A stretch of 64,000 nucleotides of DNA from Leptolyngbya sp. PCC 6406 (GTDB lineage: Bacteria > Cyanobacteriota > Cyanobacteriia > Phormidesmidales > Phormidesmidaceae): contig NZ_KI913949.1 in NCBI RefSeq assembly GCF_000332095.2, forward strand, positions 287,506 through 351,505, written 5' to 3'. Shown piece after piece: positions 1-64,000 of the stretch (positions are counted from its first letter, which is position 1; each line of letters opens with the position of its first letter). Below the pieces are notes generated by a model. It made no database searches. It was not told the DNA's origin and worked only from the letters and a program-made list of their open reading frames with translations. Made by a program: the position numbers and the translations under genes.

Positions 1-10
1 CCCCACCCCC

Positions 11-850
11 ATGCCCCTCCTCCAAACCCCACCCGCTATCGCCGATACCACCCTCCAAGACACCCCCTTGATCATCGCCAATCGCCCCTTCCGATCGCGG
101 CTCATGACGGGGACGGGGAAGTACGACACCTTCGCGGTGATGCGACAGGCGGTGGCCGCCAGCGGCTGCGAGATCGTGACGGTGGCGGTGCGGCGGGTGC
201 AGACCAATGCCCCCGGCCACGAGGGGTTGGCGGAGGCGCTGGACTGGAGCCAGATTTGGATGCTGCCCAACACCGCTGGCTGCAAAACTGCTGAGGAGGC
301 GGTGCGGGTCGCCCGTTTGGGCCGGGAGATGGCCAAGTTACTGGGTCAGGAAGACAACAATTTTGTCAAGCTGGAGGTGATTCCCGACAGCCGCTACCTG
401 CTGCCGGACCCCATCGGTACCCTAGAGGCCGCCGAGCAGTTGGTGCAGGAGGGGTTTGCGGTGCTGCCCTATATCAATGCTGACCCCCTGCTGGCGAAGC
501 GGCTGGAGGAGGTCGGCTGTGTGACGGTGATGCCCCTGGGCTCTCCCATTGGTTCCGGCCAGGGCATTCGGAATGCCGCCAATATTCAAATCATCATCGA
601 AAATGCCCAGGTGCCGGTGGTGGTGGATGCGGGTATCGGTACCCCTAGTGAAGCGGCCCAGGCCATGGAAATGGGGGCAGATGCGCTGTTGATCAATACC
701 GCGATCGCAAAGGCCCAAAATCCTGTTGCCATGGGGCAGGCCATGGGCATGGCGACGACCGCAGGCCGCCTTGCCTACTTGGCGGGACGCATCCCCATTC
801 AGACCCAGGCCAGCGCCAGTTCTCCTCTAACGGGACGGATTACGACCTAG
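11..850 (+). CDS. thiG: Thiazole synthase ThiG
   Basis: ThiG builds the thiazole phosphate half of thiamine in the cytosol from deoxyxylulose 5-phosphate, an iminoglycine and sulfur delivered as ThiS thiocarboxylate. The 279-residue protein has the family length and a (beta/alpha)8 pattern: an early TGTGKY segment, VKLEVIPD with the lysine expected to form the imine with the sugar phosphate, then the phosphate-binding glycine turns [12 protein letters not shown] and [14 protein letters not shown]. The start is the first ATG after a C-rich stretch at the window edge; no clear ribosome site is visible. In many cyanobacteria ThiG belongs with ThiO and ThiS, but the upstream side lies outside the window. 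The next gene is convergent, nine bases away. Confidence 0.95.
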
Positions 851-858
851 GGTTCTGT

Positions 859-3267
859 TCAAGTTCTGTCCAGTTCCATTAACGAGGCCGCGATCGCAGG
901 GGTGACTTGGGCAATCGCCGCCGCCGTCTCGGTCACCGAGGCCAGATCCACCGAAATGCCCGTAATGCCCCAGCGAATCAAGTCTGCCACCATCTCTGGG
1001 TAGCGGCTGGGGGCAAGGCCACAGATCGAGGTGGGTAGGTTGAGGGTCTGGGCCTGCTGGATTAATTGTGCGATCGCACCCTGCACAGCGGGATGACGCT
1101 CATCAAAAGCCTGCGAGAGGGCAGCTTGGTCCCGATCCACTCCCAATAGTAATTGGGTCAGGTCATTGGTACCAATGGCAATCCCCTGGACCCCCGCCTC
1201 CCCATAGGCCGGCAACAGAAACAGCACCGAAGGCACCTCCGCCATAATCCATAGTTGGAAACCCAACGACCGGGTCAGTTGGGCCGCAATCACCAAGTCT
1301 TGGCAATAGCAAAACTCTTCCACCGTGCGCACAAAGGGCAAAAGCAGTTGCAGATTGTCGTAGCCCTCTTGCTGCAACTGCCGCAGCGCAGCCAACTCCA
1401 AGCGAAATAGGTCGGGATGCTGCTGGTAGCTAAAGGTGCCACGCAGACCCAGCATCGGATTCACCTCTGGGGGTGGGGCTCCGGCTAGGTCCAGCATCTC
1501 ATGGGAACGCAGATCCAGACTACGATACCGCACCGGGCGCGGAGCAAAAGCGGCTAGAATGGGGCGCAATTGCTGAACTAGGCGTTCCTGGAGTTGTTTC
1601 CCGTCACCGTCCTTCAGCCATTGGTAGGGATGACGCTGATCCAGTTGCGGTAGCAACAACCATTCTGAGCGCAGCAACCCCACCCCAGCCACGGGCAGTC
1701 GAGCTGCTGCCCGAGCCGCTTCGGGCTGAGTCACATTGACCCACAGTTCCGGGGCCACCCTTCGCGATATCTGACCCGAGACCTGAGGGGTCAGGTGACT
1801 GGGGATCGCCTCTGCAAGGGTTACCGGAAGATCCCCTAAGCGATCTCTGGAGCAAAGATGGCCCGTTGAGATCTCCAGGGTAGGCACGGTAGCAGAGGGG
1901 ACTGGAGAATCAGAGGGGACTGGAGAACCCGGTAGGAATCGCGACTCATCCCCATAGAATCGCTCTACCACACCGCGATCACCATCCAAGTGGAGAGTTT
2001 CCCCGGTGCGAAAATGCTGAGTAGCGTCGGCGATGCCAATAACGGCGGGAATGCCCAATTCCCGTGCCAGGATAGCCCCATGGCAGGTTAGCCCCCCCTG
2101 CTCTGAAACCAAAGCTGCCGCCGTTTTGAGGTAGGGCAACCAGGCAGGGGAAATGTGAGTCGCCACCAAAATATGGTGCTGACCACCTCTGGGGGGTACA
2201 TCTCCCGCTTGTAGAACCAGAGCAGGACCAATGACTCGCCCTGGCGCTGCCCCCCGGCCAACCAGACGTAACTCCGTGGGCTGTTCCTGGGGGCAGTTCG
2301 CTGACACCGGCGGTGCTAAGGGCCAGGGCATAGCTTGGGTTAGAGAGAGGGTCTGGGCTCCCACTGGCAGTTGCCACGCCACCTGCCACGTCGTCGGCTC
2401 TCCTAGGGAAGAAACCCAGTCCACCAGGGTTTGTAGTTGATCTGGCTGCACTATATCCAGAGCACTGCCCCGAGCAGGATAGGTAACCAGGCAATCCTCT
2501 GGATTAAGAGTGTAGTGAGGACGGGCGGGCTGATGAACCCGTTCCTGATAACCGAGTTGCCATCCTGTCCCCGAGGTTACCTGCAACCCGCCATCATAGC
2601 GATCGGGGATAGCTTCAGCAAAGCCCTGGAGATTGCCTTGGATGGCCTGAATCTGGACCCGCTTCCCCCGCAGCCACATCAGCCCAGATGCGCGGGTAGA
2701 TACCATGGGCTGAATCACAATGGCCAACCGTAGCGCTGTAGGGGGGGAGGGCGAGCGCTGCCAATAGGCCCAGCTATGACCGCTGACCATGCGACCCCAG
2801 AGGGTCTTAATCCCCTGGGCAAGGCTCTGTTCATCAGCCCAGCACAGTACCTCCCCCAAGACTTGTGCTAGGGGACTGGTGGCGTCCTTTCCCGGCCACC
2901 ACAGAGAAGGTTGTAACCGCAGGACAGGGGTGTTGACTTTAGCGAATAGATCGGCCCAGGGTAAATTTAACTGGGCCATGAGCAGGGGCTGGCGAAGACG
3001 CTGACTGAGGCGGGGCAGGGAGGTGGCAGCGGTCAATTCCGCCTGCCCCAGCAGGTGGGGCCAGTCCGCTAGTAGCGGCTCTCGACTGACCAAGTTCTGT
3101 AGGGCCTGCTCAAATACTGTGGCGGGCACTACCCAGCCGGACACGACTGGTAACCCTAAGTGGTTCAGACGAGCCAGTTCCCATGCCAACTCACCCACCT
3201 CGGGCTTTGCCATCGGGATTCGGGTGTTGAGGGAAATGAAGGCGGGCAATGAGGGCATAGCAAACAC
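859..3267 (-). CDS. Divergent PEP synthase-like phosphotransferase
   Basis: An 802-residue relative of phosphoenolpyruvate synthase/pyruvate phosphate dikinase. Clear parts are the swivelling phosphohistidine domain (GGLTCHGAILARELG, about residues 388-402) and the C-terminal TIM-barrel PEP-binding domain with IAIGTNDLTQLLLGVDRD and the catalytic-cysteine motif SICGLAP near residue 747. Length is close to that of PpsA, yet the N-terminal ATP-grasp part is poorly conserved: the usual VRSSATAED nucleotide motif is not recognisable and the region near residue 110 reads VLRLQPSLWWPGKD. It could still make PEP, or be a specialised dikinase-like enzyme that has lost ATP binding. ATG at 3267 or at 3258 are both possible starts. 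It converges with thiG. Confidence 0.8.
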   Translation of the reverse strand: MFAMPSLPAFISLNTRIPMAKPEVGELAWELARLNHLGLPVVSGWVVPATVFEQALQNLVSREPLLADWPHLLGQAELTAATSLPRLSQRLRQPLLMAQLNLPWADLFAKVNTPVLRLQPSLWWPGKDATSPLAQVLGEVLCWADEQSLAQGIKTLWGRMVSGHSWAYWQRSPSPPTALRLAIVIQPMVSTRASGLMWLRGKRVQIQAIQGNLQGFAEAIPDRYDGGLQVTSGTGWQLGYQERVHQPARPHYTLNPEDCLVTYPARGSALDIVQPDQLQTLVDWVSSLGEPTTWQVAWQLPVGAQTLSLTQAMPWPLAPPVSANCPQEQPTELRLVGRGAAPGRVIGPALVLQAGDVPPRGGQHHILVATHISPAWLPYLKTAAALVSEQGGLTCHGAILARELGIPAVIGIADATQHFRTGETLHLDGDRGVVERFYGDESRFLPGSPVPSDSPVPSATVPTLEISTGHLCSRDRLGDLPVTLAEAIPSHLTPQVSGQISRRVAPELWVNVTQPEAARAAARLPVAGVGLLRSEWLLLPQLDQRHPYQWLKDGDGKQLQERLVQQLRPILAAFAPRPVRYRSLDLRSHEMLDLAGAPPPEVNPMLGLRGTFSYQQHPDLFRLELAALRQLQQEGYDNLQLLLPFVRTVEEFCYCQDLVIAAQLTRSLGFQLWIMAEVPSVLFLLPAYGEAGVQGIAIGTNDLTQLLLGVDRDQAALSQAFDERHPAVQGAIAQLIQQAQTLNLPTSICGLAPSRYPEMVADLIRWGITGISVDLASVTETAAAIAQVTPAIAASLMELDRT

Positions 3268-3679
3268 AACCCAGGATTTCGGAAACGGCCCTAACTCAAG
3301 ACCTTGGCAGCAAGCCTGCTTCTCTGTCCCGAATCCATCACCCCTAATAGTCCTAAAGAAACCCTGTCCTAGGAGAACCTAAGGGATGACGCTGATGAAT
3401 TCTGGGATGATTAACGGCTGAGAGCATTCCATCTAAAAATTATCCCTTGAAAATCATCCCATGGACTGAGGGTGGAAAGGGGCTCCAGCATTTGGTCCTA
3501 GATGTTTTATGGGGCCAGGATTCTAGAACCAGGCTATGGGGTGGAATCCTGAAGGATCTTGACGATAAAAATAGGGTTCTAGAAATAGTGCCCTGGATGT
3601 ACGTTATCTAAACCCATGATAAGGAGCAAGGATTTTGATCGTAGGATCTTCTTGGGATCTCATTGGGATTTCATAAATA

Positions 3680-3783
3680 CAACTTTGGCCAATGTGCTTC
3701 AGATGTTGGACCTCTCTCGGATGCTTAGGGCTAAAGCCAATTGGCTGGCAGTCTTTGTCCTAATCCGACTGACGACTGCCATA
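3680..3783 (+). repeat. Dispersed repeat R7, copy 1
   Basis: Aligns with 42186-42290: shared blocks are CTTTGGCCA, CGGATGCTTAG, TGGCTGGCA and TTGTCCTAA followed by a CGGACTG-like block. The right half forms a hairpin (GGCAGTC with GACTGCC). Both copies are intergenic. The copies have diverged, so the element is old. Confidence 0.55.
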
Positions 3784-3816
3784 GCAGACGACAGGCTGCT
3801 TCTGCGGCTGAACTAC

Positions 3817-3877
3817 TATGGCCCTTTGGGGCCGGTCTAGCTCCTCTAGGGCGGCTACGCCAGTGACCATCGCAGTG
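3817..3877 (+). repeat. GATGG palindrome repeat R6, interrupted copy
   Basis: Begins ATGGCCCTTTGGGGCCGGTC and ends TGACCATCGCAG, like the compact copies inside coding sequence at 9003-9043 and 15362-15402, but with roughly 30 extra bases in the middle. Confidence 0.45.
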
Positions 3878-3897
3878 CCTCTACCCCCCCTCGACAG

Positions 3898-4572
3898 ATG
3901 TGGTCTCAAGCCCTCACTCACTTCACAAGTCTTTGGCTCCAGCAACCTTGCCCTCTGTGCGATCGTGCCCATCCGGCCCCCCTTTGTGATCGCTGTTGGC
4001 AGCAACTTCAGTCTTGCCAATGGGTTGAGCCACCCCAGAGGGAGGCCGATGCCCTCACCGTATTGACCTGGGGCCGATATCAACACCCCTTAAAGCGGGC
4101 GATCGCGGCCCTGAAATATGAGGGCCATCGCTACCTAGCCACGCCCTTGGGGCAAGCCCTCGGCCAACGCTGGCAACAAACCCCCATCCCTACCCGGCAG
4201 CCTCCCTGGGTCATCCCAATTCCCCTGCACCCCCAGAAACAACGCGATCGCGGTTTTAACCAAGCTGCCCTGATTGCCGATGCCTTTTGTCACCAGACCG
4301 GTCTGACCCTCCTGGCACGGGGGCTGCAACGGCAGCGGGCCACGCTCCCCCAGTTTGGGTTGGGGGTGACGGAGCGACAGCAAAATTTAGCCAACGCCTT
4401 TGCCCTGGGGCCAGACCTCTTGACCCGTCCCCAGAGCCACCCCATCTTGCTGGTGGATGACATCTACACAACGGGGACAACGGTGCGAGCGGCAGCGGCG
4501 GTGCTGCGTCGGCATGGCTGGTCAGTCTGTGGCGTTGTTGCGATCGCACGCAGCGTATCAGACCAAGCGTGA
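3898..4572 (+). CDS. comF: ComF family phosphoribosyltransferase-like protein
   Basis: A 224-residue ComF/GntX-type protein. The N-terminus carries the family zinc-finger cysteines (CPLCDRAHPAPLCDRCW), followed by a type I phosphoribosyltransferase fold whose PRPP-binding loop is LLVDDIYTTGTT near residue 185. In naturally competent bacteria ComF acts in the cytosol on incoming single-stranded DNA; the exact reaction is not settled and many cyanobacteria are transformable, so a competence role is plausible but inferred. The start ATG at 3898 keeps the zinc finger complete. It stands alone, with repeat-rich spacers on both sides. Confidence 0.85.
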   Translation: MWSQALTHFTSLWLQQPCPLCDRAHPAPLCDRCWQQLQSCQWVEPPQREADALTVLTWGRYQHPLKRAIAALKYEGHRYLATPLGQALGQRWQQTPIPTRQPPWVIPIPLHPQKQRDRGFNQAALIADAFCHQTGLTLLARGLQRQRATLPQFGLGVTERQQNLANAFALGPDLLTRPQSHPILLVDDIYTTGTTVRAAAAVLRRHGWSVCGVVAIARSVSDQA

Positions 4573-4574
4573 GG

Positions 4575-4671
4575 ATATAGCGGTACTTATCTCAATCAAG
4601 TACGCCCACGGTAGGGGCGCACGGCTGTGCGCCCTCAGGGATGTACGTAATCCAACTGCATGTCGCTATAT
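4575..4671 (+). repeat. ATATAGCG-ended palindromic element, copy 1
   Basis: About 97 bp bounded by ATATAGCG and CGCTATAT, starting three bases after the comF stop. Nested inside are GTAC-rich arms and a GC hairpin (GGGGCGCACGG with GTGCGCCC). The ends match the element at 25889-25994, suggesting a small non-autonomous element. Confidence 0.5.
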
Positions 4672-4758
4672 GTCTCCCTACGCCCCAGAGGAGTTTACTG
4701 TCGTCGGGCGGTGTTGGACCTCAGCGGTGACCAGCGCAAAGACTGGAATAGCGGAGTT

Positions 4759-4944
4759 CTAGCAGATGAGCGGGTTCTCTTCCGTAGGTTGGATATTTTG
4801 CTGGTGATCCAGGGCTGAAAAAACCGTGCTGGCAAGTTGTTTTACAGATTCAGGGCAAATCCGTATATTGACGGGGATTACCCAAGTTTCCAGGTATCGT
4901 GGTTGGACTTGAAATCCATGCTTATGCAAGAGTTTGCCCGGTAA
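4759..4944 (-). pseudogene. Possible gene-tail remnant, unidentified
   Basis: On the minus strand 61 codons stay open with protein-like composition (segments such as HGFQVQPRYLETWVIPVNIR and ICPESVKQLASTVFSALDHQ), ending in TAG. There is no ATG, and an in-frame stop precedes it. It may be the 3' remnant of a lost gene. I do not recognise the family. An open frame on the opposite strand (4934-5122, 62 codons) is equally unplaced. Confidence 0.25.
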
Positions 4945-5230
4945 TCAGGCATTTCCAAGGCATTCCAGCCATGCTCTCAATACACAATGGGATGCTGCAA
5001 AATTGAATCAAAAGCGCTACACTACCTCCAGTGTTCTCGATGACTATGTTCAGATTCTCAATACATTCTCTATGGTCACTCGGATCAACACAAAATTTTT
5101 AGCCAATGTGGTACAGCTATAGCGCCGTTAGACAAGATGATGCCTGAATACTTGGCTTGGCTTGGCTGAGTCCAGTTCGCATACGCCTATGCAACGCCAA
5201 AATACTCGCAGGATTTTCGCTAGAGATTAC
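4945..5230. other. Spacer without a recognisable gene
   Basis: AT-richer DNA between the remnant and a MITE-like repeat. A 62-codon open frame (4934-5122, +) has no ribosome site and no recognised motif. Nothing else is seen. Confidence 0.4.
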
Positions 5231-5400
5231 TAGTACTGCTTGGCGGAAATAGGCTTACGATTCTGCCGCACCAGCCCAACATTTTCTGGTTCCCTCTCCC
5301 GCTGGGAGAGGGCTAGGGCTTCGGCGTGAGCTCAGCCGAACGGTGAGGGCCGAGGTGTGCCACGATGGAACTTTCAGAGTCTTGACGCCGCACAGTACTA
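5231..5400 (+). repeat. TAGTAC MITE-like element R2, copy A
   Basis: Ends are TAGTACTGCTTGGCGGAAAT and, inverted, TAGTACTGTGCGGCGTCAAG. The inside contains CCAGCCCAACATTTTCTGG, the palindrome CCCTCTCCCGCTGGGAGAGG and a GTGCCACGATGG block, all shared with copies at 33422, 55077, 55639 and 58235. No open reading frame is present, so it would need a transposase in trans. Confidence 0.7.
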
Positions 5401-5475
5401 GTGCAGCGTCAAAACTAAAGATTTAAGGTACTCGTAGGTTGGGTGAAACGCAGTGGAACCCAACAGGGGAGGCAA
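5398..5475 (+). repeat. GTAGGTTGGGTG repeat R8, partial copy
   Basis: Directly after the MITE comes TAGTGCAGCGTCAA and then GTAGGTTGGGTGAAACGCAG with GTGGAACCCAACA, the half-palindrome seen complete at 13053-13134. It lies upstream of the EAL gene and extends its open frame artificially. Confidence 0.55.
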
Positions 5476-5556
5476 GACGCCTGCACTACGGGTTTTTATA
5501 CCTCCTGCCTCAAAACAGAAATCCCTGTAGACAATCTTGATATTGTATTAACAACG

Positions 5557-6912
5557 ATGGAGCGCCATATGATGGGGTCTGGAATTAGTGAGCCTTTGGA
5601 TAATATTGCTCTTCCAGCATCTTCGCTACCCAATATCATTCTCTCTAATCTTGAAAATTCCTCCATTGATTCCATCCTGCCCGACATATTACGCACAATC
5701 CGTTCCCACTTGAATATGGATGTTGCCTTCATCTCGGAATTTGTGGAGGACAGGCGGATCTTTCGGTATGTGGATGCAGCTCCCGACAGGCAATTGATCC
5801 ATGTTGGCAATTCTGATCCCCTGAGTGAAAGCTATTGCGAGAAAATTGTTGCCGGAACTTTACCCCAGTTAATCCAAGATGCAACTCAGGTTCCTGCTGC
5901 CCTGGAAATTCCAGCAACATTAGAATTGCCTGTCGGAGCCCATATTAGTATTCCCCTCCGATTATCCAATGGAAAAATTTATGGTACGTTTTGCTGTTTT
6001 AGCCTAACCCCTGATTCGACCTTGGTTCAACGCGATCTAGATATCATGAGCATGTTCGCGGAGTTTGTGGGAAAACAAATTGAACGTCAAATCATTATCA
6101 CTCAAGCTCAAAGTGAGATGGAGGCTAGAATTAATTCGGTTCTAAGTTTAGATGGGATAACCTGTTTTTATCAGCCCATTTATCATATAGCTTCGGATAG
6201 AATTATCGGCTTTGAAGCCCTAACTCGATTTGCGGCTGAGCCGATTCGCCCCCCCGACATTTGGTTCCAAGAAGCCACCAAGGTGGGTCTTGGAAAGCAG
6301 TTAGAAATCAAAGCTATTAATAAGGCTTTGCAAGGTCTTAGTCACTTTCCAGAGGATACCTATTTGTCACTCAATGTATCACCAGAGACCATTTTGAGTG
6401 GCGCGATCGCAACTGCCCTAGAGGAAGTACCCCTAGACAGAATTGTTCTGGAAGTCACAGAACATGTTTCCATTCCCGACTATGCAGAGTTTTGCCATAG
6501 TCTTGAGCCCTTGCGCGCGCGGGGATTACGCCTCGCCGTTGATGACGCTGGGGCAGGGTATGCCAGTTTTCGTCATATTTTGAGGCTCAACCCGGATCTA
6601 ATTAAGCTGGATATGAGTCTGACACGAGATATCGATTCCGATCGCTCCCGTCGGGCACTAGCGGCGGCCCTAATTCGATTTGCTCAGGAAACGGGCAGTA
6701 GAATCATTGCGGAAGGCGTGGAAACCCCAGCGGAACTGGCCACATTGCGGCAACTTTGCATTAATAACATTCAGGGGTATTTAATCGCTCGCCCCTTACC
6801 CCTCACTGCCGCTGTAACTTTTCTTCAGCAGTGGTATTCCCAGAATCCCGTAGGGGAGCAAAATGTCGCGCAAGCGGGACGCTTGCCGCAGGCTAGACTC
6901 CGACAAGCTTAG
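5557..6912 (+). CDS. GAF-EAL cyclic di-GMP phosphodiesterase
   Basis: A soluble sensor-output protein expected to hydrolyse c-di-GMP to pGpG. A GAF-like domain (about residues 25-175) precedes an EAL domain. The catalytic set is present: EAL in GFEALTRF, the asparagine of SLNVSPE, EVTEH, the DD of AVDDAGAGYAS, the lysine of LIKLD and the glutamate of IAEGVET, then IQGYLIARPLP. The canonical DDFGTGYSS is DDAGAGYAS, a common tolerated variant. I start at ATG 5557 because the longer frame from 5443 is translated from dispersed repeat (GTAGGTTGGGTG family). The last 16 or so residues, after QWYSQNP, also come from a palindromic repeat (AAGCGGGACGCTT). Confidence 0.85.
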   Translation: MERHMMGSGISEPLDNIALPASSLPNIILSNLENSSIDSILPDILRTIRSHLNMDVAFISEFVEDRRIFRYVDAAPDRQLIHVGNSDPLSESYCEKIVAGTLPQLIQDATQVPAALEIPATLELPVGAHISIPLRLSNGKIYGTFCCFSLTPDSTLVQRDLDIMSMFAEFVGKQIERQIIITQAQSEMEARINSVLSLDGITCFYQPIYHIASDRIIGFEALTRFAAEPIRPPDIWFQEATKVGLGKQLEIKAINKALQGLSHFPEDTYLSLNVSPETILSGAIATALEEVPLDRIVLEVTEHVSIPDYAEFCHSLEPLRARGLRLAVDDAGAGYASFRHILRLNPDLIKLDMSLTRDIDSDRSRRALAAALIRFAQETGSRIIAEGVETPAELATLRQLCINNIQGYLIARPLPLTAAVTFLQQWYSQNPVGEQNVAQAGRLPQARLRQA

Positions 6913-7020
6913 AGATCAGCAGGTCCGTTATTTTCCTGCGAGCCCCTTAGCCGGACGCTGCCTGCGCGATGGCATGATACTGGGATTTATGGCGCAGAGT
7001 ACTAGGGAATATGAAACACC

Positions 7021-8571
7021 CTAACGAAATTTCAGCTTGCGGGAGGCGTGAAGACACATGCGCAGCAGTACCAGTCCCTCCTTGACATGGGCAATATTGG
7101 ACTCGCCATAGTGCCGGGGTTGATAGCGAATCGGCACCTCGACAATGTGTAGGTTCAGCTTTGCCGCGCCAAACAACAGGTCAAAGTCACCAAAGGGATC
7201 AAAATCACCAAAGTAGACTCGTCCGGCGGCAATGCGGTCGTAGTCTTGCCGCCACAGCACCTTAGTGCCGCAGAGGGTGTCCTTTAGGGGCTGTTCCAGT
7301 AGGAAGGAAAAGATCTGGGCAAAGAATTTATTCGCCAGGGTATTGAGCCAGGGCATCGCTACCAGCGATCGCGGATACACCAGCCGCGACCCGTTGATGA
7401 ATTCCCCCCGCCCAGAGGCCATCACCTCCATGAAATGGGGCAAGTCCTCCGGGGGCACCGTCAGATCCGCATCCAGAATCATCAACACATCCCCCGTAGC
7501 TTCGGCAAACCCCAGCCGCACTGCGTCGGCTTTGCCCTTACCAGACTGTTGAAACGCCTTGAGAGTGAAGGGACCGCGATAGTCCGCCAGCAGGGTTTGA
7601 ATCTCGTCCCAGGTGCGATCGCGGGAATGGCCCTCCACAAAGATCACCTCGGTATGGCGACCCAATTGGGGTAAACGTGCGATCGCATTGCGGATATTTC
7701 CCGCCTCATTGCGGGCAGGGATAATTACCGAGCAACTGGGCGGGGCGACTTCCGTCGGCATCGGCACAGGCCGCGCCACCACATAGTTCGTCAAACAAAG
7801 ATGCTTAATCAGGGGCAACGGAGCCAGGTAACGGTTGCTGGCATCCGCTAAGAGCGGCACCCGCCGGGGTACGAGGAACCGCCGTCCCTGCTTCAGGGGG
7901 ATAAACCCTGTAATCGACAGCAGATTTACCACATCCTCCATCGACAGCCAACTCTGGGGGGGCTGGGGACGGCGCTGCCCCATCCGCTCCGCCAACCGCA
8001 GAAAGGGCTCCCACATATAGTTGTGAAAGGTCAAAATCACCCGTGTCCGGCTATGGCACAGGGGCACAATCCGCTGAAGCACCGCCTGCACATCACTCAG
8101 GTACCCCATCACCCCCGCCAGCAAAATGTAGTCAAACTGCCGATGTTCCGGGGCCAGAGTCGATGCTTCCAGGGTTTCCGCGTCCAGACTGTAAAAGTGC
8201 AGGTTGGGATGACGCTGGCGGGCCAAGTCCACCACCACATTGGAAAAATCCACCCCCACCCCTACCGCCGGAGCTACGCTCTGAAGCAGATCTCCGAGGC
8301 CGCAACCAATCTCCAGCACCCGCGCCCCTGGGGGAATCAAGAACTGGTGCAGCCGTTCTAGATCCCGATAGTAATAGCGGTTCCGCCGATTCCACCGCTC
8401 CAACTCCGGCGCAATACGGTCGAAATAGGCATGGGTTTCAAGGGATAGCCGATGCTTGTGGCCTGAGATGGAAACGGGACTGGTTGTAGAATTCACCATA
8501 ATTTTAGGGAGGGTTAGGGATGGCGACTCCCTTACGGATTTGCCGCTGTGGGATGCATGAGGATAGGTCAT
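7021..8571 (-). CDS. Methyltransferase-glycosyltransferase 2 fusion
   Basis: A 516-residue bifunctional protein. Residues about 40-250 form a class I SAM-dependent methyltransferase (glycine motif VLEIGCGLGDLL). Residues about 280-516 form a GT-A glycosyltransferase family 2 domain of the DPM1/polyprenyl-phosphate type, with CSVIIPARNEAGNI, the SGKGKADAVRLGF segment and the DXD-like ILDADLTVPPEDLPHF. GT2 enzymes of this kind load a sugar onto a lipid phosphate at the inner membrane face, and the next gene upstream on the same strand encodes a GT39 acceptor-type enzyme 43 bases away, so the pair may prepare and use a lipid-linked sugar. The substrate of the methyltransferase part is unknown. 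ATG at 8499 is an alternative start. Confidence 0.85.
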   Translation of the reverse strand: MTYPHASHSGKSVRESPSLTLPKIMVNSTTSPVSISGHKHRLSLETHAYFDRIAPELERWNRRNRYYYRDLERLHQFLIPPGARVLEIGCGLGDLLQSVAPAVGVGVDFSNVVVDLARQRHPNLHFYSLDAETLEASTLAPEHRQFDYILLAGVMGYLSDVQAVLQRIVPLCHSRTRVILTFHNYMWEPFLRLAERMGQRRPQPPQSWLSMEDVVNLLSITGFIPLKQGRRFLVPRRVPLLADASNRYLAPLPLIKHLCLTNYVVARPVPMPTEVAPPSCSVIIPARNEAGNIRNAIARLPQLGRHTEVIFVEGHSRDRTWDEIQTLLADYRGPFTLKAFQQSGKGKADAVRLGFAEATGDVLMILDADLTVPPEDLPHFMEVMASGRGEFINGSRLVYPRSLVAMPWLNTLANKFFAQIFSFLLEQPLKDTLCGTKVLWRQDYDRIAAGRVYFGDFDPFGDFDLLFGAAKLNLHIVEVPIRYQPRHYGESNIAHVKEGLVLLRMCLHASRKLKFR

Positions 8572-8614
8572 ATCCTACCGAACTCCCGATCCCCCCCTAT
8601 GGACTAATTCCGCA

Positions 8615-10336
8615 CTAATCTGGAATTTGAACCAGCACCCAGTCCCGCACCTGACCCAAAACCGGGGTATCGGTGGGGAGTTCGGCCAATTCACTTCTCA
8701 GTAGCCAAGCATAATCACCAGGGTTCAGGCTGCGCCAGTCGGTGACGCTGATCCCCAACTGCGGTGTGTAGAAGGTCAATAGCACCGACGCTTCACTGGC
8801 AGGGCTGATTTTCTCTGGGGTAAACACAGCATTAACGGGATGTGCCGACAGAATTTCCTTTAGGGGAGGCTCCGCCATCATCAAGTACTCGGGATTGTAG
8901 TTTCCCCACAGCCCGGTGATGTATAGCAGTGCGATCGCACCCCATGGCCCTAGCAGCCAGCCCCATTGCCATAGTGTCCGGTTTCGATAGCTGGGAATCT
9001 GACTGCGATGGCCCCTTCGGGCCGGTCCCTGACCATCGTGCCAATAAACCCCCAGGGGTACCAGCCAGCCTATGCCAGCGGCCAGAGCCACCAGAGCGTA
9101 CCGCCAGATCTCGGGCAGGGGAAACCATTCAGGCCGTGCTAATGCGATTACCCCCGCCCCGATCAAGAGAGTTCCTACCCCCGCAAGGATCACGCTGAGC
9201 AGCGGAATCAGCCAACGACGCGGGTCAGACCGAGAATTGTACAGATTTCCCAAGGTGGTCAGGGTCAGGGCCGCTAGCAATGCCACAAAAGGTAAAAGCT
9301 GAAGCGGATAGTACCAAGTTCGGGTTTTGAAGGCGGTCAGGAGGGCGAAGAGAAAAATGGGATATCCCAGCCATAGCCATTTGCGGACATACGGCGAGGG
9401 TCCAGGATCGGTGGAGAACGATCGCCAACCAATCCAGATGCCGGGAATTGCCAAAAAGGGCCAGGGAAAGGCATTGGCCGGAATATTCCAGAAGTAATAC
9501 CAAGGCCCCGCATTGTGAAAATCCTGTTGCGCCAAGCTCACAACTGCCCCAAAGGTGCGCTCAATGGGCATCCAGCCATAGAGATTAACGCTCAGCCCCA
9601 GCCAACTCAGGGCCGGAAGGAACCCCAGGATCAGACCGCCATAGAGGGCTGGATTGGTCAAATGGCGATGGCGACGTTGCTCCATCACCAGATAGGGCGT
9701 TAGAGCCGCAATCACGGGAATCACCATCACACTTTTCAGCATGAAGCCTAGCCCCACTGTGATCCCAGCCAGAAATCCCCAACGATAGCGATGGTGTGGC
9801 TGCTCCTCAGCCCGAATCAGCGCCCAAATGCCCAGGAGTTCCAGAGCCGTCAGCGGCACATCCTGAATCGCCAGTCGTCCAGCCTGCATCCAAATCGGGG
9901 TTGCTGCCAAAATCGCCGCTCCCCACCAAGCCACCTGGCGAGTTAAGCACCGCCGTCCCAGGTCATAGGTCAGCAATACGCTGCCCCAACATGCGATCGC
10001 GCTGGGTAACCTCGCCACCCCTGCGCTGACACCAAAAAGCTTGTAAGATACTGCAATTAACCACTGGATGCCCATCATGCGGTCGTGAATCGGTTCGCCC
10101 CACCACTGCTGGGTTACCCAATCTCCGCTTTCCACAATCCACCGGGCCTGCTGGGCATACCACCCCTCGTCATGGGGCATCAGGCTCTGGTCCGGGCTGC
10201 GTAAAATGAGTAATAAACCCACCCAAAGACTCAGACCAACGTAAGCACTCCAGCCAGATTGATGATCTCCAGAGGGATCCCCCCCAAATGGGCTTCCGCC
10301 AAATGGATCAATGCTGGACTTGAAAAACTTCGACAT
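8615..10336 (-). CDS. GT39/ArnT-like membrane glycosyltransferase
   Basis: A 573-residue multi-pass membrane protein of the dolichyl-phosphate-mannose/ArnT mannosyltransferase superfamily, which uses lipid-linked sugars on the outer face of the membrane. After the first membrane segment the acidic motif appears (MPHDEGWYAQQARWIVESGD), followed by GVSAGVARLPSA and about ten further hydrophobic segments. Upstream of the MT-GT2 fusion on the same strand, it probably shares its transcript. Around residues 431-445 the frame runs through a copy of the GATGG palindrome (HDGQGPARRGHRSQ), so a short repeat seems tolerated in a loop between membrane segments. Confidence 0.85.
   Translation of the reverse strand: MSKFFKSSIDPFGGSPFGGDPSGDHQSGWSAYVGLSLWVGLLLILRSPDQSLMPHDEGWYAQQARWIVESGDWVTQQWWGEPIHDRMMGIQWLIAVSYKLFGVSAGVARLPSAIACWGSVLLTYDLGRRCLTRQVAWWGAAILAATPIWMQAGRLAIQDVPLTALELLGIWALIRAEEQPHHRYRWGFLAGITVGLGFMLKSVMVIPVIAALTPYLVMEQRRHRHLTNPALYGGLILGFLPALSWLGLSVNLYGWMPIERTFGAVVSLAQQDFHNAGPWYYFWNIPANAFPWPFLAIPGIWIGWRSFSTDPGPSPYVRKWLWLGYPIFLFALLTAFKTRTWYYPLQLLPFVALLAALTLTTLGNLYNSRSDPRRWLIPLLSVILAGVGTLLIGAGVIALARPEWFPLPEIWRYALVALAAGIGWLVPLGVYWHDGQGPARRGHRSQIPSYRNRTLWQWGWLLGPWGAIALLYITGLWGNYNPEYLMMAEPPLKEILSAHPVNAVFTPEKISPASEASVLLTFYTPQLGISVTDWRSLNPGDYAWLLRSELAELPTDTPVLGQVRDWVLVQIPD
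9003..9043 (-). repeat. GATGG palindrome repeat R6 inside a coding sequence
   Basis: Reads GATGGTCAGGGACCGGCC then CGAAGGGGCCATC on the minus strand, nearly identical to the copy at 15362-15402 in another gene and in the opposite orientation relative to that gene. It contains the inner palindrome CCCGAAGGGG and inverted ends GATGG/CCATC. Confidence 0.6.
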
Positions 10337-10344
10337 ATCTCTTT

Positions 10345-11091
10345 GTGACCAATATCGATCGGCATAATCAGGAAATTCAGGAAAATCTCAAATCCTGGCA
10401 AAGAAAATCAGCTCTACGGACTATATACCAAGAATTCCATCAAAGGATTGCCCGAAGTCTTGCCCCCCAAACTTCAGGGATGACTGTGGAGCTGGGGTCT
10501 GGGGTAGCAGACATTCGGCACATCATTCCTGACTGTATTAGAACCGATATTTTCCCCAATCCCTGGATTGATCAAACCGAGAATGCCTATGCACTCTCCT
10601 TTGCTGATCACAGTATTGCCAACCTAATTTTGTTTGACGTATTTCATCACCTTCAATATCCCGGAACTGCCCTTAAGGAGTTTCATCGGGTCTTGAATCA
10701 TTGCGGCAGAGTGATCCTCTTTGAGCCCTGTGTCAGTTTACTCGGCTTGATAGTTTACGGTGCGCTACACCCTGAGCCCCTAGCGTTGAAGCAACCGATT
10801 CAATGGGAGGCTCCCCCAGTGTGGCAGCCGGATCAAATCGACTATTATGCCGCCCAAGGTAACGCCAGTAGGATTTTTCTGGGCCGAAGACGTAACTGGG
10901 ATCTATCCGGGTTTTCGATTGTCAAAGTCCAAAGATTGTCCGCCATTTCCTATGTGGCTTCGGGAGGATATTCAAAACCTCAGATGTACCCAGATTCCTG
11001 GATGCCATTGATGCACAATATTGATCACTTTTGTGATGGCTTGCCTTGGCTCTTTGCGACAAGACTCTTGATTGTCCTAGAAGCGGCTTAG
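10345..11091 (+). CDS. SAM-dependent methyltransferase
   Basis: A 248-residue protein with a class I methyltransferase core: the glycine-rich MTVELGSGVADI motif near residue 45, an acidic turn (RTDIFPNPW) and the methyltransf_11-type LFDVFHHLQYPGTALKEFHRVL. The substrate cannot be read from sequence. It is divergent from the GT39 gene, only nine bases from that start, and the only upstream start is GTG at 10345, so the exact N-terminus is uncertain. The position next to two glycosyltransferases suggests methylation of a glycan or lipid carrier. It converges on the methylglyoxal synthase-kinase gene with a four-base overlap. Confidence 0.7.
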   Translation: MTNIDRHNQEIQENLKSWQRKSALRTIYQEFHQRIARSLAPQTSGMTVELGSGVADIRHIIPDCIRTDIFPNPWIDQTENAYALSFADHSIANLILFDVFHHLQYPGTALKEFHRVLNHCGRVILFEPCVSLLGLIVYGALHPEPLALKQPIQWEAPPVWQPDQIDYYAAQGNASRIFLGRRRNWDLSGFSIVKVQRLSAISYVASGGYSKPQMYPDSWMPLMHNIDHFCDGLPWLFATRLLIVLEAA

Positions 11092-12380
11092 GTCTCGCTC
11101 TCGGGTGTGGGCTGGATGCTGCTCAGGGGGGCAAAGACAGTGAGGGCTTGGGGGAGGCATTCCAGTTCGACCGGGGTGGTGCCGATGATTTCACCATCGA
11201 TGGCGACCTTTTGGGGGGGATCGGTGGTGATGCGGAGGCGGGCAGTGCGGAGGCAGAGGATGTCTTCGTGGTTGGTGGGGGCGTTGATGAGGGCGGCGGC
11301 AAAGAGACTGGTGAAGGTGTTCAAACCCTGGAGGCGGGTTTTGGGAGTCGTGATGGTGACATCCAGGAGTCCATCATCGGGGATAACGCGCCCAAAGCCC
11401 TGGGCCAGGACGGAGGTGGCGGGGGCGGCGTTGGCGATGGTAATGGCGCTGGTTTCCACCTCCGTCAGTTCGCCATCGATATCAATGGTGGCCTGAAAGG
11501 CGATCTGCTCCTGGAACTGTTGGACCCCGGCCAGGAGGTAGGCTAGGACCCCGAGGCGGTTTTTGAGGTCGCGGTTGGCGCGGTTGACCATTTCTGCCTC
11601 AAAGCCAATGCCCACGAGCAGCACCAGGGGGTGGCCGTTACAGCGGGTGGCATCTACGACGCGGGTGGTGCCGGACAGGATGGTTTCGCAGGCGGATTGA
11701 ATGTCGGTCGGTAGTCCCAGGGCACTGGCAAAGGCGTTGGCGGTGCCTCGGGGAATCACCCCCAGCGGAATATTGGTTTCGAGCACCGCCGCCGCGATCG
11801 CAGATACGGTGCCATCCCCCCCCGAGGCGATCACCAAGTCCGTCCCCTCCGCCAACACCGCTCGAACCTGCTCCGCCGGATCCTCCTCACTATTGGTGAG
11901 GATCACATTAAGCTGGATCTGGGGCTCCAGTAGGCGACGAATCAACGCTAGGTCTTGGTCAGGATTCCCCTGCCCCGAAACGGGATTGAAAATCAGATGC
12001 CCCACACGGGAACGGCATAGGTGATCCGCGATCGCAACTGCCGTCGCCTGATTCGTTGCTAGGGGCACATTATGAACTTCGCAGATCCGCAACAGCGCCC
12101 GAATATCTGGCTCGTGGGGCTGGGCATAGAGGGGATCTAGGAAGAAGAAAACAGCCGTAATTTCCCCCGTCACCACTCGGGCCGCAATCTGGGCATCTCC
12201 CCCCAAGGGACCGGAAGCCATACAGTTCACCGTAAGTCCGGTGCCCTGCTGAATTCGTTGCCCGGTGGTGCCCGTAGCGATCAGGTCATAGCGAGCAAAC
12301 AGATCACGATAGTGACGAAGGAAGGCCACCATGTCATCTTTTTTGCTGTCGTGGGCAATCAGAGCAATCCCAGTGGGCAT
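11088..12380 (-). CDS. Methylglyoxal synthase fused to lipid kinase
   Basis: A 430-residue two-domain protein. Residues 1-125 match methylglyoxal synthase (MgsA), which converts dihydroxyacetone phosphate to methylglyoxal and phosphate: IALIAHDSKKDD, ATGTTG, SGPLGGD and FFLDPLYAQPHEPD keep the expected His, Asp and Lys positions. Residues about 130-425 are a diacylglycerol-kinase/YegS-type catalytic domain with NPVSGQGNP, IASGGDGTVSAIA and VIPRGTANAFA. Joining a DHAP-consuming step with a lipid kinase points to a role near glycerolipid metabolism, but this is inference. Both catalytic sets look intact. The start is ATG 12380. Confidence 0.9.
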   Translation of the reverse strand: MPTGIALIAHDSKKDDMVAFLRHYRDLFARYDLIATGTTGQRIQQGTGLTVNCMASGPLGGDAQIAARVVTGEITAVFFFLDPLYAQPHEPDIRALLRICEVHNVPLATNQATAVAIADHLCRSRVGHLIFNPVSGQGNPDQDLALIRRLLEPQIQLNVILTNSEEDPAEQVRAVLAEGTDLVIASGGDGTVSAIAAAVLETNIPLGVIPRGTANAFASALGLPTDIQSACETILSGTTRVVDATRCNGHPLVLLVGIGFEAEMVNRANRDLKNRLGVLAYLLAGVQQFQEQIAFQATIDIDGELTEVETSAITIANAAPATSVLAQGFGRVIPDDGLLDVTITTPKTRLQGLNTFTSLFAAALINAPTNHEDILCLRTARLRITTDPPQKVAIDGEIIGTTPVELECLPQALTVFAPLSSIQPTPESET

Positions 12381-12684
12381 GGCAGCACTCAGAACGAGGA
12401 TATGGAAAAAGTCTAAGCCGTTGGTATCATAGCCTGTTATTTTCCTCTACTGAAGCCGTAAAAATCCATTTTTTCTCATTAATAATATTGGAATGTTGCG
12501 ATTTTCATCGTTTTTTTAAGGGGAAGTCTGTAAAGAATATTGGCCGAGATCAGTCCATATTTTACCCAACCGTTAAATTAAAAGCATCAGCAGAAAAGGT
12601 GGTTAAATCCTACCCCCTCTCAATAAATCTAGGGCCAAAAATACACTGCTGTTGTTGAGACTTCCATCTATGAGGATAGGCACC
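12381..12684. other. Spacer upstream of the small protein
   Basis: An AT-rich tract (12440-12600) is the likely promoter region both for the kinase fusion (minus) and for the small protein (plus). No specific operator was recognised. Confidence 0.4.
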
Positions 12685-12831
12685 ATGAAACTCTTCAAAG
12701 TCTTTGAGGATATCGTCCAGTACTTTAGTGATGCCTTTGCCCGCATCTTTGGGCCAAATGATGAACCTGTCCCCAGCATTGGCGTACAACCTTTTGAAGG
12801 AGATGTCCCTTCAGAACCTCTAGAAGATTAG
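12685..12831 (+). CDS. 48-residue conserved-looking small protein
   Basis: A short frame beginning MKLFKVFEDIVQYFSDAFAR and ending PSEPLED, preceded by AGGAT at a good distance from the ATG. An amphipathic helix of about 20 residues is followed by an acidic, proline-rich tail with GVQPFEGD. Short cyanobacterial proteins with a helix of this type and a GVQPF tail exist to my memory, but I cannot name a function. It stands alone in a 770-base spacer between two minus-strand genes, so it must have its own promoter. An in-frame ATG 15 bases upstream (12670) is less likely. Confidence 0.6.
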   Translation: MKLFKVFEDIVQYFSDAFARIFGPNDEPVPSIGVQPFEGDVPSEPLED

Positions 12832-12905
12832 GAAATTTACGGCACTGAATCTACTCAACTTTGTGCGAATCAACTTTGTGCAAAGTTGACCTTGTGGCGT
12901 GGTTA

Positions 12906-12992
12906 GAGCGGAGCATCTCCGTCAGGAAAAAACTACAGCCCACCGGGAAATTCCCGTTTCCGTAGTTTTTCTCCCAGCGGAGATGCTGCTCG
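12906..12992. repeat. Long imperfect hairpin
   Basis: Arms GAGCGGAGCATCTCCG plus GGAAAAAACTAC on the left and GTAGTTTTTCTCC plus CGGAGATGCTGCTCG on the right fold into one stem of about 30 bp. A smaller palindrome (CGGGAAATTCCCG) sits in the loop. It may end the small-protein transcript or be a non-autonomous element. Confidence 0.5.
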
Positions 12993-13052
12993 AACGTTCC
13001 TCAACCCACACTACGAAATAGATGTTGTTTGCACATGGCATCTTTGTCAGTC

Positions 13053-13134
13053 TGCGTAGGTTGGGTGAAACGAAGTGGAACCCAACAGCGGTGGGTTACG
13101 TTGGGTTCCGCTAGCGCTGCACCCAACCTACAAA
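13053..13134 (+). repeat. GTAGGTTGGGTG repeat R8, complete copy
   Basis: A palindromic unit opening GTAGGTTGGGTGAAACGAAG and closing CTGCACCCAACCTAC, with TGGAACCCAACA and TGTTGGGTTCC-like inner arms. Relatives occur at 5428 and 33606. This type is widespread in cyanobacterial intergenic DNA. Confidence 0.65.
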
Positions 13135-13152
13135 TTTAGGATTGACAGAGGA

Positions 13153-14637
13153 CTAGCGACCACCCACAGTAATAGAGTCTACCTTCAGATGCGGTTGGCC
13201 CACAGTGACATAGATACTGCCACTGACGGAACCACAAAATCCTGGGGCGAGGCTGAGATCATTAGAACAGAGGGAAATCCGCTGCATGATTTCCTTGGCC
13301 TCCCCAATTAGGGTCGCTCCCTTCAGAGGCTTGGTGATTTTACCATCTTCTATCAGGTAGGCTTCATCCACACCGAAGTTGAACTGGCCGGTAGCCCCAA
13401 CACTACCGCCCCCCATTTTCTTGCAATAGATACCCTTGTCTACGGAGGCAAAGAGGTCATCCACAGAGGTTTCGCCAGCGGCAATATAGGTGTTTCGCAT
13501 CCGGGAGGCAGCGGCATAGGTGTAGCCCGCGCGGCGACCGCTACCGGTTCGGGGGTGACCCGTACGCATGGACCCGGCGCGATCGCTTAGGAAGTTTTTC
13601 AATACCCCCTTTTCGATTAGCAGGGTGCGCTGGGTGGGCATGCCCTCGTCGTCCATATCCAGGGTGCCAAAGGCATCGGCGGACAAACCCTCATCCCAGG
13701 CCGTGAGATTTTCGTGGGCAATTTTTTTCCCCTTCTTGTCAATGAAGGGAGTAGTACCCCGCTCGATCTGGGTAGTTTCCAACAGATGGCCACAGGCTTC
13801 GTGGAAGATGACTCCGCCAAAGTGGTTAGCCATGATGATGGGATAGTTCCCCGACTCCACATAGTCGGCGTAGAGCATTTTGCCCGCCGACTCCGCCACC
13901 TCTTCCGCCGTGGAGGCATAGTCCCAAGACCTTAGAAAGTGGGGGTCGCTGGTATCCCCGAGGCGCTGACCAATGGAGGAACGGTGATCACCATCGGCGC
14001 AGAGGAGATTACTACTGACGGACTGGGTCAGGCGAATATCACGGGCAAAGGTGCCGTCACTGGCAGCCACCATCACCTCTTGCCAGTCCCGGAAGTAGGC
14101 ACTGCGACGGGCCTGAATATGGCGGGCCTTTTGGGCAATGGTGCCATTGGCCGCCAGTAGCACATCCCCCATTTCCTGCATGGAGCTACATTGGTCCAGC
14201 CAAGTCTCTTTGCCCTTAGCGGTGGCGTAGTCCCGAAACAATTCCAGGTTGATCTCCGACAGGTGGGAGGCGGGTCCGGGCAGGGTTAGCCCCATGATGG
14301 CCAAGCCTTTCTCTAGCGCAGCCTTGAGGCCAGAGAAGGTAAGGTCATTGGTGCTGACGTAGCAGTCTCCTTTACCCAGAAAGACCCGCACGCCAGCGCC
14401 AGCCACAATGGTGGGGGAAATACTGGTGATGCTGTCATCCTCTGCGAGGCAGCTAATGTGCTGGTTGTGCTCCAGGAAAAATTCCACCAAGTCCGCTCCA
14501 GCAGCCCGCCCCAGCCCCAGTAATAGGGAAAGGGGATCGCGCCAGGATTCATCGAAGCGATCGCGGGTGGCCCGGTAATCGAGGCCGGGAATTTCCTGGG
14601 TGCGGATAAGCCGACCGGGGGTAATGGCGACAGTCAT
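13153..14637 (-). CDS. tldD: TldD-type zinc metalloprotease
   Basis: A 494-residue member of the TldD/PmbA family. TldD with its partner TldE forms a cytosolic chamber protease that trims unfolded or ribosomally made peptides; in E. coli it matures microcin B17 and degrades CcdA. The zinc-binding HExxxH motif is visible as [10 protein letters not shown] near residue 281, followed by [13 protein letters not shown] and the C-terminal GASRMRN- and [14 protein letters not shown]-like segments of the family. No TldE (PmbA) gene lies in this window. It follows the two GUN4 genes on the same strand after about 155 bases. Confidence 0.9.
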
Positions 14638-14793
14638 AGGGGAACGCTCTTGAGGGCAGGGCTACAAGGTCTAAGGGTAAAGAAAGGCTGTGGTCCCCGA
14701 ATATCAGCTCAGGTGACATCGGTAGGGATGGGCCGCTCGTTTCCGTATCGTAACAAACCCCGTCGAGGAAAGGCTGGGATAGCCTGAGGGTGA

Positions 14794-15339
14794 CTAAACC
14801 TGCTGACACCGCTCTAACCGCAACATCATGGCATCCAGCATATTGGCATCCCCAAAGGCTGCCCCCCGGCCCGTGCCCACTCCCCCCATGCGCAGGGATT
14901 GATGCCAGGGAATCTGCCAAAACCAGCGAGCGGGGAGGTGCCCCGGCGGCGCGTCTAGGCTGAAATTGAGAAAGTCATAGAACTTGTAGAACCCCAGGCA
15001 TCGATAGGGGGAAATCGTCCACCCGACCTGACGGCTGAAGGCAAAGGCATCGCCTTGAGCCATCTCGGTATAAATTTCGTGTTGTACGCTGAACCCAAAT
15101 TGGCCGCTGCTGTAGCGCACCCAATGCTGATCTAGGTCGTGCAGGGCGTCGCAGGGAAGCTGGGCGATAGTGATGTCATCTAGCCAGCCTTCAGTGGTGC
15201 GGTTCGCTCGCTTTAGCAATAGGGCTAAGGTGACCTGGTCTGCGGCCTGCCATTCCTGCTGGGTCAGGAGGGCGTCGAGATCTTGTATCGTCCATTGGGG
15301 TATCTTTGCTGTCGTGGCCATGGGAGAAGAAGGGGTCAT
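14794..15339 (-). CDS. GUN4-domain protein, single domain
   Basis: A protein of about 181 residues that is nearly all GUN4 domain: LLTQQEWQAADQVTLALLL, LHDLDQHWVRYSSGQFGFSV and the later LDAPPGHLPARWFW. GUN4 binds protoporphyrin IX and Mg-protoporphyrin and stimulates Mg-chelatase; paralogues of unknown role are frequent in cyanobacteria. The upstream GUN4 gene ends in TGA overlapping the proposed ATG at 15339 (ATGA), which argues for translational coupling and for this start rather than the longer frame from 15414. ATG at 15321 is the alternative. Two tandem but different GUN4 proteins suggest a duplicated regulator rather than the chelatase cofactor itself. Confidence 0.8.
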   Translation of the reverse strand: MTPSSPMATTAKIPQWTIQDLDALLTQQEWQAADQVTLALLLKRANRTTEGWLDDITIAQLPCDALHDLDQHWVRYSSGQFGFSVQHEIYTEMAQGDAFAFSRQVGWTISPYRCLGFYKFYDFLNFSLDAPPGHLPARWFWQIPWHQSLRMGGVGTGRGAAFGDANMLDAMMLRLERCQQV

Positions 15340-16952
15340 GGTTGCTCCGTTGGCGAGGGGGGCGCGATGGTCAGGGACTGGCCCGAAGGGGCCATCGCAG
15401 CTCCCGGTAGACATTTCTCGACATGGAGAAAGAGGGCATCTACCAGGGCTTCAGGTACCACGTACTCACTTTCCAGGGTTTTGCAGCCCCAGCGCCAACT
15501 GGGCAGATGACCAGTTGGCGCATCGGACTGAAACTGGAGATCGCGATAGGTTTTGTGGCGGGTTACGAGATTGACATTGCCGATGCCGATGCCCCCCTGC
15601 CACGCCACCGCCTGCAAAAACTCATCGGCACGGCGATCCTGTTGGGCATAGATTCGGTATTGGGCACGAAAGCCAAAGCGACCCTCACTATAGTGCGCCC
15701 ATAGGGCATCTAGAGTGTTCATATCCACACAGGGAAAGTGTAGAATTGCCTCCCCATCAATGGGGCACATGTCGCGACTGAGGGCGGTGAGAATCAGCCG
15801 CTCGGTTTCCTGGTCTGCCAATTGCCATTGTTGGGACCAGAGCAATTGACGCAACCGGGTATAGTCCAGGTTTTGGGCCGAGTCGATGGGACCATAGAGA
15901 GCTGCCGTGACCTCCTGTTCAATGGCTTGCACCCGCTCTGGCTCCAGATGCCAAAAACGGCGGGCCTGCTCTAGGCGACCCCGGTCAAAGTCACTGGGGT
16001 AAAGGTTTTGGGCGATGGCTTCTTGAAATTCCTGCCGATATTGCTCGATATAGGTTTCCTGGTTCTGTTCTGTCGTTGGGGCCGGGGACTGCTCTTGCAT
16101 CTCCAGCATCCGTGTCTCTTCCTCTGCCTCTTTTTCCGTTTGTTCCAGTCGGGTCACCTCCGCCCGGATACGGGTGATATGTTCTTGGTCAATGCCAGCG
16201 ACATCGTCGTAGCTGAGGCCGAGACTTTGGTAAAGCTGGCGCAGTTCGGCCCAGGTGGCATCGCTGAGGGGATCGCCCCGATCCAGTTCTGCATTGAGCA
16301 CTTCTCGGTATTTCTGAAGCTTTGCCTGCCGATCTAGGTAAGGCCCTAGGGAGCGAGCAATGATGGCTTCAGCTTCTTCTAGGGGGAGGTTAAGGCGATA
16401 GCGCAGGAGTTCCAAATTGGCCTGCTCAACGGGGGAATGCTCTCCGCCCCGCAGAGCATAGGTTTCTGCCCGAGCTTGGAAAATCTGACGCGCAGGCAAA
16501 AGGGTATCTACCGCTGGCAGCAGCGCTAGCAGTTCTTCCCCATTACGACTTTGGACCTGGAGCCGGACCTGGTGCAGCAATAGCAGTAGCCGCACCTCTA
16601 GGGGCCGCACCCGCAGGTGATCGCTCAAAGCCTGGAGCACTATCCGCACCCGATCGGCGGTCACCGTCATCTGCACCCCTAGCTTCTTGGCGGGGTTGGC
16701 AGGATCGGTGAGATAGATCAGGTTGGCTGCTGGGGCCATCTCTAGGGTCTGGAGATAGCTCAAAAGCCCTGCTGTTTCGCGATCGCGATCCTCAGTACTG
16801 AGATGGGGATCAATTACCTGAAAGACCACCCTGGCGCTGGTATCGGGGGCCGCAGAATATACCTGAGTCATGGAAAAAACCCAACCCTGAACGGTGCTGG
16901 CATCCAAGGATACCTCCAGACGCCCCAGTTGGCAGATAAGAGGGCAAATCAA
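15336..16952 (-). CDS. Long GUN4-domain protein
   Basis: Up to 538 residues. The C-terminal part (about 360-515) is a GUN4 domain: LLWSQQWQLADQETERLIL, LDALWAHYSEGRFGFRAQYR and SDAPTGHLPSWRWG. The N-terminal 130 residues form an unassigned alpha/beta region, followed by a helical and coiled-coil segment rich in Glu/Gln (about 150-340). The final 20 residues pass through the GATGG palindrome repeat (AAMAPSGQSLTIA). No ATG lies at the 5' end of the open frame (TTG 16952); ATG 16871 is the first conventional start, so 27 N-terminal residues are doubtful. Its stop overlaps the start of the second GUN4 gene. Confidence 0.8.
   Translation of the reverse strand: MICPLICQLGRLEVSLDASTVQGWVFSMTQVYSAAPDTSARVVFQVIDPHLSTEDRDRETAGLLSYLQTLEMAPAANLIYLTDPANPAKKLGVQMTVTADRVRIVLQALSDHLRVRPLEVRLLLLLHQVRLQVQSRNGEELLALLPAVDTLLPARQIFQARAETYALRGGEHSPVEQANLELLRYRLNLPLEEAEAIIARSLGPYLDRQAKLQKYREVLNAELDRGDPLSDATWAELRQLYQSLGLSYDDVAGIDQEHITRIRAEVTRLEQTEKEAEEETRMLEMQEQSPAPTTEQNQETYIEQYRQEFQEAIAQNLYPSDFDRGRLEQARRFWHLEPERVQAIEQEVTAALYGPIDSAQNLDYTRLRQLLWSQQWQLADQETERLILTALSRDMCPIDGEAILHFPCVDMNTLDALWAHYSEGRFGFRAQYRIYAQQDRRADEFLQAVAWQGGIGIGNVNLVTRHKTYRDLQFQSDAPTGHLPSWRWGCKTLESEYVVPEALVDALFLHVEKCLPGAAMAPSGQSLTIAPPSPTEQP
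15362..15402 (+). repeat. GATGG palindrome repeat R6 inside a coding sequence
   Basis: Reads GATGGTCAGGGACTGGCC then CGAAGGGGCCATC; it differs from the copy at 9003-9043 by one base in the core. It encodes the tail of the long GUN4 protein, just before its stop. Confidence 0.6.
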
Positions 16953-17364
16953 AACTTAAAATTCCCATTTCCTATCCTCGCGCCTAGGGGATTCCTGCTG
17001 TCATTCCGGCCAACGGGAGGAATCTCGGTCTTGGCCACTACGGAATTAACTTCAATCCTGGATTACCCGGCACTGGGTAGGGCGGGTTTTGAGCCTCCCA
17101 TTTGGGATTTCCCAGTAGACATGAGCCAAACCCGCCCCTACGGGATTTACCCCCCCACGGGGCACCGGGCAACAAGGGCAACCACCCTTCGACCCGCTCA
17201 GGACAGGCAAGGGATTGCCCCTACGGGAAATTGAATTCAAAATTCAAAACTCCTACCACCTGTCACATCCTGCATTGGGCGCGAAAACCGCGCCCCTACC
17301 CCAAAGTCCTCCGGGCAGGCTAACTCCCTGGGAGTGGCTTCGCCAACGCCTTTCTTGAATGCCG
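16953..17364. other. Repeat-filled spacer
   Basis: Apart from repeat R4 (17058-17150) it holds GGGGGG-rich palindromes around 17150-17230 and 17270-17310 of the kind GCGGGTTTT/AAACCCGC. The 143-codon frame on the plus strand here translates repeats only. Confidence 0.5.
17058..17150 (+). repeat. Dispersed repeat R4, copy 1
   Basis: GGATTACCCGGCACTGGGTA, then GGGCGGGTTTTGAGC, CCCATTTGGGATTTCCCAGT and AAACCCGCCCCTACGGGATT. It is repeated with few changes at 39146-39237. GGGCGGGTTT and AAACCCGCCC are inverted, so the unit folds back. Confidence 0.7.
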
Positions 17365-18327
17365 TTAGGCTATACACCCCCTCACTCCTTCACCCTGCTC
17401 CAGAATGGCCTGGGAAACAAAGGGTAGGATCGCCTCGTTTTGGCTATGCTCTGGTCCCTCTGTAAACACCACTAGTAGGTAAGGACGGGTGTCGGGTATC
17501 TCAATATAGGCGGCGTCATGGCGGACCTTACTGGTCAATCCAGCCTTGGACCAGCATTTTGCCGTCAGAGGTAGCCCCGCCCCGAGAAATCCCGTTACCT
17601 GGTTTTCGGGGTCAGCGGCTAGGGCTTGGGGATCTAGACTGCGCTGCATTAAGGTCATCATTGCCTGCGATCGCGCCCCCGATACTGACACCCCACCTAC
17701 AATGCTGTGGATCAGGCGCGCCGTTGCCTCCGTGGTGAGCCTGTTGCGATTTTCGTAAGCTTCACCCAGGAAGCTGCGCTCCCGACCGTAGGGACCATCA
17801 CACCAAGTCTTTTGATTAACATTGATGGTTTCCAACTCGGGCCATTGCAGCGTTTGCAAATAGCGATTCACCAGATTCCGCTGGTGTTGCCAGGTTTCCC
17901 TAGGACCGGGGGGAAGTTCAGGGCCACTGGTGGTTCCCGTCAGCACATCCACAACCAGCCCGGTGGCATCGTTGCTGGAGTCCACGATCATGTCGCGGGT
18001 GGCCCGGTCCAGCTCCAGTGAGGGCTGGATCATGCCCCGCTCTAACCACTCATGGACCGCTACGAGATAAAACAACTTGACGACACTGGCGGGATAAATG
18101 CACTCTACCCCCCGATAGCTAGCCCCTCGGGGCCGATGTCGCCAAAATTCAGTGGCACTGAGCGCCCCCCCCGTATTCACGGGGAAAGGGGGATCGTACA
18201 GAATCCAGGTGAGGGCAATTTGGTTCTTCGCCAGGGTGGGAAATTCCGCCCAAGTGGCCTGTAATACCCGCTCCAGAGCCCCTTGCAGGTCCAGATCGAG
18301 ATCGAAAAATCCAGCGTTCACAGCCAT
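17365..18327 (-). CDS. Class A beta-lactamase-like serine hydrolase
   Basis: A 320-residue serine hydrolase of the beta-lactamase/penicillin-binding fold. The catalytic SxxK is ASVVKLF (Ser81, Lys84), an SDN-like triad is SSNDAT (about 118-120), and the KTG box is represented by KAG near residue 264. No signal peptide is visible, so a cytosolic location is more likely than a secreted antibiotic-degrading role; a D-Ala-D-Ala-type or ester hydrolase function is possible. It follows the HTH gene after three bases and forms an operon with it. The TAA stop lies in a 25-base repeat also found near 49790. Confidence 0.75.
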   Translation of the reverse strand: MAVNAGFFDLDLDLQGALERVLQATWAEFPTLAKNQIALTWILYDPPFPVNTGGALSATEFWRHRPRGASYRGVECIYPASVVKLFYLVAVHEWLERGMIQPSLELDRATRDMIVDSSNDATGLVVDVLTGTTSGPELPPGPRETWQHQRNLVNRYLQTLQWPELETINVNQKTWCDGPYGRERSFLGEAYENRNRLTTEATARLIHSIVGGVSVSGARSQAMMTLMQRSLDPQALAADPENQVTGFLGAGLPLTAKCWSKAGLTSKVRHDAAYIEIPDTRPYLLVVFTEGPEHSQNEAILPFVSQAILEQGEGVRGCIA

Positions 18328-18330
18328 ACA

Positions 18331-19257
18331 TTAGTTGAGGGAATACACGTTGCCGTCGATGAGCAGACGGGTAATACCCTTAGCCTGGAGATAGGGCTGG
18401 GTCTTTTGGATGACACTACCATCGGGCACCTTGACGACCCGTTGGTTGCGCCGAGAGAACCGTCGGGCAATGCGATGGTTATCAAAGACCGGTAGGGTTC
18501 GGGCCTGCTCCTCCTCCTCTGGAATCTGTCCCAGTTCAGAAAACTCCTTCAGGGGGTAGGTGATCAATTCCGACAGGCGATCCACTACCAGATAGTAGGT
18601 GTGCTGAAAGGTGACATTGGCAAAGGGTAAGATTTCAAGCTGCTCGTGGCGGGGGAGGGTAGCAGCATGGGGCTTGCTGTCATCATCATCCCAATCGTCG
18701 AGATCCTCCTCGTCAAGGTCATCATCTCCATAGTCATCAGCATCCAGAACTGCCTTTTCGTCGCTATCCTCCTCTTCCCATGAGATCGCGACAATGGGAT
18801 CGTCTCCATCCACCTCATCGTTATCCGCTGCGATCGCAGTATCAAGATCAATGAGGTCTAATGGATCTCTGTCAGTCTTCTGTGCCGGAGTGGGGATAGA
18901 AGGTTCCGCTATGGATTGACGGCGGCGGACGGGTGCTGGAACTTTCTTCTCGGGTCGAGATACCGAGCCCGCAGCGGTCGGGGTTGGTTCTGGGGTGACC
19001 TCTGGCTGGGGAGCAGGCACGACTGGAGCCGTTGGGGGTGCTGGAGCGGCTGTCGGAGACTCCAGTTTTGCCCCACTGCGCTTTTGTCGAATCAGGCGAC
19101 TATATTCGCGCTCCGGAAGATTCTGTTTCAGAACCCGGCTAATGGTGCTATTGCTAACGCCATAGCGGTCCGCTATGGAAGAGGAGGTTTCCTGACTCTG
19201 ACGGTAAAGCTCAAGGATGGCTTGCTTATCAGCGTCGGATAGTTTTCGAGATGCCAT
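18331..19257 (-). CDS. HTH DNA-binding protein with acidic linker
   Basis: A 308-residue protein with a homeodomain-like/transposase-type helix-turn-helix at the N-terminus (SDADKQAILELYRQ, SSSIADRYGVSNSTISRVLK). A long Pro/Ala-rich linker and a very acidic segment (about residues 130-200) follow. The C-terminal block of about 100 residues looks folded and conserved (YYLVVDRLSELITYPLKEFS; ITRLLIDGNVYSLN). No transposase catalytic core is present, so this looks like a cellular regulator or nucleoid-associated protein. It shares an operon with the serine hydrolase. Function is unknown. Confidence 0.65.
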   Translation of the reverse strand: MASRKLSDADKQAILELYRQSQETSSSIADRYGVSNSTISRVLKQNLPEREYSRLIRQKRSGAKLESPTAAPAPPTAPVVPAPQPEVTPEPTPTAAGSVSRPEKKVPAPVRRRQSIAEPSIPTPAQKTDRDPLDLIDLDTAIAADNDEVDGDDPIVAISWEEEDSDEKAVLDADDYGDDDLDEEDLDDWDDDDSKPHAATLPRHEQLEILPFANVTFQHTYYLVVDRLSELITYPLKEFSELGQIPEEEEQARTLPVFDNHRIARRFSRRNQRVVKVPDGSVIQKTQPYLQAKGITRLLIDGNVYSLN

Positions 19258-19303
19258 GCTTTTGGGAGCTCCCGCCGAGAGAGTGCTTCCCTATATTACT
19301 GCT

Positions 19304-20353
19304 CTAACCCGCCCGCCGACGGCGAGAGGAGCGCCGAGATTGGGTAGAAATGGCGTATTCCACCACCGCTCCTAGCCCAAAGAACAGAGCGGAGAAGGTC
19401 CAAAACACCTCCCACAGCGATCCCTCTTCATAGCTACCCTGATTCACGGAGAAGGCAAAGAACATATCGGCAATATAGAGACAGAAGGCCGCGATCGCGA
19501 TCAGCTTCCAGGACTGGGAAAAACGCCCTCCCCAAAAGGCCACCAGCAGCGTTGCCGCCACCACCAGCAAAATGCAGTCTCCCACCACATAGAATAAGCC
19601 CACCAACTCCTGAAAAGGTTCTAGGCGACTATCGAGCTGTACCGCCCAAGCCGGTGCGTTAGGAAACGCCTCCTCACTGGCCTCCATCTCAGCGGGGGTT
19701 TCTGCCCCATTGGCATCAATCTCAGGAGCCACAGGCGCAGGAGCCGCCTGATCCCCATTGGGATCTGGGGCCACCGCCTCCGGAGCCCCAGGCGTCACCT
19801 CTTCAGGGGGACTCTCTACGGGCAGCAAACTTTCAAGCTCAGCCCCGCCAAGGCGATAGTTCAAAACGTAGGCCAAAAATATCCCGAGGAAGCCAATTAC
19901 AGCCACCATGGCCCACTGCTTCATCTCCAAATTCAAGCGCCTAGGCAGCACCGCCTGCAACATGCCCCCCGCCAAGAAGATGTAGGAAATAAGGTAAAAA
20001 ATATCCCCCAGGGATACCGAAGGATCCTTTCCCCACACGTTGCCCCAGACATAAAAGAGGATATTACCGACCCCGTAACAACTGAGTCCGATGGCAATCC
20101 AGAGCCAAACATTGCGACCGCTGACGATTTGGCCACTCTGCCAGTTGCGGAAACATAGAGCCGCTGCCAGGAAGAAAGCCCCGGTTTCTATCAGTGTGAT
20201 ACCGACAAAATACCAGGTCGGCAATTCCTCTCCCGGTGCCGGAACACTAAACAGGAGGAAAAACAAAAGGGCGAAGATCCCCCAGGTAATACCCAGTAGA
20301 ATTAAAACGGTGGCAGATGGCAGAAACTTTTTTGCAGGGGATTGCTTGTTCAA
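19304..20353 (-). CDS. Multi-pass membrane protein, unknown function
   Basis: A 349-residue protein with six hydrophobic segments in the first 170 residues (start, SVPAPGEELPTWYF loop, IGLSCYGVGNILFYVWG, SLGDIFYLISYIFLAGGM). A Pro/Ala/Glu-rich loop of about 60 residues (about 180-240) and three more membrane segments follow, then an Arg-rich tail. The SLGDIFY-YISY pattern resembles the membrane sensor halves found in front of cyanobacterial diguanylate cyclases, but no output domain is present. The start is TTG at 20353, supported by GGAGG just upstream. Confidence 0.6.
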   Translation of the reverse strand: MNKQSPAKKFLPSATVLILLGITWGIFALLFFLLFSVPAPGEELPTWYFVGITLIETGAFFLAAALCFRNWQSGQIVSGRNVWLWIAIGLSCYGVGNILFYVWGNVWGKDPSVSLGDIFYLISYIFLAGGMLQAVLPRRLNLEMKQWAMVAVIGFLGIFLAYVLNYRLGGAELESLLPVESPPEEVTPGAPEAVAPDPNGDQAAPAPVAPEIDANGAETPAEMEASEEAFPNAPAWAVQLDSRLEPFQELVGLFYVVGDCILLVVAATLLVAFWGGRFSQSWKLIAIAAFCLYIADMFFAFSVNQGSYEEGSLWEVFWTFSALFFGLGAVVEYAISTQSRRSSRRRRAG

Positions 20354-20512
20354 CGGAACCCTCCTCCCAAGGAGATAAGACGCTTCAGGGTGTCAATGAT
20401 AGGTAATTTAGGCGTATTTGACTCAGTCAGATTGGCACATCAGCCCTAAGTTAGCCTCAGATCTAGTGATTTCCCAATTTTTGTTTGCAGCGCGTAACAC
20501 CTTTGCGGCCCA

Positions 20513-21178
20513 TTATTTCCAGAGCTGGCCAGGAGAGGATAGATCTAGCCACGCTAGAAAGGTTTGGCGATCACCTTTGGGCATGTCCTCTAGGGCATCT
20601 AGTGCCCGTTCGGTGAAGTTGGCATTGCCAAAGTAGTTCTTGCCCAGACGATGCATCTCCTCTAGGAGTTTTTGCAGATGCATATCTTGCCAAGCCGGAA
20701 CCTGGGTGGCAAGAGGATCCATCGTCAGCAGCGTCTTCACCACCGCCGCCGAGGTCACCTGGGGAAACCGCCACTGGGTTAGCACTGAGGCCACCTCCTT
20801 CTCAAACTGGCTAGCCTGTTTGCCGCCCAGCAAGTCTTCAATATCGATATATAGAGCCTGTAACAGGAGCAGAGATGCCTGAATCAAGGGCTGAGATGCG
20901 GGTGTCCCTTGATCATCATCCCCCTCCTCTAGAGCATCTAGACGAACCTTACCCCAAACGCTAAACCGTTCCGGCTCCTCTAGCAGGACGCAGGCTTTGC
21001 CCCGATTATCGGTCAAATCACGCCACAGTGCCCGAGCGTCCTCTTCCTGAACGGCTCCAAACACACTTAGCAAGCGAAAGGTTTGCCCCTGGTAGGACAA
21101 AATGGGAATCTGCTGGTCCTGCTTTTTGGGATGCTGGATGTTTTTGATGTCAACATCCTGTCGCTTGAGAATGAACAT
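20513..21178 (-). CDS. Npun_F0813-like conserved cyanobacterial protein
   Basis: A 221-residue soluble protein beginning MFILKRQDVDIKNIQHPKK, with ARALWRDLTDNRGKACVLLEEPERFSVWGKVR split over two blocks. I remember this opening as a conserved cyanobacterial family named after a Nostoc protein, without known function. The C-terminal half is helical (LLLQALYIDIEDLLGG; NYFGNANFTERALDALEDMP). The upstream spacer leads to the tRNA gene in the opposite direction. Confidence 0.6.
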   Translation of the reverse strand: MFILKRQDVDIKNIQHPKKQDQQIPILSYQGQTFRLLSVFGAVQEEDARALWRDLTDNRGKACVLLEEPERFSVWGKVRLDALEEGDDDQGTPASQPLIQASLLLLQALYIDIEDLLGGKQASQFEKEVASVLTQWRFPQVTSAAVVKTLLTMDPLATQVPAWQDMHLQKLLEEMHRLGKNYFGNANFTERALDALEDMPKGDRQTFLAWLDLSSPGQLWK

Positions 21179-21377
21179 GGCGCTGCAAGTTGAATCCGTA
21201 GGGTCAAGGCAGGCAGTCTACGTTGTAATACCCTACATTAGACCATCCCAAGAGAGGTTCCTGGTAAGCACTACTGCCCTTGACGCTATGATATCTACCG
21301 AATGTCTGTTGGCTACAGGCTACGAGTGGTCTGGGAGCAGGGTTTCCCTAGCCTGTCCAGCCCCTTGATATAGCCAT

Positions 21378-21450
<73 letters not shown>

Positions 21451-21452
21451 TA

Positions 21453-21484
21453 CGCCAAAACCCCCACTGTTGGGGGTTTTGGCG
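21453..21484 (+). terminator. Terminator after tRNA-Arg
   Basis: A perfect hairpin, CGCCAAAACCCCC and GGGGGTTTTGGCG with loop ACTGTT, starts three bases after the tRNA. The T run is short (GTTT). Confidence 0.75.
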
Positions 21485-21681
21485 TTTAAGAAGGTTGGTT
21501 GTGAGGAGGGTAAGTTCACCGTAATTCACCATTTTTAACTGCATCTTTGGTGAAAGAGTGGTTAAGGGGGTATCAGGGAGGGACTACCCAGTCCCCTGAA
21601 ATATGGGTGTTCGACAATTCGACAAAGGGACAGGTTAGGGGCTGGAATGCCTGTTGGAATGTTCATGTCCGCACATTTTCC

Positions 21682-22263
21682 CTAACTCGCAATGCGTCCC
21701 CAAATCCGGGCCAGTTCTGCCAGCAAAGTTTGAAACGTTTCCCGGAAGGCGCGGTGCTCAGCTTCATTCAAGGCGCGATCGCGCTCTGCCTGTTCCTGGC
21801 TTACCCGCAAGGCTTCCATAAAAGCCTGGTGTTCCGCTTCATTGCTTTCACGCTCGCGGTCTGCCCTTTCCCGGTCACGCTCTGCCTGTTCCTGGCTTAC
21901 CCGCAAGGCTTCCATAAAAGCCTGGTGTTCCGCTTCATTGCTTTCACGCTCGCGGTCTGCCCTTTCCCGGTCTGCCTGAGCATCCGCTAGCGCCTGATCA
22001 ATCCGTTGGCGATCTGCCCTGGCATCCGCCAGCAGGTTTTCAAAGCGCTGGCTTGCTTTCTCCTGCTCCCGTCTAAATTCTTCCTGCCGCTGCCTAATTT
22101 CCCCCTGTTCTCCGGCCATGGTGGTGATCATCCCCACCAGGTCAGTGACGCTAGCCCTTAGCTCCTGATTGGTTTCTTGGAGACTTTGGCGCATCAACCG
22201 TTTCAGGGTACAGGCACGCTCTCTTTCCCAGGTCGCGATGGACAGAGGCCGGTCAAAGACCAT
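21682..22263 (-). CDS. Coiled-coil protein with exact internal duplication
   Basis: A protein of about 193 residues, almost entirely a charged alpha-helix. After MVFDRPLSIATWERERACTL a long coiled coil runs to the end. A 32-residue block (RERADRERES..QEQAERD) occurs twice in tandem and is virtually identical at DNA level (96-bp period, 21781-21973), so the duplication is recent. A partial third unit follows (RALNEAEHRAF). I place the start at ATG 22263: the longer frame to 22467 overlaps the desaturase gene. The start region itself resembles the GATGG palindrome. Function is unknown. A hairpin (22281-22304) separates it from the desaturase gene. Confidence 0.6.
   Translation of the reverse strand: MVFDRPLSIATWERERACTLKRLMRQSLQETNQELRASVTDLVGMITTMAGEQGEIRQRQEEFRREQEKASQRFENLLADARADRQRIDQALADAQADRERADRERESNEAEHQAFMEALRVSQEQAERDRERADRERESNEAEHQAFMEALRVSQEQAERDRALNEAEHRAFRETFQTLLAELARIWGRIAS
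21781..21973 (-). repeat. Tandem 96-bp duplication inside a gene
   Basis: Two copies of a 96-bp unit (landmark CTCTGCCTGTTCCTGGC at 21784 and 21880) are essentially identical in DNA, keep the frame and add one 32-residue coiled-coil turn set. Confidence 0.85.
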
Positions 22264-22280
22264 CGCGCATCCTCGCTGAA

Positions 22281-22304
22281 CCAAAAACCTTCTAAGGGTT
22301 TTGG
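22281..22304 (-). terminator. Hairpin between desaturase and coiled-coil genes
   Basis: CCAAAACCCTT and AAGGTTTTTGG (minus strand) pair with a tiny loop, 60 bases past the desaturase stop. No long T run follows, so termination would be partial. Confidence 0.4.
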
Positions 22305-22363
22305 TGTTTCTGGGGGTCAACGGTTTAGAGTCTGGTACGCCCGTAGCGGTCCCGGCCCATGTG

Positions 22364-23317
22364 TCATTGTTTTGCCTCAGGAATTCCCTGAAAAGTTGCT
22401 GTGATGGAGCGGTTGACCTGTATATAGCCCGACTCGACCCGGTCGAAGTAGGTCTGTAGCTGGGCATGGGTCTGGGGCAAGGACTGGAAGGGAATTGAAG
22501 GATACAGGTGGTGCTCAGCGTGGAAGGGCATGTTCCACATTAGCCAGCGCAGGGGCCACAGGGTCAGGGTGGTGCGGGTATTGGTGAGGGGATTGTCCTC
22601 CTGGGGGCAGCCTGTATGCTCCGCCAGCAGGACAAACCGCAGTAGGGGTTGCCCCACGGCTAGGGGCAAGAACCAATAGGTGACTAAAAACCAGGGATGG
22701 CCGAGGAGAACTGCGATCGCAGTTACCGCCCCGTATACCCCAAGTTGCCACCGGACTGAGTGCACGACTTCACCGTAGGCACTTTCGGGCAAAAAGAAAC
22801 AGTCCTCCAGTTGGCCCAGAGCCACCCGGCTATGGCCCCGCACCTTGCCGATCCACCAGGGAATGCCCGTCAGTTGCCCCAGGTATGTGCCCCAGGTCGT
22901 GGGCTTAGGATCCCCCAGTTCCGGGTCTTTGCCAGGAATTTGGGTATAGCGGTGATGCCACTTGTGGTAACGGCGATAAAACGTACTGTTGTAAAACGAC
23001 AACAGTCCCGCTAACCAGGCAGCGATATCGTTTAGGCGGGGGTTGGCAAAGGCGGTGCGGTGGCAGCACTCATGCATGGCACAAAACATCATCGCTAGGC
23101 TTACTCCATACAATCCCAGGGCGGGAATCGCCAGCCCCAGGGGCGCAGCAGCCCAAAGGTAACCGCTTACCCCTAACACCCCCAGGTGGCCCAAGAAGTG
23201 GAGCCCCCCCGCCCAGTTGGATCGCTGGTTCAGCTGCGCCAGATCCTGGGCCGACAGGATTTGGCGCGGATTGGCGGGCGTGGGGCGGGGGGCGAGGAAG
23301 GGGGCAGAATGAGTCAT
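22364..23317 (-). CDS. Membrane fatty-acid desaturase family protein
   Basis: A 317-residue di-iron membrane desaturase/hydroxylase. Three histidine boxes are present: HECCH, HKWHH and HAEHH, in order and at usual spacing, with hydrophobic segments between. This family inserts double bonds or hydroxyls in acyl chains or carotenoids at the membrane using reduced ferredoxin. The substrate cannot be read; the HECCH and HAEHHLYPSIPF boxes fit the family that includes acyl-lipid desaturases and carotenoid oxygenases. I prefer ATG 23317 to the TTG at 23347. Confidence 0.85.
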   Translation of the reverse strand: MTHSAPFLAPRPTPANPRQILSAQDLAQLNQRSNWAGGLHFLGHLGVLGVSGYLWAAAPLGLAIPALGLYGVSLAMMFCAMHECCHRTAFANPRLNDIAAWLAGLLSFYNSTFYRRYHKWHHRYTQIPGKDPELGDPKPTTWGTYLGQLTGIPWWIGKVRGHSRVALGQLEDCFFLPESAYGEVVHSVRWQLGVYGAVTAIAVLLGHPWFLVTYWFLPLAVGQPLLRFVLLAEHTGCPQEDNPLTNTRTTLTLWPLRWLMWNMPFHAEHHLYPSIPFQSLPQTHAQLQTYFDRVESGYIQVNRSITATFQGIPEAKQ

Positions 23318-23465
23318 TATGGTCGAGGGTTTAGAGCAGAGGGACAATATTGCGACAAGTGGACTCCGCCTACTTGTTATGACAAGTTGAATTTAGCATG
23401 TTCCACGGGCAGTGCAGTGGTTTCTGCCCTAAAATATCTTCTTCCCTGGCCACGCTGTCTCTTCT

Positions 23466-23573
23466 AGTGCTCAGTCAATTAATGATTGACGGGTGACCGA
23501 AATCCTGGAGTTTAGTTGGGGTTAAATTTTGAGGGTCGAAGACCCTCAAAATTTTCCTGATGGAACATTCGGG
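23466..23573 (+). repeat. TAGTG MITE-like element R3, copy 1
   Basis: Starts TAGTGCTCAGTCAATTAAT, passes ATCCTGGAGTTTAGTTGGGG, carries the hairpin GAGGGTCGAAGACCCTC and ends AAAATTTTCCTGATGGAACA. It matches the inverse of 45893-46009 almost base for base outside the hairpin. It lies in front of the GntR gene and lengthens that open frame artificially. Confidence 0.75.
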
Positions 23574-23624
23574 ACTTTCGTGTCAGGAAATGGCTTAAAC
23601 CTGCCACCGCCGATAGTCCTGATC

Positions 23625-24338
23625 ATGGCAATCCCTCTCCACATCAGCATTTCAGAGGATCTCCGCCGCCGCATTGTGGTCGGCGACTATCGCCCCGGTG
23701 ACAAACTACCCAGCGAGCACCAGCTCATGGAAACCTTTAGCGTCAGCCGTATTACCGCGCGGCAGGCGGTAGCGAATTTGGTGAGCCAAGGACTTGCGAT
23801 CGCGCATCGCGGCAAAGGAGTGTTTGTCACCCCCCAAAAAAAGGTTGCCTATTCCCTCTCTAGCCCCCTGGTGTTTCTGGAACAGGACATGGATCGGCGT
23901 GGCATCGCCTTTTCCTTTGAAAATCTGGCTCTAAAATCCGTAGAAGCACCCCCCAATATTCGGACCCTGTTGCATCTATCGTCCCCCCCGATGGTCTACC
24001 TGCAAAAGAAACTGTTTCGCATGGATGGGGCAGCCGGAGCCGTGGATATCTCCTACCTGGTCCCAGATTTGGGCCAGCGGTTTGCCCCCCTACTAAAGCG
24101 CCAGATGACCTTTCCCACCCTGGAGCAACACGGTATTCCCATTGAGGCCATTGACGCCGTGATCGAATGCACCCACGCCGATTATGAGATGAGCGGCCAC
24201 CTGGAGGTACCCCTCGGCCATCCCCTGATTGTCTATCGCTACACCGCCTATGCCCCCCAGCATCAGGCGATCCTCCATGGCGAGACTATTTCTCGGGCCG
24301 ATCGGTTCTGCTACTCCCTCAGCATCACGCGGCAGTAA
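23625..24338 (+). CDS. GntR family regulator with UTRA domain (HutC type)
   Basis: About 237 residues. An N-terminal winged helix (RRRIVVGDYRPGDKLPSEHQ, then FSVSRITARQAVANLVSQGL and AHRGKGVFV) is followed by a UTRA ligand-binding domain (about 80-235). HutC-type regulators repress transport or catabolic genes until a small effector binds. The ATG at 23625 is chosen because upstream codons of the longer frame (from 23529) are MITE sequence. Downstream on the opposite strand are an iron alcohol dehydrogenase and a glutamine-synthetase-like ligase that could be its targets; no operator was identified. Confidence 0.85.
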   Translation: MAIPLHISISEDLRRRIVVGDYRPGDKLPSEHQLMETFSVSRITARQAVANLVSQGLAIAHRGKGVFVTPQKKVAYSLSSPLVFLEQDMDRRGIAFSFENLALKSVEAPPNIRTLLHLSSPPMVYLQKKLFRMDGAAGAVDISYLVPDLGQRFAPLLKRQMTFPTLEQHGIPIEAIDAVIECTHADYEMSGHLEVPLGHPLIVYRYTAYAPQHQAILHGETISRADRFCYSLSITRQ

Positions 24339-24708
24339 TACCAAGCCGCTAGACTCGCGGCGGTTAAAACCGCTGCTATACAAACAAAGTCGGCCTGCGC
24401 CGACTCAACTAACACGACCTGAGTTCGACTTAAGCTTCGCTGCCCATCCGCCAGGGAATAAATTGCCCTGGCTCATCGCAGAAGTCCGTTAAAACGGACT
24501 CGCCCCCCTATCCCCAGCCCAGCTCCCAGTCCATTTTTAAGGGCCATTAAAAATGGACTTAAGCCTGTTAGCCGGGAATTTTGAATTCCCGGCGGGGTGA
24601 CAGCGCTGATACCGAATTTTCTGGTTCCCAGGCTCTGCCTGGGAATCCTCACCGAGGCTCTGCCTCGTCGTTAGAAAACGGCAAGGATATTTACGCCATC
24701 TAAGCCCG
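24339..24708. repeat. Ladder of eight different short hairpins
   Basis: Between the GntR gene and the alcohol dehydrogenase eight palindromes follow one another: 24357-24376 (GCGGTTAAAACCGC core), 24388-24405 (AGTCGGC/GCCGACT), 24450-24472 (GCCAGGG/CCCTGGC), 24483-24500 (AGTCCGTT/AACGGACT), 24529-24558 (GTCCATTTTTAA arms), 24571-24593 (GCCGGGAATT/AATTCCCGGC), 24625-24645 (TTCCCAGGC/GCCTGGGAA) and 24653-24667 (CGAGGC/GCCTCG). Stems differ in sequence but are similar in size. No gene is visible. It is palindromic either way, so it could end transcripts arriving from both sides. Confidence 0.7.
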
Positions 24709-25884
24709 CTACAAGGCAGCGGTGAAAATGGCGTAGAAGTCATCCTTAGCCACAGGTCTAGGATTGAAGGGATGGCATCCGTCCTGGAGAGCCACCGCCA
24801 CCAGGGCATCAAGATTATCTGGGGCAACCCCTAAATCGCCCAGGGAGGCGGGAATGCCGATGGCCGTCGATAGTGCCCCAATCCAGTCCAGAAGGTCTTG
24901 GCCATGGCTCGCCCCTGGGTTAACGGTACGGGCCATACGGAGAAAGCGATCGGGAGCCGCCTCTAGGTTAAAGGCCATGGCAGCGGGCAACATGACGCCA
25001 TTGGCCAACCCGTGGTGGGTGTCGTACACCGTGGAGAGGGCATGGGCACAGGAATGGGTGACCCCCAGCCCCTTCTGAAATGCGATCGCACCCATCATCG
25101 ACGCATTCAACATGCCCCCCCTAGCGGCCAAATGGGCTGCCGTCGCCCCTTCATCCAAAACTTCCCCCGCCCCTAGCCGCTGGGCAAACCCCACACAATC
25201 CTGCAAATGTTGCGCCACCAGGTAAATTCCCTCCAGGGCGATGCCGTCACAGAGGGGGTTAAAACCCTTCGCTAGAAATGCCTCAATTAAGTGGGTCAGG
25301 GCATCCATGCCCGTAGCGGCGGTAATTTTAGCCGGGAGTCCCAGCAGCAGTTCAGGATCCGCCAGCACCACCCTGGGCAAAAGCTGGGGGTCGAACATGA
25401 TCTTTTTGGCATGGGTGGCGTCATCAGAGATCACGGTACTGCGCCCCACCTCGCTCCCGGTGCCCGCCGTAGTGGGAATCGCCACAATGGGGGGAATCGA
25501 CTGGTCAATAGGGCGGCTGCTAGCCCCATCCTCGTAGTCGAAGAGGTGACCGGGATGGTGAGCCATCAGGGCGATGGCCTTAGCCACATCCATGGGCGCG
25601 CCGCCCCCCACCGCCACAATTCCGTCAGCCCCGTGGGCCTGCCACGCCTCCACACCCGCCGTCACCTGGGACACCACCGGGTTCCCCCAGACGCCGCTGA
25701 AGGTAGCGGTCTCGAAGGTGGAGAGGGATGCGACTAATTCCGGAAACCAGGGCAGTTTCGCCACATCCCGATCGGTGACAATCAGGACCCGCTGAAGACC
25801 CAAAGCGGTGAGTTCGGCGGTGAGTTCGGCCCGCGCCCCTGGTCCAAACCGAATTCGGGTCGGGAAGTTGTAGGTGTGAATCAT
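24709..25884 (-). CDS. Iron-containing alcohol dehydrogenase
   Basis: A 391-residue type III (Fe-dependent) NAD(P)-linked alcohol dehydrogenase. The nucleotide-binding GGGAPMDVAKAIA and the metal-site segments THSCAHALS and THHGLANGVMLP are present, with a family-typical length. Members act on short alcohols, 1,3-propanediol, lactaldehyde or hydroxy acids; the substrate is not readable here. It lies downstream of the glutamine-synthetase-like gene on the same strand, separated by about 110 bases filled with an ATATAGCG element. The 3' side faces the GntR regulator across the hairpin ladder. Confidence 0.9.
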   Translation of the reverse strand: MIHTYNFPTRIRFGPGARAELTAELTALGLQRVLIVTDRDVAKLPWFPELVASLSTFETATFSGVWGNPVVSQVTAGVEAWQAHGADGIVAVGGGAPMDVAKAIALMAHHPGHLFDYEDGASSRPIDQSIPPIVAIPTTAGTGSEVGRSTVISDDATHAKKIMFDPQLLPRVVLADPELLLGLPAKITAATGMDALTHLIEAFLAKGFNPLCDGIALEGIYLVAQHLQDCVGFAQRLGAGEVLDEGATAAHLAARGGMLNASMMGAIAFQKGLGVTHSCAHALSTVYDTHHGLANGVMLPAAMAFNLEAAPDRFLRMARTVNPGASHGQDLLDWIGALSTAIGIPASLGDLGVAPDNLDALVAVALQDGCHPFNPRPVAKDDFYAIFTAAL

Positions 25885-25888
25885 CAGA

Positions 25889-25994
25889 TATAGCGGTTCT
25901 CCCTTGGGTTAAGTACAGACAAGGGGCTTAAGCCCCTTGTTCGCTGAAGTGTCATTAAGCTGAGGTGTGCCTCATACATTAGGGAACCGCTATA
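25889..25994 (-). repeat. ATATAGCG-ended palindromic element, copy 2
   Basis: Ends ATATAGCGGTTC and GAACCGCTATA, with the inner hairpin ACAAGGGGCTTAAGCCCCTTGT split as ACAAGGGGCTT/AAGCCCCTTGT. It fills the gap between the dehydrogenase start and the ligase stop. Confidence 0.65.
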
Positions 25995-25996
25995 GC

Positions 25997-27322
25997 TTAG
26001 ATATTCACGTACTGGGCCATTTCCCAAGCGGTGATTTGAGCATTGAAGGCGTTCCACTCCTTCGTCTTCATTTCCAGGAAAGTCTTAGCCCCCAACTCGC
26101 CGAGGGTTGCCATCAGCAGGGAGTCCTGCTTTAGGGCTGCCATCGCCTCGTAAAGATTGTGGGGTAGGGTTTGTAGATTGGGGAATTCGTCGCCGCGAGC
26201 GAAGAGATTTTCATCGATGCGCTGGCCGGGATCGGCCTGGGTTTTGATCCCCTCCAGTCCCGCTGCTAAAATCCCCGCCGTGGCCAGGTACAGGTTGGCG
26301 GCCCCATCCACCATGCGGCACTCAAATCGGCCCGTATCAGGAATGCGGATCAGGTGGGAGCGGTTATTCCCGCCGTAGGAAATATAGCGGGGGCTCCAGG
26401 TGCTGCCAGAGGCGGTGGTGCTGGCTCCCAGACGGCGATAGGAGTTGGCGGTGGGGGCGCAGAGGGCCGCCAGCCCTTTGCCGTGGGCTAGCACACCTCC
26501 CAAAAAGTGGTAGCCCAGGGGGGAAAGCCCGCCCGCATCAGCCCCTTCGGCAAAGGCGTTGGTGCTGCCCTGCCACAAACTGTTGTGGATGTGGCCGCCG
26601 TTGCCGGTGATGTGGCTGAAGGGTTTGGGCATGAAGGTAGCAACGAAGCCCCGCTGCTCCGCCAGGGTCTTGACCATGTATTTGAAGAAGACATGGCGAT
26701 CGCAAGTCGTTCTCACATCGCTATAGGTCCAGTTCAACTCAAATTGGCCGTTGGCGTCTTCGTGGTCGCATTGGTAAGGCTCCCAGCCCAGGTCTTCCAT
26801 GTAGGTGACTAGGGTGGAAATCAGGTCAAACTGACGCATCAGGTTGAGCTGGTCGTAACAGGGGCGCTCGGCGGTGTCTTTGGTATCTGCGATCGCATAT
26901 CCCGTTTCCGTCTGCCGCAGCAAAAAGAACTCCGCCTCCACCCCCGCCTTGTAGGTATAGCCCAGCGCCGCCGCCTGTTCCAGCACCCGGTTCAGAATCA
27001 TCCGAGGTGCCGCCGGAAATGGCTTCCCCTCAAAGTACACATCACTGGCCACCCAGCCCACCGTCGGCTCCCAAGGCAGTTGAATCAGGGAGTCTGGGTC
27101 TGGCACCACCGCAATTTCCGCCGCCTCTGGCCCCAGCCCCAGGTTCGATGCAAAGGAGCAGAAAAAGGCTCCCTCCTGTTCCACCGAGGCAATTTTAGTG
27201 GCGGGTACCAGCTTGGCCCGAGTCCCCCCCAGCAGATCGGTGTAGGACACCAAAAAGAACTTAAGGCCCAGAGTCTTAGCTTTTTCAACGAGGCTCTGGC
27301 TCTGGGTTAAGGCTGCGACCAT
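25997..27322 (-). CDS. Glutamine-synthetase-family ligase (GlnT type)
   Basis: A 441-residue protein of the glutamine synthetase superfamily: VEAEFFLLR, CDHEDANGQFELNW, the NGGHIHNSLW histidine motif (ATP/glutamate site), SYRRLGAS and the arginine-rich RFECRMVDGAANLYLATAG. The N-terminus (LKFFLVSYTDLLGGTRAKLV) is of the short GlnT/type III-like class rather than GlnA; some relatives join glutamate to methylamine or polyamines. Whether this one uses ammonia is unknown. AGGAGTCC precedes the ATG. It shares its strand with the iron dehydrogenase and lies close to a GntR gene, which fits a small catabolic or amine-handling unit. Confidence 0.85.
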   Translation of the reverse strand: MVAALTQSQSLVEKAKTLGLKFFLVSYTDLLGGTRAKLVPATKIASVEQEGAFFCSFASNLGLGPEAAEIAVVPDPDSLIQLPWEPTVGWVASDVYFEGKPFPAAPRMILNRVLEQAAALGYTYKAGVEAEFFLLRQTETGYAIADTKDTAERPCYDQLNLMRQFDLISTLVTYMEDLGWEPYQCDHEDANGQFELNWTYSDVRTTCDRHVFFKYMVKTLAEQRGFVATFMPKPFSHITGNGGHIHNSLWQGSTNAFAEGADAGGLSPLGYHFLGGVLAHGKGLAALCAPTANSYRRLGASTTASGSTWSPRYISYGGNNRSHLIRIPDTGRFECRMVDGAANLYLATAGILAAGLEGIKTQADPGQRIDENLFARGDEFPNLQTLPHNLYEAMAALKQDSLLMATLGELGAKTFLEMKTKEWNAFNAQITAWEMAQYVNI

Positions 27323-27702
27323 AAAAAGGACTCCTGGATTTTAGGCTCAGTAAAACAGTCCTATGAACAGGCATTTGTAGCTGCCGATACGGCGTCCCCC
27401 CAAAACCCGGTTTCTCGAATTTTGCCCCACATTATCTCAGTGGGGGGCAGAAACCGGGTTTCTTTCGGGGTCTCCCTGAGGGGTGTCCAATCGGATCCCA
27501 CCCAAATCGTAGGGGTGGGTTTAGCACGGGTGTTGCCCCCATCACCGGGATCTGGCGCTCAAAACCTACCCCGGCCTCGTCGTGGGGTGTTGGCCGGGGC
27601 AGGTTTTGACGGTTAAACCTGGGTGGGGGTTGGAGGCGATCGGCTAAACCTGCCCCTACGGGAATGGTGGGGATGGGGAGATGTTGCGCCCTTGACCCTG
27701 AA
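27323..27702. other. Repeat-filled spacer before IS4-type element
   Basis: Contains an inverted pair AACCCGGTTTCT / AGAAACCGGGTTT (27404-27462), then repeat R5 (27507-27680) and a small hairpin GTTGCGC/GCGCTAAC with loop CCTTGACCCTGAA (27692-27710). No gene is seen. Confidence 0.5.
27507..27680 (+). repeat. Dispersed repeat R5, copy 1
   Basis: Shares long blocks with 29990-30236: TAGGGGTGGGTTT, ACCCCGGCCTCGTCGTGGGG, TGTTGGCCGGGGCAGGTTTT and GGCTAAACCTGCCCCTACGG. It is built of inverted GGGGTGGG/CCCACCCC and GGCAGGTTT/AAACCTGCC arms. Confidence 0.7.
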
Positions 27703-27711
27703 GCGCTAACA

Positions 27712-29198
27712 CTACCCCTGTCAAGGTGACCATCTGTACTATTCACCTGTAATCTGTCGGTAAATCCAAATCAGTTATCGAGGTCTCAATGCCTGTCATC
27801 AGAAGGTTGTAGGCCAATGATTAGCGCCATCTTTGAGCAATTTGTCGAAGCGAGTCCGGTAAGCGTAATGTTCCGCGTCTTGATGGAGCGCATTTTTAGG
27901 CCCGATAAACTCGACGAGTTATTTGAGAAAAACGCCGAGAAGCAATACACCCGAGAGCTATTGTTTTCGAGTGTGGTGGGACTGATGAGTTTGGTGGTCA
28001 GCGGGATTCATCCTTCAGTGAACGCTGCCTACCAAAAGCTAGAGAAGCAAATTGGGGTGTCAAAACCAGCGCTGTACAGCAAGCTCAACGGCTTAGAGCC
28101 CAGAATTAGTCAGGCATTAGTGCGCTATGCCTATCAGGAGTTGGCTCCTGTGGTCAAAGCGCTGGGGTTATCCCAGTCCCAGCGCTTACCGGGCTACTGC
28201 ATCCGGATCGCCGACGGTAATCACTTGGGAACAACCGAGCATCGGTTGAAGCCATTGCAGGCCACTCGCTCAGGCCCGCTACCCGGCCAATCGATTGCAG
28301 TGCTTGACCCAGAGCAGCATCTGGTAACGGATATCTTTCTTTGTGAGGATGCCCATGCCCAAGAGCGTTCGTTGCTGCCCGAGATGCTCGAAACGGTGCA
28401 AGCCAATCAGGTGTGGATAGCAGACCGTAATTTCTGTGCCTGCGGTGCGCTGCTGGGTATTGCTCAACGTCAAGCCTACTTCGTTATTCGGGCTCATAAA
28501 AACACCCCTTGGGAAGCGCTAGAGCCCTTGAAGGCCGTTGGTTCATCGGCGACCGGAGAAGTCTTTGAGCAAGCGGTGAGAATCACTCATGAAGACCAGA
28601 CTCTGACCCTGCGCCGGGTTGTCGTCAAGCTGGCTCAACCCACCCGGCATGGCGACAGCGAAGTCGCCCTGTTCACCAACTTACCCACCAGGGTCGCGAC
28701 CGCCCCGTTGGTCACCGAACTCTACTTGGAGCGCTGGACCGTCGAGAAGATGTTTCAAGTGGTCACCGATGTCTTCTCCTGTGAGCTGAACACTTTGGGC
28801 TATCCCAGGGCCGCTTTATTCGTCTTTTGTATGGCCGTCGTTGCCTTCAATGTCTTATCCACCGTCAAAGCTGCCCTAAAAGCCGTTCACGGGGTTGGCA
28901 AAATTGAAGCAGGGTTGTCCAACTTCCATCTCGTTGAAGAAGTTCAGGGGACTTTTCGAGGCATGATGATTGCCCTCCCACCGTCCGAGTGGAGACCGTT
29001 CGGGAAGATGGCCATTGAACCCTTCGCCGAAATCTTGAAAGAATGGGCGGCGCAAATCGACCTGAAACGGTTTAAGTCGTCGCCCAGAGGCCCCAAAAAA
29101 GCTGTCAAAAAGAACGAATATGACCCCAAACATCCTCATGTTTCGACCGCTCGCCTCCTAAACCAAAAGGAGAACAAACGTTCACCTTAACAGGGGTA
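27712..29198 (+). mobile_element. IS4-family insertion sequence with 9-bp target duplication
   Basis: The element starts CTACCCCTGTCAAGGTGA and ends with the inverted TCACCTTAACAGGGGTA, 16 of 17 matching. It is flanked on both sides by GCGCTAACA (27703-27711 and 29199-29207), the expected 9-base duplication. Length is 1487 bp with a single transposase gene. Intact ends and duplication show a fairly recent, possibly active insertion. Confidence 0.85.
27817..29190 (+). CDS. IS4-family DDE transposase
   Basis: A 457-residue transposase. The catalytic aspartates are seen in ADGNHLGTTEHR and in VWIADRNFCACG, and the glutamate in LYLERWTVEKMFQ, which matches the Y-(2)-R-(3)-E pattern of IS4-family enzymes; the following lysine of the full YREK signature is not at its usual place. 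The N-terminal part carries a helical DNA-binding region. The frame is complete, and its stop overlaps the right inverted repeat, leaving no room for accessory genes. Confidence 0.92.
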   Translation: MISAIFEQFVEASPVSVMFRVLMERIFRPDKLDELFEKNAEKQYTRELLFSSVVGLMSLVVSGIHPSVNAAYQKLEKQIGVSKPALYSKLNGLEPRISQALVRYAYQELAPVVKALGLSQSQRLPGYCIRIADGNHLGTTEHRLKPLQATRSGPLPGQSIAVLDPEQHLVTDIFLCEDAHAQERSLLPEMLETVQANQVWIADRNFCACGALLGIAQRQAYFVIRAHKNTPWEALEPLKAVGSSATGEVFEQAVRITHEDQTLTLRRVVVKLAQPTRHGDSEVALFTNLPTRVATAPLVTELYLERWTVEKMFQVVTDVFSCELNTLGYPRAALFVFCMAVVAFNVLSTVKAALKAVHGVGKIEAGLSNFHLVEEVQGTFRGMMIALPPSEWRPFGKMAIEPFAEILKEWAAQIDLKRFKSSPRGPKKAVKKNEYDPKHPHVSTARLLNQKENKRSP

Positions 29199-29218
29199 GC
29201 GCTAACACATACCTACGG

Positions 29219-29590
29219 CTAGGGCAACCGATTGATCCATGCCCCTAAAAACTCCACAGTATTGGCCATCTCTTCCAAAGACCGCATAGCAGCCAACTGC
29301 AACAACCCTCGCATTTGATCACCAACCGAATAACCTTGTCGGCTGAGAACAATACCAGCATGGGGCTTACCCATTACCAAACAATCTGAATGGAGGCGAT
29401 AAAAGTCCCTAACGTTGAAGCTATAGATTACCCGTTGGTGTGTCCATGCCCAAGCTAATTGGCTTTCGTCAGACTGCCCTAACATGTCTGCCTCAGCCGC
29501 CGAGGTTACATCTGCACCCCGGCTTGTCAGAGCTTGCAAAAGACGTCTACTGGTAGCATCTTCATCCAGGTAGAACCGTACAGTCGTCAT
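29219..29590 (-). CDS. DUF5615 PIN-like protein (toxin-like)
   Basis: A 123-residue protein of the DUF5615 type, a PIN-fold family usually paired with DUF433 proteins. The early RFYLDEDAT supplies the first acidic pair; DESQLAWAWTHQRVIYSFNVRDF spans the middle acid and the family's tract leading to the NVRDF motif. PIN-fold toxins cleave RNA, but activity here is inferred only from fold. It lies three bases after the DUF433 gene. The IS4 element inserted 12-20 bases beyond its stop, so the gene was just missed. Confidence 0.8.
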   Translation of the reverse strand: MTTVRFYLDEDATSRRLLQALTSRGADVTSAAEADMLGQSDESQLAWAWTHQRVIYSFNVRDFYRLHSDCLVMGKPHAGIVLSRQGYSVGDQMRGLLQLAAMRSLEEMANTVEFLGAWINRLP

Positions 29591-29593
29591 GGT

Positions 29594-29875
29594 CTAAGAG
29601 GTGGTGGGTGCCAACTGATCGTAAGCTGCCGCCTCTGCGGCTAAATCTTGATTAATGACTTGGGGATTGGCGTAGTAATAGGCCAGAGCTGCGTGAACCT
29701 GAGCCAGGGTCAGGTAATCCTTATCGGCAACAATTTCCTCAACACTGTAGCCCTGCCGATATAGGGCCACAATCCGCCCTACGGAAGTCCGAGTGCCCGC
29801 AATCACGGGACGATCGCCGCTGGGATAGGGTGTAACCGCAATCAAGTCGCTGATGTTAACCAGGATTGTAGACAT
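29594..29875 (-). CDS. DUF433 antitoxin-like protein
   Basis: A 93-residue DUF433 protein (winged-helix-like, VapB45-type): DRPVIAGTRTSVGRIVALYR, GYSVEEIVADKDYLTLAQVH and AALAYYYANPQ are typical. It is usually the partner of the DUF5615 protein and would bind both toxin and operator. The start at ATG 29875 follows the family; the open frame further upstream (to 30097) is translated from repeat R5. Confidence 0.85.
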   Translation of the reverse strand: MSTILVNISDLIAVTPYPSGDRPVIAGTRTSVGRIVALYRQGYSVEEIVADKDYLTLAQVHAALAYYYANPQVINQDLAAEAAAYDQLAPTTS

Positions 29876-29989
29876 TGGTGTCACGTAGGGTTCATACAAA
29901 CAGCGGGCTGAGTCAATGACATTGCCCCAATCGGGTGCAGAAACTAGGTTGCTTTGTGATGTGTACCCTCGGCCCCCTATCCGAATTAT

Positions 29990-30236
29990 AGGGGGTGGGT
30001 TTGGCACGGGTGCTGCCCCTATCACCAGGATCTGGCCTACAAAACCCACCCCGGCCTCGTCGTGGGGTGTTGGCCGGGGCAGGTTTTGACAGTTCAATCT
30101 GGGTGGGGGGTTGGGAGCGATTGGCTAAACCTGCCCCTACGAGTGGGGTGGTGGCCGGGGCAGGTCTTGACGGTTCAACTGGGTGGAGGGTTGGGGGCGA
30201 TTGGCTAAACCTGCCCCTACGGGAATGGTGGGGATG
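29990..30236 (-). repeat. Dispersed repeat R5, copy 2, internally duplicated
   Basis: Same blocks as 27507-27680, but the last 80 or so bases (from GGCCGGGGCAGG to CTAAACCTGCCCCTACG) occur twice in tandem. A further TAGGGGTGGGTTA follows at 30274-30286, giving the nuclease-like gene its stop. Confidence 0.7.
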
Positions 30237-30282
30237 TTTCCCCCTTGATCCGTGCCAAACCCATCCAAATCGTAGGGGTGGG

Positions 30283-30909
30283 TTACGTCATGGAGAGTTG
30301 GCCCAGGTGTTTGAGAATAGTCAGCACCTCGTGTAGATCATTTTGGGGATTAATCAGGGAGAACAATCGGGAGGTTGCATATTGAACCCTCGGCCTTCGG
30401 GTCGCTTTGAGAAAGAGAAACTCATTGCCGTTGGTAATCAGCCCAAACGTGGGCTGTTTCAGCTCTGGGTTGCTGAGCATATAGGCCAGGGTCTGGGGCA
30501 GGGCGCGAGTGACTGCAAAGTCGCTGCGTTGGGACTCAATGACGACCAACCAGAGTCTTTCTTTGACAACGAGGATATCAATCTGCCCTCGGATAGTGAT
30601 GTCCTCATCTTCCATTTCGATATCAACACTGGTTTCGGTTTTGATGCGAAAGGGGGAGCGATAAAAGCCTGCCAGATCGAGCAAGGGAGCAAGAATAACC
30701 AATTTGACGCTATTTTCAAGCAGGGGTGGCTCTTCTACTAAACTCAAAAAGTTCGCTTCTACCCGATCCAGATAAGACACCTCCATGGTGCTGAGGGGAG
30801 TTGGCTCTTCCATCCACTCTGGGAAAAACTCAGGTGTTGGAGCCAGTTGCAACCCTAAGCTCTCTTTGAGGATGCGAAGGGTGATATCTGTAGCAGGAAG
30901 GGTGACCAT
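30283..30909 (-). CDS. PD-(D/E)XK nuclease-like, HsdR_N-type protein
   Basis: About 208 residues. The core GQIDILVVKERLWLVVIESQ matches the PD-(D/E)XK pattern with Asp and an E-x-Q in place of E-x-K, as in the N-terminal domain of type I restriction subunits and many cyanobacterial stand-alone relatives. Further downstream PTFGLITNGNEFLFL is the typical strand-turn of the group. No methylase or specificity gene is near, so restriction activity is unlikely to follow the type I model. ATG 30909 is preferred; the frame to 31014 would overlap the divergent hydrolase start. The TAA stop lies in repeat R5. Confidence 0.7.
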   Translation of the reverse strand: MVTLPATDITLRILKESLGLQLAPTPEFFPEWMEEPTPLSTMEVSYLDRVEANFLSLVEEPPLLENSVKLVILAPLLDLAGFYRSPFRIKTETSVDIEMEDEDITIRGQIDILVVKERLWLVVIESQRSDFAVTRALPQTLAYMLSNPELKQPTFGLITNGNEFLFLKATRRPRVQYATSRLFSLINPQNDLHEVLTILKHLGQLSMT

Positions 30910-30989
30910 TACGGGTAGAACTGACGCGATCGCAAAGGGCAATTGAGGGGTAGGCTCTAGTAAATCTAAGTCATCTTGAAGCCGTTGAC

Positions 30990-31895
30990 ATGGTTCAAAC
31001 AACCCTTCAGACAATATCAGTGGGCGAATACGTCGCCGCCTACCAAGAGCAGGGAACCGGACCCGTCATCATCTTTCTGCATGGCTTTCTGGGGGATGTC
31101 CACACTTGGGATCTGCTGATCGAACCCCTAGCCCCCCACTTTCGCTGCATTGCCTTGGATTTACTGGGATTTGGCCAGTCCTCCAAACCCCGGTTGAAAT
31201 ACACGATCTGGCATCAGGTGGAATTCTTGCACCAGTTTATCCAGACTATGGGCCTAGAGGACGTGGCCTTGGTCGGCCATTCCTATGGAGGCTGGGTGGC
31301 GGTGGCCTACGGATTGACGGCGGCGGGGTTGGGGTGGACCGTTGACAAAACGGCCTGGGTATTGCCCTTAGAGGGGGACAGGCCCCAGGGGGAATTGCCG
31401 ATTTACCACCGCCCCCGTGCCCTGACCCTACTGGCCCCCGCCGGCATTCGGGACGATCAATTTGTGGGACGCTACACCTATATGCAGCCGCTGCTGTGGC
31501 AGACCCCGGTAGTAGATTGGGCGATTGCGGCGCTTGGGCCAGTGATGGCCCTGGCTCAACGGCAGACCCAGTATCGGGAAATTCGCCGCGCTCGGCGGGC
31601 ACTAAAGGCCCAGCCTGTAGCCAAGTCCTTCTTAATCGATCGGCTCAAACCCGAGGACGCCATCGATACGGTGGAGCGCTTTTTACCTCACCTATCGGTG
31701 CCGACGCTCATTTTTGCGGGGCAGCAGGATACCACCATTCCCTTCTGGCATTGCGAAACCTATGCCCGCCGCCTGCCCAATAGTCAGCTCATCCCCTTTC
31801 CAGAGGCGGAGCATGATCTTCCCCAGGCCCACGGGGGCGCGATCTCAACTGACCTAATCCAGCATTGGATGCCTCAGGGCTGCCCAACCGCCTAA
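30990..31895 (+). CDS. Alpha/beta hydrolase
   Basis: A 301-residue alpha/beta-hydrolase. The oxyanion-hole segment FLHGFLGD, the nucleophile elbow GHSYGGW (Ser near 96), the acid in AGQQDTTIP and the catalytic histidine in EAEHDLP form a complete triad. The lid region includes a Pro-rich insert (PLEGDRPQGELP). The enzyme could be an esterase, epoxide hydrolase-like or haloperoxidase-like; the substrate is not readable. No signal peptide. It is divergent from the nuclease-like gene. Confidence 0.85.
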   Translation: MVQTTLQTISVGEYVAAYQEQGTGPVIIFLHGFLGDVHTWDLLIEPLAPHFRCIALDLLGFGQSSKPRLKYTIWHQVEFLHQFIQTMGLEDVALVGHSYGGWVAVAYGLTAAGLGWTVDKTAWVLPLEGDRPQGELPIYHRPRALTLLAPAGIRDDQFVGRYTYMQPLLWQTPVVDWAIAALGPVMALAQRQTQYREIRRARRALKAQPVAKSFLIDRLKPEDAIDTVERFLPHLSVPTLIFAGQQDTTIPFWHCETYARRLPNSQLIPFPEAEHDLPQAHGGAISTDLIQHWMPQGCPTA

Positions 31896-31983
31896 CTTAG
31901 GACAGACCTGTTTACACCCTGCATCACCCCCCTTAGTCCCCCCTTGCCAAGGGGGGAGACCGGAAACAGATTGTCCACACGCC

Positions 31984-32448
31984 CTAGCCGAGGGCGGACT
32001 CAATAGCCGACCGCAGGCTGGCATCATCGGGAGCTGTTTTGGGCTCAAAACGGGCCACCACTTCACCGGAACGTCCCACCAGGAACTTGCCAAAATTCCA
32101 GCCAATATCGGGACCATCGCCCACAAGGAATTGGTAGAGGGGGCTGCGATTGGCCCCGTTTACATCCTGCTTTTCCAGCAGGGGAAAGTCCACGTTGTAC
32201 TTGGTGGTGGCAAAGGCTTTGATCTCTTCGGGAGTACCGGGCTCTTGACCACCGAACTGGTTGCAGGGAACTCCCACAATCACCAAACCGCGATCGCTAA
32301 ATTCCTTATGCAGGGCTTCCAGACCCTCGTACTGAGGGGTGAGGCCGCATTTGCTGGCAACATTGACAAACAGGACGACCTTGCCGGCCAATAGGTCTGG
32401 GGAGAGGGGCTCTCCCTCTAGAGTCATCAGGTTATTGGGTAGGGCCAT
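31984..32448 (-). CDS. Glutathione peroxidase family protein
   Basis: A 154-residue thiol peroxidase of the glutathione peroxidase fold: NVASKCGLTPQYEGLEALH with the peroxidatic cysteine, then GVPCNQFGGQEPG and WNFGKFLV with the Gln and Trp partners. Cysteine replaces selenocysteine and the size is that of the short bacterial class, which normally reduces lipid or hydrogen peroxides using thioredoxin or NADPH-dependent systems. It is cytosolic, with no leader. It stands alone. Confidence 0.92.
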   Translation of the reverse strand: MALPNNLMTLEGEPLSPDLLAGKVVLFVNVASKCGLTPQYEGLEALHKEFSDRGLVIVGVPCNQFGGQEPGTPEEIKAFATTKYNVDFPLLEKQDVNGANRSPLYQFLVGDGPDIGWNFGKFLVGRSGEVVARFEPKTAPDDASLRSAIESALG

Positions 32449-32618
32449 GGTGAATTAACCTTCTGTGCAACGGTTCCCATTATCAAGGATGACGGCCAGG
32501 GATGACAGACAGAAATCCTCCTAGGGGCGCATAGCTGTAGGGCCAACCCATCGGAAGTCGATGATCAGGATTTGGTATCAATCCCAGCCAAGGAAATGAA
32601 TGGGGCTTTGGACTCTGG

Positions 32619-33041
32619 TTAGAAGTTTGGGGGAAAAGGCTCATTGAGCAGCCCCCAATAGAGCCCCAGTTGATGCACTGCCTCCGTAAACTGATCAAAC
32701 TCGATCGGCTTACGGACATAGCTGTTGGCCCCCAGACTGTAGCTCTCCACAATATCGCGATCCTCACTGGAGGAGGTCAGCACCACGACGGGTAACCGAC
32801 GGGTGCGCTCCTGGGTGCGAATCTGTCGCAGGACTTCCAATCCATCAATTTTGGGCAGTTTTAGGTCTAGTAGCACCACCGTAGGCAAGGGATCGACCCC
32901 TAAGAGAATCCTGAGGGCTTCTTCTCCATTGCGGGCCACTTGGATGTTGTTGACAATCTTGCCCCGACGTAATGCCCGGATCGCCAAAGCCTCATCATCG
33001 GGATTGTCTTCGACGAGCAAAATTGTGCGTAAGGTAACCAT
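32619..33041 (-). CDS. Single-domain response regulator (Rcp1-like)
   Basis: A 140-residue CheY-like receiver. Acidic pocket LVEDNPDD, phospho-acceptor aspartate in [24 protein letters not shown] and the lysine of YVRKPIEF are all present. The Rcp1 group, partner of cyanobacterial phytochromes and hybrid PAS kinases, has this composition and length. About 1.9 kb upstream on the same strand is a PAS histidine kinase; an IS110 element and repeats separate them, so this is likely a former two-gene operon. Confidence 0.9.
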
Positions 33042-33421
33042 TCTTTAGAGTCCTCAAGAGTCCTGAGGTGCGTTCGGTCAAGGCGGATCTCCCCTAACCC
33101 TTCGGACACTTTAAATAGAGGCGCAGGGCTATCACTAAGCAGGGCTATCACTAAGTAGATGGGCTTAATGATTTGTAGGATGCGTATAGCCTGCGGCATG
33201 GCTGCGCTAAAGCGCCAGCGTAACGCATCAAAGCCCTGGGGAGTGGTGTGTTACGGCTATGCGCAAAGCTCAGGCTGCGCTAACGCCTAACAGCACCCTA
33301 CAGCATCGTTTATTTGTATCCACCTAATCAATGTCAACTTAAGCGCAAAGCTCTGGTCTGACGACGTTACAGTCCTGCCCCCACCCGTTCCTGCGGAGCG
33401 CTTCGCGAACGGGAAGAGCAC

Positions 33422-33583
33422 GAGTACCGCAGGGCGTAAATCAGCCCACTATTGTCGCGTCAGCCCAACATTTTACGGTCCCCCCTGGGAGAGGGCTAGG
33501 GCTTCGACGTGAGCTCAGCCGAACGGTGAGGGGCCGAGTGTGCCACGATGGGACGGCCAGGGTATTTCCGCCGCCCAGTACTA
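33422..33583 (+). repeat. TAGTAC MITE-like element R2, copy B
   Basis: Left end GAGTACCGCAGGGCGTAAAT, right end inverted TAGTACTGGGCGGCGGAAAT. The middle has CAGCCCAACATTTTACGG and GGGAGAGGGCTAGGGCTTCG, as in copy A, including the GAGCTCAGCCGAACGG insertion that copies D and E lack. Confidence 0.7.
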
Positions 33584-33605
33584 GTGCTCTGTCAAGTCTA
33601 AAGTT

Positions 33606-33680
33606 GTAGATTGGGTGCAGCGCTAGCGGAACCCAACAAGGCTTACTACTGTTGGGTGACGCTTCGTTGCACCCAACCTT
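33606..33680 (+). repeat. GTAGGTTGGGTG repeat R8, copy 3
   Basis: Opens TAGATTGGGTGCAGCGCTAG, closes TTGCACCCAACCTTG, with GGAACCCAACA and TGTTGGGTGAC as inner arms. It directly follows the MITE, in the same arrangement as near 5400. Confidence 0.6.
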
Positions 33681-33773
33681 GTATGTAAGCGGCCTGCCAT
33701 CGAGAGTTATTTTGGAAGCAGACCGTCAGGGGAGAACTCCGAACCCAACCCCAAGCCTTCAAGCTTGTTTCGT

Positions 33774-34940
33774 AGATTCATTGAGCCTCCCCCCTCCCCC
33801 AAGGGCATCGCCAATCAGCCTGGACAGTATCATGAGCGGCCCGACTGGGCACCTCGAATTTAGCAAGGATAGTGCGATTGTTGAGCCCCTGCCAACCTCT
33901 ATTCTCTGGAGCCAGTCCAATGAGTACAGCCCCCATCATCTTCCTCGGTATTGATATCAGCAAAGCCACCTTTGACGTAGCTTTACTGAGTGGTGGTAAG
34001 CGTAATGGCAAATCCTCTAAACACGCCAAGTTTGACAACACCCCCAGCGGCTTTGAGCAGTTGAGCCATTGGCTCCAAGGGAATGCTCTCGGGGCAATTC
34101 ATGCCTGTCTGGAGGCGACCAACATCTATGGCCATGACTTAGCTACCTATCTCCATGAGCAGGGCCACCAGGTCAGTATCGTCAACCCAGCCCGCATCAA
34201 GGGGTATGCCAAAAGTCAACTCAGCCGCACCAAGAACGATGCCGCTGATGCCGCCCTGATTGCCCGCTTTTGTCGAGATATCCAGCCCAGTCTGTGGCAT
34301 CCCACGCCAGCGGCGATCGCCCAGCTCCAGAGCCTCACCCGCCGTCTGAAGGCGCTGGAGCAGATGCTCACCCAAGAGAAAAATCGCCTTGAGCTCTGTC
34401 GTGACTCGGAACTGAGAACGGATATTGAGGCCCATATCGAGTTTCTCGAAAAACAGGCTAAGGCTCTCAAGGAGCGCTGCCAGCAGCATATTCAAGGGGA
34501 GGAATCGTTGGCGGAGCCCTGCCGCTTGTTGACCTCCATTACTGGCATTGCTGAACATAGCGCTAGCATTATCCTGGCGGAAATTGGCTCGATTAAGGTC
34601 TTTGGCTCTGCCGCTCAACTGGCGGCTTTTGCTGGGTTGACTCCCCAGGAGCATCAGTCTGGCTCTTCTATCAATGGCAAGGCGCGGTTGTGCAAAATTG
34701 GCAATGCCCATCTGCGCGAAGCTCTTTTTTTCCCAGCGCTGAGTCTGATGCGTCATTGCCCTGAGGTCAGAGCTTTTCGCCAACGGCTCTTGGACAATGG
34801 CAAGCACAAGATGGCGGTGGTGGGGGCGGTGATGCACAAGCTCATTCGTGTGATCTATGCGGTCTTGTCCTCTGGACAGGAATTTGACCCCAAAAAGCTA
34901 GCGCCTCAGCAGTCTTGACCCTAAGGCGCTAACACAGTAT
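33774..34940 (+). mobile_element. IS110-family insertion sequence
   Basis: IS110 elements have no inverted ends, so borders are estimated: left near 33774 (GAGCCTCCCCCCTCC) and right after the hairpin AGCGCCT...AGGCGCT and GCTAACAC near 34930. The 146 or so bases before the ATG are non-coding and are where a bridge RNA would be encoded in IS110-group elements. The element separates a response regulator from its probable kinase. Confidence 0.65.
33920..34918 (+). CDS. IS110-family DEDD transposase
   Basis: About 332 residues. The N-terminal RuvC-like domain starts IIFLGIDISKATFDVAL with the first aspartate, continues with CLEATNIYGHDLATYL and SRTKNDAADAALIARF (last acids). The C-terminal Transposase_20 part has ITGIAEHSASIILAEIGSI and LAAFAGLTPQEHQSGSS with the reactive serine region. 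The ATG at 33920 is preferred to the alternative start codon at 33872 because the protein then begins just before the catalytic strand. The frame is complete. Confidence 0.92.
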   Translation: MSTAPIIFLGIDISKATFDVALLSGGKRNGKSSKHAKFDNTPSGFEQLSHWLQGNALGAIHACLEATNIYGHDLATYLHEQGHQVSIVNPARIKGYAKSQLSRTKNDAADAALIARFCRDIQPSLWHPTPAAIAQLQSLTRRLKALEQMLTQEKNRLELCRDSELRTDIEAHIEFLEKQAKALKERCQQHIQGEESLAEPCRLLTSITGIAEHSASIILAEIGSIKVFGSAAQLAAFAGLTPQEHQSGSSINGKARLCKIGNAHLREALFFPALSLMRHCPEVRAFRQRLLDNGKHKMAVVGAVMHKLIRVIYAVLSSGQEFDPKKLAPQQS

Positions 34941-34950
34941 CTACGCAGAC

Positions 34951-36009
34951 TCACAAAGGGGGACCGGAAAGTGCGGAATTGGGCACGGTGAAATAGATTG
35001 TGGCTCCCTGTTCCACTGCGGCCTCTGCCCAAACTTGGCCACCATGGCGATGGATAGCCCGCTGTACCGTGGCCAAACCAATTCCCGTCCCAGAAAACTC
35101 TTCCATATTATGCAGTCGCTGAAAAACACCGAAGATTTTGTTAGTGTAGGCCATATCAAATCCAGCCCCGTCATCGCGGACAAAATAGGTGGCTTCTCCC
35201 TGGAGTGCTAGGGTCTTCGACTGGCCTGGGGCCATCACACCAAATTCAATCTGGGCCGTAGGGTGATGACTGGTAAACTTCCAGGCATTTTGCAAGAGAT
35301 TGCTAATCACCACCTCCATCAGGGTCATATCGGCCCAAACAATCGCATCTGGGGCAATCACCACCTGCACCTGACGTTCCGGTTCTAGGCTGCGCAATTG
35401 GGCTACCTGCTCCTCCACCAGGGAACTGAGGTTAACCGTCCTGTAGCGCATGGCCATCCGCGACACACGCGAGAGACGCAATAGGTCATCAATCAATAGC
35501 CCCATCCGCTGAACATTGCGCCGAATGCGTCCAAAGTATTCCGTCGCTTGGGCGTCGAATTGATCGCCATAGTCCTCCAGGAGGGCTCTGCTAAAGCCAT
35601 CAATGGCCCGCAGGGGAGAGCGCAAATCGTGGGAAACAGAATAGGAAAAAGCTTCTAACTCACGATTCGAGGCTTCCAATTGGGCCGTGATTTGACGCAG
35701 ATCTTCCTCTGTCTGCTTAATGTCAGTGATGTCGTAGTTGATGCCGGTCATCCGCAAGGGCTCTCCTTGGGGGCTGCGCTGCACCAAGGCAGATGCCTTT
35801 ACCCACCGCAGTTGGCCATCTGTCCGTTGAATCCGAAATTCCACATTAAAGTCCTGTTCCCCTCGGATGGCGGCCTTCAGTGCAGATTCTGTCGCCTCCA
35901 GATCCGCTGGGTGGAGGCATTGAAGCCAGTCTTGGTAGATGGCAGGGCGGTCCAGGTTTTGATTTCGTACATGCGCCGATCCCAACTGGCTTCCTGGATA
36001 AAGTCCCAA
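34951..36009 (-). CDS. PAS-histidine kinase, 3' half of a frameshifted gene
   Basis: Encodes the second PAS domain end with PAC segment (FRIQRTDGQLRWVKASALVQ; GINYDITDIKQTEEDL), a HisKA dimerisation helix with phospho-acceptor histidine (AFSYSVSHDLRSPLRAIDG), and a HATPase with N box (VVISNLLQNAWKFT), G1 (VRDDGAGFD) and G2 (FSGTGIGLATV). The first 10 codons are out-of-frame reading; real coding begins near residue 17 (NLDRPAIYQDWLQCLHPADL), exactly where the upstream frame degenerates. Joined with 35877-37001 it makes a kinase of about 683 residues. Either a true frameshift mutation, a programmed slip or a base error explains it. Confidence 0.85.
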   Translation of the reverse strand: MGLYPGSQLGSAHVRNQNLDRPAIYQDWLQCLHPADLEATESALKAAIRGEQDFNVEFRIQRTDGQLRWVKASALVQRSPQGEPLRMTGINYDITDIKQTEEDLRQITAQLEASNRELEAFSYSVSHDLRSPLRAIDGFSRALLEDYGDQFDAQATEYFGRIRRNVQRMGLLIDDLLRLSRVSRMAMRYRTVNLSSLVEEQVAQLRSLEPERQVQVVIAPDAIVWADMTLMEVVISNLLQNAWKFTSHHPTAQIEFGVMAPGQSKTLALQGEATYFVRDDGAGFDMAYTNKIFGVFQRLHNMEEFSGTGIGLATVQRAIHRHGGQVWAEAAVEQGATIYFTVPNSALSGPPL

Positions 36010-37001
36010 TCCCAGGTGCCGATCGCCCCTGACTGGAGCGCTAGGGTCAGGCGGTCGGAGAGGCTGCGGAGTTTGACTTCAGCCCGTTTGCGATCGCTAA
36101 TGTCCAAAACCGTCCCCACTAATTGGATCAACTGCCCTGAGGAGTCCAAGATCGGCTCTCCCCGAGCCTGAATGTAGATCAACTGACCATCGGTACGGTA
36201 AGCGCGACATTCTAGATCATAGGGCTGACCTGTTTCCATAGCCCGCTGTACCGTTTCATCGTGATACGCCTGATCCTCGGGGTGATAGAGACTCATGAGT
36301 TCTGCGTAGCTGGGCGGACCGGCGGCGCGATCGCGCCCAAAGATGTCAAACACCTCATCAGACCACGTGATCTCCTCCGTGAGGGGATCAAATTCCCAAC
36401 TGCCAAGGTGGGCAATGCGCTGGGCCGCTTTGAGATGAGCGGCAGTCTTGAGATTCCGCCGCTGTTGCTCCTGCTCCTCTAAGCGTTGGGAATTATGTTT
36501 CTCTGGAACGCCATAGGGTACCGTTCGGTCTCGGTGAGTGTGCCCAGAGATCGCCGCTAGAGTTTCGTGGGTAATGATTCCCAAAACTTCGCCCTGGTCC
36601 CCTACCACCGGCAGATAGCCCATGGTGTGGCGATGGAGTCGGTTTGCCGCCACTTCTAGGGTGGTAAAGTCCGATTGCCGCAGGGTAACTACCGGGGATG
36701 TCATTCCCTCGCTCACCGTTAGCCCCATCAGCGATTGCTCAGATCCCACCAAGCGCACCACATCCCGCTCTCGCAGCAGCCCCACCAATTGCCCCGTTTC
36801 TACCACGAGGACGCAACTAGAGCACACCCTTTGGTGGCAGGCCATCCGGGAATCCTGATCCCCAGGAGCCGCTAATGTTTGGTGGCGGGCCATGGCCGCG
36901 ATCGCGTCTAACACTGGTGTATCGGGTGCCACAACTAAAGGGTGTGGCGCAATGGCAGCAGCTAGCACCTCCGATAGGGAATAAACAGCAGGGGTAGACA
37001 T
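35877..37001 (-). CDS. CBS-PAS sensor part, 5' half of a frameshifted histidine kinase gene
   Basis: Residues 1-150 form a CBS-domain pair (LVVAPDTPVLDAIAAMARH; TLEVAANRLHRHTMGYLPVV). A first PAS/PAC (GSWEFDPLTEEITWSDEVFD; GTVLDISDRKRAE) and the start of a second PAS (GTWDWDFIQEASWDRRMYEI) follow. After MYEI the frame loses PAS similarity and stops 28 codons later, while the neighbouring frame continues the domain (QNLDRPAIYQDW). Reading GAAATC|CAAAAC with one shared base shows a net loss of one base, or seven, at about 35960-35970. The CBS pair would sense an adenosyl ligand. Confidence 0.85.
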   Translation of the reverse strand: MSTPAVYSLSEVLAAAIAPHPLVVAPDTPVLDAIAAMARHQTLAAPGDQDSRMACHQRVCSSCVLVVETGQLVGLLRERDVVRLVGSEQSLMGLTVSEGMTSPVVTLRQSDFTTLEVAANRLHRHTMGYLPVVGDQGEVLGIITHETLAAISGHTHRDRTVPYGVPEKHNSQRLEEQEQQRRNLKTAAHLKAAQRIAHLGSWEFDPLTEEITWSDEVFDIFGRDRAAGPPSYAELMSLYHPEDQAYHDETVQRAMETGQPYDLECRAYRTDGQLIYIQARGEPILDSSGQLIQLVGTVLDISDRKRAEVKLRSLSDRLTLALQSGAIGTWDWDFIQEASWDRRMYEIKTWTALPSTKTGFNASTQRIWRRQNLH

Positions 37002-37072
37002 CGTGGGAACCCTCCTGGAATGACAATCTCTCAGGTTTAAATCATTGCTTTCCCCTCAAGCTTGACAACACC

Positions 37073-37657
37073 CTAGGTAATTGTGGCCAAGACTGCCAAA
37101 ACGCGATCGCGGTAATCCCCATCAGCTAGTACAGGCTCACTCCCCATCCCCTCCACCGGCTCCTGCACCGTCACCCAGGAGCGACAGCCGCTATAGGTGG
37201 GATGGAAGGGTAAAGACACCGGCTGGGGCAGGCGATAGACCCGCAGCAACAGCGCGTAGATTGGACGTGCTGGCTGCCAAGCCATGCGCTCCGTCACCCA
37301 CTGGGGCGTCCAGATGTGAAAGGGGGTGAGCCGCGCCACCTGATCCCCATCGCTTAGGGGCAGCACATGGGTGATATCGGCCCAGCCCTGGAACTGGATT
37401 GGGGTGGAATCCACCGCTAAGGACGGGACAGGATGGTTCTCAGGGTCTAGCCTGGGACCATCACGCCATGGGGATTTCAGCAGGGCAGGCCGTTGGTGCT
37501 CCAGGGTGGGAAAGAGCAGAGCCCGATCGGTTTGGACCTGAAACTGGCTGCCGCGATCGCGAATGCCCCCTTTCCGCAGCAGCAAAATTAACTCTCCCGC
37601 CAAGAGAGCATCAACTGCGATCGCCCACTCCTTCAGCGCAACAGTCAGCCCCGCCAT
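37073..37657 (-). CDS. DUF1802 family protein
   Basis: A 194-residue protein matching DUF1802: LTVALKEWAIAVDALLAGEL, LLLRKGGIRDRGSQF and ALLFPTLEHQRPALL in order, and a long Trp-rich C-terminal half (HIWTPQWVTERMAW; YRLPQPVSLPFHPTYSGC). Function is unknown. It follows metK after seven bases, so it is probably translated from the metK transcript. No membrane segment is seen. Confidence 0.85.
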   Translation of the reverse strand: MAGLTVALKEWAIAVDALLAGELILLLRKGGIRDRGSQFQVQTDRALLFPTLEHQRPALLKSPWRDGPRLDPENHPVPSLAVDSTPIQFQGWADITHVLPLSDGDQVARLTPFHIWTPQWVTERMAWQPARPIYALLLRVYRLPQPVSLPFHPTYSGCRSWVTVQEPVEGMGSEPVLADGDYRDRVLAVLATIT

Positions 37658-37664
37658 GGCCCCC

Positions 37665-38930
37665 CTAAACTCCTACTCCCGCGAGGGTCGGGGTAGCCGC
37701 CGCCTTCAGCACCTCAACCTTATCCGTCGCTTCCCAAGGCAGATCCAGATCCGTCCGACCAAAGTGACCATAGGCCGCCACTTCTTGATAAAAACGTCCC
37801 TTGCGGGCACTGGGAAGCTTCTGCAAATCAAAGGTGTGGATAATACCTGCCGGACGCAGCTCAAAGTTGTTCTGCACCAAATCCAGCAGTACCTCATCGG
37901 CAATCTTGCCTGTGCCAAAGGTATCCACAAAAATGCTGACGGGACGCGCTACCCCAATGGCGTAGCTCAACTGCACCTCACACTTTTCCGCTAGCTCCGC
38001 CGCCACAATATTCTTGGCCACATAGCGACAGATATAGGCCGCACTGCGGTCTACCTTCGTGGGGTCTTTGCCCGAGAAAGCCCCACCGCCATGGCGAGAA
38101 TAACCGCCGTAGGTATCCACGATAATTTTGCGTCCCGTTAGACCCGAATCTCCCTGGGGACCGCCGATCACAAATTTACCCGTGGGGTTGACCAAAAATC
38201 GGGTACTGTCGCTGGGCTTAACCGTCAGGTCCGAAAACACGGGTAGCACCACCTGGGACCACAGATCCGCCTTAATCTTGGCCTGGACATCGGCCCCCTC
38301 GGTAATATCGCCGATGGTTTCCGTATGTTGAGTAGACACTAAAATCGTGTCGATGCCCACGGGGCGACCGTCTTCGTAAGCCACCGTCACCTGGGTTTTG
38401 CCATCAGGACGAAGATAGGCCAACTCTCCCGACTTCCGCACCAGGGCTAATTGACGAGAAATGCGGTGGGCAAGGCTAATGGGCAGCGGCATCAGCTCTG
38501 GGGTTTCATTGCAGGCAAAGCCAAACATCAACCCCTGATCTCCGGCTCCGATGGTATCCCAGGTTTCTTCGCTGGCGGCTTCCCGTGCTTCAAAGGCTTG
38601 GTCTACGCCCTGGGCAATGTCCTGGGACTGCTCATCCAATGCCACCAGTACCGAGCAGCTATCCGCCGAAAAGCCATTATTAGTGGGATCGGTGTAGCCA
38701 ATTTCGGCAATTTTTTTGCGGGCTAGGGAAACATAGTTGACTTGGGCGTTTGAGGAAATCTCCCCCGTAATCAACACCAAGCCAGTATTTACCACCACCT
38801 CAGCCGCCACACGGCTGTGGGGATCCTGGGCAAGCAACGCATCCAGAATAGTGTCTGAAATCTGGTCGCAGATTTTATCGGGATGACCCTCAGTCACTGA
38901 CTCGGAGGTGAAAAGGTAGCGACGGGACAC
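37665..38930 (-). CDS. metK: S-adenosylmethionine synthetase MetK
   Basis: A 421-residue methionine adenosyltransferase, which joins ATP and methionine into SAM in the cytosol. [18 protein letters not shown] binds ATP and metal, followed by [40 protein letters not shown] and [18 protein letters not shown]. Length is normal for the cyanobacterial enzyme. The start is GTG at 38930 directly before SRRYLFTSE. It is first gene of a probable metK-DUF1802 operon. Confidence 0.97.
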
Positions 38931-39304
38931 AGGCAGATCCTCTTATGAAGCAAAACGACGGTTGAAACTAGTGGGCTGTCAATGCTGAAACCAGATAAAC
39001 CCTGTTTCAAGCACACAATGGACTAAACACCAGACTACCCCAGAGAATGGCCACAAAGGGATACATAGGCTCCATGAGATGAATCCCAAAAGCCCACATT
39101 CCCCACCGGGCAAGCCCTATAGCCCTGCGACAAGGCGTCGCTTTAGGATTACCCGGCACTGGGTAGGGCGGGTTTTGAGCTTCCCATTTGGGATTTCCCA
39201 GTAGCCACGAGCTAAACCCGCCCCTACGGGATTGACCCCAACACCCCATCACCCCAATACCCCATCATCCCATCACGGATTGAGAACATTTCCAGCTAGG
39301 TTCT
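38931..39304. other. Spacer with repeat R4 and a possible membrane-protein remnant
   Basis: Besides R4 (39146-39237), the minus strand from about 39130 to 39007 reads GLARWGMWAFGIHLMEPMYP and FVAILWGSLVFSPLCA before a stop, like the end of a membrane protein; its upstream part is repeat DNA. This may be a decayed gene tail. Confidence 0.35.
39146..39237 (+). repeat. Dispersed repeat R4, copy 2
   Basis: Same blocks as 17058-17150 (CCGGCACTGGGTAGGGCG; GGGATTTCCCAGTAG; AAACCCGCCCCTACGGGATT), with only a few differences over about 90 bases. Confidence 0.7.
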
Positions 39305-40039
39305 TCAAGGCAGAACAGTAATCTGATCTACCTGGGTCACGACGATATCGGCAGCGGTCAGGGGAGGACTGCCGCCCCAAGTCACGCTAATGCTCCCCGC
39401 TGCGCCTCCCTGACGGGCCAATTGGATATCCAAGGCGGAATCTCCCACGACCCAGGTTTGGCTGACGGGTACCTGGATCCGATCGCAGGCTTGGTGCAGC
39501 AGGATCGGATCCGGCTTGGCCAAGGTGCGATCGCTGCCTTGGCCCCAGGCCACCAGAGGAGTCAGCCCATGGTGGGCCAAAAAATCCTGCACATTGGGGG
39601 TGGAATCGCCAGAGAGTACCGCCAGCCGAATTCCGGCCCGATGCAACGACGCCAGCAGTTCAGCGATGCCGGGGAAGGGGGGGGTGGCGGCAGCTTTGGG
39701 TATCCCAAGGGCATCCGCAGCGATGAAGGCTTGATGCACCAGTTCCCGTGCTTCGGCCCATCCCCGGCCCCGCGCTGCGACATAGGCGGCAGCGGCAATC
39801 TCATTGTCGGGGCGAGTGCCCACCGCCATCAGGCCATCGGGGCGCAGAGTTTCTTGCGCCGCACCCCAAGCCGCTAGCAGATCAGGGTAAAGACCTGGAA
39901 CTGTCTGATCAATCAGTCGCGATCGCATTTGAGCCAGGGTGAATAAAAAAGGCAACGAATCCGCTAAGGTTCCGTCCTTGTCAAAGACAATCCCCGCAAC
40001 AGATTCAAGGACGTGATCGCCACACTGTACACGAGCCAT
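39305..40039 (-). CDS. HAD family phosphatase
   Basis: About 244 residues of the haloacid dehalogenase superfamily: motif I VFDKDGTLADS near residue 17, motif II LAVLSGDSTP, the lysine in LAKPDPILLHQAC and motif III WVVGDSALDIQLARQGGA. The helical cap of about 100 residues between motifs I and II fits subclass I, as in phosphoglycolate phosphatase and related sugar-phosphate phosphatases. AGGAG eight bases before ATG 40039 supports this start over the upstream TTG. The rpsA gene lies upstream behind a strong hairpin. Confidence 0.85.
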   Translation of the reverse strand: MARVQCGDHVLESVAGIVFDKDGTLADSLPFLFTLAQMRSRLIDQTVPGLYPDLLAAWGAAQETLRPDGLMAVGTRPDNEIAAAAYVAARGRGWAEARELVHQAFIAADALGIPKAAATPPFPGIAELLASLHRAGIRLAVLSGDSTPNVQDFLAHHGLTPLVAWGQGSDRTLAKPDPILLHQACDRIQVPVSQTWVVGDSALDIQLARQGGAAGSISVTWGGSPPLTAADIVVTQVDQITVLP

Positions 40040-40072
40040 TTCCTGTTCTCCTGACCTCAAAACGCCATGTCG

Positions 40073-40113
40073 CTACAACGGGGACCACAGTAGATCTGTG
40101 GTCCCCGTTGTAG
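40073..40113. terminator. Strong hairpin between rpsA and HAD gene
   Basis: CTACAACGGGGACCACAG and CTGTGGTCCCCGTTGTAG form a perfect 18-bp stem with a five-base loop. No T run follows on the minus strand, so it may be a processing or repeat hairpin rather than a classic terminator. Confidence 0.55.
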
Positions 40114-40227
40114 AGCAGTCATACCCCCTTGCAGCTAAGCTGCGACCCTACGGCCCGAATAGGCGCAGGGCAAATCCTGAGGATGCAGACATAGAAAGAA
40201 TTACGCTGAATGGCTGAATGCCGGAGG

Positions 40228-41220
40228 CTATGACTCCACTTCAACATCCTCTTCATCGATATAGGCGATCTCTTCTTCGATCTCCTCCGCGACTTCCGCT
40301 TGCTGCTTAGCTTCCGCCTGCTTTCTCAGTTGCTCACGGTACTTTTCAGCCATTTCTTCGGCCTTATCGAAGACAAGATCAGGGTTCTTCACCATATCTC
40401 CGGGTTCGGGCTCAAGCTGCTTAGTAGACAGGGAAATCCGTCCCCGTTCAGCGTCGAGATCAATAATCATCACCTTAATCTCGTCGTTCACATTAAAGAC
40501 ACTGTGGGGGGTGTCGATGTGATCGTGGGAGATTTCAGAAATGTGCAATAGACCGCTAACACCACCAATGTCTATAAAAGCCCCATAGGGTTTCAAGCCA
40601 CGGACGTTCCCCAGTACCACTTCGCCCACCTGAAGACCATTCATCTTGCGCTCCACTAGGGCGCGGCGATGGCTCAACACTAGGCGGTTCCGCTCTTCAT
40701 CTACTTCCAAGAATTTCAGAGGCAGGTCTTCGCCCACCAGATCTTCCTTAGGCTTACGAGTGCTGATGTGGGAGCCAGGGATAAACCCGCGCAGCCCCTC
40801 GATTCGCACCAAGGCTCCGCCTCGGTTAGTAGCAAAGACGCCAGAACGCACCGTAGCATCTTCTTTTTGGAGCTGGCGTACCCGCTCCCAAGCTCGCATG
40901 TACTCAATCCGGCGGATGGAAAGGGTGAGCTGACCATCTTCATTCTCGTCGGTGAGGATGAAGAACTCCCGCGTCTCGTTTGCCTGTAGCACCTCGTCTG
41001 GGCTTTCAACGCGGTTGATGGACATCTCCTGAATGGGGATGTAGGCAGCCGTTTTAGCACCGATATCGATTAATGCCCCTCTGGGCTCAAGGCTGAAGAC
41101 GGTGCCAGCGACTGTATCACCAGGGTTGAAGTGATAGTCGTATTTGTCTAAGAGGGCTGCAAAGTCTTCATGGGTAAACCCAATGTCTGTATCCCTTTCC
41201 TTTTCTACCTGGTTGACCAT
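40228..41220 (-). CDS. rpsA: 30S ribosomal protein S1
   Basis: A 330-residue S1 protein, shorter than the six-domain E. coli form, as usual in cyanobacteria. Three S1 RNA-binding repeats are visible: GDTVAGTVFSLEPRGALIDI, VRSGVFATNRGGALVRIEGL and GEVVLGNVRGLKPYGAFIDI, the last followed by VSGLLHISEIS. The C-terminus is acidic (EEIEEEIAYIDEEDVEVES). It helps mRNA binding to the small subunit. Upstream on the same strand is nrdR after 256 bases. Confidence 0.95.
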   Translation of the reverse strand: MVNQVEKERDTDIGFTHEDFAALLDKYDYHFNPGDTVAGTVFSLEPRGALIDIGAKTAAYIPIQEMSINRVESPDEVLQANETREFFILTDENEDGQLTLSIRRIEYMRAWERVRQLQKEDATVRSGVFATNRGGALVRIEGLRGFIPGSHISTRKPKEDLVGEDLPLKFLEVDEERNRLVLSHRRALVERKMNGLQVGEVVLGNVRGLKPYGAFIDIGGVSGLLHISEISHDHIDTPHSVFNVNDEIKVMIIDLDAERGRISLSTKQLEPEPGDMVKNPDLVFDKAEEMAEKYREQLRKQAEAKQQAEVAEEIEEEIAYIDEEDVEVES

Positions 41221-41423
41221 GCTAGTGTTTACCTATGTTTTCTCCGTAGTGTGGGGCTGGTTTAAGGCGGATGCTGTCAGCCAGAAAAGACGGAACATCC
41301 CGAATCACTCAAGCGCACGGAGGCGTTGAGTACGCAGCTCTATTTAGCGGCAGCTACGCTACCGCAAGATCTAGAATTATACCCGAAGACCTTGGCATTG
41401 CCATCGCCTCCAAACTATCTTCT

Positions 41424-41478
41424 GCAAGATCTATATTTCAGGATCTATCTTTCAGGATCTATACCAAGTCCAGGATCT
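41424..41478 (-). repeat. Short direct repeats upstream of rpsA
   Basis: CAAGATCTATATTTCAGG, then CAGGATCTATCTTTCAGG and CAGGATCTATACC, and again CAGGATCTAA: a 13-base theme (TTTCAGGATCTAT) appears in tandem between nrdR and rpsA. Confidence 0.45.
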
Positions 41479-42007
41479 AACTGCTGGTGTTACCGGAAGT
41501 TAGTAGGGCACTCAACCGAGCAGAGGCCAGTCCCTGCTCGGTGTTTGAGAAGGGCGGGGTGGGGGCTAGGTGGTTGAGGGCTTCGGAAAAATCTTGGATG
41601 CCTTGAAACTGCCGATAGACGGAGGCGAAGCGAACGTAGGCGACTTCGTTCAACCCCCGTAGGTGCTGGAGCACCAGTTCCCCAATTTCGCGACTGTCAA
41701 CTTCCCGCCGCGATCGCTGTTGTAGTTCCGCTTCAATGTCATCCACAAGGGCCTCTAGTTGCTGGGGCGTGATCCCTGTTTTTTCGCAGGCCCGCACCAT
41801 ACCCCGTAGCACTTTAGAACGATCAAAGGATTCGCGATCGCCACTGCTTTTAATCACCGTGATGGGAACGTATTCAATTCGTTCATAGGTGGTAAAGCGC
41901 CGAGCACATTCCAAGCATTCTCGCCGTCGTCGAATGCTGCGCCCCCCTTCAGCCGCACGGGACTCTAGAACACGGTTATTGGGATGTTGGCAGAAGGGAC
42001 ATTGCAT
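41477..42007 (-). CDS. nrdR: Transcriptional repressor NrdR
   Basis: A 176-residue NrdR. The zinc ribbon is [17 protein letters not shown] with the second pair [15 protein letters not shown], followed by the ATP-cone ([20 protein letters not shown]) binding ATP or dATP. NrdR represses ribonucleotide reductase genes through NrdR boxes when dATP is high. No reductase gene lies in the window. It lies between psbT and rpsA, an arrangement I recall from other cyanobacteria. The C-terminal 25 residues extend beyond the usual end and are Ser/Ala-rich. Confidence 0.95.
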
Positions 42008-42110
42008 GCAACCTGACCTCCCCTCGGAGCAGTGGGATTATCTGTAGGATTTGGACTATGGCTATGATCCGTAAACCCATCGTTATTGGACCATCTTATC
42101 GGAACCGATT

Positions 42111-42157
42111 AAAAAGGGGTAACGCCATCGTGGATCCGATGATGTTACCCCTTTTTT
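42111..42157. terminator. Bidirectional terminator between psbT and nrdR
   Basis: AAAAAGGGGTAAC and GTTACCCCTTTTTT flank an inner GCCATCG/CGATGATG-like loop. T-rich tracts exist on both strands. It would end the psbT transcript before nrdR. Confidence 0.8.
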
Positions 42158-42185
42158 GCCAATTTAGCGATGGCTGGGAGAATGT

Positions 42186-42290
42186 ACAGCTTTGGCCACT
42201 TTGCTTAAGACACCGAGGACGTGATCGGATGCTTAGTGTTAAAGCACCGTGGCTGGCAATCTTGTCCTAAATCGGACTGGCAACTGCTAT
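42186..42290 (+). repeat. Dispersed repeat R7, copy 2
   Basis: Matches 3680-3783 in blocks CTTTGGCCA, CGGATGCTTAG, TGGCTGGCA and TTGTCCTAA. It lies between the terminator and psbT. Confidence 0.55.
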
Positions 42291-42332
42291 GTTCCCCAAC
42301 CGGGGCCAATCCCCTGAGTTGACTGTTCTAGC

Positions 42333-42431
42333 CTAGTCCTTCGGAATCCGAGGAGGCTCACGAAATGCGATCGCAAAGAACAGGGTGCCAATGATACACG
42401 CAAAGATGAAAATGTAAGCCACGCTTTCCAT
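42333..42431 (-). CDS. psbT: Photosystem II protein PsbT
   Basis: A 32-residue protein that opens MESVAYIFIFACIIGTLFFA and ends FREPPRIPKD, the typical PsbT sequence with one membrane helix. PsbT sits at the photosystem II dimer interface near the acceptor side and supports repair of QA function after photodamage. It is located downstream of psbB on the same strand, as in nearly all cyanobacteria and plastids. A terminator-like hairpin (42595-42650) separates the two, so psbT may rely on read-through or its own promoter. The gene includes a HIP1 octamer at its end. Confidence 0.95.
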   Translation of the reverse strand: MESVAYIFIFACIIGTLFFAIAFREPPRIPKD

Positions 42432-42594
42432 AGTCTTCGATAGCTCCTACTGAACCAACCTGTTTTTATAGTATCCCAGCTAAATGGCGGTCTCGAATCT
42501 GAGTAAAGAACAAAGCGAGAAGCAGTCAGAGCATCAGTCTTTGTCCAGTTCAGGAGATGATTTTTTAGAGGGAATACTTTTAAGTCTAAGGGAT

Positions 42595-42650
42595 CCGAAA
42601 AAAAACGCTCAGCGATAGACCCGATATGCAGGACAACCGCTGAGCGTTTA
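42595..42650 (-). terminator. Rho-independent terminator between psbB and psbT
   Basis: On the minus strand AAACGCTCAGCG pairs with CGCTGAGCGTTT, followed by a run of T (TTTTTTTTCGG). It lies 25 bases after the psbB stop and before psbT. Confidence 0.85.
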
Positions 42651-42674
42651 TGTCTCAGAAAACAGACCTATCGC

Positions 42675-44207
42675 CTAAGCGGTCTCCTTGGTGCGGGTGG
42701 TCTTATCACCCACCTTCTGGAAGAAGCCCCATTCCACCTGTTCCGCAGAGAGTTCGGGGTCAATACCCGCGAACACATCCCGGAATAGGGTACGAGACCC
42801 ATGCCAGATATGGCCAAAGAAGAACAACAGCGCAAACACCGCGTGGGCATAGGTAAACCAGCCTCGAGGACTAGTCCGGAATACCCCGTCAGATCCTAGG
42901 GTTTCGCGGTCAAACTCAAAGGGTTCACCCAATTGAGCCTTACGGGCAATGCGCTTAACTTGAGCCGGATCGGTGATGGTTTGACCCGCCAACTCTCCGC
43001 CATAGATCGTCGCGGTAACGCCGGTCTGCTCAAAGCTGTACTTTGAATCAGCTCGCCGGAAGGGAATATCTGCCCGAACAATGCCGTCCTTATCCACCAA
43101 CACAACAGGGAAGGTTTCAAAGAAGTTGGGGAGACGCCTTACCGACAACTCCCGGCCTTCCCCATCGGTAAAGACAGGGTGACCAATCCAGCCCTGGGCA
43201 ATGCCATCCCCAGTGTTCATGGGGCCGACCCGGAATAAACCACCCTTAGCAGGGCTGTTACCCACGTAGTCGTAGAAAGCAAGTTTCTCTGGAACAGCAG
43301 CATAGGCTTCAACAAGTGAGGCCCCTGTCGCCGTTTCGGCTTGAACCCGACGCTGGATTTCTTGCTGGAAGTAGCCACTATCCCACTGATAGCGGGTAGG
43401 ACCAAACAGCTCGATAGGAGTAGCAGCACTGCCATACCACATGGTCCCAGCCACCACAAAGGCAGCAAAAAACACAGCAGCAATACTGCTAGATAACACG
43501 GTTTCGATATTCCCCATCCGCAGTGCCTTATAGAGACGCTGTGGTGGACGAACGGTTAAGTGGAATAGACCCGCAATGATGCCGACGATACCAGCAGCGA
43601 TGTGGTGAGCCACAATACCACCGGGATTGAAGGGGTTAAACCCTCCAGGTCCCCATTCCGGGGCAACGGCTTGGACATGTCCGGTCAGACCATAGGGATC
43701 TGAAACCCACATACCAGGCCCCCAAAGGCCCGTGAGATGGAAGGCTCCAAAGCCGAAGCAGAGAAGCCCAGACAGGAAAAGATGGATGCCAAACATCTTG
43801 GGCAAGTCAAGAGCAGGCTCGCCAGTGCGGGGATCGCGAAATAGATCTAGATCCCAATAAACCCAGTGCCAGCAGGCTGCTAGGAACAGCAGACCCGATA
43901 GGACAATGTGGGCCGCTGCCACGCCTTCAAAGCTCCAGAAGCCAGGATCAGCAGCAGCGCCACCAGTGACGCTCCAGCCTCCCCAGGATTCAGTCACGCC
44001 GAGGCGTGCCATGAAGGGAAGTACAAACAGGCCCTGACGCCATATGGGGTTCAGGACGGGGTCGCTTGGATCAATTGTGGCTAGCTCAAACAAGGCCATA
44101 GAGCCTGCCCAGCCAGCCACCAAGGCTGTGTGCATGAGGTGTACAGAAATCAGCCGTCCTGGATCATTGAGGACCACTGTATGTACCCGGTACCAGGGTA
44201 GTCCCAT
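42675..44207 (-). CDS. psbB: Photosystem II CP47 chlorophyll protein
   Basis: A 510-residue CP47, the inner antenna of photosystem II in the thylakoid membrane. It starts [20 protein letters not shown] and has six membrane helices with chlorophyll-binding histidines ([58 protein letters not shown]), plus the large lumenal loop E with [20 protein letters not shown]. The ending [16 protein letters not shown] is normal. Length and order agree with orthologues. A 395-base spacer separates it from the divergent ferredoxin gene, and this must contain its promoter. Confidence 0.98.
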
Positions 44208-44602
44208 CGACTACTCTCCTCCTCGTAAGGTTTCGACAGTTGTTTTGCAGGTTTTTTAAGGGCCGCAGATACTGATAAGCCTACCAGACTCCCTGCCGCT
44301 TCCTGACTTCAGGAGCGACAGATCGGACGGGTAGAGGAATGGTGCTGACGGGCAATGGCCGAATCGTCGATGTCACCATACCGGGCGGGAAAACCCTGCG
44401 ACGATTAGAACAGGTGCAAAAATGTATATGAAGTGTAACGATTGTGAATCCCTAGCGCAATATCCAGCAGTTACTGGGGCTCTGGGTCGATCTATGGGGT
44501 TGGTCTGAACAGGTTTTCATCAGAACCTCAACCCCTTAGGCTGGGCAGGGAACGGATAGGGACAGTTCTAGGCGGCAGTTGCGGCAGTTAAGGAGAATAG
44601 CA
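44208..44602. promoter_or_regulatory. Divergent promoter region of psbB and a ferredoxin gene
   Basis: The 395 bases between two divergent genes contain no open frame of interest. A small palindrome CTGACTTCAGG (about 44306) is seen. I could not assign -10/-35 boxes with confidence. AAGGAG precedes the ferredoxin ATG. Confidence 0.45.
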
Positions 44603-44908
44603 ATGGGAACGATTAAGTTTATCAACGAGGACCGGGAGGTTATCGCCGCCGATGGAGCGAATCTTCGCTTTAAAGCTATGGAGCAGGGAATTGACCTCTA
44701 TACCTTTGTGGGTAAGATGACGAACTGCGGCGGCTACGGTCAATGTGGCACCTGTGTGGTGGAAATTGCTGAGGGGATGGAAAATCTCTCTCCTCGTACG
44801 GCGGTGGAGGAGCGCAAACTCCGCAAACGGCCTGAAGCCTGTCGTTTAGCTTGTCAGGTGGTGGTCAATGGTCCTGTGAGTGTGATCACTAAGCCCCCCA
44901 AAAAGTAG
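44603..44908 (+). CDS. 2Fe-2S ferredoxin-like protein
   Basis: A 101-residue 2Fe-2S protein starting [20 protein letters not shown]. Cysteines in [14 protein letters not shown] and the later ACRLACQ match the C-x5-C-x2-C...C spacing of the cluster-binding ferredoxin fold. It is an electron carrier in cytosol or at the thylakoid surface. Location beside psbB, facing away, is typical in cyanobacteria, and a role in photosystem II assembly or cyclic electron flow is often guessed, not shown here. The start at 44603 is supported by AAGGAGAATAGCA; the longer frame from 44579 is not needed. Confidence 0.88.
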
Positions 44909-44984
44909 ACTTTACAAAAATGCTCGTGGGTCTAGTGCTCGTGGGTGTTTTATCAAGACCTCTAGCCATTCGGACGGAGCACTA

Positions 44985-45025
44985 AGCAAAAAAAATCCCT
45001 GTGCCACGGCAACCCAGGGATTTCA
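44985..45025 (-). terminator. Terminator of the Fur-family gene
   Basis: On the minus strand AAATCCCTGGG and CACAGGGATTT form a stem that runs into TTTTTTTT. It lies about 70 bases after the stop of the Fur-family gene and faces the ferredoxin gene. Confidence 0.75.
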
Positions 45026-45093
45026 GTTAAACGCTTGTTGTCTATAAGAATCTCTGAGAATACCGATGTGAGGTAAATCTCTGTGCCGCTTTC

Positions 45094-45528
45094 CTAACTG
45101 TCCTTGAGGGATTTAGGGCCATTTACGGCCTCTGCTCCTACAACATCGACCTGTTGACAGTCGGGACAAAGGCCAAAAAATTCTAGGGTGTGGTAAAAAA
45201 TGCGGAACTGGTGGGTCTGGTGAAGCTGGGTTTCTAGGTCGTGGACCGGACACTCGTCAATGGGGATGGTGCGATCGCAGCGGAGACAGGTCAGGTGGTG
45301 GCGATCCTGCTGGGGCAAGCTATAGACCGACTCGCCGCTGGGGAGGGTTCGCATTTTCACTGCGCCTTCCAGTTTCAGGGCTTCTAACGCCCGGTAAACT
45401 GTGGCTAACCCGGTGCTGAACTGGTGGCTCCGCAGTTCTAGATAGAGATCCTGGGCCGAGACAGGGTGAGACTGGGCCTTCATCACCTGCAAAATCCGAT
45501 CCTGATTTCGTGTTCTGCGCTGCTTCAT
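45094..45528 (-). CDS. Fur family metalloregulator, probably Zur
   Basis: A 144-residue Fur-type repressor: N-terminal winged helix (ILQVMKAQSHPVSAQDLYLE; FSTGLATVYRALEAL), then the metal-binding half with HHLTCLRCDRTIPIDECPVH and FFGLCPDCQ carrying the two CxxC pairs of the structural zinc site. The IPIDECPVHDLE stretch resembles cyanobacterial Zur (FurB) more than Fur or PerR, so zinc sensing is suggested. It stands next to the 2Fe-2S gene but ends in its own terminator. Divergent purS starts 95 bases away, and a Zur box could lie in that gap, though I did not find a clear palindrome. Confidence 0.8.
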   Translation of the reverse strand: MKQRRTRNQDRILQVMKAQSHPVSAQDLYLELRSHQFSTGLATVYRALEALKLEGAVKMRTLPSGESVYSLPQQDRHHLTCLRCDRTIPIDECPVHDLETQLHQTHQFRIFYHTLEFFGLCPDCQQVDVVGAEAVNGPKSLKDS

Positions 45529-45622
45529 ACCTGAGCCCGAAAGCTTTCCTCCAGCTTAGACCAGAGGGGGATGGGGTAGGATGGGGATGCTTTAATACGG
45601 CCTTTGCTGCGGTTCTGACACT

Positions 45623-45895
45623 ATGCCCACTTACCAAGCTCAGATCTATGTCACCCTGCGCCCGTCGGTGCTGGACCCAGCGGGGACGGCCATCTGTGCG
45701 GGACTTCACCACATGGGGCACAGCACAGTCTCTGAGGTGCGGATTGGTAAGTACATTCAGGTGACGCTGACGGCGGCTAGTGAGGGAGATGCCGAGGTGG
45801 AATTGGATCGCATCTGTGACCAGCTTTTGGCGAATCCTGTGATCGAAAACTATCGCTTTGAGCTTCAGGTTCAACCCCAGGCGGTTTCAGTCTAG
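45623..45895 (+). CDS. purS: PurS subunit of FGAM synthase
   Basis: A 90-residue PurS (small subunit of phosphoribosylformylglycinamidine synthase), which bridges PurQ and PurL. TYQAQIYVTLRPSVLDPAGT, HHMGHSTVSEVRIGKYIQVT and the last NPVIENYRFELQ are typical. It is the first gene of a purS-purQ unit. Its TAG stop at 45893 forms the first three bases of MITE-like element R3, so the 3' end was touched by the insertion; the protein length is still normal to within a few residues. Confidence 0.95.
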   Translation: MPTYQAQIYVTLRPSVLDPAGTAICAGLHHMGHSTVSEVRIGKYIQVTLTAASEGDAEVELDRICDQLLANPVIENYRFELQVQPQAVSV

Positions 45896-46009
45896 TGTTC
45901 CGTCAGGAAAATTTTGACGGGTCGAAACCCGTCAAAATTCAACCCCAACTAAACTCCAGGATTTTGGTCACCTGTCAAGCATTACAAGCCTTAATTGACT
46001 GAGCATTAG
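45893..46009 (-). repeat. TAGTG MITE-like element R3 between purS and purQ
   Basis: From TAGTGTTCCGTCAGGAAAA to the inverted end TAATGCTCAGTCAATTAAG; internal hairpin GACGGGTCGAAACCCGTC and AACCCCAACTAAACTCCAGG. It is the inverse of 23466-23573. The element fills nearly the whole purS-purQ spacer. Confidence 0.8.
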
Positions 46010-46033
46010 TAACGAAAGGATTCAGGCAGAAGG

Positions 46034-46735
46034 ATGAAGGTTGGCATTATTGTTTTTCCGGGTTCTAACTGCGATCGCGATGTTGCCTATGTGACGCGGG
46101 ATGTTTTGCAGCAGCCTACTCGCCTGATCTGGCACGAAGACTCTGATCTGGGGGATGTGGATCTGGTGGTGGTACCGGGGGGGTTCAGCTATGGCGACTA
46201 TCTACGCTGTGGCGCGATCGCACGTTTTTCCCCCGCCCTCCAACAAACTGTGGCCCATGCCCAGCGGGGAGGCTTGGTCCTGGGTATTTGCAACGGGTTC
46301 CAAATTCTGACGGAGGCGGGGCTGCTGCCGGGAGCCTTGGTGCGGAATCGAGATTTGAACTTTATCTGCGATCGCGTTTCCCTGCGGGTGGAACAGACCG
46401 AGAGTCTATGGACCCAGCAGTACTCACCCCAGGCGGTGATTACCCTGCCCATTGCCCATGGCGAGGGCTGTTACTACGCCGATGCCGACACCTTGCAGGT
46501 ATTGGCGGATCGGGGCCAAATTCTGTTTCGCTACTGTGCTCCAGACGGCAGTGTGGATGCAGTCCATAATCCCAATGGCTCCCTGGGCAATATTGCCGGT
46601 CTCTGCAATCAGCGGGGCAATGTTCTGGGTATGATGCCTCACCCAGAGCGGGCCGCTGATCCGGTCCTAGGTAGCACCGATGGGCTACCGCTGTTCCACA
46701 GCGCCCTCAATGCCCTGGTGGGTGCAACGTTCTAG
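46034..46735 (+). CDS. purQ: PurQ subunit of FGAM synthase (glutaminase)
   Basis: A 233-residue class I glutamine amidotransferase: VGIIVFPGSNCDRDVAYVTR, VPGGFSYGDYLRCGAIA, the nucleophile elbow LGICNGFQIL with the catalytic cysteine and, near the end, GMMPHPERAADP with the His-Glu pair. PurQ releases ammonia from glutamine for FGAM synthesis. GAAGG precedes the ATG. It lies 138 bases after purS because a palindromic element has inserted between them. Confidence 0.96.
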   Translation: MKVGIIVFPGSNCDRDVAYVTRDVLQQPTRLIWHEDSDLGDVDLVVVPGGFSYGDYLRCGAIARFSPALQQTVAHAQRGGLVLGICNGFQILTEAGLLPGALVRNRDLNFICDRVSLRVEQTESLWTQQYSPQAVITLPIAHGEGCYYADADTLQVLADRGQILFRYCAPDGSVDAVHNPNGSLGNIAGLCNQRGNVLGMMPHPERAADPVLGSTDGLPLFHSALNALVGATF

Positions 46736-46754
46736 GTATTCAGGTATCAGGTAT

Positions 46755-47348
46755 TCAGGTATCAGGCGTTGAGAATTGCTGCCAATTCTCCGGGGTATTG
46801 CAGTTGAGTAGCAGCCCCGAGGGAACTTGGGGAATGGCCACTACGGGCTGATTCGCTAGCCATTTTTGAAAACTGCGGGTGCCGTCTGCGATCGCGGCCT
46901 TTAGGGCCGATTTGCAGGTCTGACGGTAGAACCCACAGAGGGGCTCCCAGCCTTGGGGATGGCGGGGCAGGTAGGCGATGACTTCAGGGGGGAGACTATC
47001 GAGCTGCTGGCTCCAGGTTTGCAGCACTGATGCCTCCAAGTTAGGTAAATCACAGGCCAGTAATAGTAGCCAGTCTGCCGTTACGGTAGCCCAGGCCAGG
47101 GACAGGGCCACGAGGGGACCGGGGGACCGTTCTGGGGTAGCGGGTTCTGGGATGAAATTGACAGCAGCCGGGACGTGGGACCGATAGCGATCGGGCCAGG
47201 GTGTTATCACCCCCACCGTTGGCGTGCAGGCCGCTGCCACAGTGCAAAGGTGGTGAATTAGGGGGCGATCGCCTCGGGGCAGCAGGGCTTTGTCCTGCCC
47301 CATACGGCGACTGTGGCCCCCTGCTAAAATCACTGCTGCCAGAGTCAT
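46755..47348 (-). CDS. mobA: Molybdenum cofactor guanylyltransferase MobA
   Basis: A 197-residue nucleotidyltransferase: the GTP-binding start AAVILAGGHSRRMGQDKALL, LLLLACDLPNLEASVL and the late LLLNCNTPENWQQF. It attaches GMP to molybdopterin to make the bis-MGD or MGD cofactor needed by enzymes such as nitrate reductase. The length is family typical. The ATG overlaps the stop of the upstream membrane protein by four bases (ATGA), so the two are coupled. It converges with purQ. Confidence 0.9.
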   Translation of the reverse strand: MTLAAVILAGGHSRRMGQDKALLPRGDRPLIHHLCTVAAACTPTVGVITPWPDRYRSHVPAAVNFIPEPATPERSPGPLVALSLAWATVTADWLLLLACDLPNLEASVLQTWSQQLDSLPPEVIAYLPRHPQGWEPLCGFYRQTCKSALKAAIADGTRSFQKWLANQPVVAIPQVPSGLLLNCNTPENWQQFSTPDT

Positions 47349-48091
47349 GGCCGCTGTTTGCCAGGGCGATTTCCAGGGCGATTCTGGGACTGCTGACGGT
47401 GGGTCTCGGCCCAGACATTGCCCTTAGTGAAGTAGATGGCGGCGGTGATGGCAGCTAATCCCATATAAAAGACCCGAATGCCCCACCCCGATAACCGAAA
47501 AATCAGAGAAATTAGGCCCGGTTCCACACCACTGTAACGGGTCAGTTCAGAGCGAAACCACTGATCATCATCATCTAGGCTCTGGAGAGTACTCAACTCC
47601 GTTGGCAGCAGTGGTGTGCGGACGGTGTAGAGAAAAAAGCCCCAAAGCCCTTCATGCCCGGTGGATTCCTGCAACAGGCGCTCGGTAATCTGCTCGGCTT
47701 GCTCGGGGAGTAGCCCGGAGTCGATCGTGACCTCCTGCACCCATAGCTCATGACGCACCCCATAGCTGCTGAGGAATACTAAAGGAACTGCGATCGCGAG
47801 AATCAGCCACCGTAGCCATCTAAACCAGGGCCGCACTAGCCAACGGGTCATGGCCCCTAGCCCCACCCCCAGCAGGGCAAAGATCAGCACATTGCTGACC
47901 TCCACCAGTTCCAAACTTTTCAGCAGCCCCCCCACAACCACAATGGAGTAGACATACTCCTCAGCAGCCCAAGCGGCTAGGCCCTTTAAGGCCATTAGGG
48001 CAACGATCAGCAGCACCGTCCCCAGCAGATAGGCTATTCCCTGACGCAGAGGACGAAATCCGCCCTGTTTAGCGGTGGTCTGACTGGACAT
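47345..48091 (-). CDS. Membrane protein, unknown function
   Basis: A 248-residue membrane protein with about four hydrophobic segments: YLLGTVLLIVALMALKGLAA, SNVLIFALLGVGLGAMTRWL, WLRWLILAIAVPLVFLSSYG and the C-terminal GWGIRVFYMGLAAITAAIYF. An extracytosolic domain of about 90 residues lies between the third and fourth. It is coupled to mobA by a four-base overlap. Family not recognised. Confidence 0.7.
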   Translation of the reverse strand: MSSQTTAKQGGFRPLRQGIAYLLGTVLLIVALMALKGLAAWAAEEYVYSIVVVGGLLKSLELVEVSNVLIFALLGVGLGAMTRWLVRPWFRWLRWLILAIAVPLVFLSSYGVRHELWVQEVTIDSGLLPEQAEQITERLLQESTGHEGLWGFFLYTVRTPLLPTELSTLQSLDDDDQWFRSELTRYSGVEPGLISLIFRLSGWGIRVFYMGLAAITAAIYFTKGNVWAETHRQQSQNRPGNRPGKQRP

Positions 48092-48189
48092 GGCTGGCGA
48101 TAGAAAATCCCCTTTTGGGGGCTCAAATGCGCCCCTACGATAGCACTGCCCACTCCCAGCGGCTCACGGAAATAAGAATCTGTATTGGA

Positions 48190-49386
48190 CTACAGATAAT
48201 TCATCGGATTAATAGGGTTGCCGTTTTGCCTGACCTCGAAGTGGAGGTGGGGACCCGTGGAGAGGCCCGTCGAGCCCACCGCCGCGATCGCTTGTCCCTG
48301 GGCCACATTTTGCCCCACATTCACATAGAGCTGGCTGGCATGGGCATAGAGGGTGGTGATGCCACCGCCATGGTCAAGGATGATGGTGCGGCCATAGCCG
48401 CCGTACCAGCCAGAGAAAATCACCTGCCCCGAATCGGCGGCGTGGATGGTAGTACCTTGGCTGGCCCCAAAGTCCACCCCACCATGGAATCGGTTGTAGC
48501 CCAAAATGGGGTGACGACGGTTGCCAAAGCCACTGGTAATGCGGCCATTGACAGGATAGATAAACCGTCCGCTACCCCGTACCACTCCGGTAGCTGCGGC
48601 CACCTTTTGGCGAATCAGGGCGGCGATACTGTCGGAGTCACGGGCCAGTTGGGCCTCGGCGGCTTCCAGGGCAGCACGATCTTGGTTAAGGCGGCCAATC
48701 AACTGGGTTTGCTCCCCCGCCTCCGCTTCGTACTGCTGCTTTTGGGACAGGAGTTTTTGCCGAATCAGAGCAACATTATTTTTTTGCTCCTCAACCACCG
48801 CCTGCTGATCTTGGATTTCCTGCGCCTTGGCCTGAAGGTTTTGCAACACGGTGCGATCAGCCCCAAATACCAGTCCCAGTTGGTAGCGGCGTTCGAGAAA
48901 TTCGTTGAAGTTTTCGCTTTGCAACAAAATGGCCCAGCCCTGGCTACCCCGCTGCCGCTGCATGAATTGCAGTCGGGCTACGGTGGCGGTTTGCATTGTT
49001 TGATAGGCGGACTCCGCAGCGACTAGATCCGTCTCTAGCTCTTGGAGGCGCGTTTCTGCCCGCTGGAGCTGATATTCCGTATCGGCAATCTGGGTGGTGG
49101 TGGCGGCAATGGTGTCCTGGAGATCGTTGAGCTTATCTTCGGCGGCGCTGGTTTGGTTTTGCAGTTGGTTGCGTTGCTGTTCCAGATTTGTCCGCTGCTG
49201 ATCGATTTCCTCCTTTTTTTGCTGGAGTTCCTCTACAGACTGGGCCACCAGCACTGGGGGATCTGCCCCCCAACTCTGGCCGACTCCAATTCCACTGCCG
49301 AAAACCACCAGGGCGATCGCTAGACCGAGGAGTCCCTGCCACCACCGCCCGATCTGTTTGCTTGAAGGGAATGGCCCAGCCTTCAT
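48190..49386 (-). CDS. M23 murein hydrolase/EnvC-like protein
   Basis: A 398-residue exported protein. A hydrophobic leader (WWQGLLGLAIALVVFGSGIG) precedes a long coiled coil (residues 45-265, VEELQQKKEEIDQQRTNLEQ) and a LytM/M23 domain: GRITSGFGNRRHPILG, HGGVDFG, GGGITTLYAHASQLYVNVGQ and HLHFEVRQNG, with all zinc ligands present. The EnvC/NlpD plan indicates peptidoglycan splitting or activation of amidases at division sites. Its ATG overlaps the stop of a decayed LysE-type gene (ATGA). Confidence 0.92.
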   Translation of the reverse strand: MKAGPFPSSKQIGRWWQGLLGLAIALVVFGSGIGVGQSWGADPPVLVAQSVEELQQKKEEIDQQRTNLEQQRNQLQNQTSAAEDKLNDLQDTIAATTTQIADTEYQLQRAETRLQELETDLVAAESAYQTMQTATVARLQFMQRQRGSQGWAILLQSENFNEFLERRYQLGLVFGADRTVLQNLQAKAQEIQDQQAVVEEQKNNVALIRQKLLSQKQQYEAEAGEQTQLIGRLNQDRAALEAAEAQLARDSDSIAALIRQKVAAATGVVRGSGRFIYPVNGRITSGFGNRRHPILGYNRFHGGVDFGASQGTTIHAADSGQVIFSGWYGGYGRTIILDHGGGITTLYAHASQLYVNVGQNVAQGQAIAAVGSTGLSTGPHLHFEVRQNGNPINPMNYL

Positions 49387-49657
49387 TCACCAACCGCCAG
49401 CGCAACAACACCAAAGACCAGAATGACCGTGCCAGCAACCCGATTTAACCACCTCAGTCGAGGGGGGTGAGGCGCGATCGCAAAAGATTCACAGTTCCAC
49501 TCAGGAACATCCACCATAGTGCGGATCCCCCTAAAACTCCCAGGACAAGTACCCCAGATTTAGCGTAATCTTGCCCGGATTCTACAATACCCAATCCAGC
49601 AAAGGTGGCAATGAAAGAGAAAATTGCCGCCGGATTGGTCAGGGTCAGAGTAGAGGT
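49383..49657 (-). pseudogene. Decayed LysE/RhtB-family exporter (C-terminal remnant)
   Basis: On the minus strand TLTNPAAIFSFIATFAGLGI, SGVLVLGVLGGSALWWMFLS and GTVNLLRSRLTP match the C-terminal half of LysE-type amino-acid exporters. Then the frame breaks at a run of six C (49462-49467) and RLRWLNRVAGTVILVFGVVA and LAVGE continue in the next frame to a TGA that overlaps the ATG of the M23 gene. The N-terminal half is missing, and a truncated R3 element stands immediately upstream (49690-49751). The gene is inactivated both by loss of its start and by frameshift. Confidence 0.75.
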
Positions 49658-49689
49658 TTATGCGCTAATAAATCAACCCTGCCCTGATG

Positions 49690-49751
49690 CGGTTGGGGGT
49701 AAATTTTGACGGGTCGAAGACCCGTCAAAATTTTCCTGACGGAACACTAGT
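49690..49751 (+). repeat. TAGTG MITE-like element R3, truncated copy
   Basis: The right half only: GGTTGGGGGTAAATTTTGAC, GGGTCGAAGACCCGTC and TTCCTGACGGAACACTAG. The left half is missing. It abuts the broken LysE gene. Confidence 0.75.
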
Positions 49752-49778
49752 ACACCCACAGAGCAAGCGCTACATCAC

Positions 49779-49806
49779 CTTTTCTTGAACGCCGTCAGGC
49801 TATACG
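49779..49806 (+). repeat. 25-base repeat also at the beta-lactamase-like gene end
   Basis: TTTCTTGAACGCCGTCAGG followed by CTATACGCC; 17353-17376 reads TTTCTTGAATGCCGTTAGG followed by CTATACACC. In the latter, the TTA is the complement of the gene's TAA stop. Confidence 0.5.
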
Positions 49807-49823
49807 CCTGAAAACCCAATCTG

Positions 49824-50885
49824 CTAGCGAATGGGAACAAATCCAGCTTCGTTGAGGAGATCCTGGCCTTGGCGGCTGAGCAGGAGGGCGGCATAGGCTT
49901 CCCCGGCCTGCTGATCAGCGCTGCCGTCCTCCCGCAGGATGACAAACATGCGACGGGTGATGGGGTAGTCACCGCTGCGAAATCCCTCCCGATTGAGTTG
50001 ATTGCGCTGGTCGGGACAGGCGCTAGGGGGGACGTAGGGTTCGGCGTAGGGCTGCACTAGGGCATTAGCTTCGTGACCAAGGGCGATGGGTTTGACAGTG
50101 CATTGCCCTACTACCTCAGGGGCAGAAGCGTAGTAAATTGCGCCGGGGGTGTCGCTGACCAAGCGCAGGGCTTCGGTGGTGGTGCCAGCGGTACGGACGC
50201 TGGCGGCCAAAGGGGATCCTCCCAGCACCGTATCGACGAAAAACTCAACGGTGCCCCCGGCACCGGGGCGCGATACGGCGGTAATGGCTAAATTGGGTCC
50301 CCCAACTTGGCTCCAGTTGGTGAGGCTGCCCAGATAAATATCCCGCAGTTGGGTCAGGGTCAAGCCCTCTACGGCCAGGTCTGGATGCACTGCGATCGCT
50401 AACCCCTCAATGGCCACCGGAATTTCCTTCAAACTGTAGCCCTGCTGCTCTGCCCGTTGCCGCTCCTCGGCATTGAGGGGGCGGGAGGACTGGGAAAAGG
50501 AAATTTGATTGCTTAGCAGCATCTCAATGCCTGTACCTGACCCCGGTGGCACACCGATGGGGTTGGTGTAGCGGAGTTGGAAGCTGGGATGAACCTGGGT
50601 CAGGATGGAATCCACCGTACCTCGTACGGGAGCCCAGGTGGTGCTGCCACCATAGGCAAAAACCCCAGCGGGGACGCTGTCAACCTGGGCAAAGGTCTCG
50701 ACCCCCGTCGTCGCTAGGGTGCTATCGGAATTGTTCGGTGTCGTCGCGCTGGGGGTGTTGCCCCCCATGAGGCTGCCCAGGTTGAAATCACCGCTGCGAC
50801 TAAACCACCAGAGACCGCCACCAATTAGGCCCGCTGTAATTAAGAGGGAGGCAATCAATACCGGGGTCTCGCGGTTGCTACTCAT
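49824..50885 (-). CDS. PstS-like phosphate-binding protein
   Basis: A 353-residue substrate-binding protein. A single membrane-anchoring segment (VLIASLLITAGLIGGGLWWF) is followed by a Ser/Thr/Asn-rich linker and a PBP-like_2 domain: FAYGGSTTWAPVRGTVDSIL, PGSGTGIEMLLSNQISFSQS, GLTLTQLRDIYLGSLTNWSQ, and VSRPGAGGTVEFFVDTVLGG, as in PstS/SphX phosphate proteins. No Pst permease genes are near, so this is an orphan binding protein or phosphate sensor. ATG 50885 gives a normal membrane leader; the longer open frame is not needed. Confidence 0.85.
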   Translation of the reverse strand: MSSNRETPVLIASLLITAGLIGGGLWWFSRSGDFNLGSLMGGNTPSATTPNNSDSTLATTGVETFAQVDSVPAGVFAYGGSTTWAPVRGTVDSILTQVHPSFQLRYTNPIGVPPGSGTGIEMLLSNQISFSQSSRPLNAEERQRAEQQGYSLKEIPVAIEGLAIAVHPDLAVEGLTLTQLRDIYLGSLTNWSQVGGPNLAITAVSRPGAGGTVEFFVDTVLGGSPLAASVRTAGTTTEALRLVSDTPGAIYYASAPEVVGQCTVKPIALGHEANALVQPYAEPYVPPSACPDQRNQLNREGFRSGDYPITRRMFVILREDGSADQQAGEAYAALLLSRQGQDLLNEAGFVPIR

Positions 50886-50977
50886 AGAAACGTTAGAACT
50901 CCAGATTTCTACCAGGGCGGTCTTTATGGGCGTTGGACTCCAGGGCTGGATTGCCCTCAAGCGGCTAAAAAAAGATC

Positions 50978-52501
50978 CTAAAGGATTGTCGATAACAGGC
51001 GATAGATGAGGCGGAACAACGTTGCGATCGCAACCACCATCAGCCCTCCCAACACCGCCAACACTAACACCGATTCCAGCGGAGCCCCAGTTGCCAGCAA
51101 CACCGAGCGTAGGGAGGGAAACACCAGCACCACCCCGAGAGTGACACCACCAATGATCACCAAGTCAAATCGTTCGATCACACTCCGAAGTTGCAACAGC
51201 ACTAGCCCCACCACCAATAACAGCCAAGCGCCACTGCCCAGCCAAGTGGTACCCAGGAGGCTGAACAGGGCGATCGCCAAAAGACTACCCTCAAACCCCG
51301 TAAAGGCAGCCCCCCCCAGCAGCCGCACCAGGGAAATACTGGGCGTAGAGGCGCGGGGGGCAGCGGGGCGCGGGGTAGAAGGCGCGGGGATGGACGGAGC
51401 CGCCGCTCTAGGGCTCGCGGATGCGGCAGGCACGGGAGAAGCCATCGCAGGCGCGGGCACGGGGGACTGAATAGCCGTCCCGGCACTGCCGGAGGTGAGA
51501 GGGGTGGGAGTTTGAGGATTGGAACTAGGGTTGGCCTTGACCTGTTGGGCAGCAGCCCGGAGCGCCTCCAGCACGTCCTTGGCACCGGGGTAACGCTGGT
51601 TAGGTGTAGACAGCAACATGCGATCTAGTACCTCTGCGATCGCGTCATTCACCTGGGCATGGGACCGCCAACTCCACACATTATTGTAGGAATCGTAGAG
51701 ATCCCCCGTCGCCTTCCCCGTCAGCAACGTAATGCAGGTCACCGCCAAGGCATAGAGGTCCGTCGAGGGATACACCGTCCCCCCCGCCATCTGTTCCGGG
51801 GGTGCAAACCCCATGGAATAGATACCCGTAGACTGGCCCTGGGCCGCCCCCTGAACATTGGTCACCTGCTTTACCGCCCCAAAGTCCAAGAGGTACAGCG
51901 ACCCATTGCGGTGACGCATGATGTTCGACGGCTTGATATCCCGGTGAATAGTCCCATTTTCATGGACAAAGGCCAGCACCTTCAGCATTTCCACCAGCAC
52001 TTCCGTCATCTCCCCCTGGGAAAAGGCCCCCCGTCGGGCCAACTCCTGCTCTAGGTCCTCCCCATCAATAAACTCCTGCACCAGATAGAAAAACTCATCC
52101 TGGCTACCCGGTTGCTGCCCCGGCACAATCAAAGGGAAAAAGGCATATAGGTTAGGAATCTGGCGATGGCGGTTGCCCAGATCTTCTAACACCGCCGCCT
52201 CTCGCTCAAAGAGGGACTGGGCCAACTGCATCTGGGCAGGACTCAAATTTCCCGAGGGTTGGAATAACTTCACCACGCAACGGCGCATGGTGGGAGTATA
52301 GCGATCGCGGGCCAAATAGGCCGCCCCGAAGCCCCCCTTCCCCAACAGTCTTTCCGTCAAGTAGCGGCCACTCAAAATCAGTGGCATCCCGCAGGCGGTG
52401 CAAAACTTCTGTCGCACGGTTTTCACCGTATCACCGCTGTCTAGATCGGCAAAATGATTTTCAGGACGGGGACAACTCGGGCGGGTACAAACAATATCCA
52501 T
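50978..52501 (-). CDS. Membrane-anchored serine/threonine protein kinase
   Basis: A 507-residue Hanks-type kinase. A zinc-finger-like N-terminus (CTRPSCPRP; FCTACGMPL) precedes the kinase domain: glycine loop LLGKGGFGAAYLA, VVKLF, catalytic loop TIHRDIKPSNIM, DFGAVKQ and GFAPPEQMAGG. After a Pro/Ala/Ser-rich linker (about 315-385) three or four hydrophobic segments anchor the C-terminus. The N-terminal cysteine motif with this kinase class is common in cyanobacteria. Target unknown. Confidence 0.92.
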   Translation of the reverse strand: MDIVCTRPSCPRPENHFADLDSGDTVKTVRQKFCTACGMPLILSGRYLTERLLGKGGFGAAYLARDRYTPTMRRCVVKLFQPSGNLSPAQMQLAQSLFEREAAVLEDLGNRHRQIPNLYAFFPLIVPGQQPGSQDEFFYLVQEFIDGEDLEQELARRGAFSQGEMTEVLVEMLKVLAFVHENGTIHRDIKPSNIMRHRNGSLYLLDFGAVKQVTNVQGAAQGQSTGIYSMGFAPPEQMAGGTVYPSTDLYALAVTCITLLTGKATGDLYDSYNNVWSWRSHAQVNDAIAEVLDRMLLSTPNQRYPGAKDVLEALRAAAQQVKANPSSNPQTPTPLTSGSAGTAIQSPVPAPAMASPVPAASASPRAAAPSIPAPSTPRPAAPRASTPSISLVRLLGGAAFTGFEGSLLAIALFSLLGTTWLGSGAWLLLVVGLVLLQLRSVIERFDLVIIGGVTLGVVLVFPSLRSVLLATGAPLESVLVLAVLGGLMVVAIATLFRLIYRLLSTIL

Positions 52502-52526
52502 AGGAGAGTTTGGTCAATCTCGCGTC

Positions 52527-53585
52527 CTAATCGCGGCGATCAGACTTGGGTCTATCGGCCTTATCTATCAGCGTCTTGCCATTGACATCCATGACAGTCG
52601 GAGTAGAGACCGGAGTCGTCACTGGGGCCGCTACCTTCCCAGATTTCCTAAAGTCTAGAGGACGATTTGTGAACTGCGGCAAAATCTCCTGGGCAAATGC
52701 CTCCGCCGCCTTAGATCGGTAGCGATTGGGATTAAAAATCACCGATAGCGTTCGGTGTACCACCAGGGAATCAATACGGGCACGATGAATCATCCCCATC
52801 TGAAGCTCCTTCTCAATGGCAGAGATGGAGACAAAGGATACCCCCAACCCCGCCTGCACCGCATTTTTGATCGCCTCAATCGAGTTAAGTTCCATCTCGA
52901 TCCGCAACCGCCGGGTTTCAATACCCCAGCGCGTCAACACCTGATCAATCACCTTGCGGATGGTGGACTGGGAGTCGAGGGCAATGAACTTCATCTTATA
53001 AAGATCATCCCGCTGAATCATGTCGGCACTCGCCAGGGGATGGAAGACAGGCAGGATCAGTGCGAGTTCATCCTCAGCGTAGGGAACAATCTCTAAAGAA
53101 TCTTGCAGTTCAGGAGGGACTTCACCGCCAATGATAGCCAGATCAACCTGCCCATTGGCCACACTCCAAGAGGTGCGACGGGTAGAGTGGACATGGAGTT
53201 GTACCGCTACCTCGGGATACGCCTTGCGGAATAGACCAATCATGCGCGGGAGGAGGTAGGTACCCGTGGTCTGACTTGCCCCGACGATCAGTGTCCCGCC
53301 CTGCAAACTTTGCAGGTCTTCAATGGCGCGACAGGTTTCCTGGCATAGACTGAGGATCCGATCGCCATACTCCAACAACAGGTGCCCTGCCTCCGTCAAC
53401 TGAGCCCGTCGTCCGCCCCGGTCAAACAGTGGTACATCCAACTGGCGCTCTAGGTTTTGCACCTGAAGACTCACAGCCGGTTGAGATACGTAGAGGCTGT
53501 CAGCAGCCCGCTTGAAGCTTCCCTCAGTCGCGATCGCTTTTAAGATCCGCAACTGATCCAGGGTAAAGGGCAGATCGGAAGACAT
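52527..53585 (-). CDS. rbcR: LysR-type regulator RbcR (Ycf30)
   Basis: A 352-residue LysR-type protein nearly matching cyanobacterial and plastid Rbc[81 protein letters not shown] and [19 protein letters not shown]. RbcR activates the RuBisCO operon and carbon-acquisition genes and responds to metabolites such as 2-phosphoglycolate or RuBP. A 35-residue C-terminal extension beyond the domain is Thr/Val/Asp-rich. The start at ATG 53585 is the family one. The RuBisCO genes are not in the window. Confidence 0.92.
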
Positions 53586-53709
53586 AATGCTCTATCCGGA
53601 AGAACGGTGAAGGCGAAAATACGGTGCAGCCATCGGGATCATCTGCAATCCTTAGATTACTCGCTTGGCGCGATTCCCCAACCAAATTGCAGCGAAACCT
53701 AAAGCATCT

Positions 53710-54543
53710 ATGCAGCGGCAGGTGATTCAGTCATTTCTCAATCTCCCTGGCATCCTAGGGCTTGTCCTGATGGATGGTCGGTCTCAGCCCTACTTTTGTG
53801 GTCTAGAGCGGGGATTGAACTATCAACAGCGGCAGGCCCTGATTCAAGGAATTCAGCAGGTGGTCAGCACCACCCCGGCGGATTTTGAATCCTTCACCTT
53901 TCGGTTTAACTATCAAGAAGCCCACATTCATAAAATTACTGGCGATATTATCCTGCTGGTTTTAACCGATCCGGTGCTCAGTACTGCCAAATATCGTCAG
54001 AGCATTCAAGATCTCCTCCAATCCCTGCCGAAAAGCCCCCACAGCATTGTTGCCGATTTCCGCACAATGGCTGAGGGCAGCACCCTCAAGGGGCAGTCCT
54101 ATTGGCATCCTGAACCAGACGGTGAAAACAAAGCCGACCTTCTAGCTCCTTCTGCCGCCGCCGCCGCTCCGCCGCCGCCGTCTCCGCCCGCTCCGCCCCA
54201 GTGGGAAGATATTCTAGCTGCCGTCAACAGCCTCAGTGATGAGACGGCTCGCTATCTGGGCAAAATTGTAGTAGCAAATACCTGGCGAACCACCCATAAA
54301 GCGGCCCCCAGCTTGGTGGCCTTCCAAGTGAACCGCAGTGGCCATTTGACCCTGAGCGATACCGCCGCGATTTCCCCGGATAGTGCCATCTCCTCCCAGG
54401 ATCTAGCCGCGATTCAGAGTTGGGTCAACGCCTTCATTGCTCGTTGTGGGCTGGTTATTCGTGACTATCGGGCCATGGTGCTAGCCACCGCCCTGAGCGA
54501 CGAGCAACGTACCATGCTTCAGGTCAATGGATCTGAGGACTAA
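53710..54543 (+). CDS. Conserved-looking cyanobacterial protein, unknown function
   Basis: A protein of about 277 residues. The first 110 residues look like a Roadblock/LC7-type or PAS-like alpha/beta fold (GILGLVLMDGRSQPYFCGLE; FTFRFNYQEAHIHKITGDII). A Pro/Ala-rich linker (AAAAAPPPPSPPAPP) follows, and the second half (EDILAAVNSLSDETARYLGK; YRAMVLATAL) is helical and compact. I start at ATG 53710; TTG 53665 is another candidate. It is directly followed by the ferredoxin gene (42 bases), so both are probably cotranscribed, and divergent from rbcR. Confidence 0.7.
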   Translation: MQRQVIQSFLNLPGILGLVLMDGRSQPYFCGLERGLNYQQRQALIQGIQQVVSTTPADFESFTFRFNYQEAHIHKITGDIILLVLTDPVLSTAKYRQSIQDLLQSLPKSPHSIVADFRTMAEGSTLKGQSYWHPEPDGENKADLLAPSAAAAAPPPPSPPAPPQWEDILAAVNSLSDETARYLGKIVVANTWRTTHKAAPSLVAFQVNRSGHLTLSDTAAISPDSAISSQDLAAIQSWVNAFIARCGLVIRDYRAMVLATALSDEQRTMLQVNGSED

Positions 54544-54584
54544 CCGCTTTTCCCACCCCCTTTCCGCCACCTTTAAGGAATCCC

Positions 54585-55079
54585 ATGGCTAAGACCGTTC
54601 GCCTAGAGCCCATCGCCCAACAAAGTTCCGTAGAGACCAATGGCAACTTGTTGTCGGTGCTGCTTAATAAAGATCTCGAAGTGCTAAAGGAATGTGGCGG
54701 TCGGGGCATGTGTGCCACTTGCCACATTTATGTGCAGTCTGGGGCGGAGTCTCTGACCCCTGTCAATCGCCGGGAGCAGCGCACTCTGGAGGTGATTACC
54801 TCCTGTAAGACCAATTCTCGCTTGGCCTGTCAGGCGCGGGTGATTGGGGAGGGGGTGGTGGTGGAACTGCCGCCAGGGATGTATGTGAACTCCCTCCAAG
54901 ACATTGAGGCTCTGATCGGACGGCGGGCGGAGCAAAATCTCCTCCACCCCATTACCGGGGCGGTGCTGGTGGAGGCGGGCAAGCTCATCACCCGCTCCAT
55001 GATGAAGCAATTGGAAGATACGGAAACGAACTCTAGCTTCAAGGTAAGTGAGTTCTTCAAGCAGTCTTCGGAGTCCTAG
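54585..55079 (+). CDS. Adrenodoxin-like 2Fe-2S ferredoxin
   Basis: A 164-residue ferredoxin: KTVRLEPIAQQSSVETNGN, then the cluster loop KECGGRGMCATCHIYV with CGGRGMCATC, and the fourth cysteine in SRLACQARVIGEG. The C-terminal 60 residues (GRRAEQNLLHPITGAVLVEA) are an extension not needed for the cluster. AAGGAA stands before the ATG. The stop TAG (55077-55079) coincides with the first bases of a MITE-like element (TAGGACTGGGC). Together with the upstream gene it forms a small operon. The electron partner is unknown. Confidence 0.88.
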   Translation: MAKTVRLEPIAQQSSVETNGNLLSVLLNKDLEVLKECGGRGMCATCHIYVQSGAESLTPVNRREQRTLEVITSCKTNSRLACQARVIGEGVVVELPPGMYVNSLQDIEALIGRRAEQNLLHPITGAVLVEAGKLITRSMMKQLEDTETNSSFKVSEFFKQSSES

Positions 55080-55223
55080 GACTGGGCAGCATAAATACTC
55101 TGACCGTTCTATCGTGGTACACCGTGGCCCCTCAACCTAGCCCTCTTTCTTTGTGAGAGGGGACCAGAAAATGTTGGGCTGGCGCGGCAGAATCGTAAGC
55201 CTATTTCCGCCAAGTATTACTAG
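55077..55223 (-). repeat. TAGTAC MITE-like element R2, copy C
   Basis: Starts TAGGACTGGGCAGCATAAAT and runs through CCAGAAAATGTTGGGCTGG to CAAGTATTACTA. A second partial end, TAGGACTGGGCGGCGGAAAT, starts at 55221, as if a further copy began there. The first three bases are the stop codon of the ferredoxin gene. Confidence 0.75.
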
Positions 55224-55470
55224 GACTGGGCGGCGGAAATCCTCTGCCCATTTCCCCTAGGTGTGGCCTTTCTGGGGTGTATTGCTTCGCGTTTCGCAAG
55301 CGACATAAAAGGCGAAGCCACGCCTTAGCGTTATGCACCCTACGAGAACCCTAAAACTTGAGCTTGACGCTGCGCTAAGAATTGGCCGGTAATATTGCGA
55401 AATATTGCGACTTCTTGCGGTAGTCTGCTAAGTTTATGGAGAGATTAATTTATGAGATAGGGGTTTTCCT
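55080..55470. other. Repeat-rich spacer before psb34
   Basis: Besides R2 copy C it holds a palindrome with GCTTCGCG/CGCAAGCG and GGTGTATTG...GCACCCTAC arms (55273-55350), common in cyanobacterial DNA. AT-rich DNA at 55390-55465 is a likely promoter region for psb34. No gene. Confidence 0.5.
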
Positions 55471-55641
55471 ATGCGCTACACAGTTGAAGATGGCGGTCGG
55501 CTGAACAACTTCGCCGTTGAGCCGAAGATGTATGAGGCAAAGCCCCCCACGGCAACTGAAAAGCGCAATTACATTGTTCTTGGGGGGGTGGCCATGGCCT
55601 TGGTAGCGGGTCTCTTTGCTCTAGCCTTTGTCGTCTCTTAG
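55471..55641 (+). CDS. psb34: Photosystem II assembly protein Psb34 (Ssl1498 family)
   Basis: A 56-residue, one-helix protein with the family opening MRYTVEDGGRLNNFAVEPKM and a C-terminal membrane segment (YIVLGGVAMALVAGLFALAF). Psb34 attaches to the CP47 module of photosystem II during assembly, competing with HliA/B proteins; this role is from the literature on Ssl1498. TAG stop 55639-55641 is also the first triplet of MITE R2 copy D. It is framed on both sides by copies of R2 and followed by a strong terminator. Confidence 0.9.
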   Translation: MRYTVEDGGRLNNFAVEPKMYEAKPPTATEKRNYIVLGGVAMALVAGLFALAFVVS

Positions 55642-55781
55642 TGCTCTGCGGCGTAAATACCCTAACTGCTCTCTCGTGGTAACTTCGGCCCCTCACCCTA
55701 GCCCTCTCCCAGGGGTAGAGGGGACCAGAAAATGTTGGGCTGACGCGACAATAGTGGGCTGATTTACGCCATGCGGTACTA
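55639..55781 (-). repeat. TAGTAC MITE-like element R2, copy D
   Basis: TAGTGCTCTGCGGCGTAAAT at one end, ACGCCATGCGGTACTA at the other, with CCCTCACCCTAGCCCTCTCC and CCAGAAAATGTTGGGCTGAC inside. At 143 bp it is the compact version, like copy E. Confidence 0.75.
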
Positions 55782-55840
55782 AGTTCTAGAGTCCTTGGGC
55801 AACTAAATCTCGGTAGGCATTACTCGGAATAGAATTGCTG

Positions 55841-55885
55841 AAAAAACCCGGAGGGAAACGCTACTAGCGTTTCCCTCCGGGTTTT
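55841..55885. terminator. Bidirectional terminator between psb34 and argD
   Basis: AAAACCCGGAGGGAAACGCT pairs with AGCGTTTCCCTCCGGGTTTT, a stem of about 20 bp with A-rich and T-rich flanks. It serves two convergent genes. Confidence 0.85.
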
Positions 55886-55921
55886 GGTGTTGAAGTGCGC
55901 TCGTCACCTGGGGCAACAGGA

Positions 55922-57202
55922 TTAGGGCAATAGGGTTGCGATCGCACAATCCAACTTCTCCATCCCCTGCTGGACCTCTGTTGCCGACAGAATCAGCGGC
56001 GGTACCAGTCGCACCACCTGGGGACCAGCGGGCACAATGAGTAGCCCTGCGGTCATGGCTGCCTTGACCACGTCAATGGAGGTAAAGGCCATCTCAGGGT
56101 TGATCACTAGGCCATTGATCAGCCCCCAGCCCCGCACCTCGGCGAATGCTTGGGGATAGCGATCGCAAATCTGCTGCAAGCCTGCCCGCAGCCGTTCCCC
56201 TTGATGACGGGCATTGGCCACCAGTCCTGCGGACTCTAGGGTTTGGCATACCGCTAGAGCTACCCCACAGGCAAAGGGATTACCGCCAAAGGTGCTGGCA
56301 TGGTCTCCGGGCTCGAACACGGCATAGGCGTCTTTGCACAGGGTTGCCCCGATGGGGATGCCGCCCCCCAGCCCCTTGGCCAGGGTAAATACATCGGGTT
56401 CAATGCCCAGATGTTCATAGCCCCAGTATTGGCCAGTGCGGCCTACACCCACCTGCACCTCGTCTAGAATTAGCAAAATATTGCGATCGCTACAGATCTG
56501 CCGTACCGCCTGGAAGTAGGTCCGGTCTCCCGGTCGCACCCCCCCTTCCCCCTGGAGGGGTTCCAGCAAAATTGCCGCGACTTGGGGCTGGTCTGCATCG
56601 AGGGTTGCGATCGCACCCTCCAGTGCCGCTAGGTCGTTGTAGGGCACGTAATGAAAACCGGGCATCAGTGGGTCAAAGTGTTTCTGGTACTTGGCTTGCC
56701 CTGTAGCCGTCACCGTAGCCAGGGTGCGCCCATGGAAACTGGCCTGGGCCGTGATGATCACCGGAGTTTGGATGCCCCGTCGGGTGTGGGCATATTTCCG
56801 CGCTAGCTTAATCGCCCCCTCGTTGGCCTCGGCCCCGGAGTTACAGAAGAAGACTTTGTCGGCACAGGAATGGTCCACCAACCATTGAGCCAAGGCTCCC
56901 TGCTCTGGGATGTAGTAAAGGTTGGAAACGTGGTGGAGCTTCTGGATTTGTTGACTGACCACCGACACCATGACCGGGTGACTATGGCCCAGGGTACAGG
57001 TGGCAATGCCCGCGACAAAATCCAGGTACTCACGCCCTTCGGTGTCCCATAGGTGACATCCCTGACCTCGGTCGATGGCTAGGGGAAAGCGGCTATAGGT
57101 GGTCATGACTGCCTGATCAAAGGCAATGGGGTCAAAGGATTCCTGCACCGGGGGGGCAGAAACGGATTTCAGGGCACTATTCACAAGGGTCTTGAGGCTC
57201 AC
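55922..57202 (-). CDS. argD: Acetylornithine aminotransferase ArgD
   Basis: A 426-residue class III PLP aminotransferase: DTEGREYLDFVAGIATCTLG, FFCNSGAEANEGAIKLARKY, SFHGRTLATVTATGQ, LILDEVQVGVGRTG and the Schiff-base lysine in DVFTLAKGLGGGIPIGA. ArgD converts N-acetylglutamate semialdehyde to N-acetylornithine in arginine synthesis. The start is GTG at 57202 with AAGGAG upstream. It stands alone; the next gene on the same strand is 95 bases upstream. Confidence 0.95.
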   Translation of the reverse strand: MSLKTLVNSALKSVSAPPVQESFDPIAFDQAVMTTYSRFPLAIDRGQGCHLWDTEGREYLDFVAGIATCTLGHSHPVMVSVVSQQIQKLHHVSNLYYIPEQGALAQWLVDHSCADKVFFCNSGAEANEGAIKLARKYAHTRRGIQTPVIITAQASFHGRTLATVTATGQAKYQKHFDPLMPGFHYVPYNDLAALEGAIATLDADQPQVAAILLEPLQGEGGVRPGDRTYFQAVRQICSDRNILLILDEVQVGVGRTGQYWGYEHLGIEPDVFTLAKGLGGGIPIGATLCKDAYAVFEPGDHASTFGGNPFACGVALAVCQTLESAGLVANARHQGERLRAGLQQICDRYPQAFAEVRGWGLINGLVINPEMAFTSIDVVKAAMTAGLLIVPAGPQVVRLVPPLILSATEVQQGMEKLDCAIATLLP

Positions 57203-57297
57203 GCACGAATCTCCTTAGGGAGCGGTGCGACCATTCTAAACAGTTCTGTCAAGCCAGTTCCGTCCAGCCCGTAGGGATCTGCGGTGCTTGCTCACCC

Positions 57298-57918
57298 TCA
57301 AAATTCAAAATTCACTAGGGCTACCCAGCCAAATATCACAAATAACCCACCCCCTAGGGCGGTGAGCAGGCGCTCTGAGAGCTTACCAGCTACCAGACGG
57401 CCAACCATAACCGCGATCGCAGTGCAGATGGCATGACCCAGAATGGCTCCGGCCATGACCCCTAGAGGCGGATGGGCAGCGGAGAGGGTAATGGTGGCCA
57501 GTTGAGTGCGATCACCCCACTCTGCAACAAAGGTGAGGGCTAGTGCCTCCATGACAACGAGGCGTCCCGTGGTGTGGGCTTGGGACAAGGTGGAACAGGC
57601 TATGGCCTGCTCTGCTTCCGCCTGTTCATCACAGAGGCCGCTCTTGGAAGACATCTGGCTAGCATCGTACAGAAGTTTGAACCCAAAGCCGAGAAAAAGT
57701 GCGATCGCAGCTCCCTCGACATAGGGCCGGGGCAACAGCGTAAAGATCTGCCCCAACGCCACAGATAGGACAGTCATCCCCCCTAAAGCCAGTATTACCC
57801 CGAGAAATACCCAGCGACGGGGATGGCGCGTGGCCAAAATCAAGCCGATGAAAAAAGTCTTGTCCCCTAGCTCGGATAGGGTAATCAGCAATAATCCAGC
57901 GGTAAATCCCGTTAACAT
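57298..57918 (-). CDS. TMEM165/GDT1 family transporter (Mnx type)
   Basis: A 206-residue membrane protein with the family duplication: first half LSELGDKTFFIGLILATRHP, second half LTFVAEWGDRTQLATITLSA, each with the E-x-G-D-[KR]-[TS] ion motif, and six or seven membrane segments. Cyanobacterial members (Mnx of Synechocystis) move Mn2+, and sometimes Ca2+, out of the cytosol into thylakoid lumen or periplasm. A Mn-type riboswitch candidate lies in its leader. I use ATG 57918, eight bases after AGAGG, rather than GTG 57924. Confidence 0.92.
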   Translation of the reverse strand: MLTGFTAGLLLITLSELGDKTFFIGLILATRHPRRWVFLGVILALGGMTVLSVALGQIFTLLPRPYVEGAAIALFLGFGFKLLYDASQMSSKSGLCDEQAEAEQAIACSTLSQAHTTGRLVVMEALALTFVAEWGDRTQLATITLSAAHPPLGVMAGAILGHAICTAIAVMVGRLVAGKLSERLLTALGGGLFVIFGWVALVNFEF

Positions 57919-57924
57919 GCTCAC

Positions 57925-58125
57925 GTCCTCTGGGGGAATAGGGAGGCTGAGTGAGCATGATGAGAAGAGTTGCCAAACCTCACCCAGCCCACGACAGCCG
58001 TGGACTCAGTGAAGGTCTCGCTAGCAAAGCCGAAGCTTGCCGTCTGGACCAGGTTCATCACCAGTGTGTTGACCCAGACGTCGAATTACCGGCAGGCAAC
58101 TCGAAGCTACTCCCCTTCATAATCA
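57925..58125 (-). promoter_or_regulatory. Putative yybP-ykoY (Mn2+) riboswitch
   Basis: On the minus strand the leader of the TMEM165-type gene contains GAAGGGGAGTAGC (58118-58106) and, about 85 bases on, GCGAGACCTTCAC (58021-58009), the two conserved internal-loop strands of the yybP-ykoY motif (consensus GGGGAGUAG and GC-AGACCUU). Between them is the variable helix region (GTCTGGGTCAACACACTGG ... CCTGGTCCAGAC). After it GGGTGAGGTTTGGC can pair with the GACCTTCAC strand to form the alternative structure. Mn2+ riboswitches of this class often control UPF0016 genes, which is the family of the next gene. Confidence 0.8.
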
Positions 58126-58234
58126 ACTTTGAGAATATCCCAATCTGGATTCCGCTGCATAGCAGTTTTGGCCTAAAACTAGGGGCTGTGGACAATCAAA
58201 GCCAGATTCCTGGTTATGGACTGGTTATAGCCCC

Positions 58235-58377
58235 TAGTACCGCAGGGCGTAAATCAGTCCACTATTGTCGCACCAGCCCAACATTTTCCGGTCCCCTCTC
58301 CCCGTGGGAGAGGGCTAGGGTGAGGGGCCGAGTGTGCCACGATGGAACGGCCAGGGTATTTCCGCCGCCCAGTACTA
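58235..58377 (+). repeat. TAGTAC MITE-like element R2, copy E
   Basis: TAGTACCGCAGGGCGTAAAT opens, ATTTCCGCCGCCCAGTACTA closes; internal CCAGCCCAACATTTTCCGG and CCCCGTGGGAGAGGGCTAGG. It lies upstream of the riboswitch, in the likely promoter area. Confidence 0.8.
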
Positions 58378-58541
58378 GCTTGATGCAGTAGGGGGGTATC
58401 AAGCTAGGCCGAGACAATATTGGTTCCGAGTAATTCAGGAGTCAGAATCCAGTACTCTCCTAGATTCTGGCTCCTAACTCCTAACTCCTCCCCAAGAGAT
58501 GTGTCCCGCTTTGAGTTGATACCCATCAACCGGACATCATG

Positions 58542-59288
58542 TTAGCTGGCATCCAAATCCATTTCGTAATCCTGATCCTGATCTGACTCAAAGCTAGCGG
58601 CATCGGCTTCCGTGAAATCGTTACTGCGGCTAGAGCCAGATCCAAAGTGGTGACCTGTGTAGTAATGGTAGCCCCAGTAGTTGCGACCGTATTGGCCATA
58701 GCCGGGATACAGGTCATAGTCGTCGCGGTAGAGGGTTTGATCGAGTGGAACCCGCCCGTTTTGGCAGTGGGTGCATCCCTCGGTGGTTGTGCGTCCACAA
58801 CGACGTTTAACCAAAAAGCCAATTTTGCGATCGCAGATTCCATCCGCTCCAAAGGCATTCCCATCCTCCCGGTTTCCGGTCCAGGCTGCTCCCCCGAGTC
58901 CTGGCCTTGATGGCGGCGGTGGTAGCGGTTCCGACTGGGGCAAACCAGCAGCAGATGGAGCCACTTCCACGGCAACGATGGTGATCCTATAGGAGCCGAT
59001 TTGAATCAAGTCATTCTCGCTGACCGCTTGAAAGGGTAGGGCCACCCCGTTGACCTTGGTCCCTGTGCGGCTGCCGCGATCGTTAATTCTCAGCACCCCA
59101 TCCACCGCTTCTAGAAGGGCATGGTAGGGCTCCACTGTGTCATCTTGCAAGACCAGATGGCTGACCGTTTCGCCATTGAGGGTGACGGGCATCAGGCCCA
59201 AGTCTCGCCCCACAGCGATTGGGGTCTCTAGTTCGGGAGCGTAATGGGTGTCTGTATTGGGATCCTGCCACTGAAGCTGAACTTGCAT
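58542..59288 (-). CDS. FHA-domain protein with Cys and Tyr/Gly-rich tail
   Basis: A 248-residue protein. Residues 10-110 form an FHA domain, which binds phosphothreonine peptides: IAVGRDLGL, SHLVLQDDTVEPYHALLEA, INDRGSRTGTKVNG and LIQIGSYRITIV. After a Pro-rich linker four cysteines (ICDRKIGFLVKRRCGR; GCTHCQNGRV) suggest a small zinc knuckle, then an aromatic YPGYGQYGRNYWGYHYYTG segment and an acidic Asp/Glu end follow. It is downstream of the lipoprotein gene with a TAATG overlap, hence coupled. A link to a Ser/Thr kinase is an inference. Confidence 0.85.
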   Translation of the reverse strand: MQVQLQWQDPNTDTHYAPELETPIAVGRDLGLMPVTLNGETVSHLVLQDDTVEPYHALLEAVDGVLRINDRGSRTGTKVNGVALPFQAVSENDLIQIGSYRITIVAVEVAPSAAGLPQSEPLPPPPSRPGLGGAAWTGNREDGNAFGADGICDRKIGFLVKRRCGRTTTEGCTHCQNGRVPLDQTLYRDDYDLYPGYGQYGRNYWGYHYYTGHHFGSGSSRSNDFTEADAASFESDQDQDYEMDLDAS

Positions 59289-59995
59289 TACTCATCCCCG
59301 GAAAGAATAATTGCATAGGCCAAAGCCGCCTGCTGCTCAAGACTGAGGGCATCCAGCCCAAAGGCGGTCATCGCCGCTGGTGACATCGCCGACCGAATGG
59401 AGATCACCGTGTCATCATTGACATCCCGCAGCGAGAGCTTGCCATCTTTTAGCTTGATTTTGTAGAGCGAGACCTCCTCCGCAGTCTGGATCTCATACCC
59501 ATAATCGCGCTGCTTGATGCGATAGAGACGGTTGCCCTGTCCATCATCCATGCGGTAGCCATCCCCCTCCCGTGCCTTGAGCACAAAGAGGTCTTGAGTC
59601 TGGTCAGCATTTTTGACCTTCCAGTAGCCATCGTAGGAAACGACATAGCCCAGTTCAGTATCACTGGGGTCTTTGATTTTCACCTTGCCACCGTCATTAA
59701 CGGTGAGGCGAGCGATTTCCTGGTCGCTACTGTCCACGAGCTTGGCCCCGTTGTCCTGGAACTTCAGGGCAAAGGCTTCACTGCCATCGTCATGCTTAAA
59801 TTTCAGTTGATCGGTGGAGCTTTGGGCCGTCGTAACGGTGGCTTGATCTGAAGCTTGATTTGAGGCTTGATCTGTGGACTGTCCGGTTTCAGCCTGGGTG
59901 GCTCTATCCACCGGGGGGGAGCTAGAACAGGCGGTGAACATCAATAGGGCAGCACAGCTAAGGCTGAGGCTCCAGATTGCAAAGCGGGGCATCAT
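59288..59995 (-). CDS. Predicted lipoprotein
   Basis: A 235-residue protein with a lipoprotein signal (SLSCAALLMFTAC, lipobox Cys near residue 23) and a Ser/Thr/Gln-rich spacer. A repeated beta-strand pattern follows (DDGSEAFALKFQDNGAKLVD; RLTVNDGGKVKIKDPSDTEL; VKNADQTQDLFVLKAREGDG), which looks like successive short beta-hairpins, then a helical end. It is expected to be anchored to the periplasmic face of a membrane. The TAA stop overlaps the ATG of the FHA gene, so both products may work together. Family function is unknown. Confidence 0.75.
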   Translation of the reverse strand: MMPRFAIWSLSLSCAALLMFTACSSSPPVDRATQAETGQSTDQASNQASDQATVTTAQSSTDQLKFKHDDGSEAFALKFQDNGAKLVDSSDQEIARLTVNDGGKVKIKDPSDTELGYVVSYDGYWKVKNADQTQDLFVLKAREGDGYRMDDGQGNRLYRIKQRDYGYEIQTAEEVSLYKIKLKDGKLSLRDVNDDTVISIRSAMSPAAMTAFGLDALSLEQQAALAYAIILSGDE

Positions 59996-60071
59996 GGTTT
60001 CTCCCTTCTGAATGGAATCGCTTGAATGGAATCGCTGTAGGACACCGGGCTGGCATCGGTGCCGAACACCG

Positions 60072-60950
60072 TCAGCGGGCCTGCTTGGACATCTGTTTAG
60101 CCAGGGTCAGGACATGGTAAGCGTTCAAAAAGAGCTGGGTGATGAGCGTCTTCAAGCCTGCTTCTGTGCCCCAACCAGGAGCGGCTTTGATCCCTAAGGT
60201 AAGGCTGCGATCGCTCACCTTCAGCCGCTTAAGCTGCACATCTTCAGGCAGTTGGATCGCATTGATAATGTCATCTTGAATCTGTCGAATTTCGCCATAC
60301 CGCTTACGCGAAAATTGCAGATCTAGAAGTAGCTCAATAGCCTTAGGTTTTTCCTTGCGTTTGAACTTGCTTTTGCCGCTGCGACTGCGCTTGTACCCAT
60401 ATTTCGCGATGGACAGGTCCGTCAAAGTGAGGGAAAAGTCAGTCCCGTCCACAAACGTTCCTGACACCTTGAGCCAGGTATCTTCAAAAAAGTCAATCTT
60501 CCAGCCGCGCCGCAAAGGGTCGGGCTGAGTGTCTGTTTTTTTATCCTTTTGCGTGGCGGCTGAGCACACCAACTTGACCTGGAAGGGCTCATTTCGCTCG
60601 GTATCACGGCTGAGGATAGCTAAAATCTCCGGCAGCAACCGATAGCGAATATCGGGTATATTCAGGCCCTTAAACCTAGCTTGAAGAATCAGGCCAGCAA
60701 GTAGAGCAGTTCCCCCGACCGGAAGCAAGATAAAGGCAATTAGGCTGACTTCTGTAATTGCCGCCCCAAAAACTGCCCCGAAAATGCCAATGAATCCGCC
60801 TACAGTGAGGAAGGTGGCCTGTTGCATTTTCTTTTCGATGACTTTGTCGTAGTCTTCGATAGCCTTACAGTCGATCTGAATGCGGGACGCGGTTGCGGTC
60901 ACCTCATAGATCTGTCGATTTCGCTTTAGTTCTGCTGGATCAAATGCCAT
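60072..60950 (-). CDS. Membrane-associated protein, unknown function
   Basis: A 292-residue protein with two adjoining hydrophobic helices (ATFLTVGGFIGIFGAVFGAA; VSLIAFILLPVGGTALLAGL; residues 45-90). A soluble, Lys/Arg-rich C-terminal domain of 190 residues (KIDFFEDTWLKVSGTFVDGT; SIAKYGYKRSRSGKSKFKRK) follows. Its basic patch may bind nucleic acid, protein or lipid head groups. I do not recognise a family. It stands upstream of the lipoprotein-FHA pair on the same strand, 76 bases from it. Confidence 0.6.
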   Translation of the reverse strand: MAFDPAELKRNRQIYEVTATASRIQIDCKAIEDYDKVIEKKMQQATFLTVGGFIGIFGAVFGAAITEVSLIAFILLPVGGTALLAGLILQARFKGLNIPDIRYRLLPEILAILSRDTERNEPFQVKLVCSAATQKDKKTDTQPDPLRRGWKIDFFEDTWLKVSGTFVDGTDFSLTLTDLSIAKYGYKRSRSGKSKFKRKEKPKAIELLLDLQFSRKRYGEIRQIQDDIINAIQLPEDVQLKRLKVSDRSLTLGIKAAPGWGTEAGLKTLITQLFLNAYHVLTLAKQMSKQAR

Positions 60951-61111
60951 GGCCTTTCCTCAAGCGGTTTGTAACCGTACCCTGTTCGCGTTAGCGGCTC
61001 CCCTAGGGAGCAACGGAGTCGTTGGCTTTGCTGCCCCAGAGGGGCTAGGGGACGGTTACCTTTTCCCCAACCCAGGGGATGATTTTTTAGATGAAATATT
61101 CTTAGTTTCCC

Positions 61112-62308
61112 ATGACCAAGGCCAGGATAGCCTACATCTCTTTTGATGTGGTTCCAGCTCCGAAGGGTGCTGCAATTCATATTCAGACCTTTGCGGAAGC
61201 ACTCGGCCAACATTTCGGCGGGGTCCAGTTGGTGACGGTCTCACCGCAGGAGACCACAATCTCTCAGGGGCTCAGTCCTGAAATTTATCAAACAGCGTTA
61301 CCAGCGGTCGGCAAAACCTTGATTGATCGAGTATTGAGTTTTCGGCAGGCGCTGTGGGGATGGTTACAGGGGCAAGTGCTGGAGGCTGGTCCCTTGGATG
61401 TGATCCACATTCGCTCGCCCTTTGAAGGCTTTCCGATTGCGTTGCATCGGGCTAAGCTCTGCCGCCACTTGATCTTTGAGGTCAATGGTTTGCCCTCTAT
61501 TGAGTTGAAATATCGCTATCCCCAGGTGGCAGATGATGATGAGTTGATGCACAAGCTGGTGGCCCAGGAAGATGCCTGTCTACAAGCGGCAGACAGGATA
61601 CTGACCCCCAGTGATGTGACGCGAGATTATCTGATCCAGCGGGGTGTTGGGCGCGATCGCATTCAGGTCATCCCTAATGGGGTTGACCTATCGGTGTTTA
61701 CCTATGGCGCTCCCCGTCCCGATCCGGTGTTATCCCCGCTGAACCTGTTGTACTTTGGCACCCTATCCCCCTGGCAGGGGGTGGATCTGGCCATTGATGC
61801 TCTGGCGCTGTATCGCCGCGATGGTGATGCGCACCTGACCATCATTGGCCCCGGTAGACCCCATCAGCTCAAGCGACTACATACCCTGGCGGCAAAGCTC
61901 CAGGTGACTGCCCATGTGCAAATCCTGGACGCTTTGCCCCTGAAGGATTTGGTTACTCACCTGCACCGGGCTGACGCCATCGTGGCACCGCTGAAGGGGT
62001 GCGATCGCAATCTTGTCCAGGGCTGCTGTCCCCTCAAGGTTCTGGAGGGGATGGCGACGGGAACCCCCGTGATCACGACGGATTTGCCGGTAGTGCGGGC
62101 GATCGGGAATCCTGACCAGCACTTTTTGGCGGTCAAGCCCAATTCCTCTAAGGGCATTAAGGATGGGCTGTTTCAACTATGGGCAAATCCCGCCCTGCGG
62201 CTCACCCTCTCTCAACAGGCTAGACAACATGTGGAGCAGCAGTTTTCTTGGTCCTTAGCCCATCAACGTTTGATCGCGGTGTACGAGTCATTGCTCGCAT
62301 CCCCATAG
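61112..62308 (+). CDS. GT4 family glycosyltransferase
   Basis: A 398-residue GT-B enzyme of the glycosyltransferase 4 group: the N-terminal DVVPAPKGAAIHIQTFAEAL, DVIHIRSPFEGFPIALH, the centre RIQVIPNGVDLSVFTYG, and the nucleotide-sugar binding half NLLYFGTLSPWQGVDLAIDA with KVLEGMATGTPVITTDLPVV (E-x7-E region). It transfers an NDP-sugar to a cell-surface polysaccharide, lipid or metabolite; the acceptor is unknown. A repeat-like palindrome lies upstream (60985-61055). It converges with another GT4 gene. Confidence 0.88.
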   Translation: MTKARIAYISFDVVPAPKGAAIHIQTFAEALGQHFGGVQLVTVSPQETTISQGLSPEIYQTALPAVGKTLIDRVLSFRQALWGWLQGQVLEAGPLDVIHIRSPFEGFPIALHRAKLCRHLIFEVNGLPSIELKYRYPQVADDDELMHKLVAQEDACLQAADRILTPSDVTRDYLIQRGVGRDRIQVIPNGVDLSVFTYGAPRPDPVLSPLNLLYFGTLSPWQGVDLAIDALALYRRDGDAHLTIIGPGRPHQLKRLHTLAAKLQVTAHVQILDALPLKDLVTHLHRADAIVAPLKGCDRNLVQGCCPLKVLEGMATGTPVITTDLPVVRAIGNPDQHFLAVKPNSSKGIKDGLFQLWANPALRLTLSQQARQHVEQQFSWSLAHQRLIAVYESLLASP

Positions 62309-62355
62309 CTCTGTGGCGTATCCCTGTGAGCGCCCACTACAACCGATGAATCAGG

Positions 62356-63519
62356 TTAAAACATCTGGCTCAGCAGTCCCTTCAGGAAGATCTGCTCTTG
62401 GACCAGGGAGTAGGACTGGCAAATGTGCGATCGCGCTGCCTGTTTCACCCGTTCCTGCTCCAGAGTCGGTAACGCTAATACTTCCAAGATCGCCTCCCCC
62501 AATCGATGAAGCTGATGGCGAGAGAGCAAAAACCCCTGTTCCCCCGAAGTGATCACATCCGGCATTCCCCCCGCATCGCTGGCGATGCAGAGACAACCGC
62601 AGGCCATCGCCTCTAACAGGGCATTGGGCAGGCCATCCCAGAGCGAGGGCTGGAGATACAGGTCGCACAGGTGTAGATGCTGAGCAACCCGCGCTGGGGA
62701 TTCCAGGTGGCCAGTTACCAGGATGCGATCGCCCACCTCGGGAAACTGACCGCGAAAGTTTTGCACCAGGGTTTGGCTTTCCGAGCGCAACTCCCCAATG
62801 ATCAGCAGGCAGGCAGGGCGCACTGAGTTGACATGACGCAGCGCCTCTAGCAAAAACTGTTGACCTTTTTTTTCTCGCAATTCCCCCGAAAAGCCCAACA
62901 CAATCTCGTCCGATTGAATACCGAGATCTGCCCGCAGCGATTGTCCCTCAGTCCCATCCTCCTGAGGCCGAAACAGCGTCACATCCACCACGTTTTTGTG
63001 GAGATGGGCGGCGCGATCGCTCAAAATCTGGATTTTACGAACCAAATCCCGACTGACCGTGGTGATCTCTGTGGCATGGTTCAATGTCCACTGCAACCGG
63101 GCAAAATCCCCAGGGGGAAACAGGGCACGATCAACATCATTTCCTCGGGCACTGACCACAGAAGATATCCCCTGAAGCTGGGCGCAGTACACCGCCAAAA
63201 AACCCGCAGGAAAGAGATAATGCCCCCACAGCAGCAGGGGTTTTTCATTGGGCACCGTCAGCAGCCAATCCAAGACATTCATCGCCATGGGCAAGGTCAT
63301 GTCCCAATGGCGATACAACCCCAAGCGATAGACCGTCACCCGGCCAGAACATTGGGACTCCGGCGGCGATAGCTCCCCTGGTGGCAGGTAGCGGCTCCAG
63401 GTCAGCACAATCACCTGAAGATCCAACGCCGCCAGAGCCGCCACAATGCGTCCGGCACTGCTGGCAACTCCACCAATATCAGGCGGAAACCGCTCTGCCA
63501 GGAAAATCAATGAAGCCAT
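62356..63519 (-). CDS. GT4 family glycosyltransferase
   Basis: A 387-residue GT-B glycosyltransferase: PPDIGGVASSAGRIVAALAA, SVVSARGNDVDRALFPPGDF, EIVLGFSGELREKKGQQFLL, GHLESPARVAQHLHLCDLYL and SLWDGLPNALLEAMACGCLC with ASDAGGMPDVITSGE. It resembles enzymes that decorate exopolysaccharide or glycolipids. The ATG at 63519 precedes the usual ASLIFLAERFPPD start. It faces the first GT4 gene with 47 bases between stops; the two share little sequence, so they probably act on different substrates. Confidence 0.88.
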   Translation of the reverse strand: MASLIFLAERFPPDIGGVASSAGRIVAALAALDLQVIVLTWSRYLPPGELSPPESQCSGRVTVYRLGLYRHWDMTLPMAMNVLDWLLTVPNEKPLLLWGHYLFPAGFLAVYCAQLQGISSVVSARGNDVDRALFPPGDFARLQWTLNHATEITTVSRDLVRKIQILSDRAAHLHKNVVDVTLFRPQEDGTEGQSLRADLGIQSDEIVLGFSGELREKKGQQFLLEALRHVNSVRPACLLIIGELRSESQTLVQNFRGQFPEVGDRILVTGHLESPARVAQHLHLCDLYLQPSLWDGLPNALLEAMACGCLCIASDAGGMPDVITSGEQGFLLSRHQLHRLGEAILEVLALPTLEQERVKQAARSHICQSYSLVQEQIFLKGLLSQMF

Positions 63520-63682
63520 AGTTGGGGGGAATCAGGGATATCAACCATGACCCGTCATGGTTGATGCGTCAAACATGAAGAAATATCACCCAATTTTCCT
63601 TCGGATTTCGACCTCAACCCCATCTCCAAGAGGGGTTTGTTAAAGTGTGCACAGCCAGATGTTCCTGAAGCCGCCCCGCTCC

Positions 63683-64000
63683 ATGACTCAAGACGGATCT
63701 CTTGATTTCAAATTGGTTCAGCGGGTTTGCGCCCTTCAGCAAGCCCTCGATCAGGCGCTCTATTCCCTAGAGGAAATGAGAGCACAACTCCAGGATCAGC
63801 AATGGCTGGAATCCCAGTTGGCCAAGACCGAGAAGTATGCCAACGTCCAGCAGCAAGCGATCGCATACCTCAAGTCCCAGCTCACCCAAATTACCGATAG
63901 CCAGCGTCATCTGCTGCACCTTATGGGAATCCACTTAGAAGAGTGGGTGGGGAGTCAACAGGTGGCCCTGAATCGCCTCAACCTCCAAATTGAGCAGGGC
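63683..64000 (+). CDS. Coiled-coil protein, 3' truncated by window end
   Basis: An open frame of at least 106 codons runs off the window. It starts MTQDGSLDFKLVQRVCALQQ and continues as a continuous helix (YSLEEMRAQLQDQQWLESQL; QAIAYLKSQLTQITDSQRHL). It looks like the N-terminal coiled coil of a cyanobacterial regulatory or structural protein; the identity is not readable. An in-frame ATG at 63659 is an alternative start. Confidence 0.55.
   Translation, partial: MTQDGSLDFKLVQRVCALQQALDQALYSLEEMRAQLQDQQWLESQLAKTEKYANVQQQAIAYLKSQLTQITDSQRHLLHLMGIHLEEWVGSQQVALNRLNLQIEQG

Follow-up and report, generated by a model that had tools for sequence, protein, structure and literature searches.

A candidate Mn2+ riboswitch with a four-strand translational platform in the mnx leader of Leptolyngbya sp. 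PCC 6406 and other cyanobacteria

In a window of 64,000 nucleotides from Leptolyngbya sp. PCC 6406 (contig NZ_KI913949.1, positions 287,506 to 351,505), a yybP-ykoY (Mn2+) aptamer is located on the minus strand at 58118-58011, just 5' of an Mnx-type gene at 57918-57298. We consider it highly probable that this leader acts as a riboswitch which senses Mn2+ and, when Mn2+ is high, turns ON the translation of mnx, where Mn2+ as the ligand and ON as the direction would follow from the aptamer class and from the logic of an exporter. The leader, mnx and the argD gene behind it are all on the minus strand of the window.

Results

The aptamer in the mnx leader

The initial annotation had proposed that both conserved strands of the yybP-ykoY aptamer occur in this leader, and both are indeed present, namely GGGGAGTAGC at 58115-58106 and GCGAGACCTT at 58021-58012, with a third mark, L3 (TCAACACACTGG, 58072-58061), between them. 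The Rfam model RF00080, a consensus of 33 relatives and a covariance model termed R1, which was built from 33 cyanobacterial leaders including that of the window, all support a yybP-ykoY-type four-way junction, which extends from P1.1 to P1.1 at 58011-58118. In this junction the 5' strand of P1.1, GAAGG (58114-58118), pairs with CCTTC at 58015-58011, while L1 consists of GGAGTA (58108-58113) on its 5' side and GAGA (58019-58016) on its 3' side. The L1 strands that mark the class were found as GGGGAGUAGC (5' strand, 58115-58106) and GCGAGACC (3' strand, 58021-58014); they are kept with few exceptions in the alignment of the 33 relatives, in which GGAGTA and GAGA are invariant or nearly so. L3 proper (TCAACACACT, 58063-58072) includes an A at 58067 whose column is the same in 33 of 33 sequences and which, by alignment, maps to the adenosine that contacts Mn2+ via its N7 in related aptamers, A48 of X. 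oryzae and A41 of L. lactis (PMC6754395). One base past this A, at 58066, the window has a C instead of the majority U.

The verification proposed at the outset, a search of the minus strand with the Rfam yybP-ykoY model, formally failed, as the match to RF00080 scored 28.7 bits where the cut-off is 45, yet this cut-off is not passed in any of the 386 genomes that were sampled from the phylum. As such, the cut-off test gauges the reach of the Rfam model and not the absence of the element. With an E-value threshold, RF00080 matched at 57953-58129 (E = 3.8e-6 over the 451 bases searched and 1.2e-5 over the whole genome), whereas at the gathering threshold nothing was reported at the leader and the whole window yielded only a tRNA. 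In the RF00080 alignment, the L1 5' strand is treated as unpaired and the 3' half is fitted badly, which probably accounts for part of the low score. Matches to RT-8 and potC in the same search scored far under the cut-off and were dismissed as chance. The fold of the aptamer alone is unremarkable (z-score -1.2) and single-sequence folding was hence left out of the evidence for the aptamer. Model R1 gives the leader 93.5 bits, a score to be read with the window's leader being one of its 33 training sequences.

Conservation among relatives

Comparative tests upheld the assignment to the yybP-ykoY class that the initial annotation had made. The consensus of 33 short leaders is a four-way junction with the order P1.1 - L1 - P1.2 - P2 - P3.1 - L3 - P3.2 - P4, and 23 of its 35 consensus pairs show two-sided changes (RNAalifold, n=33). 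P1.1 is GAAGG:CCUUC in nearly all of the leaders and GAAAG:CUUUC in three (L055, L059, L110) of the 80 Mnx loci described below. RF00080 matched at E 0.01 or better in 34 of 59 related genomes and over its cut-off in none; in the 30 loci fetched from these positive relatives, each match lies directly 5' of an Mnx homologue, with L020 being counted via a short match at a contig end.

When 80 Mnx loci were fetched from public genomes by Mnx protein similarity, some of these genomes being shared with the 59 related ones, 70 of them proved to have all three aptamer marks, similarly spaced from the start, including representatives of Leptolyngbyaceae, Nodosilinea, Nostoc, Dolichospermum, Brasilonema, Coleofasciculus and others. 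The remaining 10 loci, among them Planktothrix, Arthrospira and Lyngbya aestuarii, lacked the marks and gave no R1 match. An apparent tandem aptamer in L082 was rejected, as its two copies flank a run of N and result from duplication during scaffolding.

The mnx gene, its start site and promoter

That a TMEM165-type gene is the target was borne out by the 206 aa product of mnx (57298-57918), a two-repeat GDT1/UPF0016 transporter that matches PF01169 in two stretches (E 2.6e-44, 149.9 bits against a cut-off of 27). The motif E-x-G-D-(K/R)-(T/S) is present twice, as ELGDKT and EWGDRT, with ELGDK and EWGDRT being invariant in an alignment of 15 homologues. By analogy with Mnx of Synechocystis (PMC11649195), the product would export Mn2+.

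Translation probably starts at the ATG at 57918 and not at the GTG at 57924, since nearly all relatives use ATG and since the spacing to the Shine-Dalgarno sequence GAGGA (57926-57930, 7 nt 5' of the ATG) fits; the GTG, which shares one hairpin strand with the ATG, is less likely as it is too close to the Shine-Dalgarno sequence. Sequence inspection revealed a likely promoter -10 element, TATTCT (58132-58137, at -19), and in 45 of 62 non-redundant leaders the hexamer that most resembles a -10 box precedes GAAGG by 18 to 15 nt. This position of the -10 box before P1.1 suggests that the RNA starts at the aptamer, a few bases 5' of P1.1. A sigma-70 scan, which needs both hexamers, reported no promoter. 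On the other side of mnx, argD (acetylornithine aminotransferase, 55922-57202) begins 95 bases past the gene and is possibly co-transcribed with it.

Four strands with three exclusive pairings

The alternative pairing that had been suggested downstream of the aptamer proved to be real and larger than claimed, as four strands can form three mutually exclusive pairings (1:2, 2:3 and 3:4), each with covariation support. Strand 1 (GACCTTCACTGAGTCCAC, 58000-58017) holds the P1.1 3' strand and has strand 2 as its alternative partner; strand 2 (GTGGGCTGGGTGAGGTTT, 57975-57992) can pair with strand 1 or strand 3 and covaries with both; strand 3 (CTCATCATGCTCACTCAGCC, 57945-57964) can pair with strand 2 or strand 4; and strand 4 (GTGAGCATG, 57916-57924) comprises both the ATG (57918-57916) and the GTG (57924-57922) and is sequestered in the predicted fold. 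In the window, 57955-57945 of strand 3 and 57989-57979 of strand 2 form 11 bp with one G-U, and 57959-57951 of strand 3 forms 9 bp with strand 4.

These pairings were assessed in an alignment of 61 non-redundant leaders (A2). In the 1:2 helix, 95.4% of the cells are paired and five pairs have changed on both sides. In the 2:3 helix, 88.5% of the cells are paired and 8 of 12 pairs show two-sided change, amounting to 67 cells compared with 28.7 in shuffles, and only half of the pairing is left when the partner is shifted by one column. For the 3:4 helix, the assumption of one common alignment register was rejected, as two registers were found: in the window and Leptolyngbya-like genomes the helix buries the start codon, and in Nostocales and others it buries the Shine-Dalgarno sequence. 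In either case, the 3:4 helix, which conceals one of these two elements, and the competing 2:3 helix exclude each other, which is what is expected of a translational expression platform.

Duplex energies of own partners were better than those of swapped partners for 1:2, 2:3 and 3:4, with 0 of 5000 permutations being as good in each case; the control pairs 1:3 and 1:4 showed no own-partner advantage in these permutations, and for 2:4 the advantage was weak, with 20 of 5000 being as good. Column 50 in strand 2 covaries both with strand 1 (U-A/C-G) and with strand 3 (A-U/G-C), so that the triplet of strands 1-2-3 reads U-A-U in 24 and C-G-C in 19 leaders. Since these states need at least 13 changes on the Mnx protein tree, the triplet covariation does not go back to one ancestral event.

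Folding of nascent and full-length leaders

In nascent transcripts that were cut before strand 4, forcing P1.1 lowered the mean 1:2 pairing from 0.84 to 0.05 and raised the mean 2:3 pairing from 0.06 to 0.85, a rise that occurred in 61 of 61 leaders; for the window's own nascent transcript, the 1:2 pairing changed from 0.89 to 0.24 and the 2:3 pairing from 0 to 0.60. When full-length leaders were folded to equilibrium, a forced P1.1 changed the access to the ribosome-binding site from 0.22 to 0.25, which is not significant, and to 0.40 when upper strand 1 was also barred from pairing; a smaller full-length run gave 0.28 to 0.35 (p 0.02). Full-length equilibrium folding hence failed as a proof of the ON direction, and the small size of its effect means that the mechanism needs a kinetic, co-transcriptional choice. 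No intrinsic terminator was found in the leader, which favours a control of translation.

Distribution across the phylum and further copies

R1 finds the aptamer in 63 of the 386 sampled genomes of the phylum. Among the class matches listed, 60 of 62 precede a same-strand GDT1 domain by 452-608 nt; of the remaining two, one is an orphan copy in the genome of the window and the other has no GDT1 domain among the matches listed. Within the class, R1 is present in 60 of 88 genomes with four or more GDT1 domains and in 0 of 88 genomes having two, and in 28 genomes with four or more GDT1 domains (e.g. G070, G224 and G301) there was no clear aptamer, the best E-value being 0.02. One genome from the same family as that of the window (G004) carries two R1 aptamers (C1:1668595-1668706 and C2:679451-679591), each before its own GDT1 gene. 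Weaker R1 matches occur in G077, G094 and G097, which belong to the same phylum but are outside the class. As a GDT1 match is absent in G077 and G097, the aptamers there probably control other genes.

The orphan copy in the window's genome (C1:4207787-4207957; L033:4788-4958) comprises promoter, aptamer and half of the switch and is identical to the mnx leader in 166 of 171 bases, with GCGAGACC being changed to GGGAGACC. No gene was found behind it on its own strand; its neighbours are a DUF3352 gene on the opposite strand and, on the other side, a NACHT-type gene that has an ISL3 transposase close to it. The copy is probably a recent duplication that is decaying. The same genome has two adjacent single-domain GDT1 matches at C1:806385-806892, whose layout is like that of hmx1/hmx2 of Synechocystis, which encode constitutive importers (PMC11649195); the genome searches with RF00080 and R1 placed no aptamer near this pair. 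The element is also carried by Synechocystis salina LEGE 00031 (L049), where both Mnx and its leader nest among Nodosilinea/Leptolyngbya-like sequences, and horizontal transfer or assembly contamination is possible in this case. Given this nesting, we do not extend any claim to PCC 6803.

Discussion

The order in which the four strands are transcribed offers a probable route from Mn2+ to the start codon. At low Mn2+, the weak P1.1 would open and its 3' strand, strand 1, would pair with strand 2, which would leave strand 3 free to fold onto strand 4 and thereby bury the start codon. Mn2+ bound between L1 and L3 would stabilise P1.1, hold strand 1 and block the 1:2 pairing, such that strand 2, which is transcribed next, could capture strand 3 ahead of the synthesis of strand 4; the ribosome-binding site would then stay open and the exporter would be made. 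The decision would accordingly fall co-transcriptionally, with strand 2 meeting strand 3 before strand 4 exists.

An output on transcription, in which the same aptamer and its alternative helices steer Rho- or pausing-dependent termination, appears unlikely to us, albeit not negligibly so. Other yybP-ykoY switches act via antitermination (PMC6754395) and Rho would be compatible with all results presented here; however, the leader has no intrinsic terminator, and strand 4 invariably coincides with the start codon or the Shine-Dalgarno region, with covariation in the 3:4 pairing. The opposite direction would arise if the leader with a formed P1.1 settled into the equilibrium 3:4 helix, with Mn2+ turning mnx OFF by burying the start codon, and the full-length equilibrium folding does retain 3:4 in many sequences when P1.1 is forced. 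We nevertheless regard this as improbable, as strand 2 is conserved for pairing with both strand 1 and strand 3, an arrangement that is sensible only if a freed strand 2 disarms strand 3. Mn riboswitches before exporters are known to turn those exporters on, and an exporter that is shut by its own substrate would oppose Mn homeostasis.

Translational activation by Mn2+ is likewise preferred over the sensing of another signal, such as another divalent ion or pH. A related aptamer also docks stably with Cd2+ (PMC6754395) and GDT1 proteins can carry other cations, but with L1, L3 and the Mn-contacting adenosine all being conserved, there is very little chance that Mn2+ is not the ligand. Lastly, the score below the Rfam threshold and the decayed appearance of the orphan copy in the same genome might be taken as signs of a functionless riboswitch relic restricted to one genome. 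This is hardly credible, since the mnx copy retains the conserved positions, the pairing partners and the spacing that are common to its relatives and reaches 93.5 bits with the phylum model.

If mnx is indeed switched at the level of translation, the leader would provide a sensor of intracellular Mn2+ that is hidden from RNA-level studies. The leader also reveals a gap in standard annotation, as the aptamers of this phylum score under the Rfam cut-off and are hence not reported by annotation that relies on it. The link of a Mn exporter to photosystem II, which the initial annotation had put forward, is background. Water oxidation gives cyanobacteria a high demand for Mn, yet Mn excess kills them once Mnx is lost (PMC11649195). 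According to the same 2024 study, ManSR is the only Mn-dependent regulator known in cyanobacteria, and the mnx mRNA of Synechocystis is unchanged under Mn excess (PMC11649195), which fits translational control and equally no control; moreover, Synechocystis may lack the element. In a review, the cyanobacterial (Anabaena) UPF0016 member is credited to ManSR and not to a riboswitch (PMC7380456). In the literature searched, which omits most subscription journals, ManSR is the one case of Mn-dependent control described for cyanobacteria; neither a Mn riboswitch before a cyanobacterial mnx nor a four-strand relay in this aptamer class was found there. We give roughly even chances to the broader proposal that many cyanobacteria sense Mn excess mainly by a phylum-specific Mn2+ riboswitch, whose sampled members all score under the Rfam cut-off and which acts via a kinetic, co-transcriptional four-strand relay that controls translation of the exporter.

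Earlier work has established the aptamer class, the ligand that it binds and its occurrence with bacterial UPF0016 genes (PMC6754395; PMC7380456), so that we are dealing with a known riboswitch class of which the phylum-specific variant is new. A 2013 survey places yybP-ykoY in over 75% of taxonomic groups. In PMC7380456, which reviews Dambach et al. 2015, yybP-ykoY switches are described as preceding bacterial UPF0016 genes and 328 of 333 screened strains are cited for this association; these systems share with the window both the aptamer class and the transporter family. Mnx of Synechocystis sp. PCC 6803 (sll0615) shares the two-repeat GDT1 family by domain content, while in G070, a closed genome of the same genus as S. 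salina, no aptamer accompanies the four GDT1 domains. Like the RF00080 switches of L. lactis and X. oryzae, for which structures exist, the present leader has the L1 strands GGGGAGUAGC/GCGAGACC, the invariant adenosine of L3, the four-way junction P1-P4, P1.1 as the switching helix and a Mn homeostasis gene downstream. It differs from them in that the sampled cyanobacterial members remain under the Rfam cut-off and in that a four-strand platform, which hides the start codon or the Shine-Dalgarno sequence, is conserved across cyanobacteria. The mntP and alx leaders of E. coli are translational Mn riboswitches. With these, the mnx leader would share the opening of the ribosome-binding site by Mn2+, and what sets it apart by description is the third strand that is passed between the anti-aptamer strand and the start site.
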